A stretch of DNA of 64,000 nt, from the NCBI GenBank assembly GCA_000517565.1, contig CP007051.1, positions 1,540,001-1,604,000 on the forward strand, read 5' to 3'. The position numbers and the translations under genes were made by a program. Positions 1 through 64,000 of this stretch are shown piece after piece (the first letter of the stretch is position 1; the number at the start of each line of letters is the position of its first letter). The DNA is from Desulfurella acetivorans A63. Lineage in GTDB: Bacteria > Campylobacterota_A > Desulfurellia > Desulfurellales > Desulfurellaceae. Under the pieces are notes generated by a model. That model searched no databases. It saw only the letters and a list, made by a program, of their open reading frames with translations, and was not told the DNA's origin.

Positions 1-240
1 AGATTTATCTGGATTATTGTGAGGGGGCGTTGCTAACAAGTTAAAATCGTTGAACTTGTGAAAGTAAAAAATAACCATAATATATTTAAACTCATCTAAT
101 CTAAAAAGTCCTTGAGTATACTCATCAAAAATATGCAATATAGCTTGCGTTTTTTCTTTCATACCAATTTCAAAACTTGATTCTACCCAGCCGATAGGCT
201 TTATATCTAAAACCAGATCTTCAAACATAGCTTTCCTCAT
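1..240 (-). CDS. trmO: TrmO/TsaA-family tRNA methyltransferase, 5' part
   Basis: Minus-strand reading frame of 80 codons that starts at 240 and runs off the left edge, so only the N-terminus is visible. It contains IKPIGWVES near the start and LLATPPHNNPDKS at the end, the positions at which UPF0066/TsaA proteins carry their IG.I.S strand and the PP.R.. segment before the RSP.RPNPIG motif, which would lie outside the window. The family N6-methylates threonylcarbamoyladenosine at tRNA position 37 using S-adenosylmethionine. The ATG overlaps the TGA of the upstream gene (ATGA), suggesting translational coupling. The family call rests on a short segment. Confidence 0.7.
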   Translation of the reverse strand, partial: MRKAMFEDLVLDIKPIGWVESSFEIGMKEKTQAILHIFDEYTQGLFRLDEFKYIMVIFYFHKFNDFNLLATPPHNNPDKS

Positions 241-509
241 AATTTTTTTAATTTGTAAATAAAACTAAGTATTTTTGCAACGGCTTCGTATAATTCTTCT
301 GGTATTTGACTATCAATATTTAGTTTATATAGCTCTTGTGTAAGAGCTGGCTCTTTTTTTATGTAAACGTTGTGCTTTTTAGCTGTTTCTTCTATTATAA
401 ATGCAAGGTAGCCTTTTCCTTTTGCAATAACTTTAGGTGCTTTATCTTTTTCTTTTACGTATTTTAGCGCAACTGCCTTTTTTGGCTCATCGTTTTTTGA
501 AGACACCAA
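237..509 (-). CDS. FlhB C-terminal-domain-like protein (FlhB2/YlqH type)
   Basis: A 90-residue protein matching the cytoplasmic C-terminal domain of the flagellar export switch protein FlhB: AVALKYVKEKDKAPKVIAKG, then LAFIIEETAKKHNVYI and an IPEELYEAVAKILSFIYKL tail. No membrane segments are present, and the autocleavage motif NPTH that precedes the VALKY strand in full FlhB is replaced by DEPKKA. Such stand-alone domains occur in many flagellated bacteria and can partly substitute for the FlhB C-domain in some of them; the role here is inferred. The gene overlaps lptD by 23 bp upstream and trmO by 4 bp downstream, so it sits in a compact operon away from the flagellar block at 25-32 kb. Confidence 0.8.
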   Translation of the reverse strand: MVSSKNDEPKKAVALKYVKEKDKAPKVIAKGKGYLAFIIEETAKKHNVYIKKEPALTQELYKLNIDSQIPEELYEAVAKILSFIYKLKKL

Positions 510-2610
510 TACCCCTTAGTGATAAAGTTATCCAGAAACCTACATTTTTATTTGCTATATACGTATTACCCACTTGCTGTGGAACTGCATTTTGGAAAAC
601 ATCCAAACCAAAGCCCCAGCAATCACTTGTGTAATAAAAACCAGCCCTTTTTTGTGGAAAATAACTATCAAGTATATCTCTATTTAAACTGATGTAGGTA
701 TAAAGCCTCTTTATAGGATAGAAAAAGACAGAGTATGTAATGCCATTGCTTGTGGTATTAAAATCCGGATCTTTAGCTGTAGTATAGCCAATAGAAAAAC
801 CAAATGTATTAAAATTAAAATTTAGGTTATCTGTTGTATAGGTAAACGTACGTTTTTGCCATTGGTAATAAGCCTGAGAAGAAAAATTAAAAAAAGGAAA
901 TGGTGAAATTCGCGTTTCTTCATAAATTGGACCATTCGAATAAACATATCGTGGAAAAATATAGGTATCTATTGGATCTATAGGTTTTATTGGTGCATTT
1001 GCATAATTTGCAAATCTGTATTCTTGAGTAATTTTATTATAAAAAATTTCTCTGTAATCAGCTTCGCCTTTGTCGTTTACTGTCCTTTTAATTATCGTAT
1101 TTTCAAGCGTTAAATCAAGTGCACTTTTTTGGGGATATGTGTTTACAAAATCTGGAAATTCCTGTTTGACTTTTGGTACAAAAGTATAGCTAACTTCTGG
1201 TGCAATAATATGCTTATATCTATTGCCACTTGATAAATCGTATATTTTAAAAAATGATGTTCTAGCAGTTAAGCTAAGCTTGGGTACAACGCTTGATTGC
1301 GAACCAGTTAAGCCATTTGAATAATTAGAAAAAAGGTAATGAATGCCAGCTTTTGGCAAGAAATTTATAAAACCTATCTTAAACGGATAAGAAAAACTTG
1401 GAGAAATGTCCAGAACATTTCCTCTTAAACCATCCTGTCTGTAATTGTATGAATAAAGTGAAGAAATATCCAATGATAATTTTTTGTAAATATCTAAATT
1501 TGTTGCTCCCATAAATACTTCTGGCAGTTTTTGAAGGGTCTGAGAATTATTTGATGCTACAAGGTTCTGGTAGAAATAATTATTTATATCTAAAAAGTAT
1601 GGTCCATTTTGCAAAGCATACATAAGCTTACTTGAAGTATACCTGTTGCTTGTAAGCTGCATATTATCATCATTTATAACACGCAAATTGTTCTTGTTGC
1701 TTAAATAATGAATATCTGCCTTGAGGTCTCCATACTTTTTAAAATCCGCATTTTGAGTAATATCAAGATTAAGTCTTGTGCGCTTTGTATCGCCTGCTGG
1801 AGGCGTTGTGTCTTTAAACAATTCTATATCCCATTGACCTTTTATGTTATCTGTCCAATAATATCTATACTGTGTATTTAAACCAGAGCCAATTTTGCCA
1901 TCGTATTGTGATGTAAATGTGGCATCTTGAGATTTATTAATTGCCCAATAATATGGCTGATAATATTTAAAGCCATTTGTTTTAGAATAGCCAAAACTAG
2001 GAAACAAAAAGCCACTTTTTCTAACAAGAGGTTCTTCTATTGCAGGAAATACAAAAACAGGGACTTTGCTAATATTGAACCACAAAGGATAGCTAAAAAC
2101 ATAGTTGTTTTTTACAATATAGGTATTTTTTGCATGTATTGACCATTCGGGTGCATATTTTGTATCAAAAGATAGACACTCTGGGCAATCGCAACCAGTA
2201 ATTGTAGTATCACTTGCATAGTAGTGATTTTTATCATCCATAATTATGCGCTTTGCTTTTATGTATAAATGATTTTTTGCAACAAAGCAAATCGCATTAT
2301 CAGCAAAACCTTTAAAAGTATCAATATTTATGACAGCTTTTGGACCTTTTACCCAATCACCTTCATTATCATAAATTTGTACATTGCCATACAGTTGAAC
2401 AACGCCATTTGTTTTATTGTAGATGGCTTCATCTGCTTTTAGTACATGCTTATCTTTTTTAATTTCGCAGTTGCCTTTTGCAATATATGTAGTTATGGCT
2501 TCATCGTATGTAATATGATCTGCTTTTATAAACGTTGGTTCATCTTTTGCAGCTAATGCTATATTGCACAGCATCAAAATGCCAGTTAAAACTAAAAAAA
2601 ACTGCTTCAA
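487..2610 (-). CDS. lptD: LPS-assembly outer membrane protein LptD
   Basis: A 707-residue protein with a signal peptide (about residues 1-20, ending NIALA), an N-terminal OstA/LptA-like jellyroll (YIAKGNCEIKKDKHVLKADEAIYNK and GVVQLYGNVQIYD, about 25-120) and a long C-terminal region of alternating aromatic and polar strands typical of the LptD beta-barrel. LptD inserts lipopolysaccharide into the outer leaflet with LptE. Cysteines lie in a CDCPEC cluster near residue 140 rather than in the E. coli arrangement. The start is TTG at 2610, which overlaps the TGA of the GH57 gene; the signal peptide directly follows it, which supports this start. Confidence 0.9.
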   Translation of the reverse strand: MKQFFLVLTGILMLCNIALAAKDEPTFIKADHITYDEAITTYIAKGNCEIKKDKHVLKADEAIYNKTNGVVQLYGNVQIYDNEGDWVKGPKAVINIDTFKGFADNAICFVAKNHLYIKAKRIIMDDKNHYYASDTTITGCDCPECLSFDTKYAPEWSIHAKNTYIVKNNYVFSYPLWFNISKVPVFVFPAIEEPLVRKSGFLFPSFGYSKTNGFKYYQPYYWAINKSQDATFTSQYDGKIGSGLNTQYRYYWTDNIKGQWDIELFKDTTPPAGDTKRTRLNLDITQNADFKKYGDLKADIHYLSNKNNLRVINDDNMQLTSNRYTSSKLMYALQNGPYFLDINNYFYQNLVASNNSQTLQKLPEVFMGATNLDIYKKLSLDISSLYSYNYRQDGLRGNVLDISPSFSYPFKIGFINFLPKAGIHYLFSNYSNGLTGSQSSVVPKLSLTARTSFFKIYDLSSGNRYKHIIAPEVSYTFVPKVKQEFPDFVNTYPQKSALDLTLENTIIKRTVNDKGEADYREIFYNKITQEYRFANYANAPIKPIDPIDTYIFPRYVYSNGPIYEETRISPFPFFNFSSQAYYQWQKRTFTYTTDNLNFNFNTFGFSIGYTTAKDPDFNTTSNGITYSVFFYPIKRLYTYISLNRDILDSYFPQKRAGFYYTSDCWGFGLDVFQNAVPQQVGNTYIANKNVGFWITLSLRGIGVFKKR

Positions 2611-4196
2611 AGTGCATAAACCTTGTAAGATATTTTTGGGAATATTTTGTCTCTAAATTCAACTATTTCCAAAAAGGTTTTATCTACAGCTTGTTTTTCT
2701 AAAAAATCCAAAAGCAACTCAAAGCGTTTTAGATGCAATTTTGTGCGCTTTATTGCGTAGTCAACCATAGTGCCTGTTTTCATAATAAAAGCCCAATCTG
2801 AGCTTTGTGCAAGGAGCAATTCGCGAGCCATTTGATTTAATAAACGCTTTATCTTTTTATCTTTGGTATTTTTATAAAGCGTGGCCTTTTCAACCATCTT
2901 TATGCCAGCTTCAAATAAAGGCCTATAAATCCACTCGTTTGAGCCCTCGCACCATACATCCCCATAACCTTTATAGCCCCAGCTTGACTCGCATAAATTA
3001 CTCATCTGGTTTGTTGGAAACTCTCGCAGGTAATCTTTTGCACTAGTAAATTCTACACCAAATTCTTTTACACTATGCGCTTGCCTAAAAATTTCTTCTA
3101 AAAAATTTATACCTTCCCACCACCAGTGACCAAAAAGCTCGCAATCAAACATAGCGTTTACTATAGGTTTTCTATCCATTATACTATTTAGGTATTCAAA
3201 CTGTTTTTGTCTGTTAAACAAAAAGTTTGCAGCATGAATTTTGACTTTATTTTGAGCCCAAAAAGGATTGTATGGCTCTTTGCTTCCTAAATCTGAAAAG
3301 CTCGAGGTTATACGGTAATATTTTAGACCAACAAAACGTCTTTGACCATCTAAATGTAAATAAGGCTTTATGTAATCGTAATCTTCGTCATAACCAATAT
3401 CTCTATAAAATTCCCTGTAATCGAAATCGCCAGGGTAGCCTTCTTTGGCACTCCAAACCTGCTTTGAAGATTCCGGATCTCTGGCAAAGCATGCAACCAG
3501 ACTCGGTGTATACATTGGTGCATAAACACCATATTTTGGCATTTCGTCTGCATACATAATACTGTGTGTTTCGCCAAAAAAATACTCAATATCGTTTTTT
3601 TGCAAAATTTCTTCAATGCCCCTATAATACCCGCATTCAGCAAGCCAGATACCACTTGGTTTAAAACCAAATGTTTGTTTAAAACTATCAACACCCACTT
3701 TGACTTGAGCCTCAACCAATTTTGGTAGTGCCTGCATAAAAGGCAAAAAACCATGCGTTGCATTACATGTTATAAGCTCTAAATTTCCACTTTCATAAAA
3801 TTTTTTAAAACCCTTTGTTAAATCAAAATCATACTTTTCTAAAATTTGATGGTTACTTTCAATCCAATTTTCGTACATTAGAATAGTATTATAAAAAGGT
3901 GTATTTGCCTTTTTTTGTTTTTCTTTACTAATAAGCTCTTTTAGCTTATATATCCTTTTTTCTAGTTTTCCAATCAAATAACCATCTTTCATCATGCTTG
4001 CAAGCGTTGGTGTAATGCTCATTGTTAATTTAAATGGAATATTGTCTTTGCGAAGTCTTTCAAACATAGACAAAAGTGGCATATATGTCTCAAGGCATGC
4101 TTCATAAAACCAATCTTCTTCCAAAAAATCTTCAAACTCAGGATGTCTTACAAAAGGCAAATGTGCATGTAAAACTAAATTCAAATAACCACTCAT
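2607..4196 (-). CDS. GH57 family 1,4-alpha-glucan branching enzyme
   Basis: A 529-residue cytoplasmic protein with the GH57 N-terminal motif LVLHAHLPFVRHPE. The nucleophile region is GIWLAECGYY (Glu near residue 186) and the acid/base region is FDCELFGHWWWEG (Asp near residue 350), as in characterised GH57 branching enzymes. The C-terminal helical domain contains SSDWAFIMKTGTMVDYA, also typical of that group. The likely reaction is formation of alpha-1,6 branches in glycogen. It is translationally coupled to the DUF4912 gene by an ATGA overlap, a partnership often seen with GH57 enzymes. Confidence 0.88.
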   Translation of the reverse strand: MSGYLNLVLHAHLPFVRHPEFEDFLEEDWFYEACLETYMPLLSMFERLRKDNIPFKLTMSITPTLASMMKDGYLIGKLEKRIYKLKELISKEKQKKANTPFYNTILMYENWIESNHQILEKYDFDLTKGFKKFYESGNLELITCNATHGFLPFMQALPKLVEAQVKVGVDSFKQTFGFKPSGIWLAECGYYRGIEEILQKNDIEYFFGETHSIMYADEMPKYGVYAPMYTPSLVACFARDPESSKQVWSAKEGYPGDFDYREFYRDIGYDEDYDYIKPYLHLDGQRRFVGLKYYRITSSFSDLGSKEPYNPFWAQNKVKIHAANFLFNRQKQFEYLNSIMDRKPIVNAMFDCELFGHWWWEGINFLEEIFRQAHSVKEFGVEFTSAKDYLREFPTNQMSNLCESSWGYKGYGDVWCEGSNEWIYRPLFEAGIKMVEKATLYKNTKDKKIKRLLNQMARELLLAQSSDWAFIMKTGTMVDYAIKRTKLHLKRFELLLDFLEKQAVDKTFLEIVEFRDKIFPKISYKVYAL

Positions 4197-4747
4197 TTTA
4201 TTACTCCTTGAGATGTTTGAGTTGGCTCTCTAAAATTACCAAAATAAAAATATGTAATTTTTTCTATCTTTACACTACTTTTTTCAAACTTATCGAAAAC
4301 CTTTGTTGCCATTTTTATTGTTGTATTAGTAGAAATTGAATTATTTGGCATTCTAACAAAATTTGACTGCAAAAGCCTTACAAATTTATTTTCAGAAAAA
4401 ACTCCCAGTTGCAATACAAAATTAGCAGATGGTATAAGACCATTAATTCTATATCTTCCACAATAATTTCCTACATATATATCTTTATACCAATTAAACT
4501 TACCTTCAAAAAAATTATCTATATTTGTAACATCAAATAGCCTTATATAAAGTTTAGAATCATACTTTTTTTCGTATTCCCAAAATGTAAAAATATCTGT
4601 AGGGTTTACAGCAAAAGCAATAAATCTTACAGTATTAAAGCATTCTCTTATGGCAGTATCTTCAACCTGTTGCCAATATGTACCACTATAGTATTTAATA
4701 CTTTCTACGTATTCTTGTTCATTTAATTGAATATTTAAACCATTCAT
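4193..4747 (-). CDS. DUF4912 domain protein
   Basis: About 184 residues. The core VRFIAFAVNPTDIFTFWEYEK and the following immunoglobulin-like strands (YVGNYCGRYRINGLIPSANFVLQLG) match DUF4912, a family of unknown biochemistry often encoded beside GH57 glycogen enzymes. I place the start at the ATG at 4747, which has AGGAGG just upstream; a longer frame starting at 4774 would begin inside the promoter -10 box. It is the first gene of the DUF4912-GH57-lptD-flhB2-trmO run. A regulatory or glucan-binding role is only a guess from its neighbours. Confidence 0.8.
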   Translation of the reverse strand: MNGLNIQLNEQEYVESIKYYSGTYWQQVEDTAIRECFNTVRFIAFAVNPTDIFTFWEYEKKYDSKLYIRLFDVTNIDNFFEGKFNWYKDIYVGNYCGRYRINGLIPSANFVLQLGVFSENKFVRLLQSNFVRMPNNSISTNTTIKMATKVFDKFEKSSVKIEKITYFYFGNFREPTQTSQGVIK

Positions 4748-4769
4748 TGCTACCCTCCTATTTAGCTTT

Positions 4770-4798
4770 AACATACTAAAATTTAATTAAACTGTCAA
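4770..4798 (-). promoter_or_regulatory. sigma70-type promoter for the DUF4912-GH57-lptD operon
   Basis: On the minus strand TTGACA (4798-4793) is followed after 17 bp by TATGTT (4775-4770). A start site near 4763 would leave a short leader carrying AGGAGG before the ATG at 4747. Confidence 0.65.
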
Positions 4799-4878
4799 AT
4801 AAATACAGATTTTATCCTATCATTGCTTTAATTTTTAAACAAGTTAGAATATTTATAAAAATTGCTTCACAAAAAAAC

Positions 4879-4906
4879 TTGACTTTATAAAAAATTCTTT
4901 TAATCT
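4879..4906 (+). promoter_or_regulatory. sigma70-type promoter for dacA
   Basis: TTGACT (4879-4884), a 16 bp spacer and TAATCT (4901-4906) lie just upstream of GGAGG and the ATG at 4929. The -10 box matches only four of six positions. Confidence 0.45.
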
Positions 4907-4928
4907 TAAAGTTTGTTTGGAGGTTGTA

Positions 4929-6122
4929 ATGAAAGCAGAAAAAAGAAAAAAAAGTAAATTACCAGTTTTGATTACAATTTTAATAATTTTAGCGCTGATA
5001 CAAATACTAAGACCTATTGGCAAACCAAAATTAAAGCTTATCATGGCCACTAACCAAACAACTAGCGGCTCACTACAAATAAACTGGCCGCAAAATACTC
5101 AGTGTGCGCTTGCAATACAAAACGAAGGATTTATTGATAAAACACCAAATCAATCACCGTTTCCAACAGCAAGTGTAGCAAAAATAATGACAGCATACAT
5201 CATTCTTAAAGATCATCCGCTCCAATTTGGCCAAAATGGAGAAGCGTTAACCATAACAAAACGCGATGTTGAAGAATACTTAAAAGATAAAGCCGATGGT
5301 CAATCCGTAGTAAAAGTCGAAGCTGGTGAAAAATTAAACGAAAGACAAATGCTAGAAGCTTTGCTTTTGCCATCTGCAAATAATATTGCAACTCTGCTTG
5401 CAAGGTGGGATGCAGGCAGTGTTGAAAATTTTGTATTAAAAATGAATCAAACAGCAAAAGAACTTGGCATGACAAATACGCATTATGATGATCCAGCTGG
5501 TATTAGCCTAAAGACTCAAAGCAGTGCTTATGACCAGGTTTTACTGGCGCAAAAAGCATTTGAACTACACACTTTTAGATCAATCGTTGGTATGGCTCAA
5601 GCTACTTTACCAGTTTGCGGCACAGTGTATAATGTAAACTATGTCCTTGGCAAAGACGGCATAGTGGGTATAAAAACAGGCTCAATGCCACAAATTGGAG
5701 CTAATTTTGTGTTTGCTGCAGATCATTTTGTTGGCTACAAAAAAGCAACTATTATTGGTGCAATATTTGGTGCAAGCAGAAAAGAACCTCTAATGACAGC
5801 TTTAAATGGCGCAATAAAAGCTTTAGATAGCCTAAAACCTTACCTTGACTTAAAAGAAATTGTAAAGAAAAATCAGTTAATTGCTACATTGGTTTATCCA
5901 AACGGTTTTAAAACAAATTTAATTGCAAAAGATTCTCTTTCATCAATTGTCTGGCCTTCAAAAAATATACATTTACAGATAGTGTTGGACAAAGAACTAA
6001 AATTGCCAATTAGCAAAGGTCAAATAGTTGGCAATCTAATTTATAGTGACAAAAAAATACCACTTGTTGCTCAAAGCAGTATAAATAAACCAACACTAAT
6101 ACAGAAACTAACAAGACTATAA
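4929..6122 (+). CDS. dacA: D-alanyl-D-alanine carboxypeptidase (penicillin-binding protein, S11)
   Basis: A 397-residue protein with a positively charged N-terminus and one hydrophobic segment (LPVLITILIILALIQIL), so it is exported or membrane-anchored. All three serine acyl-transferase motifs are present: SVAK (SxxK nucleophile), SAN (SxN) and KTGS (KTG). A C-terminal beta domain follows. It trims the terminal D-Ala of peptidoglycan stem peptides. The ATG at 4929 is preferred because GGAGG lies 5 nt upstream; a TTG at 4917 would overlap that site. It is monocistronic and converges on the DUF2284 gene with only 4 bp between the stops. Confidence 0.88.
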   Translation: MKAEKRKKSKLPVLITILIILALIQILRPIGKPKLKLIMATNQTTSGSLQINWPQNTQCALAIQNEGFIDKTPNQSPFPTASVAKIMTAYIILKDHPLQFGQNGEALTITKRDVEEYLKDKADGQSVVKVEAGEKLNERQMLEALLLPSANNIATLLARWDAGSVENFVLKMNQTAKELGMTNTHYDDPAGISLKTQSSAYDQVLLAQKAFELHTFRSIVGMAQATLPVCGTVYNVNYVLGKDGIVGIKTGSMPQIGANFVFAADHFVGYKKATIIGAIFGASRKEPLMTALNGAIKALDSLKPYLDLKEIVKKNQLIATLVYPNGFKTNLIAKDSLSSIVWPSKNIHLQIVLDKELKLPISKGQIVGNLIYSDKKIPLVAQSSINKPTLIQKLTRL

Positions 6123-6126
6123 CAAT

Positions 6127-6588
6127 TTAATCAATCAAAACTAAACCGTACAAAACGCTTTCTGAAAAATCAATTTTTACTAGAGAATCTAACTGTATAC
6201 CCACAGCATCCAGTGAATAACGTACACTTGATGGCTTTTGACAAACTTTTGTTGTTTCATACGAGCATACAGGACACAAATTGCAATTGCCTGGAAACAA
6301 TGCATATGCATAAAATTTATTTTGGGAAAAAAAATACTTTTCTTTTTCAAGTAACATTTTAATCATTTCTCTTTTTTCGTGTTCAAACATTGTATTGTCA
6401 ATGTAGCATTTAATAAATAGTGCCTTTTTGTAGCTTGATATCCATTTGACAGATAAAAAATAATCTGGTGAATTTGGCGGACATGAAGGATTTTTATTAT
6501 ACTGCGGACAATTTGTACATTTTATAATACTTTTTGGTGAAATTTTAATTTTACTTATTTTAACAAATTTTTCGAAAATGATATGCAT
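6127..6588 (-). CDS. DUF2284 predicted metal-binding protein
   Basis: A 153-residue cysteine-rich protein: CTNCPQYNKNPSCPPNSP near the N-terminus, then FPGNCNLCPVCSYETTKVCQKPSSVRYSLDAVGI. This spacing of cysteines followed by R.S.DA.GI is the DUF2284 signature. It probably binds a metal or iron-sulfur centre, and its function is unknown. It follows glnS with a 1 bp gap, so it is probably on the same transcript, and nothing in it suggests a direct link to tRNA charging. Confidence 0.72.
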   Translation of the reverse strand: MHIIFEKFVKISKIKISPKSIIKCTNCPQYNKNPSCPPNSPDYFLSVKWISSYKKALFIKCYIDNTMFEHEKREMIKMLLEKEKYFFSQNKFYAYALFPGNCNLCPVCSYETTKVCQKPSSVRYSLDAVGIQLDSLVKIDFSESVLYGLVLID

Positions 6589-6589
6589 T

Positions 6590-8263
6590 TTAAGATTTTT
6601 TTAGAATTTTTGAATAGCTATCTTTTAAATCAACAGTTTTATTAAATATTAAATGGTTTTTTGTTGAATCTGGGTCTTTGCAAAAATAACCAAGTCTTAA
6701 AAATTGAAAATTTTCAAAATCTTTTGCTTCAAGTAAAGATTTTTCTGCTTTTGCAAACTTTATTACAAGTGAATTAGGGTTCAAATTTGATGTAAAATCT
6801 TTTTCTTCTTCTGTTTCTTCAGGATTTTCCTTTAAAAATAGCTTATCGTATATTCTAAGTTCAATATCAAGATAATCTTTTGCGTTTACCCAATGAATTG
6901 TACCTTTAACCTTTCTAGCATCCAAACTCCAGCCACCTTTGGAGTTTGGATCATAAGTACACCTAACTGTCACTACATTGCCATTTTCGTCTGTTTCGTA
7001 ACCAGTGCAAACTACATAGTATGCAAATACAAGCCTAACTTCTTGGCCAACTTTTAGCCTATAAAATCCTTTAGGCGGATCTATAGCAAAATCATTTCTT
7101 TCAATAAATAGTTCTTTGCTAAAAGAAACTAGCCTTTTGCCATAAGATTCATCTTCTGGATTATTAACTGCCTCAAGGTATTCTACCTTATCATCCGGGT
7201 AATTTTCAATTATAAGTTTAATTGGATCTTGCACAACCATAGCGCGTTTTGCTTTTTTGTTCAAATCTTGCCTGGCACAATGCTCAAGTAATGCATAATC
7301 TACAATAGAATTGCTTTTTGTTACACCTATTGTTTTTATAAAATCAACTATAGAATCTCTTGTAAATCCACGTCTTTTTAAACCTTTAATTGTAGGCATT
7401 CTAGGATCATCCCACCCATTTACATAACCATTTTCAACCAGATGCAAAAGTTTTCGCTTACTCAATACTGTATATGTTAGATTTAGCCTTGCAAACTCAA
7501 TCTGCCTTGGGTGAAAAACACCAAGCTCATCTAAAAACCAATCATATAGAATTCTGTGATCTTCAAACTCAAGTGTACACAACGAATGCGTAACTTTTTC
7601 TATAGAATCTTCCAAACCATGCGCCCAATCGTATGTAGGATAAATACACCACTTACCTTTTGTCCTATGATGGGGCGTTTTGATTATTCGATACATAACC
7701 GGATCTCGCATATTTAAATTGGGGTGAGACATGTCAATTTTTGCCCTTAATACGCACTCGCCTTCTTTAAATTCTCCATTTTTCATCTTTTCAAATAAAT
7801 CTAAATTTTCTTCAATGCTTCTATTTCTGTAGGGGCTATCGATACCTGGCTGTGTCAATGTACCTCTGTTTCGCCTGATTTCTTCAGTGCTTTGGTTGCA
7901 AACATATGCTTTGCCTTTCTCAATAAGTTTTTTAGCAAGCTCATACATTTCATCAAAGTAATCTGAAGCATAATAAACTTTATCACCAAAGTCATAACCA
8001 AGCCATTTAACATCGTCTATTATGGCGTTTATATAATCAATATTTTCTTTTGTAGGATTTGTATCATCAAAACGCAAATTACATTTGCCACCAAATTTTT
8101 TGGCTATTTCAAAGTTAATCACGATAGCTTTGGCATGTCCTATATGCAAATAACCATTTGGTTCTGGAGGAAAACGCGTTTGAACATAATTAAACCTGCC
8201 ATCCTGCAAGTCTTTTATAATAATTTCTTCTATAAAATTTGAAGCTTCAAATGACTTATCCAT
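6590..8263 (-). CDS. glnS: glutaminyl-tRNA synthetase
   Basis: Class I aminoacyl-tRNA synthetase of 557 residues that charges tRNA-Gln. It starts MDKSFEASNFIEEIIIKDL, has the HIGH region PPEPNGYLHIGHAKAI near residue 40 and a KMSKS equivalent VLSKRKL, and ends with the beta-barrel anticodon-binding domains. The start is set at the ATG at 8263 because it aligns with the family N-terminus and because a longer frame beginning at 8302 would start inside the -35 box. There is no Shine-Dalgarno sequence and the predicted start of transcription lies only about 4 nt upstream, so the mRNA may be leaderless. GatB is also encoded at 19.9 kb. Confidence 0.93.
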   Translation of the reverse strand: MDKSFEASNFIEEIIIKDLQDGRFNYVQTRFPPEPNGYLHIGHAKAIVINFEIAKKFGGKCNLRFDDTNPTKENIDYINAIIDDVKWLGYDFGDKVYYASDYFDEMYELAKKLIEKGKAYVCNQSTEEIRRNRGTLTQPGIDSPYRNRSIEENLDLFEKMKNGEFKEGECVLRAKIDMSHPNLNMRDPVMYRIIKTPHHRTKGKWCIYPTYDWAHGLEDSIEKVTHSLCTLEFEDHRILYDWFLDELGVFHPRQIEFARLNLTYTVLSKRKLLHLVENGYVNGWDDPRMPTIKGLKRRGFTRDSIVDFIKTIGVTKSNSIVDYALLEHCARQDLNKKAKRAMVVQDPIKLIIENYPDDKVEYLEAVNNPEDESYGKRLVSFSKELFIERNDFAIDPPKGFYRLKVGQEVRLVFAYYVVCTGYETDENGNVVTVRCTYDPNSKGGWSLDARKVKGTIHWVNAKDYLDIELRIYDKLFLKENPEETEEEKDFTSNLNPNSLVIKFAKAEKSLLEAKDFENFQFLRLGYFCKDPDSTKNHLIFNKTVDLKDSYSKILKKS

Positions 8264-8273
8264 ACAAACAATT

Positions 8274-8302
8274 ATTCTACAAAATTTAGGCGCAGAAATC
8301 AA
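8274..8302 (-). promoter_or_regulatory. sigma70-type promoter for glnS
   Basis: On the minus strand TTGATT (8302-8297), a 17 bp spacer and TAGAAT (8279-8274). The expected transcription start near 8267 is almost at the ATG at 8263. Confidence 0.55.
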
Positions 8303-8307
8303 TACAA

Positions 8308-9462
8308 TTAGCGCAAAGGTATTGATTTAAATACATTTGAGTATATAAAACTTGTTAGCATTGCACTTAACACTAGCATGCTAGCGCCTTTTGCATCCAA
8401 AATACCAAAACTTTTACCAAATTGCGATACGGCAACAAGCAAAGTCAAAGGGAAAGAAATACCAATTGGTGCTATAAAAATTTCTTTCAATTTAAAATCA
8501 GACAATAACAAAACAAAACTGGACATGTATCTTACCAAAACTATCACAATTGCAACCAAACACGCTTCTTTTATCATATTTAAACTCATCATTGCACTTA
8601 AGTCAAAAGACAAGCCCACATTAATAAAAAAAATAGGAACCAAAAAGCCATTGCCAATTATACCAAAACTTGTTTTGATATTTTCATTTTCCTGTAACGA
8701 TAAAGATAAAATAAGACCACTTATAAAAGCGCCAAGGATTGGTTCTATGCCTAATATATCTGATAAAAATACAAAAACTATAAGATTTAAAAAATTTGTT
8801 CTGATGCCTGTTTCTGTAGTGTTACCAGTTTTAAGAAAAATTTCGCTCAAATGAGGAAACCACCACAAAAAAAGCCTAAGAAGCCTTAAAAATAAAATAG
8901 AAAGTATCACAAATACGGCAAGCTGTGTTAGTTTTATCAAAGATTCTAAACTAAAGCCAAACTTAAAATATAGGTTAAAAATTATTATAGCAAATAGACT
9001 CATAATTTCACCGATACTTCCAAGTATCAGTATCTTTAAACCAAACGGCTTATTAATCATATTATGCTCTTTTAAAACAGGGTACAACAAACCAATAGAA
9101 GTAACACTAAATGCCAGTACATAAATTGCAGGTTTATTCATTTGTTTTGCAATAAAAAAAGCAAAACCGATAACTACAAAAAAATACAAAACAAATGCAA
9201 ATGCATCTTTTTTTGTAACATTCTTGAGCGTTCTTATATCAAGCTCAAGCCCAGCCATATACATGAGCACAATAAAGCCAAACAATGATAAAAAATTTAC
9301 AATAGCAGAATTATGCCAGTTAATAGGAAACATATTTTTAATTAAAATTCCATAAAGTATCTCGCCAACAGCAAAAGGTATGTTTATTTTTTTTGATATG
9401 AAAGGCATTATAAACATTCCAAATATTATAAGTAACAGTCTAAAAACATCCAGATCGCTCAT
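8308..9462 (-). CDS. CPA2-type cation/proton antiporter
   Basis: A 384-residue integral membrane protein with about 11-12 hydrophobic segments. It has the CPA2 features IPFAVGEILYGILIKN at the first re-entrant region, YMAGLELDIRTL and GAFISGLILSLSLQ, and ends without a cytoplasmic RCK domain. Such proteins exchange Na+ or K+ for protons across the inner membrane. The gene overlaps the 3' end of the RCK-domain gene upstream by 4 bp, so the two probably form one transport system with the regulatory domain encoded separately. The cation cannot be told from the sequence. Confidence 0.82.
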   Translation of the reverse strand: MSDLDVFRLLLIIFGMFIMPFISKKINIPFAVGEILYGILIKNMFPINWHNSAIVNFLSLFGFIVLMYMAGLELDIRTLKNVTKKDAFAFVLYFFVVIGFAFFIAKQMNKPAIYVLAFSVTSIGLLYPVLKEHNMINKPFGLKILILGSIGEIMSLFAIIIFNLYFKFGFSLESLIKLTQLAVFVILSILFLRLLRLFLWWFPHLSEIFLKTGNTTETGIRTNFLNLIVFVFLSDILGIEPILGAFISGLILSLSLQENENIKTSFGIIGNGFLVPIFFINVGLSFDLSAMMSLNMIKEACLVAIVIVLVRYMSSFVLLLSDFKLKEIFIAPIGISFPLTLLVAVSQFGKSFGILDAKGASMLVLSAMLTSFIYSNVFKSIPLR

Positions 9463-10835
9463 AATGGCACTGCTAAAGCGCTATTTTTTATTTTTTTTAC
9501 AATTAAATAAGCTATATGAGGCTTTAAAAAAGATATTTTTGAACTTTTTTTATAATTTAGCACCACAAGATGATTTGGGAAATGCTTTGTAAACTCAATT
9601 GTTCCCACAACAGGATTTTTAACCTGCGTTTTAAAATTTATCTTTGTTTTATACACACTTTCAAAATCACGAACCAAAGCGGCAGCTTTCCTGATCTGGA
9701 TTTTTTCGCTCAAAGTAGACAGGCTATCTGGCATAACATTTAACAGTACTCTATACTCAACATTGAATATTTTTGACAATTCAATTGTGGTCTCAAGAAC
9801 ACCAAGCATATCAAAAGAATTCATTACAGCTATTATACCTTTGTAAGGATATGTACCTTTTGCTATTAAAAATGGCTTTGTGCATTTTTTAAAAATCGAT
9901 TTCAACTTTAAATTTAAAAAATCGTCAAATTCTGGGAATATATATAAACCTACATCTTCTTTTAAGGTAAAAATATCTTTCAATTTATCTACAATTGTAT
10001 CGGGCGTACTAAGTTTTGGGTGATTTAACCTATCTGATAAAGGAAACTTGTATGAAACAAGCGTAAATTTAGCCGATAAATTTTCTGATAAATACATTGT
10101 TTCATTGATTATGCTTTTTGGGCTGTTTTCTAAAGCTATACATTCCTGTCCATACTGTAAGGGAAACTGAGGTATGCCTTTCAGTAAAATATTTGAAATA
10201 TTTTCAAGTGTTCTTGGGTTTCCTACAAGTATAACCTTATCATTTATCTTAATAATAGAATCGCCATTTGGTATAATTAACTGATCGTCTCTATAGATTG
10301 CAGCTACATGCCAACTCTTTGCTCTTAGTTTGCTTAATTTTTTGTCAGTTATGTGAGATTTTGACAAAACGCTAACTTCTATAATCTCAGACTGCCCAAG
10401 ACCTATATTTATAGCTTTCGAATAATTTCTTTGCAGCCTTCCAATAACAGCCTCAATAGCCATATCTATGGGTTTTATTATTTTAGCATTATACTGTTTA
10501 AACTCTTCCTGACGATCCTCACTGTATGATAAAACTATAATTGGTTTATCTGAGTGGAAATTAAGCCTTATTATTCGACAAACCTCAAGGTTTATATCGC
10601 TATCTGTAAATGTTGTAATAACTGCAACAAGATTTTTTAAATCCAACTTTTTCCATGTAAGAATACTGCTTGCATCCGCATGCAAAAACTCACAATCCTC
10701 AAATTGTGGTTTCAGTGAGTTGATTTTTATTGGATCTATGTCAATTGCAACTACAGGATATAATTGTGATACAGCTTCAAGTAGTTTTACTTCAAAATAC
10801 CCCAAACCACATAAAATTACAAAAGGCTTATCCAT
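9459..10835 (-). CDS. RCK/TrkA-N domain protein, partner of the antiporter
   Basis: A 458-residue soluble protein. Residues 1-120 form a Rossmann RCK_N domain (ILCGLGYFEVKLLEAV, then VVAIDID and CEFLHADAS). Residues about 140-225 look like RCK_C (DDQLIIPNGDSIIKINDKVILVG). The C-terminal half (LYIFPEFDDFLNLKL, KPFLIAKG, LLNVMPDSL) resembles a universal-stress-protein-like fold. It likely senses nucleotide or ion state and gates the antiporter encoded immediately downstream with a 4 bp overlap. Its start overlaps the broken MFS gene by 8 bp. Confidence 0.72.
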   Translation of the reverse strand: MDKPFVILCGLGYFEVKLLEAVSQLYPVVAIDIDPIKINSLKPQFEDCEFLHADASSILTWKKLDLKNLVAVITTFTDSDINLEVCRIIRLNFHSDKPIIVLSYSEDRQEEFKQYNAKIIKPIDMAIEAVIGRLQRNYSKAINIGLGQSEIIEVSVLSKSHITDKKLSKLRAKSWHVAAIYRDDQLIIPNGDSIIKINDKVILVGNPRTLENISNILLKGIPQFPLQYGQECIALENSPKSIINETMYLSENLSAKFTLVSYKFPLSDRLNHPKLSTPDTIVDKLKDIFTLKEDVGLYIFPEFDDFLNLKLKSIFKKCTKPFLIAKGTYPYKGIIAVMNSFDMLGVLETTIELSKIFNVEYRVLLNVMPDSLSTLSEKIQIRKAAALVRDFESVYKTKINFKTQVKNPVVGTIEFTKHFPNHLVVLNYKKSSKISFLKPHIAYLIVKKIKNSALAVPL

Positions 10836-11984
10836 AAATCTTGACCGGTTTTGGCTTCTTTATTAAAATTGAACAAATAATGGCAAAAACAGGCAATGCT
10901 TCAATAATATAAAAAACTGCACTTAATCCAAAATGATCACTAACTACACCAAATAAACTAACACCAATACCACCTGTGCCAATGGCAAAGCCTGCTGCTA
11001 TACCAGAAGCAAGTGCTTTTTTATGTGGCAAAAATTCTTGAGCAAGCACTACAGTTACAGAAAATGTAGATACCAAAACAAATCCTACCAAAAATGCAAA
11101 AATAAATAGTACAGTTTCATTTTTTACATTGTTAAAAATTATATTTAAAACAAACGTCATGATCATAGTTACAAGTAAAGCATTTTTTGTACCAATTCTA
11201 TCTGCTAGCATACCACCAAATATTGTGCCCACAGCACCACCAGAAAGCAAGCAAAACAACAATATTGAAACAAATGAAGGTTGATCTTTTAAATACATTG
11301 CGTATTTAAATGGCAAATATGACATTAAACCAAAATAAATCCATGTTCTAAACATTATGTATAAGATAAGCAAAAACAAACTTAATCTGTCTATACTAAA
11401 TTCAAGCGGCAAATTTATACTTTTTTTGTGCGTTTTTTTTGTTTTTTTGCTAAGAAGCAAAATCTGTATCAAAAAAATAATAGGCAAACTTATTACTAAA
11501 ACACCTAGTGTACCTTTCATATCAAACCTATATATCAAAAAATAAATCAATGGTGGACCAATGGCAAAACCAATATTGCCACCCAATGAGAATATACTCA
11601 TACCTGTAGCTTTTTTATCACCTGTATAGTTGCTTGCTTCATTAAAAGCCATTGGGTGAAATGCGCTAACTCCAAGCCCGCTTAGTGCAACAAGTAAAAG
11701 CAATAAATAAAAATTGCTGGTTAAACCAGAAAACCCAACACCCACGCTTGCAAGTAAAATACCCTAAACTATCAAATATCTCATGTTTTTTTATCGCCTA
11801 TGTATCCAAAATATACCTGTATTACAGAAGAAAAAACATTTGTAACAAGCAAAATAATACCTGTTTGTGCATAATTTAAAGCAAACTCTTTTTTAAAAAA
11901 AGGTAGCATAGCAGGTACTGCGCTTTGATTGATATCAGTTACAATATGGCCAATAGATAGCAAAATCAAAGCAAACCAATTCAC
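10828..11984 (-). pseudogene. MFS transporter of fosmidomycin-resistance (Fsr) type, broken by a frameshift and a stop
   Basis: Two frames together reconstruct one 12-helix MFS protein of about 385 residues. The N-terminal frame (start ATG 11984) encodes IGHIVTDINQSAVPAMLPFF and ends VYFGYIGDKKT with a TGA at 11781-11783. The C-terminal frame (read from about 11770 to 10828) continues RYLIV, a TAG stop, then GILLASVGVGFSG and helices 3-12 including GLGVSAFHPMAFNEAS. The switch of frame falls on a run of seven A and would need one more A; the TAG is a second, independent lesion. A GTG at 11745 could start a helix-truncated product but has no obvious function. Co-oriented and overlapping with the RCK gene. 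Confidence 0.78.
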
Positions 11985-12046
11985 ACAATGATTATAACAG
12001 ATTTTTAAAAAAATGCTAATTCATTCTTTATTAGTTTGTTAATTTA

Positions 12047-12055
12047 TGGTATAAT
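12047..12055 (+). promoter_or_regulatory. extended -10 promoter for the diguanylate cyclase gene
   Basis: TGGTATAAT (TGnTATAAT, 12047-12055) lies 7 bp before the ATG at 12063, with only a weak TTATTA-like -35. There is no Shine-Dalgarno sequence. The transcript would begin at about the start codon. Confidence 0.5.
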
Positions 12056-12062
12056 TTTTATA

Positions 12063-13676
12063 ATGAAAAGGCTATTTGCCAAAATAAACTATTACATAAA
12101 ATACAAACTTTTGTTTTGGTTTGTAGTTTTGATTGTTTTAATTGGATTAAGTGGCTACCTTGTATTTTTTGCAATAAGTATTGGCTATTTTAACCTGCAA
12201 AAAAATTATATAAAAAGCCAAATAATTGCTCAAGAAAAACAGGCGCTAAATTCACAGCTTCTATACATAAAAAGCGAAATATACAAAAATACAAACCAAA
12301 ACCCACAACAAATAATAAGTTATCTAAAACAACTAAAACTCAACAAAAATTACCACTTTTACATAAAATACAAAAACCACATCTTTAATCTTAATAGCAC
12401 ACCCGAAGGATCTACAATAAAACAGTCGATTAATATATCACCTGATATTCAACTAATAGGTACTGTTAAAAAAGACTATATTAATAAAGTTCTCAATCAT
12501 AACCTATCTTATGCAAAGCAGTTGTTTTATAAATTTCTCATTAAAAGTTTTTTAATAGGACTTGTTGTTTTTATTGTATCTTTTGTAATTTTTTACAATA
12601 TTTTGTCAAAATTTGACAAAAAAATTAAATTGCTTAAAAAATTATCAGAAGAATTTAAAGACTTAACCAATCCTGCTTTGAAAACCTCATGCTCAAGCGA
12701 CGAAGTAAGCTGTATTATAAATAATTTTTTAGATTACTCAAACAACATAATTAAAATCCAAAAAATTAAAAATGCACTGCTACAATTTGAAGATATAGAT
12801 CAAATGTATGAAGCTTTTAGAAAATTATTAAAACAAGAGTATAATCTTTTTGATGTTAATATATTTATTGTGGAAAATAACTTAATTAAAAAAACCTATG
12901 CCAATAAGATATACTGTGAAAATTGCAAAATTTCATATAACTATATATCACAGTGCAAATGTTTTCAATCTATAAAAAATGGACTGCAAAGCAACATACA
13001 ATCAGAGTGCTCAAAAGACTATCATATAGTATGTTTGCCATTATTTGATAAATTTTACAAAAACAATACAACTATAATTGTTCAATTAATAGATAAAAAG
13101 CCAATAAGTGACTCAAAGGCAATCAAAAAACTATTTGAACAGGTAAAAGATGTAATAGGCTACACACTAACGATAAACATTTTTAAAAACCAAACATACA
13201 AAGATCCTCTAACAAATGCATATAACAGGCTATTTCTGGATGAATACCTATCTTTATTATTCAATGAAACACAAAGAAACAACATTAATTTTGCATGTTT
13301 GTTTATAGATATTGATAATTTTAAATCTTTAAACGACACATACGGACACAAAACAGGCGATCAATTTTTGAAAGAAATTGCCAAAATAATAAATCAAAAC
13401 CTAAGAGAAAACGATGTGTGTGTAAGATACGGTGGAGAAGAATTTGTTGTAATATTAAAAAACGTGCCAAAAAATGTTGCTTTTAGCATTGCAAATCGTA
13501 TTAAAAACAGTGTTGAAGCATTTACTTTAAATGGCATACGAAGAACTATTAGTATTGGTATAGCTTTTTGGCCTGATAGTTGTAAAAATTTTACAGATTG
13601 TATAAAAAATGCAGATTATGCAATGTATCAAGCTAAAAAAAGAGGAAAAAACACAATCGTTGAATTTGAAACTTAA
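12063..13676 (+). CDS. membrane-bound diguanylate cyclase
   Basis: A 537-residue protein with a transmembrane segment near residues 17-40, a periplasmic sensor region to about 160, a second transmembrane segment (SFLIGLVVFIVSFVIFYNIL), a HAMP-like linker, a cysteine-containing cytoplasmic region (CENCKISYNYISQCKC, near 285) and a C-terminal GGDEF domain. The active site is GGEEF, and REND five residues before it is an allosteric I-site, so c-di-GMP synthesis with product inhibition is expected. The start ATG 12063 is preferred to an upstream TTG at 12036 that would lie inside the promoter. The cysteine cluster could sense redox state or bind metal; this is inference. Confidence 0.85.
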   Translation: MKRLFAKINYYIKYKLLFWFVVLIVLIGLSGYLVFFAISIGYFNLQKNYIKSQIIAQEKQALNSQLLYIKSEIYKNTNQNPQQIISYLKQLKLNKNYHFYIKYKNHIFNLNSTPEGSTIKQSINISPDIQLIGTVKKDYINKVLNHNLSYAKQLFYKFLIKSFLIGLVVFIVSFVIFYNILSKFDKKIKLLKKLSEEFKDLTNPALKTSCSSDEVSCIINNFLDYSNNIIKIQKIKNALLQFEDIDQMYEAFRKLLKQEYNLFDVNIFIVENNLIKKTYANKIYCENCKISYNYISQCKCFQSIKNGLQSNIQSECSKDYHIVCLPLFDKFYKNNTTIIVQLIDKKPISDSKAIKKLFEQVKDVIGYTLTINIFKNQTYKDPLTNAYNRLFLDEYLSLLFNETQRNNINFACLFIDIDNFKSLNDTYGHKTGDQFLKEIAKIINQNLRENDVCVRYGGEEFVVILKNVPKNVAFSIANRIKNSVEAFTLNGIRRTISIGIAFWPDSCKNFTDCIKNADYAMYQAKKRGKNTIVEFET

Positions 13677-13710
13677 ACATTTATTTGGTATATATTTAGG
13701 GAGGAAAGAA

Positions 13711-14499
13711 ATGGATAAATTTTTTATTGCAGGACCTTGCGTTATAGAATCTGAAGAAATTGTATTAAAAATTGCCCAAAGGCTAAAACAAGTAAGTGAA
13801 AGGTTCAACATAGAAATAATTTTTAAAGCTTCATTTGATAAAGCAAACCGCTCAAGTATTGATTCTTACAGAGGTGTTGATATCTTTAAAGGTATGGAAA
13901 TTCTGGCAAAAGTTAAGAAAACTTTTAATATGAGACTCACGACCGATATACACTTGCCTAACCAGGCAGATATTGTTAAAGATACAGTTGATGTTATACA
14001 AATACCAGCTTTTCTATGCAGACAAACAGATCTTTTGGTTGCAGCTGCAAAAACTGGTAAAATTGTAAATATAAAAAAAGGGCAATTCATGGCACCATGG
14101 GATATGAAATATGCAGTAGAAAAAGTTAAAATTTCTGGCAATGACAATGTATGGTTAACAGAAAGAGGATCAAGCTTTGGGTATAATAACTTAGTGGTTG
14201 ATTTTAGAGGTATGCTTATAATGAAAGAGCTTGGTGTACCTGTAATTTACGATGCTACACACTCAATGCAACTACCAGGTGGCGCAAAAAGCAGTCTTGG
14301 CACACCACAATATGCACCATTTCTAGCAAAAGCAGCAGCAAGTATTAATGTTGATGGTTTATTTTTTGAAACGCATATAAACCCAAAAGAAGCACTTTCT
14401 GATGCTTCAAACATGTTAAGTCTGGATGAATTTGAACATGCCATACCAGAAATATTAGAACACTGGTATATATCAAAAAAATATGAAACTTATTTATAA
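13711..14499 (+). CDS. kdsA: 3-deoxy-8-phosphooctulonate (KDO-8-P) synthase
   Basis: A 262-residue enzyme condensing arabinose 5-phosphate and phosphoenolpyruvate to KDO-8-phosphate for the LPS inner core. It shows FIAGPCVIES at the N-terminus, FKASFDKANRSS, FLCRQTDLLVAAAKTG, TERGSSFGYNNLVVDFR, and DATHSMQLPGG. The start is the ATG at 13711 behind AGGGAGG. The metal-ligand cysteine seen in metal-dependent KdsA enzymes corresponds to the C of GPC. It overlaps the following permease gene by 17 bp. Confidence 0.93.
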   Translation: MDKFFIAGPCVIESEEIVLKIAQRLKQVSERFNIEIIFKASFDKANRSSIDSYRGVDIFKGMEILAKVKKTFNMRLTTDIHLPNQADIVKDTVDVIQIPAFLCRQTDLLVAAAKTGKIVNIKKGQFMAPWDMKYAVEKVKISGNDNVWLTERGSSFGYNNLVVDFRGMLIMKELGVPVIYDATHSMQLPGGAKSSLGTPQYAPFLAKAAASINVDGLFFETHINPKEALSDASNMLSLDEFEHAIPEILEHWYISKKYETYL

Positions 14500-15517
14500 T
14501 TATATCGCAAAGCGGTTTATAAAAATTTTTCTACTAGTTTTTATTATTGCTCTTAGTCTGTTTTATGTAATTGATTTTTTTAATAATCTATCAACAATTA
14601 TTTCTAATAAAGTAAAACTATCGTTTGCTTTATCTTATTACCTTGCATACACACCAAAAATGGCTTACATTTTGCTTCCTTTTATATTTAGCATAAGCAC
14701 ACTTATAACATTAGGATACATGGCATATACAAACGAAATTTTAGCTATGAAAAATAGTGGCATCAGTACACTTAAAATAGCAAAACCAATTTACACAATA
14801 GCTATTTTTTTGGTTTTTTTTATGATTACACTGGATAATTTTATTGTCCCATATACATACGATAAAGCCTTGCTTATTAGAGAAATTTATATAGAAAATA
14901 AAAATCAGAACCTCTGGGCAAAAGAAGGTGATACTTTTGTAAAAATTAATTCCATTTTTTACAATCAAAAATTGGCAAGTGATATAGAAGCATATATTGT
15001 AAATCCAGATAGCATTAAAAAAGTAATTTTTTCTAATATGGGTAAATTTACTAAATCTGGATTAATCTTAGAAAAACCTACAATCATAGATCTGTCAAAA
15101 AGCAGTATTAATTTATCATCTAAGGACAGTTTAAGACTTAGCGAATTTAACTTTATTAGTTTTGTAAAAGGCTTAGAATATCAAACGCCAAACATTATAG
15201 AACTCTACAAAAAATACTTAAGCATAAAACACAACCGTTTTTTATATGTCTCAGAAATCGTCTTTAAGATTGTTTACGCATTAAGTATTATTGCAATTTT
15301 ACCGTGCCTTATATTTATGAGTACAAATATTTCTGCAAGAAAAGACGATTTTGTACGCAAGGTTTTTTTAGGCACACTGTATTCTTTAGCTTTTTTAGGT
15401 ATATTAATGCTATTTAATGCCATGGCACAGTCTAAAATTATAAACCCAATATTTCCTGTTACAGGTTTTATTTTAATATGGTTTTTCTATTTTTTGAAAA
15501 AAGTTTTGGAGAATTAG
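14483..15517 (+). CDS. LPS export permease, LptF/LptG family
   Basis: A 344-residue YjgP/YjgQ-family protein: about three transmembrane helices (residues 10-125), a periplasmic beta-jellyroll (about 130-235) and three C-terminal helices. N-terminal YNYIAKRFIKIFLLVFIIAL and the helix-2 region LAYTPKMAYILLPFIFSISTLITLGYM are typical. With a second such subunit and LptB it extracts LPS from the inner membrane. Its location directly after kdsA agrees with LPS export. Sequence alone does not settle whether it is LptF or LptG. Confidence 0.85.
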   Translation: MKLIYNYIAKRFIKIFLLVFIIALSLFYVIDFFNNLSTIISNKVKLSFALSYYLAYTPKMAYILLPFIFSISTLITLGYMAYTNEILAMKNSGISTLKIAKPIYTIAIFLVFFMITLDNFIVPYTYDKALLIREIYIENKNQNLWAKEGDTFVKINSIFYNQKLASDIEAYIVNPDSIKKVIFSNMGKFTKSGLILEKPTIIDLSKSSINLSSKDSLRLSEFNFISFVKGLEYQTPNIIELYKKYLSIKHNRFLYVSEIVFKIVYALSIIAILPCLIFMSTNISARKDDFVRKVFLGTLYSLAFLGILMLFNAMAQSKIINPIFPVTGFILIWFFYFLKKVLEN

Positions 15518-16309
15518 ATGAAGTATATTTATGTAGTCTCTGATGGCACAGGAGAAACTGCTTTAAGATTTGTTAGAGCATTTTTGGTTCATTTTCCAAA
15601 ATCAGAGATAGTGCTCAGACGTTTTGGAAATGTAAATAACGCAAAAATCAATGAAATATTAAAAAAAGCCTTAATTGAAAAACCGCTTATTGTGGCAACG
15701 ATTGCAAACAATGACTTAAGACTTAATATAACAAATATTTTTATGCAAAACAATATTGAAGTAATGGATCTATTTGGTTATTTTATAGAAAAATTTGAAA
15801 CATTTCTACAGGAAAAAGCTATAAAGGCATCAGGACTCTTACATACTATTAGTGACAAATATTTTGAAAAGATAAAAGCTATAGAATACACTGTAATGCA
15901 TGATGACAACAAAAGTGCAAAGGATCTTGACAAGGCGGATATTATTTTAATTGGACTCTCAAGAACCAGTAAAACACCACTTAGTATATACCTATCACAA
16001 GAAGGCTACAAAGTAGCAAACTTTGCTATAGTTAAGGACGAAAAATTAACAGATGCGCTAAATAGAGTTAATCAGGATAAAATATTTTTTTTAAGCATTA
16101 GTCCTCAACGATTGTTTGAGATAAGGCAAGAACGAGCAAAAAAACTCGGTGTTAAATCCTATGCACAAATGTCAAAAATCTACGAAGAAATAGAATACGC
16201 AGAAAATTTATACAAAAAACACCCATCGTGGAAAAAAATTGATGTTACAAAAAAGTCTATTGAAGAAGCAGCAAGCGAAATAATAGAATATTTGTCTAAA
16301 AAAATTTGA
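15518..16309 (+). CDS. DUF299 bifunctional kinase/pyrophosphorylase regulating PEP synthase or PPDK
   Basis: A 263-residue protein starting MKYIYVVSDGTGETALRF and containing the P-loop-like GLSRTSKTPLSIYLSQEGYKVANF, both diagnostic for the PpsR/PDRP family. These enzymes reversibly phosphorylate a threonine of phosphoenolpyruvate synthase or pyruvate phosphate dikinase and so control pyruvate to PEP conversion. The start abuts the stop of the permease gene. In an organism growing on acetate such control of the entry to gluconeogenesis makes sense, and KdsA in the same operon consumes PEP. Which target it modifies is not visible here. Confidence 0.88.
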   Translation: MKYIYVVSDGTGETALRFVRAFLVHFPKSEIVLRRFGNVNNAKINEILKKALIEKPLIVATIANNDLRLNITNIFMQNNIEVMDLFGYFIEKFETFLQEKAIKASGLLHTISDKYFEKIKAIEYTVMHDDNKSAKDLDKADIILIGLSRTSKTPLSIYLSQEGYKVANFAIVKDEKLTDALNRVNQDKIFFLSISPQRLFEIRQERAKKLGVKSYAQMSKIYEEIEYAENLYKKHPSWKKIDVTKKSIEEAASEIIEYLSKKI

Positions 16310-16334
16310 TTTTTAAATGCTTTCATTATATAAT
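16306..16334 (+). promoter_or_regulatory. sigma70-type promoter for the DUF948-purM-gatB-accD operon
   Basis: TTGATT (16306-16311), a 17 bp spacer and a perfect TATAAT (16329-16334). It overlaps the stop of the DUF299 gene and precedes AGGAGGTGAG and the ATG at 16357. Confidence 0.65.
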
Positions 16335-16356
16335 TAGCTAATTAGGAGGTGAGTTA

Positions 16357-16815
16357 ATGAATATAGGTGAGGTTTCACTAGTTATTATAGCGGTTGTTTA
16401 TTTAGGTTTTGCTATATCGGGATTGGTTGCTTTAATTTTGGTTAAAAATCAATATAATAAATTACAAAAAAAAATTGATGAGATCAAACAAGAAATTCAA
16501 CCATTTGTAGCTGATTCAAAAGATATGTTTTATAAAGCAACAGATATGATGAATATGTCAAAAGAAATACTTGTTAGTGTAAAAGAACTGTCAAATAAAG
16601 CAAAAGAAACACTTTCTGATATTTTAGATGGTGCAAAAGAAGCTTCAAATTCTGTTAGCAATCTTGTAATTGATACGAATAAGAAAGCAAAAGCTCACAT
16701 TGAGTATGTATTTGATAGGGTAGAATCGATTGAAGAAAAGTTGGATGAGGTTTATGCATATTTGTTTGGTATAGTAAATTTTGTAAAAAAATTCAAAGGA
16801 GATAAAGATGAGTAA
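16357..16815 (+). CDS. DUF948 membrane protein
   Basis: A 152-residue protein with one N-terminal transmembrane helix (VSLVIIAVVYLGFAISGLVALILV) followed by a long heptad-rich coiled coil (KIDEIKQEIQPF through KVEEKLDEVYAY-like stretches). This is the DUF948 layout, of unknown function and commonly linked to YtxH-type proteins and envelope stress. It has a strong AGGAGGTGAG ribosome site and overlaps the next gene by 8 bp. It is the first gene of the operon. Confidence 0.75.
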   Translation: MNIGEVSLVIIAVVYLGFAISGLVALILVKNQYNKLQKKIDEIKQEIQPFVADSKDMFYKATDMMNMSKEILVSVKELSNKAKETLSDILDGAKEASNSVSNLVIDTNKKAKAHIEYVFDRVESIEEKLDEVYAYLFGIVNFVKKFKGDKDE

Positions 16816-17176
16816 AAAATACTTACTGAGTATTGCATTAATTGGGGCTGCTGCAGCAAGTGCAGCAATAATATGGTTTTTGAAATCTGAAAAATCTAAT
16901 GAAGCCAAAGATAAATTATCAACAATAAAAGATAGAAGTATTGAAACATTAAAACAGCAAAAGGAAAATATTGAAGAAAAAATAGAAAATCTGGCTTCAA
17001 AAATAGCCCAAAACTCAAAAGAATTAATTGAAAAAGGTAAAGATTATATTGATGAAAAGAAGAAATTTTTAATAGAAAATATAGAAGAAGCTCAAAAAGC
17101 TATTCAGGAAGAAAAAGAACGCCTAAAAGAAATTAGGGCACGATTAAGAGAAAAACAAGAAGAAGAGGTTATATAA
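16808..17176 (+). CDS. YtxH-like membrane-anchored coiled-coil protein
   Basis: A 122-residue protein with one N-terminal hydrophobic helix (YLLSIALIGAAAASAAIIWFL) and then a highly charged Lys/Glu-rich helix to the end. This is the general plan of YtxH-type proteins, which have no known activity. The gene overlaps DUF948 by 8 bp, and the pair likely acts together at the inner membrane. Its TAA stop is in the same frame as the following permease sequence, with no ATG between them. Confidence 0.7.
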   Translation: MSKKYLLSIALIGAAAASAAIIWFLKSEKSNEAKDKLSTIKDRSIETLKQQKENIEEKIENLASKIAQNSKELIEKGKDYIDEKKKFLIENIEEAQKAIQEEKERLKEIRARLREKQEEEVI

Positions 17177-18244
17177 ATTTTAATCAATAACCAGCAAAAG
17201 ACTTACTTTGAGCATATAGCTTTTTTTGCCCTAATTATTGGGTTAGTTTATTTATTATTTTTTAAGGTAGTTTTTTTTACAGTAATTCTTATTTTTTCAT
17301 ACTTTTTAAGTGAAAGCATTTATCCTTTTGTTAAATTTACAAGTCGTATTGGCATCCCTGTGTGGGTTTCGTCACTTTTTGGTATTTTATTTGCATTATC
17401 TTTAATTGTGTTTATATTTTCTTTAATTGTACCTGTTTTAATACAACAGATAAACAAACTGGATAAATCTATACCTCAACTTATTGTAAACTTAGAAAAT
17501 GTATTGAACCATTTGTATTATTCCATTCTAGCACGCTTTGGTTGGAGAAGAGAAGTTATAGTTTTTCTAAATAATCTTGTTAGCAATATACAAACTTCTG
17601 CGCCAAGTTTTGCTTTGTCATCAATGTTCAGTATTATAAAGGGCTTAACTGCTCTTTCGGCATTAGTAATAACACCAATAATATCTTATTTTATGCTTGT
17701 TTCAAGAAACTACTATAGATCAAGTTTGAAAAAGTTTATATATTATGTTTTGGGTCAGCCATATCTAAATGTTTTTATACAAATTTACGAAATGAGTATA
17801 GGTTATATAAAAGGACTTTTAATTATAATATTGCTTGTTACAATTCTTACATATATTGGCTTTAAAATAGTTGGATTAGACTATTCCATTATATTTGCTA
17901 TATTAAGCGGTCTCGCCTACATTGTACCATATATTGGAAGCATAGTAGCAATCATACCTCCACTTTTTCTTGCAATAGCTGTAAACAAAAGCTTACTGCT
18001 TACACTTGAAGTAGGAGTGGTTTTTATATCAATACACTTTATTATTGGAAATATCGTTGCACCCCTTATTTTTTCTAAAACAATAAACATAAATCCACTT
18101 CTTGCTTTGGTTGCTATAATATTTTTTGGCGAATTATATGGAATATTGGGCATAATATTTGCTATACCCATTACAGGCATTATTATGATTGTATATAAAA
18201 ATTTTGAACCAATCCTAAAAAATCGAAGGGAACCAAATGATTAA
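17177..18244 (+). CDS. AI-2E family permease with an apparent ATT start codon
   Basis: The conserved protein (PerM/YdiK/TqsA family, about eight transmembrane helices, with VGLDYSIIFAILSGLAYIVPYIG and the C-terminal FGELYGILGIIFAIPI) clearly begins well upstream of the first GTG at 17360. The open frame from the TAA at 17174-17176 encodes NNQQKTYFEHIAFFALIIG and the first two helices expected in the family. That frame has no ATG, GTG or TTG before 17360. An ATT at 17177 lies 8 nt after GAGG and gives 355 residues, the usual family length. Members transport autoinducer-2 or unknown substrates, or act as Na+/H+ antiporters. It overlaps purM by 8 bp. Confidence 0.75.
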   Translation: MLINNQQKTYFEHIAFFALIIGLVYLLFFKVVFFTVILIFSYFLSESIYPFVKFTSRIGIPVWVSSLFGILFALSLIVFIFSLIVPVLIQQINKLDKSIPQLIVNLENVLNHLYYSILARFGWRREVIVFLNNLVSNIQTSAPSFALSSMFSIIKGLTALSALVITPIISYFMLVSRNYYRSSLKKFIYYVLGQPYLNVFIQIYEMSIGYIKGLLIIILLVTILTYIGFKIVGLDYSIIFAILSGLAYIVPYIGSIVAIIPPLFLAIAVNKSLLLTLEVGVVFISIHFIIGNIVAPLIFSKTININPLLALVAIIFFGELYGILGIIFAIPITGIIMIVYKNFEPILKNRREPND

Positions 18245-19238
18245 TTATAAAGATAGCGGAGTAGATATTGATAAAGGAAATAGATTTGTAGAAAATATAA
18301 AAAAATTGTCAAAAGATTTGCCAAAAGAAGGTTTTATATCAACGATTGGGGGTTTTAGCAGTCTATTTAGCCTAAAACAGTTTGGGTGCGATTCAGTAAT
18401 TGCAAGTACAACAGACGGTGTTGGCACAAAACTTAAAATTGCTTTTGCTACAAACAAACACGATAGCGTAGGTATTGATTTAGTTGCCATGAATGTTAAT
18501 GATATAATAACAACAGGCATTATGCCAACTTTTTTTTTGGACTATATAGCATATAGCCACGTGGAAGATAAAGTATTGGAAGATATATTTAAAGGTATAA
18601 CAGAAGGTTTAAAACAAGCAAATTGTGCTATTGCAGGTGGAGAAACTGCACAGATGCCTTCTATGTATAACGAAGGAGAGTATGATTTAGCGGGTTTTTG
18701 TGTGGGTATTGGAAAAAAAGAAGATTTATTTAAAGGTAATGTTAAAGAAGGTGATTGCTTAATAGGCATCGCATCAAGCGGTTTTCATTCAAATGGTTAC
18801 TCTCTGATAAGAAAAGCGTTCTTTGAAATTGCAAAATATAAACTTGATACAATTGTAAACAATAAAACACTTGGTGAAATTTTGTTAACACCTACGCTTA
18901 TTTATGTCTCTACTGTTAAACTTATAAAACAATATATAAAAGCTGCAGCGCACATCACAGGTGGGGGCTTTATTGAAAATATACCTCGCTGCCTTGAAGG
19001 GTTTGGTTGCGAAATTGACACAAAAACAATAAAAACACAGGAAGAATTTTTATTAGTTGCTGATATTGCAAAACTTTCAAAAGAAGAAATGTATAGGACA
19101 TTCAATATGGGTGTTGGTTTTGTTGTAGTGGTTGATGAACATAATAAAGATATTGTACTTGAAACTTTACAATATAACAAAATAATAAGTTATCCTATCG
19201 GATATGTGGTTAAAGAAGGTGGAGTTTGTTTAAAATAG
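18237..19238 (+). CDS. purM: phosphoribosylformylglycinamidine cyclo-ligase (AIR synthetase)
   Basis: A 333-residue enzyme of purine synthesis that closes the imidazole ring of AIR using ATP. Motifs include STTDGVGTKLKIA, DLVAMNVNDIITTGIMPTFFLDY, AGGETAQMP, GIASSGFHSNGYSLIRK and HITGGGFIENIPR. The length is typical of the family. It starts inside the end of the AI-2E gene and overlaps purN, which carries out an earlier step (GAR formylation) of the same pathway. Confidence 0.95.
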   Translation: MINYKDSGVDIDKGNRFVENIKKLSKDLPKEGFISTIGGFSSLFSLKQFGCDSVIASTTDGVGTKLKIAFATNKHDSVGIDLVAMNVNDIITTGIMPTFFLDYIAYSHVEDKVLEDIFKGITEGLKQANCAIAGGETAQMPSMYNEGEYDLAGFCVGIGKKEDLFKGNVKEGDCLIGIASSGFHSNGYSLIRKAFFEIAKYKLDTIVNNKTLGEILLTPTLIYVSTVKLIKQYIKAAAHITGGGFIENIPRCLEGFGCEIDTKTIKTQEEFLLVADIAKLSKEEMYRTFNMGVGFVVVVDEHNKDIVLETLQYNKIISYPIGYVVKEGGVCLK

Positions 19239-19873
19239 TTTGCATGTTATCTGGTAGAGGCTCAAATTTTAAAGCAATACTGGATAACATAAAAAATGGG
19301 TTTTTAAAAGCACAGATTGTTTGCGTTGTATCAGACAAACAATGTTCAGGTCTTGAAATAGCAAAACAAAATAATATACAAACGATTTTTTTAGATCCAA
19401 GAGGTCTCTCAAGAAAAGAATATGCCAAAAAAATAATAGAAAGCATTATGCCATATGAGCCCGATTTAATCGTGCTTGCTGGTTTTATGCGTATATTAGA
19501 TGATAGTTTTGTAGATACATTTGAAGGTAAAATTTTAAATATACACCCATCATTATTGCCACTTTTCAAAGGCTTGCACCCACAAAAACAAGCGATAGAA
19601 GCTGGTGTTAAAATAAGTGGTGCAACTGTACATTTTGTTACAAATGAACTTGACAGTGGGCCCATTATAATACAAGGTGCAGTTAGTGTGCATGAAAATG
19701 ATACACCAGAAAGTCTTGCTGATAGAATCTTAAAAGTTGAACACAAAATTTACTCAATGGCAATAAAATTTATTATTGAATCAAAGGTAACCTATATCAA
19801 AACACCTCAGGGTTCTAAAGCTCAGTTTAAAGATATTAAACAATCTGAAGATTTTATTATAAACCCTTATTAG
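19226..19873 (+). CDS. purN: phosphoribosylglycinamide formyltransferase
   Basis: A 215-residue enzyme transferring a formyl group from 10-formyl-THF to GAR. It shows the N-terminal SGRGSNFKAIL, the catalytic region ILNIHPSLLPLFKG and the aspartate in DSGPIIIQGAV. The TTG at 19226 is chosen as start because it gives the KIVCMLSGRGSN strand found at the very N-terminus of the family and lies about 6 nt after AAGAAGG; the next ATG at 19244 would cut the strand. It overlaps purM by 13 bp. Confidence 0.92.
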   Translation: MFKIVCMLSGRGSNFKAILDNIKNGFLKAQIVCVVSDKQCSGLEIAKQNNIQTIFLDPRGLSRKEYAKKIIESIMPYEPDLIVLAGFMRILDDSFVDTFEGKILNIHPSLLPLFKGLHPQKQAIEAGVKISGATVHFVTNELDSGPIIIQGAVSVHENDTPESLADRILKVEHKIYSMAIKFIIESKVTYIKTPQGSKAQFKDIKQSEDFIINPY

Positions 19874-19885
19874 AGGAGGCACTGC

Positions 19886-21310
19886 ATGGAATTCGAACCT
19901 ACAATTGGTTTGGAAGTTCATATACAGCTATTAACAGATAGCAAAATTTTCTGCTCTTGTTCAACAAAATTTGGTTTGCTTCCAAATGAAAATGTATGTC
20001 CCATATGTATGGGTATGCCAGGCGTTTTACCTGTATTAAACAAAAAAGTAGTGGAATTTGCGGTAAAACTTGGTCTTGCTCTAAATTGCAATATAAACAA
20101 GTACTCTGTAATGGCAAGAAAAAATTACTTCTACCCAGATTTACCAAAAAATTACCAGATATCGCAATATGAACTGCCAATCTTAACAGGTGGTTATGTT
20201 GAGATTGAAGATGAGAATGGCTTTACAAAAATACCTCTTGAGCGTATACACATTGAAGAAGATGCGGGCAAAACAATACACACGCACGACTCAAGCCTCG
20301 TAGATTTTAATCGAACGGGCGTGCCTTTGCTTGAAATCGTATCGAAACCAGCCATAAGCACACCAAGACAGGCTTACGAATACTTAAGATCTTTAAGAAG
20401 GATTGTTAGATACCTTGGCATTTGTGATGGAAACATGGAAGAGGGTTCGCTAAGATGCGATGCAAACATATCAATTAAGCCCAAAGGTCAAACAGAACTT
20501 GGCACAAAAGTAGAAATCAAAAACATGAATTCTTTTAAACATGTCGAAAAAGCCCTTGAGTACGAAATTGAGCGCCAAATCCAAATAGTCATGGATAATA
20601 AAGAAATTGTTCAAGAAACCAGGCTTTTTGATGAAAAAACTTTTACAACAAAATCAATGCGCTCAAAAGAAGAAGCTTACGAGTACAGGTATTTTCCTGA
20701 TCCAGACCTTGTTCCTATTGTTATTGAAGACTATTTTTTGGAGTTGATCAAAAGTGATTTGCCAGAGTTGCCTTTACAAAAATTTAACAGATTTATTAAA
20801 ACTTACAATATCAAAGAAGAAGACGCAAAAATACTAATTGAGTCAAAAGAACTTGCCGATTTTTACGAAGAAGTTGCAAAAAAATCAAACCCAAAATCTG
20901 CCTTAAGCTGGGTTTTAACTGAAACATTAGGCTATTTAAATAAAGATAATAAGGATATTACACAGCTTTTAATAAAGCCTGACGACTTAGCTGAACTAAT
21001 AAATTTAGTTGAAAATAATGTTATTAGTGGTAAAATAGCAAAAGAGGTCTTTGCAAAAATGTATGAAACTGGCCTTTCGCCAAAAATAATTATAGAAAAA
21101 GAAAATTTAACGCTTATTCAAGATACAGGAATTATAGAAAAAGCCCTGGATGAAGCAATAGCCAATAACCCCAAAGCAGTTGAGCAGTACAAAGCTGGAA
21201 AGAAAAATACAATAGGTTTTTTTGTAGGTGCTGTAATGAAAGCAACAAAAGGTAAAGCTGACCCCAAGATAGTCAATGAACTTATAATAAAAAAATTAGG
21301 TGAAATATGA
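19886..21310 (+). CDS. gatB: aspartyl/glutamyl-tRNA amidotransferase subunit B
   Basis: A 474-residue protein beginning EPTIGLEVHIQLLTDSKIFC, with the Zn-binding CSCSTKFG..PNENVCPICMG, the KNYFYPDLPKNYQISQYE motif, SLRCDANISI and the C-terminal YqeY-like tail domain. It activates the misacylated tRNA for amidation in the GatCAB complex. Since GlnRS is also encoded in this window, the complex may serve mainly tRNA-Asn here; that is an inference. It has a strong AGGAGG site and a 4 bp overlap with pyrC. GatA and GatC are not in the window. Confidence 0.95.
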   Translation: MEFEPTIGLEVHIQLLTDSKIFCSCSTKFGLLPNENVCPICMGMPGVLPVLNKKVVEFAVKLGLALNCNINKYSVMARKNYFYPDLPKNYQISQYELPILTGGYVEIEDENGFTKIPLERIHIEEDAGKTIHTHDSSLVDFNRTGVPLLEIVSKPAISTPRQAYEYLRSLRRIVRYLGICDGNMEEGSLRCDANISIKPKGQTELGTKVEIKNMNSFKHVEKALEYEIERQIQIVMDNKEIVQETRLFDEKTFTTKSMRSKEEAYEYRYFPDPDLVPIVIEDYFLELIKSDLPELPLQKFNRFIKTYNIKEEDAKILIESKELADFYEEVAKKSNPKSALSWVLTETLGYLNKDNKDITQLLIKPDDLAELINLVENNVISGKIAKEVFAKMYETGLSPKIIIEKENLTLIQDTGIIEKALDEAIANNPKAVEQYKAGKKNTIGFFVGAVMKATKGKADPKIVNELIIKKLGEI

Positions 21311-22584
21311 GAACTATTATCCACTCAGGTCTCGTAATTGACCCCGCAAATAATATTCAAAAGATTGCAGATGTTGTAATAAATAACGATAAAATTGAAC
21401 TTGTTGGAAATGCAAACGGCATATCAATAGATAATGAAATTGATGCAAGTGGTCTTGTTGTCTGCCCAGGTTTTGTTGATTTACACACACACTTAAGAGA
21501 ACCTGGTTTTACAAAAAAAGAAACTATCCAGACAGGTTCACTGGCTGCAGTAGCTGGTGGCTTTACAAGTATTTGCTGTATGCCAAACACAAACCCACCA
21601 ATAGATAGTGAGCTTGTGGTATCCTACATTAAAAACAAAGCTTTAGAAGCAGGTTTTTGCGATGTTTACCCAATTGGCGCTATAACAAAAAATCAGGAAG
21701 GTAAACAGCTTTGCAATTATTTAAGCCTAAAAGATGCCGGTTGTGTTGCTTTTAGCGATGATGGTAAGCCAGTATTTGATCCTAATTTATTATACACTGC
21801 TTTGGTTTATACAAAGGATATTGGAACAGTTTTTGCTTTACACGAAGAAGAACTCGCCTTTTCAAAAGATGGCGTAATAAATGATGGCAAAGTAGCTTTT
21901 GAACTTGGACTTAAAGGCATACCAAACATATCCGAAAGCATAATGATAGCTCGAGATATAGAAATACTAAGATCAGTAAGCCAAGCTCGTTTACATATAT
22001 GCCATGTTAGTGCAAAAGAATCTATAGAACTAATCAAAAAAGCCAAAAAAGAAGGGCTACATATAACATTTGAAGTAACACCTCATCATTTAGCGCTAAC
22101 AGAAGACGAAGTTTACAATTATAATACATACGCTAAAGTCAACCCTCCACTCAGGTCTAAAGAAGATTTAGATATGATTAAAAATGCATTTAAGCAAGAT
22201 CTTGTAGACGCTATTGCGACAGACCATGCACCGCATGAGCTTGATACAAAAAACGTACCAATTCAAGAAGCAAGCTTTGGTATAAGTGGTCTTGAAACAG
22301 CTTTTGGTGTTGTAAATACCTATCTGGTCAAACAAAATATTATAAGCCTGCAAAAAGCTATAGAGCTTTTAACTATTAAACCTGCAAAAGTTTTTGGACT
22401 TGATGCAGGTACTCTATCTGAAGGTTCTTTTGCAAATATTGTTTTGCTTGATGTCAATAAACAATGGGTAGTAGATACAAATGAATTTAAATCAAAAGGC
22501 AAAAATACACCGTTTAATAATAAAACGCTGGTAGGAAGCGTAGAACAGACCATTTACAAAGGAAAAATTGTATATAGAAGGTGA
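21307..22584 (+). CDS. pyrC: dihydroorotase
   Basis: A 425-residue class I dihydroorotase (amidohydrolase fold) of pyrimidine biosynthesis. Motifs are DLHTHLREPGFTKKETI (metal HxH), the zinc-ligand CHVSAKES, FEVTPHHLALT and IATDHAPHELDTK. It starts with an ATGA overlap with gatB and its stop overlaps a GTG next to accD, so the genes are translationally coupled. The full set of metal ligands expected for an active enzyme is present, so it is not one of the inactive homologues. Confidence 0.93.
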   Translation: MRTIIHSGLVIDPANNIQKIADVVINNDKIELVGNANGISIDNEIDASGLVVCPGFVDLHTHLREPGFTKKETIQTGSLAAVAGGFTSICCMPNTNPPIDSELVVSYIKNKALEAGFCDVYPIGAITKNQEGKQLCNYLSLKDAGCVAFSDDGKPVFDPNLLYTALVYTKDIGTVFALHEEELAFSKDGVINDGKVAFELGLKGIPNISESIMIARDIEILRSVSQARLHICHVSAKESIELIKKAKKEGLHITFEVTPHHLALTEDEVYNYNTYAKVNPPLRSKEDLDMIKNAFKQDLVDAIATDHAPHELDTKNVPIQEASFGISGLETAFGVVNTYLVKQNIISLQKAIELLTIKPAKVFGLDAGTLSEGSFANIVLLDVNKQWVVDTNEFKSKGKNTPFNNKTLVGSVEQTIYKGKIVYRR

Positions 22585-22589
22585 GTTTT

Positions 22590-23399
22590 ATGTTATTCAA
22601 AAAAAAGAAAAAAAACGAAGAAAAATGGATTAAATGTCCATCCTGTGGAGAAACTACCTATATTGATGAACTACAGCGTAATTTTTGGGTGTGCAAATGT
22701 GGCTATTATTTTAGGATATCAGCAAAAAATCGCATAAACATAACGGTTGATCCTGGCAGTTTTAAAGAATTTGATGCAAATATAAAAACAAAAGACCCCC
22801 TAAACTTTGTTGATCTAAAACCCTATAAAGATAGAATAAACGAAGCAATTGAAAAAACATCCAATAAAGAAGCCGTAATTTGTGGCACATGCACTATCAA
22901 AGATAAACCATGCGTAATTGTTGTTATGGATTTTTCTTTCCTAGGTGGCTCTATGGGCTATGCTACAGGTGAAAAAATAGTAAGAGCTATCGAAAAGGCA
23001 ATAAAGCATAATCTACCGTTGGTTATTATAAGCTCATCTGGCGGAGCAAGAATGCAAGAAGGTATATTATCTTTAATGCAAATGGAACGCACTTCTTTTG
23101 CTCTAACAAAACTTGCCGAAAAAGGATTGCCTTATATATCTGTATTAACAGACCCTACAACAGGTGGTGTATCTGCAAGTTTTGCCATGCTTGGGGATAT
23201 TATTATAGCAGAGCCAAAAGCATTAATCGGTTTTGCAGGTCCACGTGTTATTGAACAAACTATAGGCCACGCCCTGCCAGAAGGTTTTCAAAGATCTGAG
23301 TTTTTACTGGAAAAGGGTTTTATAGATATAATATGTGAAAGAAAAGACTTGCCTGACACCATAGCCAAATTTTTAGAATTTTTTTATAATGGACGATGA
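22590..23399 (+). CDS. accD: acetyl-CoA carboxylase carboxyltransferase subunit beta
   Basis: A 269-residue subunit starting MLFKKKKKNEEKW, with the N-terminal four-cysteine zinc ribbon (CPSCGE...CKCGYYFR) and the carboxyltransferase core SSSGGARMQEG and TDPTTGGVSASFA. It makes malonyl-CoA for fatty acid synthesis with AccA, AccB and AccC. I prefer the ATG at 22590, about 5 nt after AAGGTGAG, to a GTG at 22581 inside that site. It overlaps the next gene by 11 bp. Confidence 0.93.
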   Translation: MLFKKKKKNEEKWIKCPSCGETTYIDELQRNFWVCKCGYYFRISAKNRINITVDPGSFKEFDANIKTKDPLNFVDLKPYKDRINEAIEKTSNKEAVICGTCTIKDKPCVIVVMDFSFLGGSMGYATGEKIVRAIEKAIKHNLPLVIISSSGGARMQEGILSLMQMERTSFALTKLAEKGLPYISVLTDPTTGGVSASFAMLGDIIIAEPKALIGFAGPRVIEQTIGHALPEGFQRSEFLLEKGFIDIICERKDLPDTIAKFLEFFYNGR

Positions 23400-23727
23400 A
23401 ACATTAGCTATTGAAAAAATTGACGCACTTAGAGGAATTAGCGAAAAAGAAGAAAGTTTTTATAGACAAAACAAGCAACCCCAGAAAAAACAATCACAAA
23501 AGAAAACCTCAAATAAATATAAAAAGCTTTTTTTAAAAAAATTTAAAAAAAATCTTGATAACTTTGAAATCGACCTAATTATAAAAGATGGTAAAAATAT
23601 GCTTAGATTTTATTCTAAAAAAAACCACAAAGAATTTTTTCAAGACTATGATTGTATTTGTGAGATTTTAAATTTTTGTCCAAAAGAAGAAAATCAAATA
23701 GGCGTAAATATTGATATTAATGTGTAA
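23389..23727 (+). CDS. hypothetical protein, Lys-rich
   Basis: A 112-residue soluble protein that I do not recognise. Residues 28-60 are strongly basic and rich in Lys and Gln (QPQKKQSQKKTSNKYKK), followed by a compact region (FEIDLIIKDGKNMLRFYSKK) and an acidic C-terminus (VNIDINV). It lies between accD (11 bp overlap) and a NERD-domain gene (1 bp TAATG overlap), so it is almost certainly translated. The basic patch could bind nucleic acid; nothing else supports that. Confidence 0.6.
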   Translation: MDDETLAIEKIDALRGISEKEESFYRQNKQPQKKQSQKKTSNKYKKLFLKKFKKNLDNFEIDLIIKDGKNMLRFYSKKNHKEFFQDYDCICEILNFCPKEENQIGVNIDINV

Positions 23728-24638
23728 TGTTTCTTTTTTGCGTATTTAAAAAATTATGGGATAGATTATTCTTAATTGAATCAAACAATAAAGAACTATT
23801 TGGTTTTGGTGCAGAAAATATTTTGCAAAAATTTTTAATAGAAAAAAATTATAAAGTGTTTTTCAATCGCATACTAAAAAGTCCTTACAACAAAAATCAT
23901 TTTTTAGAAATAGATGCAATTTGTTATCATAACAACACAATATTTTGTATAGAAATGAAAAACTATAAAGGAACTGTGTATTATGCAGCAAATTTTAAAA
24001 ATGATACATTCGATTCTTATAAAGAAAATAAAATTATACAACTAAAAACAGATAAACACTTAAATCAAACATATAAAGAATTACCGAATCCATTATACAA
24101 AACAATTCTTTTTACAAAACAGTTAAAGAAATATTTATTGCATTTAGATAATCGTTTTTCAACAATAAAGTTTATAAGTGTTGTTGTGTTTTTAAATTTA
24201 TCAACTAATATTGATAATATAAGGTCATTTGATGGTGGCGTAATATATTTATCTGAGTTAGATAAATTTTTAGATCAAAAATCAGGCAATGAAAAAAATA
24301 ACTCGTGGGCTGTTCAAATATTAGAACAACTTCCCTCTTTTGACAAAATTATTACAATAAATAACCAGCCAATACAGGGAATTATTAAAAACAATATTAT
24401 TGCCTGCCATAGACCAAACATAGAACTACAATTAAAAAACATTAAAACAATAAATATAAATCACACACTTACAAGTTGCAAATCTAAATTAAAAATCGAA
24501 TATGTTGATTTTACAACTCGTGAGTTTGAATGCCAAAAGTTATTTATCAGTCTTGATAAATTTGGAACAATCCAAACACACAGACTATCAAATATTAAAA
24601 AAATTATAGTGGGAACACACACACTTAGACCGTTTTAG
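23727..24638 (+). CDS. NERD (nuclease-related) domain protein
   Basis: A 303-residue protein. Residues about 25-110 match the NERD domain: FGAENILQKFLIEKNYKVFFN, then FLEIDAICYHNNTIFCIEMKNYKGTVYY, giving the E...EID...E.K signature of a nuclease-like fold. The rest is a low-similarity region with VVFLNLSTNI and a C-terminal beta-rich part. There is no helicase or kinase partner in the frame. A role in DNA processing is a family-based guess. It is the last gene of the operon and converges on the next gene with one base between the stops. Confidence 0.72.
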   Translation: MFLFCVFKKLWDRLFLIESNNKELFGFGAENILQKFLIEKNYKVFFNRILKSPYNKNHFLEIDAICYHNNTIFCIEMKNYKGTVYYAANFKNDTFDSYKENKIIQLKTDKHLNQTYKELPNPLYKTILFTKQLKKYLLHLDNRFSTIKFISVVVFLNLSTNIDNIRSFDGGVIYLSELDKFLDQKSGNEKNNSWAVQILEQLPSFDKIITINNQPIQGIIKNNIIACHRPNIELQLKNIKTININHTLTSCKSKLKIEYVDFTTREFECQKLFISLDKFGTIQTHRLSNIKKIIVGTHTLRPF

Positions 24639-24639
24639 A

Positions 24640-24981
24640 TTATCTTGGCAAAGCAAATGGTCCTACTACATAACCCCATGGATTTACATGTATTTCGTAC
24701 TGTTGTTTATTTTTTCCTTCAATTGTAGCATAATAGGCAGTGCCCCTTGGGACCTGAATTTTTTGTATATTTATAATTTTATAATCTTTCATATTATTTG
24801 AATCAAGAAATTGTCTTATCATATCTTTTGCTTTTGCTTCGCCAATATTTTGGATCGGATACTGTGCTTGTCCATAACCTTTCATCATTGGACCAGGACA
24901 CCCACCATAGCCAGAAGGGCCAGCAAACGCAAGACTGCAACTAAATATTACACCACTTATTGTAAGAACTAATTTCTTCAT
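24640..24981 (-). CDS. small periplasmic protein of unknown function
   Basis: A 113-residue protein with a clear signal peptide (KKLVLTISGVIFSCSLAFAG), a glycine-rich stretch with one cysteine (GPSGYGGCPGPMMKGYG) and a PepSY-like C-terminal fold ending EIHVNPWGYVVGPFALPR. I do not know a named family. It has its own consensus promoter and a good GGGAGG ribosome site, so it is likely well expressed and secreted to the periplasm. Confidence 0.65.
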   Translation of the reverse strand: MKKLVLTISGVIFSCSLAFAGPSGYGGCPGPMMKGYGQAQYPIQNIGEAKAKDMIRQFLDSNNMKDYKIINIQKIQVPRGTAYYATIEGKNKQQYEIHVNPWGYVVGPFALPR

Positions 24982-25013
24982 AGTATACCTCCCTGTTTAT
25001 TTGTTTTTATAGT

Positions 25014-25041
25014 ATAATAATCTATATCTAACAAATGTCAA
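25014..25041 (-). promoter_or_regulatory. sigma70-type promoter for the small periplasmic protein
   Basis: On the minus strand a perfect TTGACA (25041-25036), a 16 bp spacer and TATTAT (25019-25014). Confidence 0.65.
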
Positions 25042-25064
25042 CAAAAATCACTCGTTTTTAAATT

Positions 25065-25081
25065 CTGGAATAAATTTTGCT
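25065..25081 (+). promoter_or_regulatory. sigma54 (RpoN)-like promoter for flgH
   Basis: CTGGAATAAATTTTGCT has GG at 25067-25068 and GC at 25079-25080 exactly 10 bp apart, with a perfect TTGC(T) -12 element and a YTGG -24 element. The predicted start lies near 25092, just before AGGAGG and the flgH ATG at 25106. RpoN controls several rod, ring and hook genes in Campylobacterota, which makes the site credible. Confidence 0.55.
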
Positions 25082-25105
25082 AGTATTCGTAGCAGGAGGT
25101 AGGCT

Positions 25106-25807
25106 ATGAAGTTTAAACATCTTGGTTTAATTGGTATAGCTTTTATGCTTGCTTCGTGTTCAAGCGCTCAAATTAAAGCTAATTACGAAAAGATGCCTCA
25201 ATATGTAAAAGATCAACCATCCGTACAAGAAAGTGATAAAACTGCTTTGGGTTCTTTATGGAGTGATAATTCTTCGAGCCTTGTAAGCGACATCAAAGCT
25301 TCTCATGTTGGAGATTTAGTAACTGTAATTGTAAGCGAACAAACAGTAAGCAAAAATACTTCTCAAACACAAACAAGTGAATCCTCCTCGACAAATAGTG
25401 GTCTTACTACTTTGCTTGGCTTGCAAAACCGTATTTTTAGCGCTTTGAATTTAGCAAGTGGTGGTGGCAACAATTTAGCTAATTTTGGTGGCTCAAATAG
25501 CTATAAAGGCTCTGGTACAAATCAATCCAGCAATACTCTGACTGCAACAATTGAAGCAAGAATCATAAAAGCATTACCAAACAATAGGTTTTTTATAAGA
25601 GGTGAAAAACAGGTTTACACAAATGGTGAAGAAAATACAGTTGTATTAACTGGTATAATAAGCAAATATGATATTTCAAGCTCAAACACAATAGATTCCA
25701 ACTTGATTTCCGATGCCAAGATATACTATAATGGCAAAGGTGTTGTAAGTGATACGCACAATATAGGATGGCTTGCAAAACTATGGCAACTCATAAGACC
25801 TTTTTAA
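25106..25807 (+). CDS. flgH: flagellar L-ring protein FlgH
   Basis: A 233-residue lipoprotein with lipobox LASC (Cys18) after a hydrophobic signal. The mature part has GSLWSDNSSSLVSDIKASHVGDLVTVIVSEQ and the C-terminal NRFFIRGEKQVYTNGEENTVVLTGIISKYDIS, which are FlgH hallmarks. It forms the outer-membrane L-ring around the flagellar rod. The middle is rich in Ser, Thr, Asn and Gly. It is the first gene of the flagellar operon and overlaps flgI. Confidence 0.93.
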   Translation: MKFKHLGLIGIAFMLASCSSAQIKANYEKMPQYVKDQPSVQESDKTALGSLWSDNSSSLVSDIKASHVGDLVTVIVSEQTVSKNTSQTQTSESSSTNSGLTTLLGLQNRIFSALNLASGGGNNLANFGGSNSYKGSGTNQSSNTLTATIEARIIKALPNNRFFIRGEKQVYTNGEENTVVLTGIISKYDISSSNTIDSNLISDAKIYYNGKGVVSDTHNIGWLAKLWQLIRPF

Positions 25808-26904
25808 AATTTTTGATTATAATAACGGTTATTTTGTATAGTGTAAACTCTTACGCAGCTGAAGTTAGAATTGGTTATATAACAAATGTTAGAGGTGTAA
25901 GGCAAAATCAACTTGTTGGATACGGTCTTGTAGTAGGACTTGCTGGAACAGGTGATGGAACAAACGCAAAGTTTACAATACAATCCGTTATTAATATGCT
26001 AAAGCGTTTTGATGTAAATTTACCACCAGCTTTAACAGCAAGTCTACAAACAAAAAATATTGCAGCGGTAATGGTAACAGCTAATCTTCCACCATTTATT
26101 AAAGAAGGTTCACGTATAAATGTAAATGTAGCTTCGATTGGAGATGCCAAAAGCTTACAAGGTGGCACACTTCTTATGACTCCATTGGTTGGAGCAAATG
26201 GTAAAGTTTATGCTGTAGCTCAAGGCCCATTATCTATTGGTGGTTTTAGTTTTGGAACAGCGGGGGGCAACGTAAGGCAAAATTTCCCTACAACAGCTAT
26301 TATACCAGATGGAGCCATAGTAGAAAGACAGGTTGAAGTCGATTTATCCGGGATGGATAAATTGTATTTTGATTTGAATCATCCGGACTTCACAATGGCA
26401 AATCGAATACAGCAGGCAATTAATTCCCACTTTAAACAATATATTGCTCATGCAAATGATTCTGGAAGTGTTGTTGTTGATGTTCCTGATTTATATAAAG
26501 GCGATATAGTAGGTTTCGTATCAGCAATAAACCAATTAACAATTCAAAATGAAGTAAAACCAAAAGTAGTTATAGACGAAAGAACAGGTACAGTTGTTAT
26601 TGGTGGTAATGTAACAGTTAATCCGGTAAGTGTGTCACATGGCAATCTAACCGTAACAATAAGCCCAAACAGGCAAGTTTCACAGCCTCCACCACTTTCA
26701 GCCGGTCAAACAACTGTTACACAAAATCCAACAATTACGGTTAATCAAGAACAAAGCCATTTCTTAAATTTTTACAAAGGCGCAACAGTAAAAGACCTCG
26801 TTAATGCTTTAAATAAAGCTGGCGCTACGCCAAATGACATTATTGCTATACTAGAAGCATTAAAACAAGCAGGTAGCCTGAATGCATCACTTGAGGTAAT
26901 GTAG
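25768..26904 (+). CDS. flgI: flagellar P-ring protein FlgI
   Basis: About 375 residues with a signal peptide (FLKFLIIITVILYSVNSYA) and the FlgI core VRIGYITNVRGVRQNQLVGYGLVVGL, AVMVTANLPPFIKEGSRINVNVASIGDAKSLQGGTL-type segments and a C-terminal VKDLVNALNKAGATPNDIIAILEALKQAG. It builds the periplasmic P-ring. The start may be ATG 25768 or ATG 25783; neither has a clear ribosome site, and the second gives a simpler signal peptide. The coding region overlaps flgH by 25-40 bp. Confidence 0.92.
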   Translation: MACKTMATHKTFLKFLIIITVILYSVNSYAAEVRIGYITNVRGVRQNQLVGYGLVVGLAGTGDGTNAKFTIQSVINMLKRFDVNLPPALTASLQTKNIAAVMVTANLPPFIKEGSRINVNVASIGDAKSLQGGTLLMTPLVGANGKVYAVAQGPLSIGGFSFGTAGGNVRQNFPTTAIIPDGAIVERQVEVDLSGMDKLYFDLNHPDFTMANRIQQAINSHFKQYIAHANDSGSVVVDVPDLYKGDIVGFVSAINQLTIQNEVKPKVVIDERTGTVVIGGNVTVNPVSVSHGNLTVTISPNRQVSQPPPLSAGQTTVTQNPTITVNQEQSHFLNFYKGATVKDLVNALNKAGATPNDIIAILEALKQAGSLNASLEVM

Positions 26905-27624
26905 ATGAATGTTGAAAGTATTGGAACAATAAACCAAAACAATAATCATAATTTAGAAAAATTAAAACAATTATCAAAAGATTTTGAGGCAATCTTTATT
27001 GAAATGATGTTGAAAACTATGAAAATAGGAGAAGATAGCACACTTGGCAATTCGGCTGAAAATAGTATTTATAGGTCTATGTATCAAAATGCTTTGGCAA
27101 ATAAACTTGCCGATACAAGTAGTTTTGGAATTGCAAATCTAATTTTCAACTCTTTAAAAAAAGCTATTGAAGAGACAAAATCTCCTAAAATTCAACAACC
27201 AATACCTCTTAATCAAAATAACTATATTCCTTTTAAAATAAACCTACCAAAAGACATTAAAGAAATTGTAAAACAGGCTTCTTTAATGTTTAAAGTACCA
27301 GAAAAGTTAATACTAAGTGTTATCAAAGCAGAATCAAACTTTAACCCAAAAGCAGTTTCTCCAAAAGGTGCAGCAGGATTGATGCAACTTATGCCCCAAA
27401 CTGCTCAAAGTCTTGGTGTAACAAATCTATTTGATCCAATACAAAATATTATGGCTGGTACTAAGTACTTAAGTGATTTGATCGCAAATTTAAAGAGCAT
27501 TCCACTTGCTTTGGCAGCATATAACGCAGGTATTGGCAATGTTAAAAAATTTAACGGAATACCTCCATTTAAAGAAACTGTTCAATATGTTCAAAAGGTA
27601 ATTTCTTACTATGAAAAAGCTTAA
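26905..27624 (+). CDS. flgJ: FlgJ-type rod-binding protein fused to a lytic transglycosylase domain
   Basis: A 239-residue two-domain protein. Residues 15-85 are the FlgJ rod-binding domain (LSKDFEAIFIEMMLKTMKIG, YRSMYQNALANKLADTSSFGIANLIF). Residues about 120-239 are a soluble lytic transglycosylase (SLT) domain with the catalytic Glu in IKAESNFNPKAVSPKGAAGLMQLMP and a C-terminal ALAAYNAGIGNVKK. The E. coli FlgJ enzyme domain is instead a glucosaminidase. It probably caps the growing rod and opens the murein layer. It starts immediately after the flgI stop. Confidence 0.88.
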   Translation: MNVESIGTINQNNNHNLEKLKQLSKDFEAIFIEMMLKTMKIGEDSTLGNSAENSIYRSMYQNALANKLADTSSFGIANLIFNSLKKAIEETKSPKIQQPIPLNQNNYIPFKINLPKDIKEIVKQASLMFKVPEKLILSVIKAESNFNPKAVSPKGAAGLMQLMPQTAQSLGVTNLFDPIQNIMAGTKYLSDLIANLKSIPLALAAYNAGIGNVKKFNGIPPFKETVQYVQKVISYYEKA

Positions 27625-27647
27625 ATTTTTATGCTATCATCCGATAT
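27622..27647 (+). promoter_or_regulatory. sigma28 (FliA)-like promoter for flgM
   Basis: TAAA (27622-27625), 15 bp, then CCGATAT (27641-27647). This fits the TAAA-N15-GCCGATAA type with one base less in the spacer. It overlaps the flgJ stop and precedes AGGAGGTG and the flgM ATG at 27668. flgM is a classic FliA target. Confidence 0.55.
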
Positions 27648-27667
27648 TTAGACTAAGGAGGTGAAAA

Positions 27668-27958
27668 ATGAAAATCATAGATGTGCTTGGTTCAAATATA
27701 GAGGCTCTAACAAACCAGAACAAAATTCAAAAAAATAAAATTCAACAAAATAACCAAATTGATAGCGATAAAAGAAGTGTATCGCAAGATAGCATCGATA
27801 TTTCGCAAGTAGCAAAAGTTTTAGCAAACATATCAAATATTGAAACAAACCATCAAAAACGCCTTGAAGCAGTTCAAAAAGCTTATGAAAATGGCACATA
27901 TAAACCAAACCTTACTGAACTAGCAAAAAACATACTTGAGGAATTAAAAAATGGATAA
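27668..27958 (+). CDS. flgM: anti-sigma28 factor FlgM
   Basis: A 96-residue protein with the disordered Asn/Gln/Lys-rich N-terminal half and the sigma28-binding C-terminal half: DSIDISQVAKVLANI and EAVQKAYENGTYKPNLTELAKNILEEL. FlgM holds FliA inactive until the hook is finished, then is exported. It overlaps flgN by 8 bp and lies before the late genes flgK and flgL, the usual place. Confidence 0.88.
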   Translation: MKIIDVLGSNIEALTNQNKIQKNKIQQNNQIDSDKRSVSQDSIDISQVAKVLANISNIETNHQKRLEAVQKAYENGTYKPNLTELAKNILEELKNG

Positions 27959-28355
27959 ACAAATTGAGTTATGCATTAATACTATAGTAACTAGCTATGA
28001 ACGTTTAATAGAGATTTCACGCAAAGAAAGGGCTTGCCTTATTACAGTTGATACAGATGGAATTTTGTCAATTCTTCAAGAAAAAGAAACTTATCTAAAT
28101 ATTATAAATACAAATCTCAATAAACTAAAAGAATTAGGCGTTTCAAAAGCTATTATATCAAAATATGAAAGCAAAATTATTGAAATTTCAAGTAAATTTC
28201 TTTACGAAAATAGCATAAATGAGAAAATTGCAAAACAACATTTAGCTTTTTCAACTTCCATGCTAAATTTGTATGCAAGCTTCATGCAATTGAATCAAAC
28301 ATATAATAACAAAGCTTATATACCATACAAATCAAATTTTACAAGGACTATATAA
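27951..28355 (+). CDS. flgN: FlgN-like flagellar chaperone
   Basis: A 134-residue, mainly helical protein (YERLIEISRKERACLITVDTDGILSILQEKETYLNII) with the FlgN size and charge pattern. FlgN proteins chaperone the hook-junction proteins FlgK and FlgL, which are encoded next, so position supports the call; sequence similarity in this family is weak. The start overlaps the flgM stop. Confidence 0.7.
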   Translation: MDKQIELCINTIVTSYERLIEISRKERACLITVDTDGILSILQEKETYLNIINTNLNKLKELGVSKAIISKYESKIIEISSKFLYENSINEKIAKQHLAFSTSMLNLYASFMQLNQTYNNKAYIPYKSNFTRTI

Positions 28356-28357
28356 AG

Positions 28358-30106
28358 ATGCCTTCTATTTTTGACGGTCTCTACATTGGAGTAAGTGGAC
28401 TTAATGTCTCACAAAATGCGCTAAATATAACAGGTAATAATATGGCAAATGCCAATACGCCAGGATATACTAGAGAATCACCAAATATAGTTGAAAAATA
28501 CCCTCAAATAACTCAAATTGGTGCTTTTGGTTTAGGGGCACAGATTAATTCAATTACATCTGCAAGAAACCAGCTTTTAGACAATACGCTAAATCAACAA
28601 TTAAATTTACAATCCTACTATCAAACATTAAATGACCAACTTACGCAAGTGCAAAATTTATTCAATGAACAAAACAATACCGGTTTAAATACAGCTCTAA
28701 ATAATTTTTTTAATTCTTGGCAATCACTTTCTTCAAACCCAGATCTGGCGACAGCACGCCAGCAAGTTATCCAAAGCGGTTTGACACTTTCTCAAACTAT
28801 TCAATCAACATATAATTCACTACAGCAATTGCAAAATAACCTTTACTCACAAATGACATCACATGTAAATCAAATTAATACTTTAGCTAAAAATATAGCA
28901 AATATAAACTACGAAATAAAACTAGCCACTCTTGCACCAAATCAAACTGCAAATACACTTATAGATCAAAGAAATCAGTTAATTCAGCAACTCCAAAAGA
29001 TTGCAAATGTAAATGTATTTAACACATATGCTCCATCTCAGCAAAACCAAACCCTCTCAACTTCTCAAGAAGATCTTACAATATTAATTGGCGGTTTACC
29101 GCTTGTATCTGGAACCACTTATAATAAACTTATAACGAAAACCACTAATGGTCAAAATAACAATGTTTTTTTTCAAGATGCAATTGGAAACCTCACAGAT
29201 ATAACAAACCAGATATCCCAAGGAAGCCTTGGGGCTGTTATACAATTGGCTTCAAAAAAGCTTCCAGATTATATGAATAGTCTAAATACCCTTTCAAACT
29301 CTATTATAAACCAAGTAAATATTCTACACTCAGGTGGAAGCGGATTAAGTGCATATACACAAACGCAAAGTACATACGAGCTTAATAGTGCATCAAATTC
29401 AATTACCGAATCAGAAGAAGCGGGGGTAAATCTACCTCTAAAGAGTGGGACATTAAGTGTAAATGTCTATGATTCGAATAATAATCTTGTAAATACAGTT
29501 TCTATACCAATAACTTCAAATGATAGTTTTGATAATATAAGCAAAAACTTTAATAATATTCTTGGTCAATATGGCATTTCGATGAGTTTATCTGGTATAA
29601 ATCAAGGCTATGTACAAATTATATCTAACAATGGATATACGTTTTCATTTGCTGGCGATACTTCTAACTTTTTAGCTGCTGTCGGTATAAATACATTTTT
29701 TACTGGCACAAACGCTTCAAATATAAGCGTTAATCCGATAATTGTAAATGATCAAAGCAAAATTGCTGCAGGCAAATCTATGTTGCCTGGTGATAACTCA
29801 AATGCTTTGGCTATAGCAAACTTACAAACGCAAAACGTAATGATTTCAAACACGCAAACAATAAACCAATACTACAATGCATTTTTAGGCAAAATTGGCT
29901 CTGATGTCCAGGCAAACCAAAACCTTTTAAGTGCCCAAAACGCTCTTGTTACACAAACACAAAACTTAGTATCATCTCAAGAAGGCGTATCATTAGATGA
30001 AGAAGCTGCAAATCTAATTAAATACCAGATGGCTTATCAAGCATCTGCACGATTTATAAGTGTAATTGAACAAGTAACGCAATCTTTAATCAATATGGTG
30101 CAGTAG
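28358..30106 (+). CDS. flgK: flagellar hook-associated protein 1
   Basis: A 582-residue protein with the FlgK N-terminus (IFDGLYIGVSGLNVSQNALNITGNNMANANTPGYTRE) and C-terminus (SLDEEAANLIKYQMAYQASARFISVIEQVTQSLINM), the two coiled-coil ends that pack in the hook-filament junction. The middle contains LIDQRNQLIQQLQKIANVNV and variable surface domains rich in Asn and Ser. It is separated from flgN by 2 bp and from flgL by 9 bp. Confidence 0.93.
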   Translation: MPSIFDGLYIGVSGLNVSQNALNITGNNMANANTPGYTRESPNIVEKYPQITQIGAFGLGAQINSITSARNQLLDNTLNQQLNLQSYYQTLNDQLTQVQNLFNEQNNTGLNTALNNFFNSWQSLSSNPDLATARQQVIQSGLTLSQTIQSTYNSLQQLQNNLYSQMTSHVNQINTLAKNIANINYEIKLATLAPNQTANTLIDQRNQLIQQLQKIANVNVFNTYAPSQQNQTLSTSQEDLTILIGGLPLVSGTTYNKLITKTTNGQNNNVFFQDAIGNLTDITNQISQGSLGAVIQLASKKLPDYMNSLNTLSNSIINQVNILHSGGSGLSAYTQTQSTYELNSASNSITESEEAGVNLPLKSGTLSVNVYDSNNNLVNTVSIPITSNDSFDNISKNFNNILGQYGISMSLSGINQGYVQIISNNGYTFSFAGDTSNFLAAVGINTFFTGTNASNISVNPIIVNDQSKIAAGKSMLPGDNSNALAIANLQTQNVMISNTQTINQYYNAFLGKIGSDVQANQNLLSAQNALVTQTQNLVSSQEGVSLDEEAANLIKYQMAYQASARFISVIEQVTQSLINMVQ

Positions 30107-30115
30107 GAGTGTGTT

Positions 30116-32485
30116 ATGAGAATAACACAAGATATGCTATATAGCAACTTTTTATCAAATATAAACAATATAAACACTCAACTGTATAACACACAAACTC
30201 AAATGGCCACTGGGAAAAGTGTCAATAACCTATCAGATAACCCAATAGCACTTTCGCAAATTTTAACTATAAGCGATATACAAACACGGTTTGATCAATA
30301 TAAATCGAATATAAATTATGCAAACTCTTTACTTTCAGCTCAAGATACTGCAACACAAAATATCAGCCAGCTTTTGCAAAATTCTGGTTCTTTAATTATT
30401 CAAGCTGCAAATGCTACAAACGACATAGCAAGTAATACTGCTATCGCCCAACAACTCCAGGCAGTAGAAGCAGAAATTAAAAACAGTGCAAATACAATGT
30501 TTGGTGGTAACTATTTATTTAGCGGATTTTTGACAAATACAGCACCCGTGCAAAATATTACGCAACAGGCGGCGATTATAAATAATCCTTCAAACAATGC
30601 TTTTCAGATTACTACTTCAAAAAACTTTGGAGATTTAAATCAGTTTCAAAGTGGTACTTATACAGTTAATATTACTTCAGGAAAACTCTCAATTACAGAT
30701 AGTAATGGCAATGTAATATCAATAAGCTCAGACGGCATTGATAGATCAAGCGCAGGCGGCGATGTTCTATCAAATTCTGCAGACATCACAAACCTTTTAC
30801 AAACTGGAGGTTGGTTTAATACAGGCAGGGGAATAAAAATTTATATACCAAAAGGCGCAAGTGGAAGTTTTACCTTTTCTTATTCTCCAGGTGGAAACAA
30901 TGTCTACGTGGGAGATAACAACAATCTAGCTATAGCTTACTCTGACGGTTTAAATACACCAATAACCATTAATGCAAAAGACATGCTCTATATGCAGCAT
31001 CAAACCCTTCAATCAAACAACTTGCTGCTAAACTCTTCAAATGACCCTGCAACTGCTCAAACAAAACTTGTAGATTTGCACTTGGCAAACGCTTTATCAA
31101 ATGTAGCCCTGCAAACTGGACAAAGGATAGTGCTAACAGGAATAGATCACAACGGTAATATTGTTTCTGGTCCAGCTTTTGTTGTAACTTCTAGTGCAAC
31201 TGTATCTCAACTATTAAACTACATAACACACCTTAGTACTAAAGAAGTTTTGCAAAACAATACAATTTTGACACTTCCAAATGGCACCATTGCAAATAGC
31301 TCTACAACAATTGGCGCACTTACACATGGCAGTGCAGTAGTTGTTAGAGGTTTTTCGCATGAAGGACAAATTGTAAGCATCACTTTTTCTACTAATACTA
31401 CAATTTCGAGCGTGCTTGCAAGTATTGGGAGAATTTTTAATGCAACAGCTACCATAAACCATGGTATAATACAAATTGCTGAAAATAAAGTAGGCTCAAG
31501 CGTATTAAATATAGCAATACAAACTAAATCAAACTCAATACCAGTATTTGGTCTGTTTAACTCAATAAGCCATGGCATTTCAAATGCATTTTTGGGCACA
31601 GTATCTGCAAGTATCCAACACGGCAAAATTGTAATACAAGATCTAAGAGGTGGGACAAGTAAACTTAATTTATCCATTAATGTTGTCAGCTCAGCTAATA
31701 TATTTGGTGTATTTAACACTATACAGCAAGGCGGTGGTATAGATGTATTTGATGCATTTGACAATGCCCAGGCTGCAATACTTGGGCAAAGTGTAAATCA
31801 AATCTCAAAAGCAACAGGCTTTAGTGCGGGATCTACACTTATGCCAACTATTTCTGGCTATTATACAGGTAATAATTCTCAAAATTGGACATTTAGCGTA
31901 TCTGGTAGCTCAAGTGATATTACAGCTTCCCATACAATTACAATTATGGATTCAAAAAACCAAAATATCGGCAAAATTACAATGGGTGTTGCAAGTGGGA
32001 TATTTAAAATAACCGTTTTAGACTCAAAAAATAATGCAATTGCTTCTTATGCAACAGCTGCAAATTCAAATGATGCTATTGCAAGCTTTTTAAATACTAC
32101 ACAAATTCAGTTACCAGATGGACTAAATTTAACTTTAGCACCACAAAAAATAAATGGCACCTATGTAACCCCTTTATTAAAAAATGGCGATTCGTTTTCT
32201 ATTAAACTTACAAACATGCTTCAACAATCAATAACTAATATTCAAGATTCTCTATCTCAAGTAGATGCAAATCGGTCGGTTATTGGTGCCTATGAGCAGC
32301 GTATGCAACTTGCGCAAAAGCGCATTGATAATACTTCTTTATCTAATGCTCAAACATTATCCAACCTACAAGATGCAAACTATGCAAAAATAATTAGTGA
32401 TTATCAAAGAGAAATTACGATTATGCAGGCTTTATTACAAAGTTTTGCTAAAATTAACCAATTAAGTTTGTTTAATTATCTCTAA
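30116..32485 (+). CDS. flgL: flagellar hook-associated protein 3, unusually long
   Basis: A 789-residue FlgL; the E. coli protein has about 317. The N-terminal D0/D1 helix MRITQDMLYSNFLSNINNINTQLYNTQTQMATGK-type segment and LSDNPIALSQILTIS are typical, and so is the C-terminal helix SNLQDANYAKIISDYQREITIMQALLQ. The extra length (about residues 200-680) is a Ser/Thr/Asn-rich beta insertion with internal repeats: a module around 440-485 (INHGIIQIAENKVGSSVLNIAIQ, VFGLFNSI) recurs around 495-545 (IQHGKIVIQDLRGGTSKLNLSIN, IFGVFNTI). Last gene of the flagellar operon. Confidence 0.9.
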   Translation: MRITQDMLYSNFLSNINNINTQLYNTQTQMATGKSVNNLSDNPIALSQILTISDIQTRFDQYKSNINYANSLLSAQDTATQNISQLLQNSGSLIIQAANATNDIASNTAIAQQLQAVEAEIKNSANTMFGGNYLFSGFLTNTAPVQNITQQAAIINNPSNNAFQITTSKNFGDLNQFQSGTYTVNITSGKLSITDSNGNVISISSDGIDRSSAGGDVLSNSADITNLLQTGGWFNTGRGIKIYIPKGASGSFTFSYSPGGNNVYVGDNNNLAIAYSDGLNTPITINAKDMLYMQHQTLQSNNLLLNSSNDPATAQTKLVDLHLANALSNVALQTGQRIVLTGIDHNGNIVSGPAFVVTSSATVSQLLNYITHLSTKEVLQNNTILTLPNGTIANSSTTIGALTHGSAVVVRGFSHEGQIVSITFSTNTTISSVLASIGRIFNATATINHGIIQIAENKVGSSVLNIAIQTKSNSIPVFGLFNSISHGISNAFLGTVSASIQHGKIVIQDLRGGTSKLNLSINVVSSANIFGVFNTIQQGGGIDVFDAFDNAQAAILGQSVNQISKATGFSAGSTLMPTISGYYTGNNSQNWTFSVSGSSSDITASHTITIMDSKNQNIGKITMGVASGIFKITVLDSKNNAIASYATAANSNDAIASFLNTTQIQLPDGLNLTLAPQKINGTYVTPLLKNGDSFSIKLTNMLQQSITNIQDSLSQVDANRSVIGAYEQRMQLAQKRIDNTSLSNAQTLSNLQDANYAKIISDYQREITIMQALLQSFAKINQLSLFNYL

Positions 32486-32489
32486 AAAG

Positions 32490-33350
32490 TTAGGCTACTT
32501 GAAAATAACCATCAATACCTAATTTGTAGGCATAATCAAGTATATTGTTCCATTGAGAATTATTTAGTTTTTTTGATAGTTCTGGATATAAAGAAGCTTT
32601 GTATGCAGGAAAATACTGCCTCATTAAAGAAATTGTGGGTTTGTCTATATTGTCTACAATCCAATCCAAAACTTTTTTTGAATTTTCGATATTATTTGGC
32701 AAAACTAAATGTCTTATAATTAATCCTTTTACAGCCAAATTGTTTTTTAATATTAAAGGACCTTTTGTTTCTTGCATTTTTATAATTGCTCTTGTAGCTA
32801 CCTTAAAATAATCAGACACACCAGAATACTTGTAAGATAACTCATCATCTGCATATTTTAAATCAGCTAAATAAATATCAACATAATCGTTTAGATATTC
32901 AATAACTTCCACTTTATCATAAGAGCTTGTATTGTAACAAACTGGTATGTTAAAACCTTTTTGTCTTGCAATTTCAATAGATTTGCAAATCAAATGAACA
33001 AAATGAGAAGGTGTTACCAAATTAATATTGTGAGCTTTTCTATTTTGCAATTCTAAAAAAATATCAGCAAGTGCATATTCATCAATTGTTTTATAAGCGC
33101 TTTTTAACTGACTTATTGGATAATTTTGACAAAACACACAGGCCATATTGCAACCTGCAAAAAACACAGTACCACTACCATAATTTCCGCTAATTGGAGG
33201 TTCTTCGCCAAAATGTAAATTAAAACTCGCTATTTCAATTTTATTGTTTGTTTTACACAAACCAGTTTCTATATTGCGATTTGTCTTACAGTTTCTTGGG
33301 CACAATCTGCAAGAAGTGCCTACAAGTTTTTCAATATCAAGCAAAGCCAA
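32490..33350 (-). CDS. radical SAM protein of the PflA-like COG1313 type
   Basis: A 286-residue protein with an N-terminal cysteine region (CRLCPRNCKTNRNIETGLCKT) and the radical SAM cluster motif CNMACVFC within VFFAGCNMACVFCQNYPIS. The layout matches the uncharacterised glycyl-radical-activase-like proteins (PflX/COG1313). The substrate is unknown and no glycyl radical enzyme is encoded nearby. It overlaps hldD by 14 bp and converges on flgL with 4 bp between the stops. Confidence 0.82.
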   Translation of the reverse strand: MALLDIEKLVGTSCRLCPRNCKTNRNIETGLCKTNNKIEIASFNLHFGEEPPISGNYGSGTVFFAGCNMACVFCQNYPISQLKSAYKTIDEYALADIFLELQNRKAHNINLVTPSHFVHLICKSIEIARQKGFNIPVCYNTSSYDKVEVIEYLNDYVDIYLADLKYADDELSYKYSGVSDYFKVATRAIIKMQETKGPLILKNNLAVKGLIIRHLVLPNNIENSKKVLDWIVDNIDKPTISLMRQYFPAYKASLYPELSKKLNNSQWNNILDYAYKLGIDGYFQVA

Positions 33351-34251
33351 GCCACCTCATGTAATCTTCTATACCAGATTCTATATCGTACTTTGCTACA
33401 AAACCCATTTTACTTGCAGATAAATTCATATCAGCCAATGTTTGGTCCTGATAAAATTGAGTGTAGGGATTTTTTATATATTCTGGTTCTAAGTTTGTTT
33501 TTAAAACTTTATTTAAAACTTCCACAATTTTATTGAAAGTTGTAGGTTTACCAGTGCCCACATTATAAACACCGGATGGTGATTCCATAGCTTGCAAGTT
33601 TGCCTCAACCACATCTTTAACATAAATCTGGTCTCTAAATTGCTCTCCAAATTCAAATATGCGCGGTCTTTTGCCTTCTTTTATTTGCAAAGCTAATTGA
33701 TAAATCATACTTGCTGCTTTGCCTTTAAAAGATTCCCTGGGACCATAAACATTAAAGTATCTCAAACCCACACATTCTAAATCATAATTTTCTGCGTATT
33801 TTCTTGCTATATTTTCCATTATATACTTTGAAAACGCATATGCATTTTTTGGGTCTCTTTGAGAATTTTCACTCATAGGGATAGTACCCTTTCCATAAAC
33901 ACCAGCACTTGATGCATAAATAACTTTGGCTTGAGAATTTATAGCTAACTCTAGTACATTTCTAAAACCTTCAATATTGCTTCTTAGCATCTCTTTATCG
34001 TCTGGATATGTTGTATCAGTATTTGAAGCCTCATGAAAAATATAGTCTGGTTCAAAATCTAAATAATGCTCCCAATCAAAATTTTTAATAGATATATCTG
34101 CGACTACAACATCTCCTTCAAAACCTTCAAGATTTTTGTAGACACCTTTGGAAAAATCATCAACAACTGATATATTATCAGCCATTTTTTGAAGTGCAAG
34201 AGCTAAATTTGATCCAATAAAGCCAGCACCACCTGTAATTAATATATCCAC
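33337..34251 (-). CDS. hldD: NAD(P)-dependent sugar epimerase, probable ADP-heptose 6-epimerase
   Basis: About 304 residues, short-chain dehydrogenase fold: the Rossmann motif ITGGAGFIGSNLA, the YxxxK pair in YAFSKYIMENIA and the HldD-type region YFNVYGPRESFKGKAASMIYQLA, then RDQIYVKDVVEANL and VYNVGTGKPTTF. The last block matches the heptose-epimerase pattern PRE..KG.MAS. The GTG at 34251 is preferred as start because GGAGGG lies 4 nt before it and the Rossmann strand follows directly; an ATG at 34263 overlaps that site. It supplies ADP-L-glycero-D-manno-heptose for LPS, with gmhB at 48 kb. Confidence 0.8.
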   Translation of the reverse strand: MDILITGGAGFIGSNLALALQKMADNISVVDDFSKGVYKNLEGFEGDVVVADISIKNFDWEHYLDFEPDYIFHEASNTDTTYPDDKEMLRSNIEGFRNVLELAINSQAKVIYASSAGVYGKGTIPMSENSQRDPKNAYAFSKYIMENIARKYAENYDLECVGLRYFNVYGPRESFKGKAASMIYQLALQIKEGKRPRIFEFGEQFRDQIYVKDVVEANLQAMESPSGVYNVGTGKPTTFNKIVEVLNKVLKTNLEPEYIKNPYTQFYQDQTLADMNLSASKMGFVAKYDIESGIEDYMRWLGFA

Positions 34252-34263
34252 ACATCCCTCCAT

Positions 34264-34300
34264 AAAAAAAGGGAGAGGTTTATTTTAAAAACCCCTCCCT
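34264..34300 (-). terminator. intrinsic terminator downstream of citrate synthase
   Basis: On the minus strand AGGGAGGGGT and AACCTCTCCC form a roughly 10 bp stem with one G.U pair, an A/T-rich loop, and a run of seven T (34270-34264). It ends the citrate synthase transcript just before hldD. Confidence 0.85.
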
Positions 34301-34325
34301 TGCTAGATTTTCGCTAAACCTTAAA

Positions 34326-35636
34326 TTACTTAATTCCTGCCCATTTCTCAAGCATATCTGTAGTAACAGATTTTGGTCTTTCAATTGCATATCCAAGTGC
34401 TCTATCCCATACAAGGTTGGCAAGAACACCTAATGCTCTTCCGATACCAAACAATACTGTGTAGAAATCATACTCTACAACACCATAATGCCACTGGATG
34501 CAACCAGAATGTGCATCAACATTTGGCCATGGATCCTTTACTTTGCCAAGTGAAGACAAAATCGGTGGAACTACTTCATAAAGCATTGAAACAACCTGGA
34601 AGATTGGGTCATCTGGCATATGCTTAAGTGCAAATTCCCTTTGGGCCACATAGCGTGGGTCTGTTTTTCTTAGAACTGCATGACCGTATCCTGGTATTAC
34701 CTGACCGCTTGATAGTGTTTCTTCTACGAATTTCTTTAATTCTTCTTTGGTTGGAACCTTTCCACCTAGTTTCTTATCTATGGTTTCTTGTATCCATTTT
34801 AATACTTCCTGGTTTGCAAGACCATGCAATGGCCCAGCAAGACCGCACATAGCAGCAGAATATGCATAGTATGCATCAGATAATGCTGATGCCACAAGGT
34901 GAGCAGTATGAGCCGAAACATTGCCACTTTCATGATCTGAGTGCAGTATAAAATACAATCTTGCAACATCATCGTATGGTTTATCAATACCCATCATATT
35001 AGCAAAATCACCACCTAAATCAAGATCAGGGTTTGATGGTATATGTGTATCACTTTTATATTTCATTCTATATATATATGCACCAAGTGAAGGTAACTTT
35101 GCCATCAGATCCATTGCATCTTCAAACATTGGTTCCCACGCTGTGTTTTTGTTAAATTTACCAGCGTTGTAGTATGCTGCAAATTTTGACTCTCTTTGCA
35201 TTGCTAAAATACCAGCTGCAAACATGGTCATTGGGTGAGTATCCCTTGGCATAGCTTTTAGAGTATCTTTTACATACTCAGGCAAAGCTCTTCTTTTTTT
35301 GAACTCTTCTGCTACTTCTTTAACTTCTTTTTCTGTTGGGACATCACCTGTTAACAGTAAATAAAAATGACCTTCAACATAAGGCATCTCTGCACCTGGA
35401 ACTTTTGGCAATTTTTCTAATACTTCTGGGATTGTGTAACCACGAAATCTAATTCCTTCTTCTGGGTCCAAGTAAGAAATATCAGTTACCAAAGACTTAA
35501 TGCCTCTCATCCCACCAATAGCCTGCGAGATCGTAACCTCGTCAATTTTTACATTACCAAACTCTTTGAGAAGCCTAGTAGTGCGTGGCCTGTGCTGAGC
35601 GATTTTCTCAGCTAATTTTTCCTTTAAAAAGGACAT
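34326..35636 (-). CDS. gltA: citrate synthase
   Basis: A 436-residue citrate synthase of the long, eukaryote-like type. The active-site regions are HSDHESGNVSAHTAHLVASALSD (substrate His), GLAGPLHGLANQEVLKW (catalytic His) and VDAHSGCIQWHYGV (Asp). The N-terminus (LKEFGNVKIDEVTISQAIGGMRGIKSLVTDISYLDPEEGIRFRGYTI, in part) also fits this type. Desulfurella acetivorans citrate synthase has been shown to run in the cleavage direction for autotrophy; whether this enzyme is that one is inferred from context. It has AGGAGG, its own promoter with an inverted repeat, and a strong terminator, so it is a single-gene unit next to fixABCX. Confidence 0.94.
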   Translation of the reverse strand: MSFLKEKLAEKIAQHRPRTTRLLKEFGNVKIDEVTISQAIGGMRGIKSLVTDISYLDPEEGIRFRGYTIPEVLEKLPKVPGAEMPYVEGHFYLLLTGDVPTEKEVKEVAEEFKKRRALPEYVKDTLKAMPRDTHPMTMFAAGILAMQRESKFAAYYNAGKFNKNTAWEPMFEDAMDLMAKLPSLGAYIYRMKYKSDTHIPSNPDLDLGGDFANMMGIDKPYDDVARLYFILHSDHESGNVSAHTAHLVASALSDAYYAYSAAMCGLAGPLHGLANQEVLKWIQETIDKKLGGKVPTKEELKKFVEETLSSGQVIPGYGHAVLRKTDPRYVAQREFALKHMPDDPIFQVVSMLYEVVPPILSSLGKVKDPWPNVDAHSGCIQWHYGVVEYDFYTVLFGIGRALGVLANLVWDRALGYAIERPKSVTTDMLEKWAGIK

Positions 35637-35666
35637 ATCAAACCTCCTTACGTAAAATTTCTAATT

Positions 35667-35697
35667 AACAATTTACTCTTAATAAATTGTTTGTCAA
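35667..35697 (-). promoter_or_regulatory. citrate synthase promoter with embedded inverted repeat
   Basis: On the minus strand TTGACA (35697-35692) and, after 16 bp, TAAATT (35675-35670). The spacer and -10 are occupied by a perfect 9 bp inverted repeat: AACAATTTA at 35667-35675 and TAAATTGTT at 35683-35691 with 7 bp between. It is A/T-rich and has no T-run, so it looks like an operator rather than a terminator for fixX. Confidence 0.6.
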
Positions 35698-35704
35698 TAT
35701 GATT

Positions 35705-35980
35705 CTATCCAAATTTATATGCAACTCCAAAACCACCTCTTGGGTATCTCCAAGTAATATAATCACAGGCTATCCTGCAAGTACCACACTCCACGCATGC
35801 ATCATAGTTTATAGATAACTTTTGTTCTTCTTCATCATAAGTATAAACACTGGCTGGACACACATATGTACAGGGCCTACCTTGACATTTTTTGCACGCT
35901 TCAGGATCACTCACACCTAAATGAGAACCTTCTTCGTCTACATTATAACCTACTAAATATAATTTATCTTCAATTCTCAT
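35705..35980 (-). CDS. fixX: ferredoxin-like protein FixX
   Basis: About 91 residues with two clusters of cysteines, CKKCQGRPCTYVCPASVY and CVECGTCRIACDYITWRYPRGGFGV. This is the FixX pattern, in which the last block is nearly invariant. It passes electrons from FixAB to FixC/quinone. The ATG at 35980 is preferred to that at 35995 because GGAGG lies about 8 nt before it. It overlaps the fixC stop. Confidence 0.93.
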   Translation of the reverse strand: MRIEDKLYLVGYNVDEEGSHLGVSDPEACKKCQGRPCTYVCPASVYTYDEEEQKLSINYDACVECGTCRIACDYITWRYPRGGFGVAYKFG

Positions 35981-37278
35981 CCTAATTTCCTCCATAATGT
36001 AAACATATCTTTTGCCAAGTTCCAGTAACCAAAATCTTTTTTCAATCTTTCTTTAATAGCTTTAATTTTATCCGGTTTAGAAACACCATCCACATTATAA
36101 ATATTATACATAGAATCTATAATTAACTGTGGATATTTTGTTAATAGGTATCGTTTTTCTTCAAGAAGATGAGGTAAGTTCCTATACATCTTAAGGTCTT
36201 TTAATACAAATGATTCTTCCATTTTTGTTTGATAGGCGCTGAGCGATTTAGCACTAAAATCACCTTTTTCTCTTGCTTCCAGATATGTGCGTGCTGCAAG
36301 TTTTCCAGATTCAATTGCAAGGTTTGAACCTTCCCTGTGAACACTGTTAACCAGCATCGCAGCATCGCCTGTTACCATAAATCCATCTGTATAAAGCTTT
36401 GGTACAGCGTAATAGCCACCTTCTGGTATCATGTGAGCTAAATACTCTTTTGTTTCTCCACCAGCTATCAATGGCGCAATAGAAGGATGCGTTTTGAATT
36501 TTTCAATTAAATCATTTGGATTTACTTTGTGTTCTATTATATCTTCAATTATAGTTCCAACACCAATGGATACAGAATTTTTATTTGTATATATAAAAGC
36601 CATGGTTTCCATACCTTCAAAATATGGACCTGTGATTTCAATTGTTACACCTTCTGAATCATTTGACACACCAAACCTGTCATTAATTACGTTTTCCGGT
36701 AATCCAATAATCTCTTTTACAGCTATTGCAACTTTATTTGGTGTAATTTTTTCTCTTAAACCTAAAGATTTTGCCAAAAATGAATTTACGCCATCTGCCG
36801 CTATTACACAATCGCAGTATAAGTCACCATCTGGTCTATCTGTTCTAACACCAACAACTTTACCATTTTCAACAATTGGGTCTTTCACCACAGTTTCATT
36901 TATAATTAGAGCACCTGCTTCCTGAACTTTTTGCGCAAACCATTTATCAAATTTTGCCCTAAACACACTAAAACAATTATATGGTTCTTTATTAAATTTT
37001 TCACTCCTAATTCCTGTAGAAAATACAGAATCTTCTGAGATTAACCATAATTTTTGTTCTATAATATGCCTTTCAAGTGGCGCTTCTTTGTAAAAATCTG
37101 GCATTAAATCATCAAGTGCTTTTCTATAAAAAATTCCACCCATTACATTTTTTGAACCAGGAAATGTACCACGCTCAATAATTGCTACATTAACTTTTGC
37201 TTTGGCTAAAACGTACCCTGCAGCCAATCCAGCTGGTCCTGCACCTACTATAACAACATCAAAATCCTTTTTTCTCAT
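35977..37278 (-). CDS. fixC: flavoprotein FixC (ETF:quinone oxidoreductase-like)
   Basis: A 433-residue FAD protein with the N-terminal dinucleotide-binding motif DVVIVGAGPAGLAAGYVLAKA, the GSKNVMGGIFY region and the second FAD motif GFMVTGDAAMLVNSVHREGSNLAIESGKLAA. It is the quinone-side subunit of the FixABCX electron-bifurcating complex. It follows fixB by 11 bp and precedes fixX by overlap. Confidence 0.94.
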   Translation of the reverse strand: MRKKDFDVVIVGAGPAGLAAGYVLAKAKVNVAIIERGTFPGSKNVMGGIFYRKALDDLMPDFYKEAPLERHIIEQKLWLISEDSVFSTGIRSEKFNKEPYNCFSVFRAKFDKWFAQKVQEAGALIINETVVKDPIVENGKVVGVRTDRPDGDLYCDCVIAADGVNSFLAKSLGLREKITPNKVAIAVKEIIGLPENVINDRFGVSNDSEGVTIEITGPYFEGMETMAFIYTNKNSVSIGVGTIIEDIIEHKVNPNDLIEKFKTHPSIAPLIAGGETKEYLAHMIPEGGYYAVPKLYTDGFMVTGDAAMLVNSVHREGSNLAIESGKLAARTYLEAREKGDFSAKSLSAYQTKMEESFVLKDLKMYRNLPHLLEEKRYLLTKYPQLIIDSMYNIYNVDGVSKPDKIKAIKERLKKDFGYWNLAKDMFTLWRKLG

Positions 37279-37289
37279 ATCTACACTCC

Positions 37290-38300
37290 CTATTTAACCA
37301 ACTTTTGTTTAAACATTTCTGTCATTTTTGGTAATACTTGTAAACAATCGCCAACTATCCCATATGTAGCCACTTCAAATATCGGCGCTTCTGGATCTGT
37401 ATTTATTGCTATTATAATATCTGAGGATTTCATGCCAGCAACGTGCTGCACAGCACCAGAAATACCTGCTGCTATATAAATTTTTGGGTGGACAGTCTGA
37501 CCAGTTTGTCCTACCTGTCTTGATTGTGGTGCCCAACCAGCCTGAACCACTTTTCTTGAAACCGCCCAGGTACCACCAAGAACATTTGCCAGATCTTCGA
37601 GCAATTTTAAATTTTCTTTTTTGCCCATACCTTTGCCGCCAGCAACAATTACTTCATAAAAACTCAAATTTACCTTTTCTTCACCTGTTTGGACTTTTTC
37701 GATAATTTTCTTTACTATTTTATCTTCTGTAATATCGTATTTCTCTTTTATTATCTCTGGTTTTGTAGGATTTTTTACAGCTTTAAAAACACCTGGTCGC
37801 ACTGTTGACATTTGGGGTCTGTTATCTGGGCAAAATATTGTTGCCATCAAGTTACCACCAAAAGTAGGACGCGTCATTAAAAGGTTTTTATTGGATGGGT
37901 CAATATCAAGGGCTGTGGTATCAGCCGTTAAACCAGCAGAAAGCTTTGTTGCAACTGTGCCTGCCAAATCTCTGCCAAGCGTTGTCGCTCCTATTAAAGC
38001 TACTTCAGGTTTATATTTATCGATTAAATACACGATTGCATCTCTCCATGGTTCAGTTCTATATTCTTTTAATACAGGATTTTCAATAATATAAAACTTT
38101 TTTGCGCCATATTCTCCAACCTCTTTTGCAAATTGCTCAACTTTATCTCCAACAGTAAATGCACATACTTCGCAACCAAGATCTTTTGCAAGTTCTGCAC
38201 CTTTGCTTAGCAATTCAAGAGATACTCTCTCAATTTTGCCTTCATTGTGTTCTATAAAAACCCATACATTTTTATATTGTGTTATATCTTGCTTAATCAT
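37290..38300 (-). CDS. fixB: electron transfer flavoprotein alpha-type subunit FixB
   Basis: A 336-residue EtfA-type protein. The N-terminal domain starts WVFIEHNEGKIERVSLELLSKGAELA; the C-terminal FAD-binding domain has VVAGGKGMGKKENLKLLEDLANVLGGTWAVSRKVVQAGWAPQSRQVGQTG-type sequence, then PKIYIAAGISGAVQHVAGM and INTDPEAPIFEVATYGIVGD. Forms the bifurcating flavoprotein with FixA, oxidising NADH while reducing ferredoxin and quinone. Confidence 0.94.
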   Translation of the reverse strand: MIKQDITQYKNVWVFIEHNEGKIERVSLELLSKGAELAKDLGCEVCAFTVGDKVEQFAKEVGEYGAKKFYIIENPVLKEYRTEPWRDAIVYLIDKYKPEVALIGATTLGRDLAGTVATKLSAGLTADTTALDIDPSNKNLLMTRPTFGGNLMATIFCPDNRPQMSTVRPGVFKAVKNPTKPEIIKEKYDITEDKIVKKIIEKVQTGEEKVNLSFYEVIVAGGKGMGKKENLKLLEDLANVLGGTWAVSRKVVQAGWAPQSRQVGQTGQTVHPKIYIAAGISGAVQHVAGMKSSDIIIAINTDPEAPIFEVATYGIVGDCLQVLPKMTEMFKQKLVK

Positions 38301-38311
38301 CTATCCACCCC

Positions 38312-39127
38312 TTAAACTTTTCCCAACTGCTTAAGCATTGGCTCTATTTTAGCATAAACTGTATTTACAATTTCGTCTAAACTCCCTTCGATCATCTCTC
38401 CACGCTCTCTTTTTGGTGGCGTAAATGCCTTTTTAACCTTTGTAGGCGAATTTTTCAAACCGCATTGAGATGCATCTATCGTCGTATTTGAAGAATTAAG
38501 CAAAACCACAGGTGTTCTGGCAGCTTTTATAAGGTATGGCAATGGAGCAAACCTTATGTGGTTAAGTGTTTCTTCCGTTGTTATCAAACATGGCATTGGA
38601 ACTTCAACGGTTTCTGTACCACCTTCAAGCAACCTTACTATTTTAATTTTTCTTGCCTGTGGGTCAACCTCTTTAATTTCAACTGCATATGTAACCAAAG
38701 GAACATCAAAGCGTGTTGCTATACCTGGGCCAGTTTGAGCTGTATCTCCATCGATTGCCTGTTTTCCTGCCCAAAATATATCAACCGGACCAACTTCTTG
38801 TATCACTTTTTGTGCACCAGCCCATAGTGCATAGCTTGTTGCCAATGTATCGGAACCTGCAAAAACCCTATCACTCAGTAAAAACACATTATCTGCACCC
38901 ATAGCAAGCGCTTTTTTTAAAGCTTCATCTGCCATAGGAGGGCCCATACACAAAACAGATACACTACCACCAAATTTGTCCTTTATCTGGACTGCTGCTT
39001 CAATAGCATGCGTATCAAACGGGTTAATTATAGCTGGTACGCCTTCTCTTATTAATGTACCGGTTTCATAATCAACCCTAACTTGAGCCGCATCTGGAAC
39101 TTGCTTAATAAAAACTAATGAATGCAC
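38312..39127 (-). CDS. fixA: electron transfer flavoprotein beta-type subunit FixA
   Basis: A 271-residue EtfB-type protein with VFIKQVPDAAQVRVDYETGTLIREGVPAIINPFDTHAIEAAVQI, SVLCMGPPMADEALKKALAMGADN and the CLITTEETLNHIRFAPLPYLIKAARTPV tail. The start is GTG at 39127, 6 nt after AGGAGG. It is the first gene of the fixABCX operon. Upstream there is a TTGACA at 39194-39189, but no convincing -10 at the right distance. Confidence 0.93.
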   Translation of the reverse strand: MHSLVFIKQVPDAAQVRVDYETGTLIREGVPAIINPFDTHAIEAAVQIKDKFGGSVSVLCMGPPMADEALKKALAMGADNVFLLSDRVFAGSDTLATSYALWAGAQKVIQEVGPVDIFWAGKQAIDGDTAQTGPGIATRFDVPLVTYAVEIKEVDPQARKIKIVRLLEGGTETVEVPMPCLITTEETLNHIRFAPLPYLIKAARTPVVLLNSSNTTIDASQCGLKNSPTKVKKAFTPPKRERGEMIEGSLDEIVNTVYAKIEPMLKQLGKV

Positions 39128-39209
39128 TCAAAACCTCCTTTTTGATTTTGCCATATAGTTATTTTATTTTTATACAAAAATAAAAATATGTCAAGCACAA
39201 AGTGGAATA

Positions 39210-40055
39210 TTATCCGATTTTTGTAAACTTTACTCCAATATCGGCTGGTTTTGCAAAATACAACCAGGAAGTAACAATAGAATCAACACCGGTTTTTGCG
39301 TATTCTACTACATTGCTGTCGTTAATGCCGCCAGCTACAGCAATTTTTATGGAATTATTCATTTTTCTTAAAGATTCTGTGGCTTGTTTGGTTTTTTCTA
39401 TATCAAATTTATCAAGTTGTAAAAATTCAATACCAGCTTTTGCCAAATAAATTGCTTCATCAAGATTTTCAACTTCAACACACACCGTTTTATCGTAAGC
39501 TTTGCGTTTAATCTCGTCTACTTTGGTAAGTAACTTTTCAAAACCACCCATAAACATGATATGCTCTTTAAAAATCAAAATACTTTCTGATAAACCAAGT
39601 CTGTGGACACTTGCTCCACCGCTTAAAATTGCTTTAATTGAAAGTTTTTTTGTAAATGGAAAGGTCTTTCTTGTTGTGGCTACTCTGATACTTGGATTTT
39701 GACTTTTTGCCAATTCTACAAAATTTCTTGTTTTTGTAGCCAAACCACTGGCGTGTTCCATTAAATTGGAACAAATCCTGTAGCAACTCTGTGCATTTTT
39801 GAAATTTCCATATGCTGAAAGCAACAATTGACCTTTATTGACAAAACTCCCGGAAGGCACAAGTGTTTCTATCTTTAAATCAAACCTTTTCAATACACTT
39901 TTTGCTTCTTCACTTGCACAAACTACCAGATCCTGCCTTGCAATGAACTCTAGTTTACAATCACCATCAATATCTAAAATATCAGTTGTCAAATCGCTGT
40001 AGGCTAAATCATCGCTAATTAGTTTGTCTATTTCCTCACATGAAAAATAAATCAT
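39210..40055 (-). CDS. modD: ModD, nicotinate-nucleotide pyrophosphorylase-like protein
   Basis: About 281 residues of the QAPRTase fold. Typical motifs are SDDLAYSDLTTDIL, ASGLATKTRNFVELA, VATTRKTFPFTKKLSIKAILSGGASVHRLGLSESILIF (in two parts) and the C-terminal GGINDSNVVEYAKTGVDSIVTSWLY. The RKTFPFTKK..A...GG segment is the ModD rather than NadC version. Its role in molybdenum metabolism is unproven but it is commonly found with modA, as here. The start ATG 40055 has GGGAG 6 nt upstream. Confidence 0.82.
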   Translation of the reverse strand: MIYFSCEEIDKLISDDLAYSDLTTDILDIDGDCKLEFIARQDLVVCASEEAKSVLKRFDLKIETLVPSGSFVNKGQLLLSAYGNFKNAQSCYRICSNLMEHASGLATKTRNFVELAKSQNPSIRVATTRKTFPFTKKLSIKAILSGGASVHRLGLSESILIFKEHIMFMGGFEKLLTKVDEIKRKAYDKTVCVEVENLDEAIYLAKAGIEFLQLDKFDIEKTKQATESLRKMNNSIKIAVAGGINDSNVVEYAKTGVDSIVTSWLYFAKPADIGVKFTKIG

Positions 40056-40069
40056 TGAAACTCCCAAAA

Positions 40070-40813
40070 TTAAGCTTCAAAACCGTAAGTTTTTAATATT
40101 TCTTTTACTTTATTTGATTTCATAAACTCTAAATACTTAAATGCGTCATTTTTATTTTTTGACGATTTAAGTATAACCATTGCCTGGTTTATTGGCAAAT
40201 ATAATTTCTTATCTACAATGCAATAATTACCACTTTTTTCATTTATTACCAATGAAAGTGGCAAAAAAGACATAGATACACTTTTTGTCTGAGCAAATTG
40301 CAACACTTGAAGCGCATCTTTTCCTTGTGCAAACCTTTTTTGAGTCTCGTATAGCAAATGTGAGTTTTCTAAAGCCTGCATTGCTGCCTTGCCATATGGA
40401 CCAAGCTTTGGGTTAATTATGCCAATATAGCCTTGAAATTTACTTACGTTTTCTAAACAACTTTGTTTGTTTAGCTTTTCAAGGTTTGAATATAGGGCAA
40501 GCACACCTTTTGCATATACAAAGTATGAGTTTTCTAAAGCAAAACCCTCTTCAATAAGTTTTTTGGGATACATTGTATCTGCCGATATAAAAATATCTGC
40601 AGGATAGCCATTTTTTATCTGTTCAAAAGCTACACCAGCGATAATAGGTATTGCTGTAATTTCGATATTTCCATTTTGCTTTTCAAATAACGAATTAATT
40701 GTTTTTATGGGTCCTTGCATACTCGGTGTATAGACTATCACAAGCTTTGAAGCAAAACTTACATTACAAAAAAACAAAAAAGCAAAAATAACAAATAAAT
40801 TATGGCGTAGCAT
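40070..40813 (-). CDS. modA: molybdate-type ABC transporter substrate-binding protein, second copy
   Basis: About 247 residues with a signal peptide (LFVIFAFLFFCNVSFA) and the ModA family features YTPSMQGPIKTINSLF, GYPADIFISADTMYPKKLIEEGF, NPKLGPYGKAAMQALENS and VSMSFLPLSLV. It is a paralogue of the gene directly upstream. The ATG at 40813 lies inside the end of that gene and has AAAGGA about 7 nt before it. The periplasmic protein would deliver molybdate or tungstate to ModBC, which are not encoded here. Confidence 0.85.
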   Translation of the reverse strand: MLRHNLFVIFAFLFFCNVSFASKLVIVYTPSMQGPIKTINSLFEKQNGNIEITAIPIIAGVAFEQIKNGYPADIFISADTMYPKKLIEEGFALENSYFVYAKGVLALYSNLEKLNKQSCLENVSKFQGYIGIINPKLGPYGKAAMQALENSHLLYETQKRFAQGKDALQVLQFAQTKSVSMSFLPLSLVINEKSGNYCIVDKKLYLPINQAMVILKSSKNKNDAFKYLEFMKSNKVKEILKTYGFEA

Positions 40814-41540
40814 ACCCAAATCCTTTAAATATTTCTTTTGCTTGATTTGATTTAATAAAATCTACATACTTTTTAGCCAATTCTTTTTCATTTGAAGATT
40901 TTATTACAACCATTGCCTGTTTTATTGGTTTGTATAAATTTTGGTCAACTTCACAATAATGACCTACATTTGATTTAATTACCAAAGCCAATGGTATAAA
41001 AGCTATTTGAGCGCTACGCGTTTGAGCAAACTGTTGAGCCTGTGATACATCATTTGCAAAAACTATCTTATGCTTGACTTTATCGTAAATATTGGCAGAT
41101 TCTAAAGCTTCAATTGAAGCTCTTCCGTAAGGTGCAAGTTTTGGGTTTGCAATTGCAATATGCGATACATTTCCATCAAGACAAGTGTTTATACAATCTT
41201 TGTCCAATTTTACATTGCTATTTGTCCAGATTACCAGTTTACCGATAGCATATATGTAATAATCATCGCCAAAACCTTTTTTTACCAGCTCTTGTGGATA
41301 CTTTGCGTCAGCTGACATAAAAACATCTACAGGGTAACCATTTGTAATCTGCTGATAAGCAGCGCCAGATACAAGTGGTATGGTTACTACTTTAACACCC
41401 TTATTTAACTTTTCAAACTCTGCATTGATTGGTTTTATTACTTTGTCAAGGTTTGGCGCAATCACAACTTTTAGTTCATTTGCATAAGACATATGAACAA
41501 AAAAAATAACAAATAACACAGTAAGTAACTTTTTCATCAT
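40800..41540 (-). CDS. modA: molybdate-type ABC transporter substrate-binding protein, first copy
   Basis: A 246-residue protein with a signal peptide (MMKKLLTVLFVIFFVHMSYA) and the same family blocks as its neighbour: GYPVDVFMSADAKYPQELVKKGF, NPKLAPYGRASIEALESANIY, and QIAFIPLALVIKS. Two cysteines in a DCINTC segment are a lineage feature also partly seen in the other copy. It is the first gene of modA-modA-modD, behind AGGAGG and a promoter that overlaps a ModE-box-like element. The substrate, molybdate or tungstate, cannot be told. Confidence 0.86.
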   Translation of the reverse strand: MMKKLLTVLFVIFFVHMSYANELKVVIAPNLDKVIKPINAEFEKLNKGVKVVTIPLVSGAAYQQITNGYPVDVFMSADAKYPQELVKKGFGDDYYIYAIGKLVIWTNSNVKLDKDCINTCLDGNVSHIAIANPKLAPYGRASIEALESANIYDKVKHKIVFANDVSQAQQFAQTRSAQIAFIPLALVIKSNVGHYCEVDQNLYKPIKQAMVVIKSSNEKELAKKYVDFIKSNQAKEIFKGFGYATP

Positions 41541-41552
41541 ACACCTCCTTTT

Positions 41553-41587
41553 TGATATATAGTATTTTATATAACGTTAATTGTCAA
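41553..41587 (-). promoter_or_regulatory. modA promoter overlapping a ModE-box-like inverted repeat
   Basis: On the minus strand TTGACA (41587-41582), a 17 bp spacer and TACTAT (41564-41559). The element CGTTATATA, 6 bp, TATATATCA (41576-41553) spans the -10. The left arm matches the E. coli ModE half-site around AACGTTATAT, and the right arm keeps 7 of 9 symmetric positions. Confidence 0.55.
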
Positions 41588-41638
41588 GCAAATATTTTTT
41601 ATATATATTAAATTTTAAGCTAACGTAAGACTTGAAAA

Positions 41639-41959
41639 CTAAATAAAACTTTTCAGTCTATCTTTAATAAATTCTTTTGGTATTACACCAGATTTTTTGC
41701 CACCTATATCAAAAGTCCTGCAGGCATTATTAACTTCTTTTGGTTTTTGCATTGTATAAATATCAACACCATCAATATATATGGATGGTGATCCCAAAAA
41801 ATTTACTTCATTAGCTTTTTCAAGTGTTTCCACATCAATTTTTTTCAACATTATTACTTAAATACTTAAATTTAATTCTTTTAACGCTTCCATCAAATTG
41901 TTATAAGTAGGCTCAGAATTTGGACAACCGCTAAAAAACAAAAATTCTATCTTTTTCAT
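41639..41959 (-). pseudogene. small thioredoxin-like protein interrupted by an in-frame TAA
   Basis: Reading from the ATG at 41959 gives KKIEFLFFSGCPNSEPT and LMEALKELNLSI, then a TAA at 41860-41858, then in the same frame VIMLKKIDVETLEKANEV, FLGSPSIYIDGVDIY and GVIPKEFIKDRLKSFI. Together they make a complete protein of about 105 residues of the small GCPNC.PT thioredoxin-like type. A single base change would restore it. The second Cys of the usual CPNC motif is Ser. The start overlaps the padR stop (ATGA) and follows GGAGAG. A restart at the ATG 41851 could still make the C-terminal 70 residues. Confidence 0.7.
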
Positions 41960-42369
41960 AAGCTCTCCTGTATATTTTTACATGCATGCAAAAAACTCTC
42001 AAGACTTTCTTTTAAATTTGTTAAAGATACGATCCAGAGTTTGAGTTCTGCTTTTCCTTTATCTGTTAGCGTGTAGATTTTTTTGTAATTACCTCTACCT
42101 TTATCATTAATGTCGCAAGATGAAACAATAAGGTGATCTTTTTCCATAGCGTTTAATGTTTTGTAAATATAGCCAAAGTCACCCACATCTTCATACTTTA
42201 TACCCATATCCTGGAGTGCTTCTATAATTTTAAAGCCATGTCTGGGTCCTTGAGTTAAAATATACAACATAAATGCCCTCAAAAACCTGGGTGGGCGCTC
42301 TGCTGGGTAGTTTTCACACCATCTTTTGATTTTTACTGACGGTTTTGTTTCATTTTCTACATTTTTCAT
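41956..42369 (-). CDS. PadR-family transcriptional regulator
   Basis: A 137-residue protein with a winged-helix domain: FLRAFMLYILTQGPRHGFKIIEALQDMG, then GYIYKTLNAMEKDHLIVSSCDINDKGRGNYKKIYTLTDKGKAEL-type sequence, a PadR hallmark, and a short C-terminal helix. It would bind DNA as a dimer and respond to a small molecule or redox signal (one Cys in SSCDIN). It lies 4 bp after the PAS/EAL gene and is coupled to the broken thioredoxin-like gene, so these may form one unit. Confidence 0.82.
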   Translation of the reverse strand: MKNVENETKPSVKIKRWCENYPAERPPRFLRAFMLYILTQGPRHGFKIIEALQDMGIKYEDVGDFGYIYKTLNAMEKDHLIVSSCDINDKGRGNYKKIYTLTDKGKAELKLWIVSLTNLKESLESFLHACKNIQESL

Positions 42370-42373
42370 AGCA

Positions 42374-45300
42374 TCATTCTCCTATTAAACGATCAAATTC
42401 TTCCTTAGTGATAGGTTTTGATAATAAAAATCCCTGCATGGCATCACAGCCTAATTTTTCTAACATATCAAGTTGCTCTTTATTTTCTATACCTTCTGCT
42501 ATTGTCTTTATACCTAAATTATGTGATAAATAAATAATTGTTTCAACAATAGATTTTGCTTTTGAATCAAAAAGCATCTTTCTTACAAAAGATATATCTA
42601 TCTTTATATAATCAAATGGTAGCTCACTCAAATATGACAAAGAAGAGTAACCTGTACCAAAATCATCCAAAGCTAATTTTATATTGTAACTTTTAAGCGA
42701 ATTCAAAAAAACTTTATAATATGGGAAATCTTCTATAAATGTACGTTCAAGCATTTCAATCACAATCAAAGAAGGGTCAATTGAGTATAAATTTATTATA
42801 GAAGCAATTTCATCTATAAATCTTTTTTGTTTAAAACTTATTGGTGAAATGTTTATTGATATAGGTATTTTATTTTTTCTTAAGCTAATACTTTGTGCTA
42901 TTTCATTTTTTAACCATTCTTCAACATTCAAAATAAGGCCCGTTTCTTCTAAAAAAGGTATAAATTCTAAAGGCGGTATAATTTTATCACCTTTTTTCCA
43001 TCTCAGCAAACATTCTGCCCCTATGATTTTTTTTGTTTTTGTATCAAAATAAGGCTGATAATATACCAAAAATTCCTTATTAGAAAGTGCTTTTGTTATA
43101 TTGTACCTAAGTGAGAGTTTTTCTTTTGCACTATCTTCTACTTCCTGTCTGTAAAAACCCAATGCCCCTTCTCCTTTTTCTTTAGCATCGGATACCGCAA
43201 TTTCTGCCTTTTGTAAAAGTACTTTTGGGTCTTTAGAGTCTTTTGGATACAAACTTACACCTGCATTAAAAGAAAGCTTAACTATAGTACCATTTATATT
43301 ATAATCATCACAGAGAACTTTTATTATGTTTACCATTAAAACCAAACTATCTTCTTCAAATGAAAGATCTTTAAGCAAAACCGCAAATTTATCCGATTCA
43401 AGCTTTGCAACTATATCAATTTGCCTTACTATTTTGCCTAACCTTTCTGCTATTTTCTTAAGTAATTCATTGCCAAATTCAAAACCATACGCTTTGTTGA
43501 TGTTACCAAAATTAATAGGATTTATAATTGCAATTGCTCCGATTTTATTTTCAATTTCTGCACGTTTTATAAATCTTTCAATGTAATCTATAAAAGCCTG
43601 ACGTTTTGGCAGATTGGTTAAAGCATCAAAATTAGTTAAATAATTGATCTTTTCATAGAGAGTTTTTTCTTTTGATATATCTTTTGCAATACTCACATAG
43701 TACTGTATTTGATTATTTTCTATGAACGGTACAATACTAACAAGTGCACTAAAAAATTTTTCATCTTTTGTTTTGTAAGTTATAACATCGGAAAAAATCT
43801 TGCCAGAAGTTAATGTTTTATAAAAATTTATTGCAAATTCTTTGCTGTGCGTTTTAGAACTAAAAATAGAATGGTGTTTACCAATGACCTCATCTTTTGT
43901 AAAACCTGTAATTTTTTCAACAGCTTCATTTACATATACTAGTCTAAAGTTTCTATCCATAACACCAATTAAATTTTCATTTCTATCTATTGCAAGCATA
44001 ACAATATCACGCCATCGTTGAGCTTCTATATTGTCAAGCGCATAGTTTATATCCAGTGTAATTTCTTTTAATAATTCGTATATATTTTTGTTGAAAAAGT
44101 TTGCTTTGTCAGATAAAGCTACAATAGCACCAATTGATTTATTTTTTTTAATAATAGGTATAGAACAGCATGAACGCATGCCAATTTTTGCAGCTTCAGC
44201 ATTAAATGGGCGCAAATCTTTCGTATCAGCATCATTTATTATGTAAACACGTTTATTTTTAACGGATTTAAAAAAGGGAAATCTATGTAGATTAAATTTA
44301 TCATTATCTTGAGTTTTCAAAATATTGAACTTTTCAGATACAAAATCTAAAAAAACCTGATGGGATGGATTTTCAAAGCTTGAAGCACCTATATAAAAGT
44401 TGTTGCTTTCATCGATTAGTGCTACATAGGCGATTTTAAATTTTGCATACTTGATTAAGATTTCGGTTATTTTATTAAATATTGCTTCTTCTTTTTTTTC
44501 ATACACAAGCAATTGATTGATTTCGGACAAAGTAGCATATATATTTGACAAATTTTCTATTGTTTGAAGGTGCCTTATTTCTTTTGTTACGTCTCTTGAA
44601 AGATCAACAAACCGACTTACTTTACCATTAACTTTAACAGGTATAATCAATGAATTAAGATAAAATAATTCACCCTTTTTATTTTTATTTACAAAAGTAC
44701 ATGTACAATTTTTTCCATTAAGCAAACTATCCCACATATTTTTATAAAACTTATCGCTGTGATATCCAGATTTAAAAATAGAAGGTTTTTTATTGATTAA
44801 TTCTTGTAGATCGTATCCGGAAATATCACTTACCGCTTTGTTTGCGTACTCAATTGTGCCATCAGCAAAAGTAATTAACACCCATTCTGAAGAAGACCAT
44901 ATAGCCTTATCCAGGATGGTTTTGTATTGTTGATCCCTTATTTTCTGGAGCGCAAAACTTATATCAGATTTTATTTCTTCCAATATATCTAAATATTTTT
45001 CATTAAATTGGTTAATAATTTTTGAATGTAACAGTAATACATACTCAATACTTTGATTAAACATTATAGGTATTGCGCAAGCTGATAAGATATCATGTTT
45101 TTTAAAGTAATCAATCCAATAATTCATTGATTCATCTAAATTAATATTGGCTACAAGTGTAATCTTGCCTGTTTGTATTGCTTTTGCAACAGTACCTCTA
45201 CCGTATGGTAAATCCTGGTTTGCTGATATTTTTAAAGCTTTAAAATCTTCTAAAATTGATTCATTTTTAGCATTTAAATATTTTATTATAAAATCTCTAT

Positions 45301-46195
45301 TTTCGTTTATACAACCAACACTTGCAAGCTCAAAATCCAGCTTTTCAACCAAAATTCTGCAAACGCTTTCAAATAACTCTGCTTCATCGTTTACAAAAGT
45401 AATTAGTTTATTTATCTCTTTTAGTACAAAATAAAGTTTTTCAATTAATTTTTGATCTGTAATATCAACAAGTGTGCCAAAGGCTACATACTCATTTTTG
45501 TATTTAATAGTATTTGCAGATAAATTTACATAAATAATACTTTTATCTTTTTTTATCATTTTTATTTCGCTATAGTTTGAAGAGAATTTTTCTCCCTTAA
45601 AGCGCCTTTGTAAGATATCATTTATTTTAAGTCTATCTTTTTCTTCATAAAATAAGTCAATGGGGTTAATATTTTTTATTTCATCAAATGTATATCCCAA
45701 TATCTCTAAAGCCTTTTTGTTTGCATAAATATAAGAATTTTTACCAAGCATGTAAACACCAACAGGCGATTCATCTGATAATAATCTAAACAAACCAAGT
45801 GATTGTTGCAATTGTACTTGCAAATTAAATACATCTGTTAAATTTTCTACAAAACCAATATTTTTATAGGTATTGCCGTCTTTTTCAAGTATATAGACAT
45901 TGTTTTTTAAATATAAATATGAACCATCTTTTGTAAGAAACCTGTAGGTACAGCTTGTTGATTCATCGGTTTTTAAAGCGGATAATTTTTCTAAAATAGT
46001 ATGCTTGTCGTCTTCGTGAATTTTGCTAAACCAAAATAATGGATCTGATAGTTCCTCTTTTGTATAGCCCGTTAAGGATTCAACATAAGTATTTTCCAGT
46101 AAATCAATGCTTATTATTTCTAAATTTTCGCCTTTTATACTAACTATTGATTCATAAATAATTATGGGTAACTTTTTAAACAATACATCTTTCAT
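42374..46195 (-). CDS. multi-sensor PAS/GAF protein with degenerate GGDEF and an EAL domain
   Basis: A 1273-residue soluble protein. Domains in order: PAS (about 20-125), PAS (140-255), GAF (265-420), PAS (430-550), GAF (565-715), PAS (725-845), GGDEF-like (850-1010) and EAL (1020-1270). The GGDEF motif is replaced by ESDKF, so cyclase activity is unlikely. The EAL domain has AECLLRW at the signature site, and KIDISFV and DDFGTGYSSLSYL are intact, so c-di-GMP hydrolysis is probable. Cysteine residues in both GAF domains could sense redox. It has no membrane segment and no clear ribosome site. Confidence 0.88.
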   Translation of the reverse strand: MKDVLFKKLPIIIYESIVSIKGENLEIISIDLLENTYVESLTGYTKEELSDPLFWFSKIHEDDKHTILEKLSALKTDESTSCTYRFLTKDGSYLYLKNNVYILEKDGNTYKNIGFVENLTDVFNLQVQLQQSLGLFRLLSDESPVGVYMLGKNSYIYANKKALEILGYTFDEIKNINPIDLFYEEKDRLKINDILQRRFKGEKFSSNYSEIKMIKKDKSIIYVNLSANTIKYKNEYVAFGTLVDITDQKLIEKLYFVLKEINKLITFVNDEAELFESVCRILVEKLDFELASVGCINENRDFIIKYLNAKNESILEDFKALKISANQDLPYGRGTVAKAIQTGKITLVANINLDESMNYWIDYFKKHDILSACAIPIMFNQSIEYVLLLHSKIINQFNEKYLDILEEIKSDISFALQKIRDQQYKTILDKAIWSSSEWVLITFADGTIEYANKAVSDISGYDLQELINKKPSIFKSGYHSDKFYKNMWDSLLNGKNCTCTFVNKNKKGELFYLNSLIIPVKVNGKVSRFVDLSRDVTKEIRHLQTIENLSNIYATLSEINQLLVYEKKEEAIFNKITEILIKYAKFKIAYVALIDESNNFYIGASSFENPSHQVFLDFVSEKFNILKTQDNDKFNLHRFPFFKSVKNKRVYIINDADTKDLRPFNAEAAKIGMRSCCSIPIIKKNKSIGAIVALSDKANFFNKNIYELLKEITLDINYALDNIEAQRWRDIVMLAIDRNENLIGVMDRNFRLVYVNEAVEKITGFTKDEVIGKHHSIFSSKTHSKEFAINFYKTLTSGKIFSDVITYKTKDEKFFSALVSIVPFIENNQIQYYVSIAKDISKEKTLYEKINYLTNFDALTNLPKRQAFIDYIERFIKRAEIENKIGAIAIINPINFGNINKAYGFEFGNELLKKIAERLGKIVRQIDIVAKLESDKFAVLLKDLSFEEDSLVLMVNIIKVLCDDYNINGTIVKLSFNAGVSLYPKDSKDPKVLLQKAEIAVSDAKEKGEGALGFYRQEVEDSAKEKLSLRYNITKALSNKEFLVYYQPYFDTKTKKIIGAECLLRWKKGDKIIPPLEFIPFLEETGLILNVEEWLKNEIAQSISLRKNKIPISINISPISFKQKRFIDEIASIINLYSIDPSLIVIEMLERTFIEDFPYYKVFLNSLKSYNIKLALDDFGTGYSSLSYLSELPFDYIKIDISFVRKMLFDSKAKSIVETIIYLSHNLGIKTIAEGIENKEQLDMLEKLGCDAMQGFLLSKPITKEEFDRLIGE

Positions 46196-46226
46196 ATTTT
46201 TGAACTTTTATTACATAACTAAATTT

Positions 46227-46254
46227 ATTATAGCAAATTTATTGAAATGGGCAA
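46227..46254 (-). promoter_or_regulatory. extended -10 promoter for the PAS/GAF/EAL gene
   Basis: On the minus strand TTGCCC (46254-46249), a 16 bp spacer and TGCTATAAT (46235-46227), that is, TATAAT with the extended TGn element. Confidence 0.6.
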
Positions 46255-46265
46255 ATTTTTAAAAT

Positions 46266-46742
46266 TTAGAGTTGCCTTTCAAAATCACCTGATTTGCCAC
46301 CACTTTTTTTAAGCAGATAAATATCTGTTATTTCAATTGATTTATCTATGGATTTACACATATCGTAAATAGTTAAAGCAGCTATAGAACAGGCACACAA
46401 ACTTTCCATTTCAACACCCGTTTTTGCTGTTATTTTTGCAGTAGAAATGACTCTTATTGTACAATCTTCGTCGTTTAATTCAAAATCAATGTTTATTTGC
46501 TCAATATTTAATGGGTGGCACATCGGTATCAAATGTGGCGTTTGCTTTGCTCCCATTATGCCTGCTGTACTTGCCACAGACAATACATCTCCTTTTTTAA
46601 CTGTACCTTCTTTAACTGCAATGTATGCTTGTTTAGATAGTCTAACAATAGCTTGCGCGCTAGCAATTCTAAGCGTTGCCTCTTTGTTTGATACATCTAC
46701 CATAGTAGGCTTATTTTGCTTATTAAAATGCGTAAATTCCAC
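46266..46742 (-). CDS. moaC: cyclic pyranopterin monophosphate synthase
   Basis: A 158-residue enzyme of molybdenum-cofactor synthesis, converting the MoaA product to cPMP. It contains MVDVSNKEATLRIASAQA, IPMCHPLNIEQI, KTGVEMESLCACSIAALTIYDMCKSID and a C-terminal KKSGGKSGDF, all MoaC hallmarks. It is the last gene of the mobB-GT4-lpxL-gmhB-thiE-moaA-moaC operon, 3 bp after moaA. Confidence 0.94.
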   Translation of the reverse strand: MEFTHFNKQNKPTMVDVSNKEATLRIASAQAIVRLSKQAYIAVKEGTVKKGDVLSVASTAGIMGAKQTPHLIPMCHPLNIEQINIDFELNDEDCTIRVISTAKITAKTGVEMESLCACSIAALTIYDMCKSIDKSIEITDIYLLKKSGGKSGDFERQL

Positions 46743-46745
46743 TTT

Positions 46746-47708
46746 TTATCCTCCAATATTAGAAAAAGATTGATGGATATTTGTTGTAAGCAATTGATGT
46801 TGTTTTGGTTTTTTTGTTATAGACTTTTTTAGTAATTCTTTTATTTGTACTAGATCTTTTTGTTTTAAAACATCTTTAAAATTGATTTTTATATCGTGTC
46901 CAAGGCACAGTATAAGATTTCCATCAGAAGAAAGTCTAATTCTATTGCAAAAAGCGCAAAAATTGTGAGATAAAGGTGTAATAAAGCCAACGCGTGTATT
47001 TTCAATTTCGCAATATTGACTTGGCCCATTTGTTTTATAGCTTGTTTGTCTAAGACTGTGTTTATTTTTAATTATACTTTTTATTTCATCTATGGATACA
47101 AAATTTTCTTTAAAATTTTCATTAAAATCCGTTGGCATATATTCTATAAATCTTATCTCGTAATTTCTTGATATAGCAAAATTCAGTAAATTTTCTATGC
47201 ACTCAATATTGTAGGTACGCATAATTACGCTGTTGATTTTTGTATTTGTAAAGCCTGCCTTATCAAGTTCATCGAAACCTGACATTACATCGTCTAAATT
47301 GCCAAGCCTTGTAATTGATCTAAATTTATCTTTATCAAGCGTATCAAGACTAATCGTAACTCTATTGAGTCCGCTTTCTTTAAGCAATTGTGCATAGTAT
47401 TTTAGCAAACTACCATTTGTTGTAAGTGATATATCGCTATAGCCAATATCTTTTAACATTTTAATAAGCCTGTATATGTGCTTTCTAACCAAAGGTTCTC
47501 CGCCGGTTAATTTAATTTTTCTAACACCAAGATCATATGCGGCTTTTGCAAACAACACAATTTCTTCATAAGTCAAAATCTCGCTCATATCTTTGAAAGG
47601 TACACCTTCAAGCGGCATACAATACACACACCTGTAATTGCATCTGTCTGTAACGGATATCCTTAAGTAATCTATTTTTCTACCAAAAGGATCTATCAAC
47701 TGTTCCAC
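46746..47708 (-). CDS. moaA: GTP 3',8-cyclase, molybdenum cofactor biosynthesis
   Basis: A 320-residue radical SAM enzyme with the N-terminal cluster CNYRCVYCMP, the SAM-binding LTGGEPLVRKH and the second C-terminal cluster CAFCNRIRLSSDGNLILCLG. It turns GTP into the cyclised precursor used by MoaC. The C-terminus ends SFSNIGG; a terminal Gly-Gly is needed for activity in studied MoaA proteins. It overlaps thiE by 13 bp. Confidence 0.95.
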   Translation of the reverse strand: MEQLIDPFGRKIDYLRISVTDRCNYRCVYCMPLEGVPFKDMSEILTYEEIVLFAKAAYDLGVRKIKLTGGEPLVRKHIYRLIKMLKDIGYSDISLTTNGSLLKYYAQLLKESGLNRVTISLDTLDKDKFRSITRLGNLDDVMSGFDELDKAGFTNTKINSVIMRTYNIECIENLLNFAISRNYEIRFIEYMPTDFNENFKENFVSIDEIKSIIKNKHSLRQTSYKTNGPSQYCEIENTRVGFITPLSHNFCAFCNRIRLSSDGNLILCLGHDIKINFKDVLKQKDLVQIKELLKKSITKKPKQHQLLTTNIHQSFSNIGG

Positions 47709-48292
47709 TTTTTTATCATCTCCAAAAAATGCTCATAATCATTATACAGTACATCCATTATGCTTGTAAAGCCATAAGCACCAATGCCTTTTATGCTATC
47801 TATATTGGATAACTTTATGCCACCTATAAGGTATGCTGGCTTTTTGGATAAATCAACCATTTGTTTGGCAAGTTGTGGACCAATTACCATTGTGTCTTTT
47901 GTGCTTGTTTCAAATATTGCCCCAACACCGATATAATCTACAAAATCAACTTCCGGGCTTAAAACTTGCTCTATAGAGTGTGTTGATAAACCAATGATAA
48001 AGTTATTAGGCACGATTTTTCTCAAACTTGATGGTGGTATATCATCTTGCCCCACATGAACACCATCTGCGCCAACAATCAAGGCAATATCTACCCTATC
48101 ATTTACAATCATCAAAACATTGGCCTGTTTTGTAAGACTTCTTATTTGAAAACATTCATTTAGCATTTGCTTGCTTGATAGATTTTTTGCCCTGTATTGA
48201 ATCATCTGTACGCCAAAATTTAATAGCTTTTTGCATGTGCTTATACTATCTGTTTCAAGCGTTATGCCATAGAAACCTTTTGGTAAATCCAT
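47696..48292 (-). CDS. thiE: thiamine phosphate synthase
   Basis: A 198-residue TIM-barrel enzyme joining HMP-PP and thiazole phosphate. It shows FGVQMIQYRAKN, NVLMIVNDRVDIALIVGADGVHVGQDDIP and VDYIGVGAIFETSTKD (the TKT-type phosphate site is STKD here). It is embedded in the molybdenum/LPS operon, overlapping gmhB by 31 bp and moaA by 13 bp. No TPP riboswitch is visible upstream, in keeping with its internal position. Confidence 0.9.
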   Translation of the reverse strand: MDLPKGFYGITLETDSISTCKKLLNFGVQMIQYRAKNLSSKQMLNECFQIRSLTKQANVLMIVNDRVDIALIVGADGVHVGQDDIPPSSLRKIVPNNFIIGLSTHSIEQVLSPEVDFVDYIGVGAIFETSTKDTMVIGPQLAKQMVDLSKKPAYLIGGIKLSNIDSIKGIGAYGFTSIMDVLYNDYEHFLEMIKKWNS

Positions 48293-48795
48293 AGTGCTAC
48301 CTCATATAAATTTTTAAATATGTAAGATGCTTTTGTTGTTGATTTATACTTTTTGCCTTCTCCAGTTAATACCAAAATTGGCTCAATATCCGCATTTAAG
48401 CCTAGCTCAATATCCGTTTCTTTATCACCTATAACATATGAGCCTTCTTTTTTTATATTAAAATCAGCAATTGCTTGATCGATTAAAGCTGTTTTTGGTT
48501 TTCTGCAAACACAATTATCTTCAGGTAAATGCGGGCAATAGTAAAAAGCATCTATCAAATTCGAACAACGTTTGTTTATTATCTCGTGGGTTTTTATTAC
48601 AAATTCTTCGCTAAAATAACCGCGCGCAATACCTGATTGATTTGTAACTACTATAATTTTATAATGCATCTTGGCAAATAACTCAAGAGCTTTTTTTGTG
48701 TAAGGCAAAAGTCTAATATCACTAAAGCGCTTCAAATACCCTGCGTCTTTAATAATTGTACCGTCTCTATCCAAAAAAACTGCTAGGTTTTCCAT
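48262..48795 (-). CDS. gmhB: D-glycero-D-manno-heptose 1,7-bisphosphate 7-phosphatase
   Basis: A 177-residue HAD-superfamily phosphatase with FLDRDGTIIKDAGYLKR at the N-terminus, VVTNQSGIARGYF, the zinc-site cysteines in CPHLPEDNCVCRKPKT and YVIGDKETDIELGLNA. It acts in ADP-heptose synthesis for the LPS inner core, together with the HldD-like epimerase at 33 kb. It overlaps thiE by 31 bp and the LpxL-type gene by 13 bp. Confidence 0.92.
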   Translation of the reverse strand: MENLAVFLDRDGTIIKDAGYLKRFSDIRLLPYTKKALELFAKMHYKIIVVTNQSGIARGYFSEEFVIKTHEIINKRCSNLIDAFYYCPHLPEDNCVCRKPKTALIDQAIADFNIKKEGSYVIGDKETDIELGLNADIEPILVLTGEGKKYKSTTKASYIFKNLYEVALWIYQKVSMA

Positions 48796-49610
48796 CTATT
48801 GTGCATCCATAAGTATTTTGTTGGCTCTTTTTTTATCCAATCTTCAAATTCTGCGTAAATGCTACGCATTATTGTATATACGGCTTGCCTAAATGGCTCA
48901 TCTTTTGGATATATAGGTTTTTTTATAACTATCTTGTATGTTTTGCCTTCTTCTTTTAAATATGCTGGTAAGATTGGCGTTTTATTTTTGTATGAAAGTA
49001 TAGCTATGCCTTCTGATGATTTTGCCTTTTTTCCAAAAAAATCCACTTCTAAACCTTTTGAGCCTCCATACTGATCTGCAAGTATTCCAAGTATCTGATT
49101 TTTTTTAAGCATATTTAAAAATTCAAAAGTTGAAAGCCTGGATGATACAATATTATTGCCACAAGACTGTCTTAAATTTAAAACAAGCCTGTCAAGAGCC
49201 ATATTATCAAGTGGTCTTACCATTACATTAATTGATTGCTTTAATACAGCAAAACCACACACAAGCATCTCAAAATTGCCAAAATGGGCAGTTGTAAAAA
49301 TAACGCCTCTATTATGCGCTAAGGCTTCTTCAAAGTTTTCCAATCCTTCTATTTTAAAATGTTTTTCTATGAATTTTTTATTCCCCAGATATTTAATGTT
49401 TATCGCAACCATTTTAGCAAAATAAAGATAAGTTTTAAAAAGTATATTTTTTGCTTTTGCTCTATCAACACCTAAGGCTAATTCAATATTTTTCAAACCA
49501 ATTTTTCTTCTGCTTGTCAAAATAAAATACAGCAAAATACTTATAATGCTAAAAAAACAAACTAATATATGATATGGTAAAGCTCTAAATAATCTAAAAA
49601 TAAATTTCAT
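48783..49610 (-). CDS. lipid A biosynthesis acyltransferase, LpxL/HtrB family
   Basis: A 275-residue inner-membrane protein with one N-terminal hydrophobic stretch (LVCFFSIISILLYFIL), then the HX4E catalytic motif in FTTAHFGNFEML and the downstream ADQYGGSKGLEVDFFGK region of late acyltransferases. It adds secondary acyl chains to lipid A. It overlaps the glycosyltransferase gene by 4 bp. The specific acyl chain and position cannot be told. Confidence 0.88.
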   Translation of the reverse strand: MKFIFRLFRALPYHILVCFFSIISILLYFILTSRRKIGLKNIELALGVDRAKAKNILFKTYLYFAKMVAINIKYLGNKKFIEKHFKIEGLENFEEALAHNRGVIFTTAHFGNFEMLVCGFAVLKQSINVMVRPLDNMALDRLVLNLRQSCGNNIVSSRLSTFEFLNMLKKNQILGILADQYGGSKGLEVDFFGKKAKSSEGIAILSYKNKTPILPAYLKEEGKTYKIVIKKPIYPKDEPFRQAVYTIMRSIYAEFEDWIKKEPTKYLWMHNRWKT

Positions 49611-50641
49611 TTTAAAATAAGCCTTTCATACAAGCTTTCCAATTTATCTATTTTTTTTTCTATTGTCAAATGTTCTGTTGCAAATTTATAAGCATTATTT
49701 ATCAAATTGCTATCTTTGCCAATATAGGCTTTAATTAAGCCATCTGATAAGCTTTTTTTTGTAGGCTCAACCAAAATTCCTCTGTGGTCTTCGAGTAGTT
49801 CTGGTATAGCACCAATATTTGTACCAATAACAGGTACTTTTCTAAAAAATGCTTCTATTATAACATTGGATAGAGCCTCTTTTAAAGATGGCACAACCAG
49901 ATAATCAAACGCGCTCATAAAGCGCCCTGCATTTTCAACAAGACCATATATTTTTACTCTGTCTAATATACCAAGCTTTTTGCATTTGTCTAAAAGATTG
50001 TGCGTATCTTTGCCTATTATTGCAAGCGTGGCATTTAATTTTGAAACAGCAAAAGATTCAAGAAGCAAATCATGGCCTTTGTAGCTTGAATAATTTGCAA
50101 TAATACCAAATACAAAACCATCTAAACCAAGATATTGCCTTGCAGCTTTTCTATCTATATATTCAAGTGAGTTTTGATCTATGGCGCTATAGATTATATG
50201 AATCTTTTTTTTACTTATAAAAATCTTTCTTAGTGAGCGTTCAACTGCCATAGCATTTGCAATATACGCATCAATTTTTGGGTTTAGATATTTGAATAAA
50301 TTTTGTGGCGTAAAAATAACACCGCGTTGGACAACTAGTTTTTCTTTTTTCTGAAACCCAACAGATTTTAAACCTATTGCATGACCTTTTGGGTGGTGTG
50401 TATGAATTATATCAATGTGTTGCTTTTTTAAAAAATCCTTTATGATTTTTGCAGATCTGTTATTATCATCAAAAATTTCTATAATTTCACAATATCCATC
50501 AAGATTTTTGTAAACATAAGAATCTTTAATTGTTGCTACAAAAACTCTATGGTTTCTTCTAATGAGCTCTTTAGTATTTAATACAACCTGATTTGCACCA
50601 CCAGAAAGAGAAAATGCTGGTTCTATTTGCAATATATTCAT
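49607..50641 (-). CDS. glycosyltransferase family 4, LPS core type
   Basis: A 344-residue GT-B enzyme. The N-terminal domain has EPAFSLSGGANQVVLNTKELIRR and IIHTHHPKGHAIGL; the C-terminal domain has VFGIIANYSSYKGHDLLLESFA and VVPSLKEALSNVIIEAFFRKVPVIGTNIGAIPELL, the EX7E nucleotide-sugar site. The neighbours (lpxL-type, gmhB) point to core oligosaccharide assembly. Donor and acceptor are unknown. It overlaps mobB by 4 bp. Confidence 0.85.
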   Translation of the reverse strand: MNILQIEPAFSLSGGANQVVLNTKELIRRNHRVFVATIKDSYVYKNLDGYCEIIEIFDDNNRSAKIIKDFLKKQHIDIIHTHHPKGHAIGLKSVGFQKKEKLVVQRGVIFTPQNLFKYLNPKIDAYIANAMAVERSLRKIFISKKKIHIIYSAIDQNSLEYIDRKAARQYLGLDGFVFGIIANYSSYKGHDLLLESFAVSKLNATLAIIGKDTHNLLDKCKKLGILDRVKIYGLVENAGRFMSAFDYLVVPSLKEALSNVIIEAFFRKVPVIGTNIGAIPELLEDHRGILVEPTKKSLSDGLIKAYIGKDSNLINNAYKFATEHLTIEKKIDKLESLYERLILK

Positions 50642-51147
50642 TTTTTCATTTTCGAAACATGCTCGTGGTGTTTTATAAACTCCACAATGCCTTTGTAGTC
50701 ATCAATGTGCCTTGTTGGTACACCAAAGTGCCTTTGAGGCTCATCTGTTACAACAAGTATAACATTTTCTATACCACTTTGTACAAGGGGCGTATAGCTA
50801 AATTCGCTTCTGTAGACTTCAATTTTTGGTATATCCTCAAGCTTATAGCCTTCTACAAATACATAATCGCAATTATCAAAAAAAGATAAAATCTCTTTGA
50901 GCGCTTTTTCTTTATCAACATCTTGAATTAATGCCCATTTATTTTGAGAAGATATAGCAACACAACTTGCCCCAGCCGATTTTAATCTATATGTATCTTT
51001 GCCCTTGTGGTCTATCTCAAAATCATGCACATCATGCTTTATAGCTCCTATCAATTTATTTTCTTTTTTAAGCTCAGCTATAATATGCTCTATTAAAGTG
51101 GTTTTTCCCGCATTAGAATGTCCAATTACGCCTAACACATAACTCAT
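50638..51147 (-). CDS. mobB: molybdopterin-guanine dinucleotide biosynthesis protein B
   Basis: A 169-residue P-loop GTPase: VIGHSNAGKTTLIEHIIAEL (Walker A), then AIKHDVHDFEIDHKGKDTYRLKSAGA and VFVEGYKLEDIPKIEVYR. It assists MobA in attaching GMP to molybdopterin for bis-MGD enzymes such as formate dehydrogenases and polysulfide or nitrate reductases. The ATG at 51147 is chosen because GGAGG lies 7 nt upstream and a longer frame (51168) would begin in the promoter -10. It is the first gene of its seven-gene operon. Confidence 0.92.
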   Translation of the reverse strand: MSYVLGVIGHSNAGKTTLIEHIIAELKKENKLIGAIKHDVHDFEIDHKGKDTYRLKSAGASCVAISSQNKWALIQDVDKEKALKEILSFFDNCDYVFVEGYKLEDIPKIEVYRSEFSYTPLVQSGIENVILVVTDEPQRHFGVPTRHIDDYKGIVEFIKHHEHVSKMKK

Positions 51148-51166
51148 TTTGAAACCTCCAAAAATC

Positions 51167-51194
51167 ATTATATGAGTTAATAAAGATTAGTCAA
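51167..51194 (-). promoter_or_regulatory. sigma70-type promoter for the mobB-moaC operon
   Basis: On the minus strand TTGACT (51194-51189), a 16 bp spacer and a perfect TATAAT (51172-51167). Confidence 0.7.
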
Positions 51195-51242
51195 ACTTTA
51201 GCTTTTGCTGTGTTGCTAATGTTAATTACAATGAGATTTTTC

Positions 51243-51270
51243 TTGCAAATTTGTATTTTTTGTGTATATT
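51243..51270 (+). promoter_or_regulatory. sigma70-type promoter for the repeat lipoprotein
   Basis: TTGCAA (51243-51248), a 16 bp spacer and TATATT (51265-51270), followed by a leader with GAGGAGG and the ATG at 51310. Confidence 0.55.
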
Positions 51271-51309
51271 ACCTTAATCTAAGAGTGACATTTGAGGAGG
51301 TTTTAGACA

Positions 51310-51546
51310 ATGTCAAACTTATTGAGCAAAAGCTTTAAAACAGCAGCATTAGCAGTGGTAGTAGCATCAAGCTTAACACTTGCGTCTTGCCAGAAAAAAC
51401 AGGCAACAAACGCAACTAACACTACAAACACTACTAATGTAACAAATGCAACAAACGCAACAGCTGCACCAGCTAATGCAACAAATGCAACAAACGCAAC
51501 AGCTGCACCAGCTAATGCAACAAATGCAACAAACGCAACAAAATAA
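51310..51546 (+). CDS. small lipoprotein with Asn-X-Thr repeats
   Basis: A 78-residue protein with a type II signal peptide (KTAALAVVVASSLTLASC, lipobox LASC, Cys27), a short KKQ linker and a tail made only of Asn, Ala, Thr and Pro plus one Val. Every Asn in the tail lies in an Asn-X-Thr triplet: twelve in all, grouped 6, 3 and 3 and separated by AAPA. I know no family for it. It has GAGGAGG, its own promoter and a perfect terminator, so it is probably an abundant envelope lipoprotein. The tail could be a flexible spacer or a glycosylation platform. Confidence 0.75.
   Translation: MSNLLSKSFKTAALAVVVASSLTLASCQKKQATNATNTTNTTNVTNATNATAAPANATNATNATAAPANATNATNATK
51442..51540 (+). repeat. 39-bp perfect tandem repeat inside the lipoprotein gene
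   Basis: Two identical 39 bp units (51442-51480 and 51481-51519) and a third copy matching for its first 21 bp. Each unit encodes 13 residues and keeps the frame, so slippage would change the length of the tail without breaking the gene. Confidence 0.9.
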
Positions 51547-51585
51547 GTTGCGTGAAACTTTTTGTGCACAAAAGGCGTCAAGCAG

Positions 51586-51614
51586 GGCAGCTTTAGGCTG
51601 CCTTTTTCTTTTTA
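51586..51614 (+). terminator. intrinsic terminator after the repeat lipoprotein gene
   Basis: GGCAGC (51586-51591), a 5 nt loop and GCTGCC (51597-51602), then a T-rich tract interrupted by one C. On the other strand the same bases encode the Lys-rich C-terminus of Lnt. Confidence 0.85.
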
Positions 51615-53038
51615 ATAATAGCTATTGAAAGTAAAATTCCAGTAAAAATTAAATCAAATAAACCAAAAAAGTGTCCAAATTTATCAAAAATAGTTATTTT
51701 TTTGTCATCAAATACAATATCAGCCTTTAGTATGCCAAAAGTATAAGGCTTTAAATTTGTTATCATTTTGCCTTGTGGACTAACTATCATACTAAAACCA
51801 GTATTAGCACATCTTGCAACATATATATTGTTTTCTACAGCCCTGTAAAAATCATCCCTATAAAATAAATGAAAAGTCGGCGTATTGCCAAACCACGCAT
51901 CATTTGTTATAACTACGAGCAACCTTGCTCCTAAATTCTTGAAAGTTCTTGCAATATTTTCAAAATCTTCCTCATAGCAAATGATAGCCGCAGTTTTAAG
52001 ACCATCAACATCAAATAATGTAAATCTCTTACCATGAGTAAAACTACCAAATTTTGTAACAGTGGGTATAAAGCTTAGATATTTCCTTAGTGGTATAAAT
52101 TCTGCAAATGGTACAAGCTTGTGTTTATCATAATAGTCATACTTTTTATGATTAAAAAAAACTGCAGAGTTATAATAATTATTGCCTCGTTGGGTTTGGG
52201 CGCCAAAAATTATGGGTGTTTTGTAATATCCAAGTATATTGTTAAAATCTTGAGCATTAAATAAAAACGGATAAGCACTTTCTGGCCAGACTACAAGATC
52301 AGCGTTTGTTTTTTTTGTAGCATTTACATAAACATTTAAATTATTAATCAACATAGCATTGTCCCACTTTTGAGATTGTGAAATATTACCCTGAATTAAT
52401 GCTATGGATTTTTTCATTGAACCATTTTTTGTTGGAAAATTAACAACAAAAAATAAACAAGCAATTGAACCCAAAATTATAAAGGCATACTTTATTTTAT
52501 TTTTGTACAAATAATATATTGCAACATTAACAAATAAAAGTTTTAACCCCACAAAATAAGAACCAAACCAAGTTGCATCTTTTATAAAAAATGGCATATT
52601 GTAAACAAACATGCTCACATTTCCAATAGGATCTCCATATAGCACAATGGAACGCAAATATTCGAAAGCTATATAAAAAACAGGCAAAAGCAAAAAGCTG
52701 ATATTAAATTTTTTTATTAAATAAAACGGTACTATTGTATATATTAACTGGTATATACAGACACCAAAATACATAGAAAAAGCTAAAAAAAACGGTACAT
52801 TATTGTAAACATAAATACCTTTTAATAAACCAATATACAAAAAAAGGAAAAAAGGTAAAAAAGAAATACTGATTATCAAAAAAACATCTAAAAATACTTT
52901 TGCGCTTTTTTGTGAATTTAGAGAAATTAAAAGCGGCACAAATGCAAAAAAAGAAATAAAAGAATAATAAAAAGATAGAATAAGCAAAAATGGTGCTAAA
53001 ATAAAAGCAAAACGCTCTATGTTATTTTTTGACCACAT
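51593..53038 (-). CDS. lnt: apolipoprotein N-acyltransferase
   Basis: A 481-residue inner-membrane enzyme: about six N-terminal transmembrane helices, a periplasmic nitrilase domain and one C-terminal helix. The Glu-Lys-Cys triad is visible in VVWPESAYPF (Glu), YDKHKLVPFAEFIPLR (Lys) and TAAIICYEEDFENIA (Cys). It adds the third acyl chain to lipoproteins, including probably the lipoprotein encoded just opposite. It overlaps fmt by 22 bp. Confidence 0.93.
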   Translation of the reverse strand: MWSKNNIERFAFILAPFLLILSFYYSFISFFAFVPLLISLNSQKSAKVFLDVFLIISISFLPFFLFLYIGLLKGIYVYNNVPFFLAFSMYFGVCIYQLIYTIVPFYLIKKFNISFLLLPVFYIAFEYLRSIVLYGDPIGNVSMFVYNMPFFIKDATWFGSYFVGLKLLFVNVAIYYLYKNKIKYAFIILGSIACLFFVVNFPTKNGSMKKSIALIQGNISQSQKWDNAMLINNLNVYVNATKKTNADLVVWPESAYPFLFNAQDFNNILGYYKTPIIFGAQTQRGNNYYNSAVFFNHKKYDYYDKHKLVPFAEFIPLRKYLSFIPTVTKFGSFTHGKRFTLFDVDGLKTAAIICYEEDFENIARTFKNLGARLLVVITNDAWFGNTPTFHLFYRDDFYRAVENNIYVARCANTGFSMIVSPQGKMITNLKPYTFGILKADIVFDDKKITIFDKFGHFFGLFDLIFTGILLSIAIIKKKKAA

Positions 53039-53928
53039 TGAAATTTGTGTCCTGCTAAAAATGCTTCAATTGACATTGCATTCTTACCTTCGGGTTTAAT
53101 TTGCTCTATACTAATGCTTTTGTTTTTACAAGCTATTATAAGTGAGTTTTTGCTTACTTTCACAACAGTTGCTGGTGTTGCGCTAAGATCGCAAACACTT
53201 GCTTTTAATATTTTATAAATTTTTGAATTGTAGTAAAAAAAAGCATCCAGATAACCAGCAAAAGCTTTTACCTTTCTAACTGCAAAACAGGCGTCATCAG
53301 TTTCAAAATTTATTAAAGCATCATTTTTGTTAAATTTTTTAGTGTATGATATATTGCCTTTTTGGGGTTTTGGTTTTAATAAACCATCTTTATAAAACTC
53401 AATAGCGCAAATAATCATCTGGCTTGCCAGGTAAGAAATTCTATTTGACAGTGTAATATTATTGTCGTCTGGTGTTATTTCAATAATCTTTTGCATTAAA
53501 CAATCACCTGCATCCAGATCTTTGGTAAGCTTTATTATGCTTATGCCTGTGTATAAATCACCGTTTAAGAGCGCGCTTATGATTGGAGAAGCACCCCTGT
53601 ATTTTGGTAATATGCTTGGATGTATATTCAAAATGCCGTATTTAAAAGCATCAATGACATTTTGAGGTATTATTTTGCCATAAGAAAACAATATACCCAT
53701 CTGGCAGTCTTTTATCTGGCTTAAAAAATTATCATCAAACTTTTCTGGTTGAAAAAAATTAAGACCGAGCTTAATTGCCTGTTTTTTGATAGGGCTTTCA
53801 ATTAGAATTTTGTTACGTTTGCCTTTTTTATCTTTTGTTGTAATAACTGCTTTTACGGAAAAATGCTCATTTATACTTTTTAACGTTTCAATGCCAATAT
53901 CGCTTGTACCAAAAAAAGCTATATTCAT
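53017..53928 (-). CDS. fmt: methionyl-tRNA formyltransferase
   Basis: A 303-residue enzyme that formylates initiator Met-tRNA. It has IAFFGTSDIGIETLKSI at the N-terminus, the active-site ILNIHPSILPKYRGASPI (Asn, His) and LDAGDCLMQK with the catalytic Asp, then a C-terminal OB-fold domain. It lies between def (4 bp overlap upstream) and lnt (overlap downstream), the common def-fmt pairing. Confidence 0.94.
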   Translation of the reverse strand: MNIAFFGTSDIGIETLKSINEHFSVKAVITTKDKKGKRNKILIESPIKKQAIKLGLNFFQPEKFDDNFLSQIKDCQMGILFSYGKIIPQNVIDAFKYGILNIHPSILPKYRGASPIISALLNGDLYTGISIIKLTKDLDAGDCLMQKIIEITPDDNNITLSNRISYLASQMIICAIEFYKDGLLKPKPQKGNISYTKKFNKNDALINFETDDACFAVRKVKAFAGYLDAFFYYNSKIYKILKASVCDLSATPATVVKVSKNSLIIACKNKSISIEQIKPEGKNAMSIEAFLAGHKFQCGQKIT

Positions 53929-54425
53929 TTATTTTCTTTTAAAAATTTTTTAAATCTTAATTTTTCAACAAAATTAATCCTGTCAACAAACAAAATGCCA
54001 TTTAAGTGATCTATCTCATGTTGAATAACAACCGACAAAAAATTATCGAACTCAACTTCTTGCACCTGTTCTTTTAAATCAAGGTATTGAACTTTTATAT
54101 ATCGCCTGCGATCGTTTACTTTTCCGTAAAAACCAGGAACACTCAAACAACCTTCATCATGTTCTTCATAAAAACTCTCATATGAAACAATTTTAGGGTT
54201 AACCATTGCTATTATGTTACTATTTGCACCAATTGCCCTTTCATCCACTATAATTATTCTTTTTTTTATACCTATTTGAGGTGCTGCAAGACCGATACCA
54301 TTGTTTTTTAACATGATCCGGCCCATAGAATCAATAAGCTCTAAAATACTATCATCAATCTTGTCAACTGCACTTGAAACTTTTTTTAGCTCTTTATCTG
54401 GATAAGTTAATATTTTATAATCCAT
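53925..54425 (-). CDS. def: peptide deformylase
   Basis: A 166-residue Fe/Zn enzyme removing the formyl group from nascent proteins. The three motifs are NNGIGLAAPQIG, DEGCLSVPG (metal Cys) and VVIQHEIDHLNGILF (HExxH). It is first in the def-fmt-lnt operon with its own consensus promoter and overlaps fmt by 4 bp. Confidence 0.95.
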   Translation of the reverse strand: MDYKILTYPDKELKKVSSAVDKIDDSILELIDSMGRIMLKNNGIGLAAPQIGIKKRIIIVDERAIGANSNIIAMVNPKIVSYESFYEEHDEGCLSVPGFYGKVNDRRRYIKVQYLDLKEQVQEVEFDNFLSVVIQHEIDHLNGILFVDRINFVEKLRFKKFLKENK

Positions 54426-54446
54426 AAAATCGTCTCCTTTTTTGAA

Positions 54447-54474
54447 ATTATACTTTTTTGTCTATCTAAGTCAA
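54447..54474 (-). promoter_or_regulatory. sigma70-type promoter for def-fmt-lnt
   Basis: On the minus strand TTGACT (54474-54469), a 16 bp spacer and a perfect TATAAT (54452-54447). Confidence 0.7.
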
Positions 54475-54506
54475 GAAAACATTTTTAAATAAATAATATA
54501 TAACAG

Positions 54507-54535
54507 TTGACTGATATTTAAATTTATGGTATATT
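54507..54535 (+). promoter_or_regulatory. extended -10 promoter for the nitronate-monooxygenase-like gene
   Basis: TTGACT (54507-54512), a 17 bp spacer and TATATT (54530-54535) with TGG directly before it. A perfect 10 bp palindrome TTTACGTAAA (54546-54555) follows at about the start of transcription and could be an operator. Confidence 0.65.
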
Positions 54536-54570
54536 TGATTTAACGTTTACGTAAAAAGAGGAGGAAGAGA

Positions 54571-55536
54571 ATGTTTGAAACACAATTTACAAAAGATTTT
54601 AATGTAGAATACCCTATTATGCAAGGTGGCATGATGTGGATTTCAAAAAAAGAACTTGTTAGCGCTGTATCAAATGCTGGAGGTTTGGGTATACTTTCTG
54701 CCCTTAGTTTTGAAACTCCAGAGCTACTTGCAAATGAAATTGAACAAACAAAAAAATTAACCACACGGCCTTTTGGTGTAAATCTTACATTTTTACCCAC
54801 ACTAAAGCCAGTAAATTACGATGCCTACATTGATGCTATAGTCCAAAGTGGTGTAAAAATAGTAGAAACTGCTGGCAGAAACCCTGCTGATTATATTGAA
54901 AAATTAAAAAACAATAATGTAAAAATTATACACAAATGTACATCAATTAGACATGCTATAAAAGCACAAAATATAGGCTGTGACTATGTCAGTATTGATG
55001 GATTTGAGTGTGCGGGTCACCCTGGTGAAGATGATGTAACTTCTTTAATCTTAATACCAAGAGCAAAAGATGAACTTAATATTCCTATTATAGCTTCAGG
55101 CGGTTTTGGCGACGCAAGAGGATTTGTTGCTGCATTATCACTAGGCGCTTGTGCAGTAAACATGGGTACAAGATTTATGATGACTAAAGAAGCACCTGTG
55201 CATGAAAACATTAAACAAGCATTACTTAACGCAAAAGAAACCGATACGGTTTTGGTAGAACGTAGTTTAAAAAATACACTTAGAGCTTTCAAAAATAAAC
55301 ACGCTTTAAAAGTTTTAGAATTAGAAAACAATAAAGCTACACTAGAAGAATTAGCTCCATATCTAAGCGGACTAAATGGTAAAAAAATGTTAGAAGAAGG
55401 TTCAATTGACAATGCTTTACTTGCATGTGGCCAGGTAATTGGGTTAATAAATGATATACCAACTACAAAAGAAGTTATAGTGAATATAATTAACCAGGCA
55501 AAGCAAATTATCGAGCAACAAGCCAGACTTATTTAG
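54571..55536 (+). CDS. nitronate monooxygenase / FabK-like FMN oxidoreductase
   Basis: A 321-residue TIM-barrel flavoprotein: YPIMQGGMMWISKKELVSAVSNAGGLGILS at the N-terminus, FGVNLTFLP, the substrate-site region DGFECAGHPGEDDV with the candidate catalytic His, and IIASGGFGDARGFVAALSLGACAVNMGTRFM for FMN phosphate binding. Both nitronate monooxygenases and FabK enoyl-ACP reductases share this fold, and I cannot separate them with certainty; the GHPGE block favours the former group. It is a single-gene unit with GAGGAGG and a terminator. Confidence 0.8.
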   Translation: MFETQFTKDFNVEYPIMQGGMMWISKKELVSAVSNAGGLGILSALSFETPELLANEIEQTKKLTTRPFGVNLTFLPTLKPVNYDAYIDAIVQSGVKIVETAGRNPADYIEKLKNNNVKIIHKCTSIRHAIKAQNIGCDYVSIDGFECAGHPGEDDVTSLILIPRAKDELNIPIIASGGFGDARGFVAALSLGACAVNMGTRFMMTKEAPVHENIKQALLNAKETDTVLVERSLKNTLRAFKNKHALKVLELENNKATLEELAPYLSGLNGKKMLEEGSIDNALLACGQVIGLINDIPTTKEVIVNIINQAKQIIEQQARLI

Positions 55537-55548
55537 CCTGGCTTTTTT
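55521..55548 (+). terminator. intrinsic terminator overlapping two convergent gene ends
   Basis: AGCCAG (55521-55526) and CTGGCT (55538-55543) with an 11 nt loop and a run of T to 55548. It overlaps the last codons of the upstream gene and of glcF on the other strand. Confidence 0.7.
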
Positions 55549-56783
55549 ATCCCTTCATATATAACTTCAATTGGGTGCATAACTTTGGTATCTAAGTTTT
55601 CTTTTATTAAAACATCACTAAGCTGCATAGCACACCCAGGACATGGAGTAAAGAGTTTCTTAAAACCTTTTTCTTTAATTTCCTGGGTTTTTGATTTCGG
55701 GATTTCACCTGAATCTTTATAATATTTTATGTTAAATGTTCCACCAAAGCCACAACAACTTTGATTTTCTAGACTTGAAAAGTCTTTTGCTATATTTTTG
55801 CTCATAAATTCTTTTAGCATATTGTCTTTTTCTCTTTCATAATGGCATGGTATGTGAAGTGTGGATTTTTCTTCTTCTTGAGGTTCTATATTTATAGACA
55901 ACACTTCTTTTAAAAACACAACTATATCCATCATAGGAACTTTTGCTTTTCTTTTGGTAATTTTTTGCCCCATATCATTTAAACCATACTGACATGTAGG
56001 ACAGGCTGTTATTATGTAGCTTGCGTCTTCAATTGAGTCAAACCAGTCTAGGTTTTTGTTTACCATCTGTTTGTATAGATCAAGATCTCCCATAGTGGCA
56101 GCAGGTATACCACAACATTTATTTGTTTTTGGTACATAAACACTTACACCGTAATAATTCAATACTTCTACTATAGCTTCTCCCCAGTTGGTATAAATGT
56201 ATGTTATTGCGCACCCTGGATAGAATATTACACGCATTTTTTCTTCTTTTGCTTTATTCAATCCACCATATTTGGAAGTAAAAGGTCTTGATTTTATAGA
56301 TACTATGTTTCTTTGCGAAAACTCTTTAAATAGGGGCTTGAACACATCTTCTTTAACCTGTTTTGAGCCAAATTTCAAACCAATGTGCATCAAAGGTGCT
56401 GTTTTTGCTACAAGAGTAGGTTTCTGCATGATAATTTTAAGCACAGCTTTCTGCCAGTTTGGAAGTTCTTTTATTTTTCGCAATATTGATTTTGCCCTTA
56501 AAAATATTTCATCTGTAGATACACCGCTTGGGCAGTACTGTTTGCACCTTGTGCACATTACACAGTAGTCTAGATGTTTAAATATCCTTTGTGCTTCTTC
56601 TATACGCCCTTCATATATCGCTTCAATTAAGGCAAGCTTGCCTCTTGCTACGGAAGTTTCAATTAAATCTTTATCGTATATGGGACAAACTGATTGGCAT
56701 GTACCACACTTTGAACATTGCATTATCAAAGGCTCTAGCTCTTTTAGTTCTTTTACTATTTCATCTACTTTATTATCCTTCAT
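55533..56783 (-). CDS. glcF: iron-sulfur subunit of a glycolate/D-lactate-type dehydrogenase
   Basis: A 416-residue protein with two N-terminal 4Fe-4S motifs (CSKCGTCQSVCPIYD and CVMCTRCKQYCP) and two CCG domains (KCCGIPAATMGD and SCCGFGGTFNIKYY, each with partner cysteines upstream), the GlcF/LldE layout. It passes electrons from the FAD subunit to the quinone pool. It lies 11 bp after glcD, and its stop overlaps that of the plus-strand gene by 4 bp. Confidence 0.85.
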   Translation of the reverse strand: MKDNKVDEIVKELKELEPLIMQCSKCGTCQSVCPIYDKDLIETSVARGKLALIEAIYEGRIEEAQRIFKHLDYCVMCTRCKQYCPSGVSTDEIFLRAKSILRKIKELPNWQKAVLKIIMQKPTLVAKTAPLMHIGLKFGSKQVKEDVFKPLFKEFSQRNIVSIKSRPFTSKYGGLNKAKEEKMRVIFYPGCAITYIYTNWGEAIVEVLNYYGVSVYVPKTNKCCGIPAATMGDLDLYKQMVNKNLDWFDSIEDASYIITACPTCQYGLNDMGQKITKRKAKVPMMDIVVFLKEVLSINIEPQEEEKSTLHIPCHYEREKDNMLKEFMSKNIAKDFSSLENQSCCGFGGTFNIKYYKDSGEIPKSKTQEIKEKGFKKLFTPCPGCAMQLSDVLIKENLDTKVMHPIEVIYEGIKKPG

Positions 56784-56794
56784 AAAGCGCCTTC

Positions 56795-58168
56795 TTATAA
56801 ACTCATTTTGTGAGGATTTAAAATATTTCCTGGGTCAAGCCCAAATTTTAGCTTTTTCATAAAAGCAATTGTGCTTTGTCCCACTTCGCTTTCCAAATAC
56901 TTTGCCTTGGCTATGCCAATACCGTGTTCACCGCTTAGTGTACCTTCGAGCTTAAGGGTTATTTCAAAGATTTCATCTATGGCTTTTTCTACCCTTTTCA
57001 TTTCTTCTTTATTGCGCTTATCCGTTAGGATTGTTGGGTGAAGGTTGCCATCACCTGCATGACCAAATGTACCAATAAGCAAATTATACTTTTTGGCTAT
57101 CTCGCTAATTGCCTGCATCATAGCTGGTACTTTGCTTCTTGGTACCGTTGCATCTTCCAGTATCAATGTAGGATTAAGCCTTGCAAGAGAACTTAGCGCA
57201 TCACGCCTTGCCTGCCATAAGCTGTCGCGCTCTAAGTCATCCTTTGCTATATAAATCTGGCCGCCTAAAGATTTGCATATATCTGCTACCTTTTTGTACT
57301 CATCTTCTACTGCAGCTTCATGTCCGTCTACTTCTATTAAAAGTATTGCTTGAGCGCTTGTTGGAAGACCCAGGTGGTGGTATTTTTCTACTGTTTGTAT
57401 AGTAAAGTTGTCCAATATTTCAAGTGTTGCAGGTACAATCTTTGAACTTATAATATCTGAGACAGTTTGAGAAGCTTTTATTAAATCATCGTAAACAACA
57501 AGCAGCGTTTTTCTTGATTGAGGTGGCGGTACAAGCTTTAGTATAAACTCAACCATCACACCAAGCGTACCTTCACTGGAAAGCATCAAACCAGGTAGAT
57601 TGTAGCCTGTTACAAGTTTTACAGGTTTTCCGCCACCTTTTATTAAATTGCCTTCATTATCAAAAAACTTTACACCCATTAAATAGTGGCTTGTTACACC
57701 ATACTTTAGAGCTCTTAGACCCCCTGAGTTTTCTGCTACATTTCCTCCAAGCGTGGATACCTTTAAACTTGCAGGGTCTGGCGGATAGAGCAGGCCTTTT
57801 TTGGCTACAGCGTCTGCAAGCTTTTGCGTTACTACACCTGCTTGAACTATAGCGTATAAATCATCTGTGTTTATATCAAGTATTTTATTAAAGCCAGTCA
57901 TTAACATCACACAACCACCACTAACAGGAAGTGTCCCTCCGCTTAAGTTTGTGCCACTGCCCCTTACAATCAAAGGTATAGAGTTTTCATTGCAAAGTTT
58001 TATAATCTGGCCTATTTGTTCATAATCATTGGGCTTAACCACAATATCGGGCGCTTTTGGCTCTTCTGGAAAAGCATCATAACTGTAGGCCATTGTATCT
58101 TCGATTTCACTAAAACAGTTTTGTTTTCCAACAATACGCTCAAACTCTTCAATCAAAACTTTCTGCAT
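56795..58168 (-). CDS. glcD: FAD-linked 2-hydroxyacid dehydrogenase, GlcD type
   Basis: A 457-residue flavoprotein with the FAD_binding_4 domain: PLIVRGSGTNLSGGTLPVSGGCVMLM, YPPDPASLKVSTLGGNVAENSGG and NLPGLMLSSEGTLGVMVEF. The C-terminal domain has IGTFGHAGDGNLHPTIL and LSGEHGIGIAK (metal-site His). It oxidises glycolate, D-lactate or a similar 2-hydroxyacid. The exact substrate is not determined. Upstream lie an MFS carrier and a FadR-type regulator. Confidence 0.87.
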   Translation of the reverse strand: MQKVLIEEFERIVGKQNCFSEIEDTMAYSYDAFPEEPKAPDIVVKPNDYEQIGQIIKLCNENSIPLIVRGSGTNLSGGTLPVSGGCVMLMTGFNKILDINTDDLYAIVQAGVVTQKLADAVAKKGLLYPPDPASLKVSTLGGNVAENSGGLRALKYGVTSHYLMGVKFFDNEGNLIKGGGKPVKLVTGYNLPGLMLSSEGTLGVMVEFILKLVPPPQSRKTLLVVYDDLIKASQTVSDIISSKIVPATLEILDNFTIQTVEKYHHLGLPTSAQAILLIEVDGHEAAVEDEYKKVADICKSLGGQIYIAKDDLERDSLWQARRDALSSLARLNPTLILEDATVPRSKVPAMMQAISEIAKKYNLLIGTFGHAGDGNLHPTILTDKRNKEEMKRVEKAIDEIFEITLKLEGTLSGEHGIGIAKAKYLESEVGQSTIAFMKKLKFGLDPGNILNPHKMSL

Positions 58169-58195
58169 AGGCTAGCCCTCCTAAAACCAACTAAT

Positions 58196-58232
58196 AAAAA
58201 AACCAAAGGCTTAGACTATTATAGCCTAAGCC
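58196..58232 (-). terminator. intrinsic terminator between the MFS carrier and glcD
   Basis: On the minus strand a 12 bp near-perfect stem, GGCTTAGGCTAT with ATAGTCTAAGCC (58232-58208, one G.U pair), is followed by TTTGGTTTTTTT. It separates the carrier from glcDF on the same strand and may let only part of the transcripts through. Confidence 0.75.
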
Positions 58233-58239
58233 GATAAAA

Positions 58240-59535
58240 TTAATATTGTTTTGCGCCTTGAGTTGCTTCTTTTGGCAACAGAGCAAGCAAGATAACAGAA
58301 ATCAACAAAGACACGCCTACAGCTGCTAATCCATAATAAACATTGCCAGTATGAGATTTTATAAAACCTATTATGTAAGGTGCAAAAAATCCACCTAAAT
58401 TTCCTATAGAATTTATTACTGCAATCCCAGCTGCAGCTGCTGCTCCTGATAAAAACTTGTTTGGCAGTGCCCAAAATGGTCCAAACGCAGCATATGCTCC
58501 AGCCGTAACTATTGATAATACTATTATTGATGGAGCGGGTGTTTTTATAAATAACATTGCAAAAATTGCTATAGAACTTACAAGCAAAGGAATTTGAGTA
58601 TGATAGCGCCACTCAGCTTTTTTATCCGCTGATGAGCCATTAACAACCATCATTATAGCTGCAAATAAAAATGGTATCATAGCTAAAAACCCAACTGTCT
58701 GAGCACTATAAGACTTTGACAAACCTTTTATGATTTGTGGCAACCAGAAACTTATTGAATATAATCCCATAATCAGTCCAAAAAAATAAATAAAAGCAAG
58801 CAACCACACACGTCCATTTTTCATAGCTTCACCCACTGTCATTTTTTGTTGTTTGGCTTTTTCTGCTTGCTCTTGAGCTATCTCATTTGTCAGCCAATCT
58901 CTTTCTTGTTGAGTTAAAAATTTTGCCTCAGATGGTTTGTTTGGCAAAATAAAGAAAGTTAATATGCCAAATATAACAGCTGGTGCTCCTTCTAATATGA
59001 ATAGCCATCTCCAGCTTTCAAGCCCAGCCCAATGGACATGATCCAATATGATACCTGATATAGGAGAGCCAATAACACTGGAAAACGCCAAAGCAGTCAT
59101 AAATAGAGCCACAGCCTGTGCAAGCTCACGCTGTGGGAACCAGTATGTTAAAAACAAAATAACACCAGGAAAAAATCCAGCTTCTGCAAGACCCAATAAA
59201 AATCTAGCAATATACAGATGCACTGGTGAATTTGCAAAACCAGTTAAAGTAGCAACAAAACCCCAAATTACCAAAATTAATGATATCCAAACCCTTGCGC
59301 CAATTTTGTGTAACATTAAATTGCTTGGCACCTGAAATATCAGATAACCTATAAAAAAAATACCAGCAGCAAAACCGAATTGTTCAGCGCCTAATCCAAG
59401 ATCCTTGTTCATTTTTAAAGCGGCAAAACCTAAATTAACTCTGTCTAAAAAATTAATAACATACAACAAAAACATGTACGGTATTAAAAACCGTTTTACC
59501 TTTGAAATAGCACTTTTTGCAACGGCTTCGGCCAT
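58240..59535 (-). CDS. MFS transporter, anion:cation symporter type
   Basis: A 431-residue, 12-helix carrier: LIPYMFLLYVINFLDRVNLGFAALKMNKDLGL in helix 1, then ARFLLGLAEAGFFPGVILFLTYWFP, the signature of the ACS (organic acid) group. The long central loop contains the usual EAKFLTQQERDWL. The likely cargo is a hydroxy acid such as lactate or glycolate, judged from glcDF downstream; that is inference. The ATG at 59535 is chosen because AGGAGG lies 5 nt before it. Confidence 0.82.
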   Translation of the reverse strand: MAEAVAKSAISKVKRFLIPYMFLLYVINFLDRVNLGFAALKMNKDLGLGAEQFGFAAGIFFIGYLIFQVPSNLMLHKIGARVWISLILVIWGFVATLTGFANSPVHLYIARFLLGLAEAGFFPGVILFLTYWFPQRELAQAVALFMTALAFSSVIGSPISGIILDHVHWAGLESWRWLFILEGAPAVIFGILTFFILPNKPSEAKFLTQQERDWLTNEIAQEQAEKAKQQKMTVGEAMKNGRVWLLAFIYFFGLIMGLYSISFWLPQIIKGLSKSYSAQTVGFLAMIPFLFAAIMMVVNGSSADKKAEWRYHTQIPLLVSSIAIFAMLFIKTPAPSIIVLSIVTAGAYAAFGPFWALPNKFLSGAAAAAGIAVINSIGNLGGFFAPYIIGFIKSHTGNVYYGLAAVGVSLLISVILLALLPKEATQGAKQY

Positions 59536-59552
59536 ACACACCTCCTAAAAAT

Positions 59553-59571
59553 TGGTCTAATAATCAGACCA
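59553..59571. promoter_or_regulatory. operator-like inverted repeat before the MFS carrier
   Basis: TGGTCT and AGACCA with 7 bp between them, with partly symmetric flanks. It lies just downstream of the predicted transcription start. The FadR-type regulator encoded next door is the obvious candidate to bind it; TGGTC half-sites are common for that family. Confidence 0.6.
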
Positions 59572-59580
59572 TTGTCTAAA

Positions 59581-59608
59581 ATTATAGTATTTTTTTATTA
59601 AATGTCAA
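59581..59608 (-). promoter_or_regulatory. consensus sigma70 promoter for the MFS carrier
   Basis: On the minus strand perfect TTGACA (59608-59603) and perfect TATAAT (59586-59581) with a 16 bp spacer. The start of transcription would be near 59574, at the edge of the inverted repeat. Confidence 0.8.
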
Positions 59609-59686
59609 CTGAATTTTTAAATTATTAACTCATATATTGATCTTATAATTTATGAAAGTTAAAATAAAAACAGAAATAAATTATCA

Positions 59687-60415
59687 TTAAATGTTTTGCT
59701 TGTTAAATTTGTCAAGGTAATTTTTAAATTCTTGGTCTATAAAAGAAAGGTGTTTTGACATACTTTGTTTTGCAAGAAAAGGATCATTTTGTAAAATTGC
59801 ATCTAACACAGCTTTATGTTCAAGTAGCAACTCTCTTTTTGATAAGCCTTTTATTTTTGTGACGTATTCTCTGCCTACTTTTACAGTATCCTTTAGCAGG
59901 TTAAAAATCGACATCATCATATGGTAAAGTACAGTGTTTTTTGAAGCTCTAATGATAGATAAATGAAACTCTGCATCTTCGTATTCACCAGAATTTGATT
60001 TATTGCTTATTTTTTCTAATTCTAAATAAGCTTCGCTAACACATTTTTTTGACTCTTCATCGGCATTTTTTGCTGCCATCTCAACTGCCCAAACTTCAAG
60101 TGTTTTTCTAATTTCCATAAGCTCCCAGGTTAACCTTGGGTCTTTAACAAGTAAATTGTCAATACCCTTTAGTATATCTTCTCCAACAGATTTTACAAAT
60201 GTGCCATCACCCTGAATACTTTCAATCAAACCTTTTGCTTCTAAAATATTTAACGCTTCTCTAACAGAACTTCTGCTTACTTCAAACATCTTAGCCAAAT
60301 CACGTTCTGAAGGTAATTTTTCATTAGGTTTTAAAATACCATCTTTTATATAAAGCTCTATTTGATCCACGATTTCTTCTGAGATCTTTTTTTGTCTAAT
60401 TGGTTTGAAAATCAT
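59687..60415 (-). CDS. GntR/FadR-family (FCD) transcriptional regulator
   Basis: A 242-residue regulator. The N-terminal winged helix reads ISEEIVDQIELYIKDGILKPNEKLPSERDLAKMFEVSRSSVREALNILEAKGLIE in family style; the C-terminal FCD domain has the metal-binding pattern DAEFHLSIIRASKN and LLEHKAVLDAILQND. Close relatives (LldR, GlcC) control lactate or glycolate genes, which fits the position. It would bind the inverted repeat at 59.55 kb. It follows the TetR gene by 13 bp. Confidence 0.87.
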   Translation of the reverse strand: MIFKPIRQKKISEEIVDQIELYIKDGILKPNEKLPSERDLAKMFEVSRSSVREALNILEAKGLIESIQGDGTFVKSVGEDILKGIDNLLVKDPRLTWELMEIRKTLEVWAVEMAAKNADEESKKCVSEAYLELEKISNKSNSGEYEDAEFHLSIIRASKNTVLYHMMMSIFNLLKDTVKVGREYVTKIKGLSKRELLLEHKAVLDAILQNDPFLAKQSMSKHLSFIDQEFKNYLDKFNKQNI

Positions 60416-60428
60416 ACCATTATTTAAT

Positions 60429-60995
60429 TTATTCTTTTTTTGTTATACATAATTTACATATTGTTTGAGCCAATTCTTCGGACCTTGACGACAAAGAATA
60501 AGATTTATTGTTCAAACGCCATTTAAGTCCGTTGAAAATTATGCTACCCAAAATGATATCAGCAATAACCTGATTTTGTGGGCAATCATTAATTAAATTA
60601 ATAATATTTTGCCTATAATCAAATACAATTTTTTGCAATTTTTCTTTTTTTTGAATATCACCAATATGAATTTCATCAGAAAAAACCATTACGGGAAGAA
60701 CTTCGTTGTTTTCAACCATTTTAAAATGCTCATTTATAAGCTTAAAAATTCTTTCATACAAATTATCTTCTTTTTCTGCTGTTTTTATAATATTATTCAA
60801 AAGGATTTCTATATTATCCAGAAAATACAATATTAGTTCGTCTCTATTTTTAAAGTATTTATAAATTGCTGGTTGCGAAACTTGCAATATACCAGCTACC
60901 GCTTTTGTTGTTACATTATTAAAACCTTTTTGAGCTGCAATTTTACCTATAGCTTTAAATACTTCATTTTTTCTTTCTTGTTTTGACTTTCTCAC
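60429..60995 (-). CDS. TetR-family transcriptional regulator
   Basis: A 188-residue protein with an N-terminal TetR helix-turn-helix (VFKAIGKIAAQKGFNNVTTKAVAGILQVSQPAIYKYFKNRDELILYFLDN in family style) and a variable ligand-binding C-terminal domain. The GTG at 60995 is used as start; the neighbouring ATG is followed directly by a stop. The -10 box ends only 8 bp upstream and there is no ribosome site, so the mRNA may be leaderless. It probably forms an operon with the FadR-type gene. Confidence 0.82.
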   Translation of the reverse strand: MRKSKQERKNEVFKAIGKIAAQKGFNNVTTKAVAGILQVSQPAIYKYFKNRDELILYFLDNIEILLNNIIKTAEKEDNLYERIFKLINEHFKMVENNEVLPVMVFSDEIHIGDIQKKEKLQKIVFDYRQNIINLINDCPQNQVIADIILGSIIFNGLKWRLNNKSYSLSSRSEELAQTICKLCITKKE

Positions 60996-61002
60996 ATGAT
61001 TA

Positions 61003-61031
61003 ATTATAAACTTTTTTTAACCTCTTGGCAA
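61003..61031 (-). promoter_or_regulatory. sigma70-type promoter for the TetR-FadR regulator operon
   Basis: On the minus strand TTGCCA (61031-61026), a 17 bp spacer and a perfect TATAAT (61008-61003). Confidence 0.65.
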
Positions 61032-61038
61032 ATGTTTT

Positions 61039-61806
61039 TTAATCGCCTTTTAATTTAAATTCCCATTTAATCATCTCATCTTTTACTGATTGAGCATCAT
61101 TTGCATTTGGTAGCAACGCAAGGTAGATGTTCATATGAGAAATTGCTTTTTGATAATCTTGCACTTGAGCATACAACAAAGCTATATCGTGATGTAGATT
61201 TGGATTAAATGGATTACTTTCTATCACACTATTTAATTGTTCTATGGATTTATCTAACTTGTTTTCCTGATAATACACTTGAGCGTGTATAACAGTTTTT
61301 TTAGAATTTTCATTAAGTTCTACTGATGAGGAATTTTTTGCAATAATGTTTGCTACAATCGAGCATATTTGCGATTGTTTATTAGCATCAAACCACAGCC
61401 ATTGACCATTTGGGTCAACTTCCAAAAAATAATAATCTTTACTGTCGTATAAAAAATCAAGCTTCCCAAAATGCAACTTTAATTCATCCATAAACTTAAA
61501 TATATTTTTATACCAAAATTCTTTTTCAATATATTCTTCATAATCTGATAATTTTTCTTGCTTTATCAATAGATCATGTTTTAATGAGGGCTTTCTCCAT
61601 AAAACCTTTTTAATGTTAGAACTATTCGTAATTCTGCCAATTGGGTCTTTAATTTCAAAACCGCTATTATTTAATAAAATAATATTGTAATTTTCAAAAC
61701 AATCTGAGTTAAGTCTAAATAAATTATTCTCTCCAATATAATAAATCAGCATATCAATTGTCGTATCAAATATAGTAGAATAAATTAATAGATTAAAACA
61801 AGCCAA
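61039..61806 (-). CDS. graspetide-type ATP-grasp ligase remnant or variant fused to TPR repeats
   Basis: The N-terminal part (LLIYSTIFDTTIDMLIYYIG, LFRLNSD, then VLWRKPS) matches the pre-ATP-grasp domain of MvdC/MvdD-like ligases that make ester or amide rings in graspetides. The end of the ATP-grasp domain follows almost at once: LDFLYDSKDYYFLEVDPNGQWLWFD. The roughly 170-residue middle that holds most of the ATP site is absent. About 2.5 TPR repeats fill the C-terminus (residues about 160-255). No ATG precedes the conserved part; TTG at 61806 fits the family N-terminus, and the open frame extends to a TTG at 61866. It lies directly after the peptide gene. Confidence 0.6.
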   Translation of the reverse strand: MACFNLLIYSTIFDTTIDMLIYYIGENNLFRLNSDCFENYNIILLNNSGFEIKDPIGRITNSSNIKKVLWRKPSLKHDLLIKQEKLSDYEEYIEKEFWYKNIFKFMDELKLHFGKLDFLYDSKDYYFLEVDPNGQWLWFDANKQSQICSIVANIIAKNSSSVELNENSKKTVIHAQVYYQENKLDKSIEQLNSVIESNPFNPNLHHDIALLYAQVQDYQKAISHMNIYLALLPNANDAQSVKDEMIKWEFKLKGD

Positions 61807-61821
61807 GCCCAATAGCTTGGC
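61795..61821 (-). terminator. hairpin between the peptide gene and the ATP-grasp-like gene
   Basis: On the minus strand GCCAAGC (61821-61815) and GCTTGGC (61808-61802) form a perfect 7 bp stem with a 6 nt loop, followed by TTGTTTT. It begins 8 bp after the peptide stop. It resembles the leaky terminators that keep RiPP precursor levels above those of the enzymes. Possible TTG starts of the next gene fall in the loop and the 3' arm. Confidence 0.65.
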
Positions 61822-61828
61822 AATAATT

Positions 61829-62020
61829 TTAAGTATCTGCTTTGCTTGTAGAACTTTCGCCGTCAAATATTGTTGAGCTTTTTGTGCTCCAATTAATCAA
61901 ATCAAAATTTGACCCTATAAAACGTCTTTGTTTTTTGAAATTGTAATCGCCCGTTTCTTTAACCAAAGTTTTAACACTAACATTCTCTTTCTGCCTTGCA
62001 AAATATTTTAAGGTTTTCAT
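61829..62020 (-). CDS. putative RiPP (graspetide-like) precursor peptide
   Basis: A 63-residue peptide with a strong AGGAGG 5 nt before its ATG. The N-terminal part is basic and has KYFARQKEN, which recalls the PFFARFLE leader motif of microviridins. The C-terminal third (NWSTKSSTIFDGESSTSKADT) consists mostly of Ser, Thr, Asp, Glu and Lys, the residues joined by ATP-grasp ligases into omega-ester or omega-amide rings. It is followed by a hairpin and then by the ATP-grasp-like gene. There is no transporter or protease next to it. The assignment is an inference from motif and context. Confidence 0.6.
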   Translation of the reverse strand: MKTLKYFARQKENVSVKTLVKETGDYNFKKQRRFIGSNFDLINWSTKSSTIFDGESSTSKADT

Positions 62021-62265
62021 ATGAGCCTCCTAATTTATTACTTAAATAAATTGAAATTTAATTCAGGTCAAATTATTTTTTTATTGTAATTTCAACTTAA
62101 ATTAATTTTTTTAATCATAAATATATAATACATGGTTAACTATTTTTTTTAAACTTAATTATTAACTTTTATTTTAAATTTTTTTAAAAAAATTTCTTGA
62201 CACTAAAAATAAATTCTTATATTATTTTAAAAGAGAAATATAAAATTATACAAAGGGGGGATAGA
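62021..62265. other. A/T-rich divergent intergenic region
   Basis: The longest gene-free stretch in the window (245 bp). It holds the peptide ribosome site on one side and the acs promoter on the other. On the minus strand TTGACC and, 17 bp later, TATTTA lie before the peptide gene, but the -10 is poor. I see no small gene or RNA structure in the middle part. Confidence 0.6.
62197..62225 (+). promoter_or_regulatory. sigma70-type promoter for acs
   Basis: Perfect TTGACA (62197-62202), a 17 bp spacer and TATTAT (62220-62225). The leader of about 34 nt contains AAAGGGGGG before the ATG at 62266. Confidence 0.75.
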
Positions 62266-64000
62266 ATGAACGGTCAGACTTCAAAAGGTGACGATTTATT
62301 AATCAAAACATCAGAAGAGTTTCTTCAAAAAGCTAACTTAAATCCGAAGCTTTATGAAGAATACATTCAGTGGGCCAAAAACGATTGGGAAGGCTTTTGG
62401 GATTATTTTGGAAAAAATGAAATTACATGGTTTGAACCTTTCAAAAAAGTATTTGATGATTCAAATGCTCCATTTTATAAATTTTTTGTAGGTGGAAAGT
62501 TAAATATTAGCTATAATTGCATAGATAGGCACCTTTCTACATGGAAAAAAAACAGAGCCGCTATAATATGGGAAAGTGAAATAGGCGAAAGCAAAACAAT
62601 AACATACAGAGAACTCTATTATCAGGTTAATAAATTTGCAAATGTTTTAAAAACTTTAGGTGTTAAAAAAGGCGATAGGGTTGTTCTTTATATGCCAATG
62701 ATAGTAGAGCTTCCCATTGCTATGCTTGCATGTGCTAGAATTGGAGCTATACACAGTGTAGTTTTTGGCGGTTTTTCGCCAGCTGCACTAAAAGAGCGCA
62801 TACTTGATGCAAACGCAAATGTAATAGTAACAGCAGACGGCGGAAGAAGAGGTGGTAGAGCCATACCGCTAAAAGATAGCGTAGACGAAGCAATTAAAGA
62901 TTTAAAAAACATAAAATATGTGGTCGTTGTAAAACACATAGGCAGAGATGTTTTTATGAAAACGCTCAGGGATTTCTGGTGGAATGACCTCATGAGTGAC
63001 CCGGATTATGCTAAAAACTATTGCGAACCCGAAGTTATGGACTCTGAAGATCCGTTTTTTTTGCTTTACACTTCAGGATCAACTGGAAAGCCAAAAGGCG
63101 TTTTACATACAACTGCTGGTTATTTAATATGGAGAATTCTAACAGCTAAATGGGTATTTGACTTAAAAGACGAAGATACATTCTGGAGTACAGCCGATTT
63201 AGGTTGGATATCTGGGCATTCATATACATTGTATGGTCCATTGTCAGTAGGTTCAACAACATTAATTTACGAAGGGATTCCTATTTATCCAGATCCAGGC
63301 CAATGGTGGCGCTTAATTGAAAAATATAGTGTAAATGTCCTATACACAGCACCAACTGCCATCAGGGCACTTATGAAATATGGCGAAGATTACCCTAAAA
63401 AATACAATTTATCTTCTTTAAGACTTTTAACAACAGGCGGAGAAAGGCTAAATTCAGCTGCCTGGTTGTGGTATTACAAAAATGTAGGTAAAGAAAAATG
63501 TCCTATAATAGATGCATATGGCCAAACGGAAACAGCAGGCCACATGCTCTCATCTTTGCCAATATTACCACAAAAACCTGGTTCTGTAGGTATTCCCGTA
63601 CCTGGTGCGTTCCCGGAAATTGTTGACGATGAAGGCAATATAATAACTGAACCATACAAAACAGGCAATTTAGTATTTACAAAACCATGGCCATCAATGG
63701 TCAGAACACTCTGGCAAAATGACGAATTATACAAAAAAACTTACTGGAGCGCATTTGATGGTAAATATTACTTAACAGGAGATATTGCATACAAAGATGA
63801 AGATGGCTATTTCTGGATGGAAGGCAGAATTGATGATGTTGTAAATGTTTCGGCTCATAGAATAGGGTGCGCTGAAATTGAAAATGCACTTACAAGCTAT
63901 CCAGCCATTGCTGAAGCTGCTGTCGTTGGTGTACCAGATGATGTCACAGGCGAAGCGATTTTTGCATATGTAGTTCTAAAAGAAGGCGTAGATTTAACAC
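62266..64000 (+). CDS. acs: acetyl-CoA synthetase (AMP-forming), 5' part
   Basis: The first 578 codons of a gene running off the right edge; the family is usually about 640-660 residues. The frame is open throughout. Motifs: [46 protein letters not shown], the ATP/AMP-binding P-loop [45 protein letters not shown] and the hinge region [20 protein letters not shown]. The Lys of the final acetylation motif lies outside the window. It activates acetate to acetyl-CoA with release of AMP and PPi, the entry point for acetate oxidation together with citrate synthase at 34 kb. Confidence 0.95.

Follow-up and report, generated by a model that had tools for sequence, protein, structure and literature searches.

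The closest described systems to the locus considered here are the graspetide synthetases of the MvdC/MvdD/SAV_5884 group (NCBIfam TIGR04185, TIGR04184 and TIGR04187; solved relatives 5IG9, 5IG8, 7M4S and 7MGV). In the ligase MdnC, the leader is bound by a hairpin of the middle sub-domain (PMC8939145, PMC7823629, PMC5934393). Among the papers searched, none named graspetide pseudogenes. The stretch analysed here (the window) comprises 64,000 nucleotides of Desulfurella acetivorans A63 and contains, on the minus strand at 61039-61866, an open reading frame of 275 codons, uninterrupted by stops, which joins two ends of such a ligase to tetratricopeptide (TPR) units. Comparison with related genomes indicates that this frame is very probably a pseudogene, left when a graspetide (omega-ester/amide RiPP) operon decayed and deletions fused its fragments. 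A described close relative of D. acetivorans is D. multipotens, at 98.6% ANI (PMC5317093).

The reference for this reading is an intact operon in Desulfurella amilsii (genome G001; L023:3862-9099, minus strand), where five whole genes encode a 63-aa precursor, a 321-aa ATP-grasp ligase and proteins of 297, 350 and 710 aa, the last four reading frames overlapping by a few bases. It occupies the same site as the window locus, with an acyl-CoA synthetase on one flank and TetR, GntR and MFS genes on the other; the TetR-type regulator, intact in the window (60429..60995, minus strand), is the conserved neighbour there in each of the three Desulfurella genomes. In common with the MvdC/MvdD/SAV_5884 group, the D. 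amilsii ligase adjoins a short Ser/Thr-Asp/Glu precursor, and it gives a full-length match to TIGR04185 and TIGR04187 (E ∼ 1e-24, residues 6-298) and matches the MdnB/MdnC-type solved structures 5IG8, 5IG9 and 7M4S by sequence. Measured against the curated equivalog cut-offs, however, even the intact family falls far short, and a PFFARFL-type motif is missing from its leader. The 710-aa protein has TPR and PDZ domains and a lipoprotein-like N-terminus, whereas the 297-aa protein has no match in Pfam or NCBIfam. The window locus resembles this operon in position, in its precursor (67% identical) and in its remnants (71-72% protein identity), but whereas D. amilsii has five whole genes, the window has the precursor alone whole.

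When the window frame was aligned with the D. amilsii ligase, residues 3-97 (71% identity) and 252-298 (72%) matched, confirming the description in the earlier note of a ligase with its ends kept, its middle absent and its frame intact. The two matches abut directly in the DNA, which leaves 154 residues absent. All pieces lie on the minus strand: the N-terminal (pre-ATP-grasp) remnant at 61510..61791, the junction of the first deletion, D1, at 61508..61511, and the remnant of the C-terminal strand block (residues 252 to ∼293) at 61383..61508. D1 removed 462 bp (154 codons, residues 98-251) in frame relative to the D. amilsii ligase, and the in-frame deletion that the earlier note had offered as the origin of the gene thus holds. 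The second junction, D2, at 61374..61382, marks the loss of ∼3.8 kb, from the end of the ligase as far as residue ∼594 in the gene for the 710-aa TPR protein; the 297-aa gene also lay within this span, the 350-aa gene has left no trace in the window, and the two donor sequences in D. amilsii have a short A/T-rich stretch in common. The TPR domain that was described as following the ligase is indeed present, but it is not a ligase domain: it is the C-terminal ∼115 residues, with two TPR units, of the former separate gene for the 710-aa TPR/PDZ lipoprotein (61039..61373), and its match to that protein is restricted to residues 594-708 (72% identity). In profile searches of the window frame, NCBIfam recovers only the C-terminal block of the MvdC/MvdD/SAV_5884 maturases (E 5e-9 to 9e-8); the TPR hit from Pfam covers residues 196-262.

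The start of the gene is also damaged. The ligase begins with ATG in both D. amilsii and the second Desulfurella genome compared (G002); at the equivalent window position, 61792..61794 on the minus strand, the codon is AAT, so that the start is lost, and downstream no ATG occurs before codon 39. The TTG at 61866 is a mechanical start. The frame reported earlier, 61039-61806, starts from a different in-frame TTG, which lies within a hairpin; the in-frame TTGs upstream of the lost ATG include two within this hairpin (61802-61821). Further, the last strand block, earlier described as well kept, has lost a catalytic residue, the metal-binding Asn being replaced by Asp (FLEV-D-PNGQW in the window compared with FLE-x-N-PNGQ in all four intact ligases compared), so that E-V-D stands in place of the E-x-N motif. 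Compared with the MvdC/MvdD/SAV_5884 group, therefore, the window copy has no residues 98-251 of 321, and hence no complete ATP-grasp fold of central and C-terminal sub-domains; it has neither its start codon nor the metal Asn, and it is fused to a foreign TPR fragment. It retains the adjoining precursor gene (61829-62020), which is conserved in five loci.

These losses bear on the idea, raised in the earlier note, of a new class of ATP-grasp enzyme that lacks the central domain, binds the leader and recruits a partner through TPR. The open frame is the one point in its favor. The ATP-binding Lys region and most of the active-site segments are absent, the E-x-N metal motif is mutated, and searches of the genus, the order, the class and 386 sampled genomes gave no second example; we regard the probability of such a class as close to nil. 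Neither the fusion nor the same missing segment occurred among 41 + 386 relatives searched (genus, order and class, and the 386 sampled genomes). A search of assembled genome contigs for the same architecture gave a TPR match as its sole result, in a Syntrophaceae MAG (L022:3812-5353). The matching protein is distantly related to the 710-aa protein (24% across residues 199-705), and another copy lies close by; no match to the D. amilsii-type ligase was found in that stretch. A search of viral contigs for the same architecture yielded none. Both other genomes of the genus carry the ATP-grasp middle, intact in D. amilsii and lesioned in G002, and it is this finding in orthologues that the earlier note had itself named as decisive against its proposal.

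Alternatively, the fusion might have no catalysis but still work as a scaffold, holding the precursor and bringing in a partner via its TPR units. Several points favor this: the frame was maintained across two deletions, the adjoining precursor frame is intact, the TPR piece seems mildly constrained, and TPR is the sole confidently folded part of the structural model. In that model (a single run without an alignment; mean pLDDT 50), residues 211-275 (TPR) reached 66-86, whereas the ligase part stayed below 55, which counts against a scaffold only weakly because the model was folded without an alignment. D1, however, removes the ATP-binding Lys region together with the segment aligned with the leader-binding hairpin of MdnC: E191/D192 (PMC7823629) align with stretch 176-190 of the D. 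amilsii ligase, within the part that the window copy has lost. A peptide-binding scaffold, as the earlier note proposed, is therefore unlikely. The relic therefore has no catalytic centre and, by analogy with MdnC, would have no leader-binding site of that type, with the qualification that the precursors here are without the PFFARFL motif. The lost ligase start codon, the neutral ratio of substitutions in the precursor and ligase parts (see below) and the same architecture in no orthologue also argue against a scaffold, and we consider it very improbable.

To place the deletions in the history of the genus, the window was compared with G002, the closest genome to it (flanks 97% identical, operon remnants 94%). 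In G002 the ligase middle is kept, at 67% identity to the D. amilsii ligase over residues 3-246, although frameshifts and in-frame stops interrupt it; the ligase end is lost, a small piece of the 350-aa gene survives, and what is left of the TPR gene, which also contains stops, starts near residue 613. A deletion shared with G002 from a common ancestor was considered and rejected, as an ungapped comparison placed the window junction at residue ∼594, ∼20 codons further upstream than the ∼613 of G002. Because these TPR breakpoints differ, the breaks in the window and in G002 are independent, and since each kept what the other lost, their common ancestor had a longer locus that decayed separately in both lines. 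Decay of the operon is recent and ran in parallel in the window lineage and in G002. The same comparison bears on an assembly error, in which the true genome would hold an intact operon that was collapsed during assembly. Although the junctions are known from the assembly alone, one collapse cannot explain why a single locus shows two separate deletions, an N-to-D catalytic change and the loss of its start codon, and collapse needs long direct repeats, whereas the D2 junction shows short A/T-rich identity only. Further, the genome is rated 100% complete in 2 contigs, and the separately assembled G002 is broken here too, at other places. An assembly artefact is accordingly extremely improbable.

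If the operon is a relic, selection on its remnants should be relaxed. Between the window and G002, dN/dS ratios were near-neutral for the precursor (0.79) and the N-terminal part of the ligase (0.92), with wide confidence intervals on these single values, compared with 0.22 for TetR, 0.11 for MFS, 0.07 for GntR and 0.06 for the acyl-CoA synthetase. Pooled counts of nonsynonymous to synonymous changes were 21:6 for the precursor and ligase remnant and 16:58 for GntR, MFS and the synthetase (Fisher p = 7e-7). When changes were polarised with D. amilsii, the window branch carried 12 nonsynonymous and 4 synonymous changes in the precursor and ligase, about a neutral ratio. The TPR piece carried 2 nonsynonymous and 4 synonymous changes on this branch; these very few events hint that it was constrained for longer than the precursor and ligase. 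Compared with D. amilsii, all ratios were low (0.07-0.20) because of a long functional past. Overall, the locus combines lesions that would inactivate the gene relative to intact orthologues (two deletions and the loss of the start codon) with relaxed selection on the precursor and ligase remnant.

The 63-aa graspetide-like precursor (61829..62020, minus strand) is still open. Its block K-S-x-T-x-F-D-G-E-S is kept in five of five precursors and would fit a graspetide core, with its hydroxyl donors and acid acceptors; in D. amilsii the putative core reads SxKSSTMFDGES. Three queries, namely the window protein, the intact D. amilsii ligase and TIGR04187, found no second MvdC/D-type ligase anywhere in the genome, and therefore the open precursor is left without a partner. 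Between precursor and ligase lies a terminator-like hairpin (61802..61821, minus strand; stem GCCAAGC, loop tattgg, stem GCTTGGC, then a T-rich tail). A hairpin is found at this point in all five loci (window, L023, L024, L045 and L046), its position being more conserved than its sequence, which varies by lineage; this common position makes it probably an attenuator that sets the ratio of precursor to ligase. No known RNA families were found in window positions 54000-64000. On the other side of the precursor, before the promoter of the divergent acyl-CoA synthetase gene, a perfect 20-base A/T palindrome (AAATTTTTTTAAAAAAATTT) is present at 62176-62195, and G002 has it too. Outside the phylum of the window, two genomes (G136 and G273) have related clusters (L045:7701-8914, minus strand, and L046:5833-8725, plus strand). 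Relative to D. amilsii, the precursor is 59-61% identical, with a nearly identical core block, and the ligase 53-55%, and an ABC transporter follows; there, the 564-aa transporter stands in for the three exported proteins of D. amilsii. The sporadic spread of these precursor/ligase loci suggests horizontal transfer.

We therefore propose the following history, which rests on comparison of sequences. The ancestral 321-aa ligase would have cross-linked Ser/Thr and Asp/Glu side chains of the 63-aa precursor to give a graspetide product, and the three exported proteins encoded downstream (297, 350 and 710 aa) would have acted on or with it. In the window lineage, the 462-bp deletion took the central domain of the ligase. 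The ∼3.8-kb deletion took its end together with the two genes that followed and the greater part of the TPR gene, and the start codon and a metal ligand of the ligase mutated. The frame would have survived both deletions by chance, and the fragments therefore read as one protein, which is probably now functionless. Two observations run counter to this: the hint of constraint on the TPR piece, and the fact that both deletions keep the frame, leaving 275 codons free of stops; two frames would be kept by chance about 1 time in 9. There is a slim chance that the relic has been co-opted, being translated from a TTG, with selection maintaining its TPR units as a small module for protein binding that may still be tied to the intact precursor.

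The pseudogene reading removes the false lead of a new class of ATP-grasp enzyme and indicates that deletions in a dying RiPP operon can yield a convincing in-frame chimera. A useful by-product is the intact graspetide-type precursor and ligase operon of D. amilsii, an acid-tolerant sulfur reducer, which pairs precursor and ligase with three exported proteins, including a TPR/PDZ lipoprotein, and with no ABC transporter.
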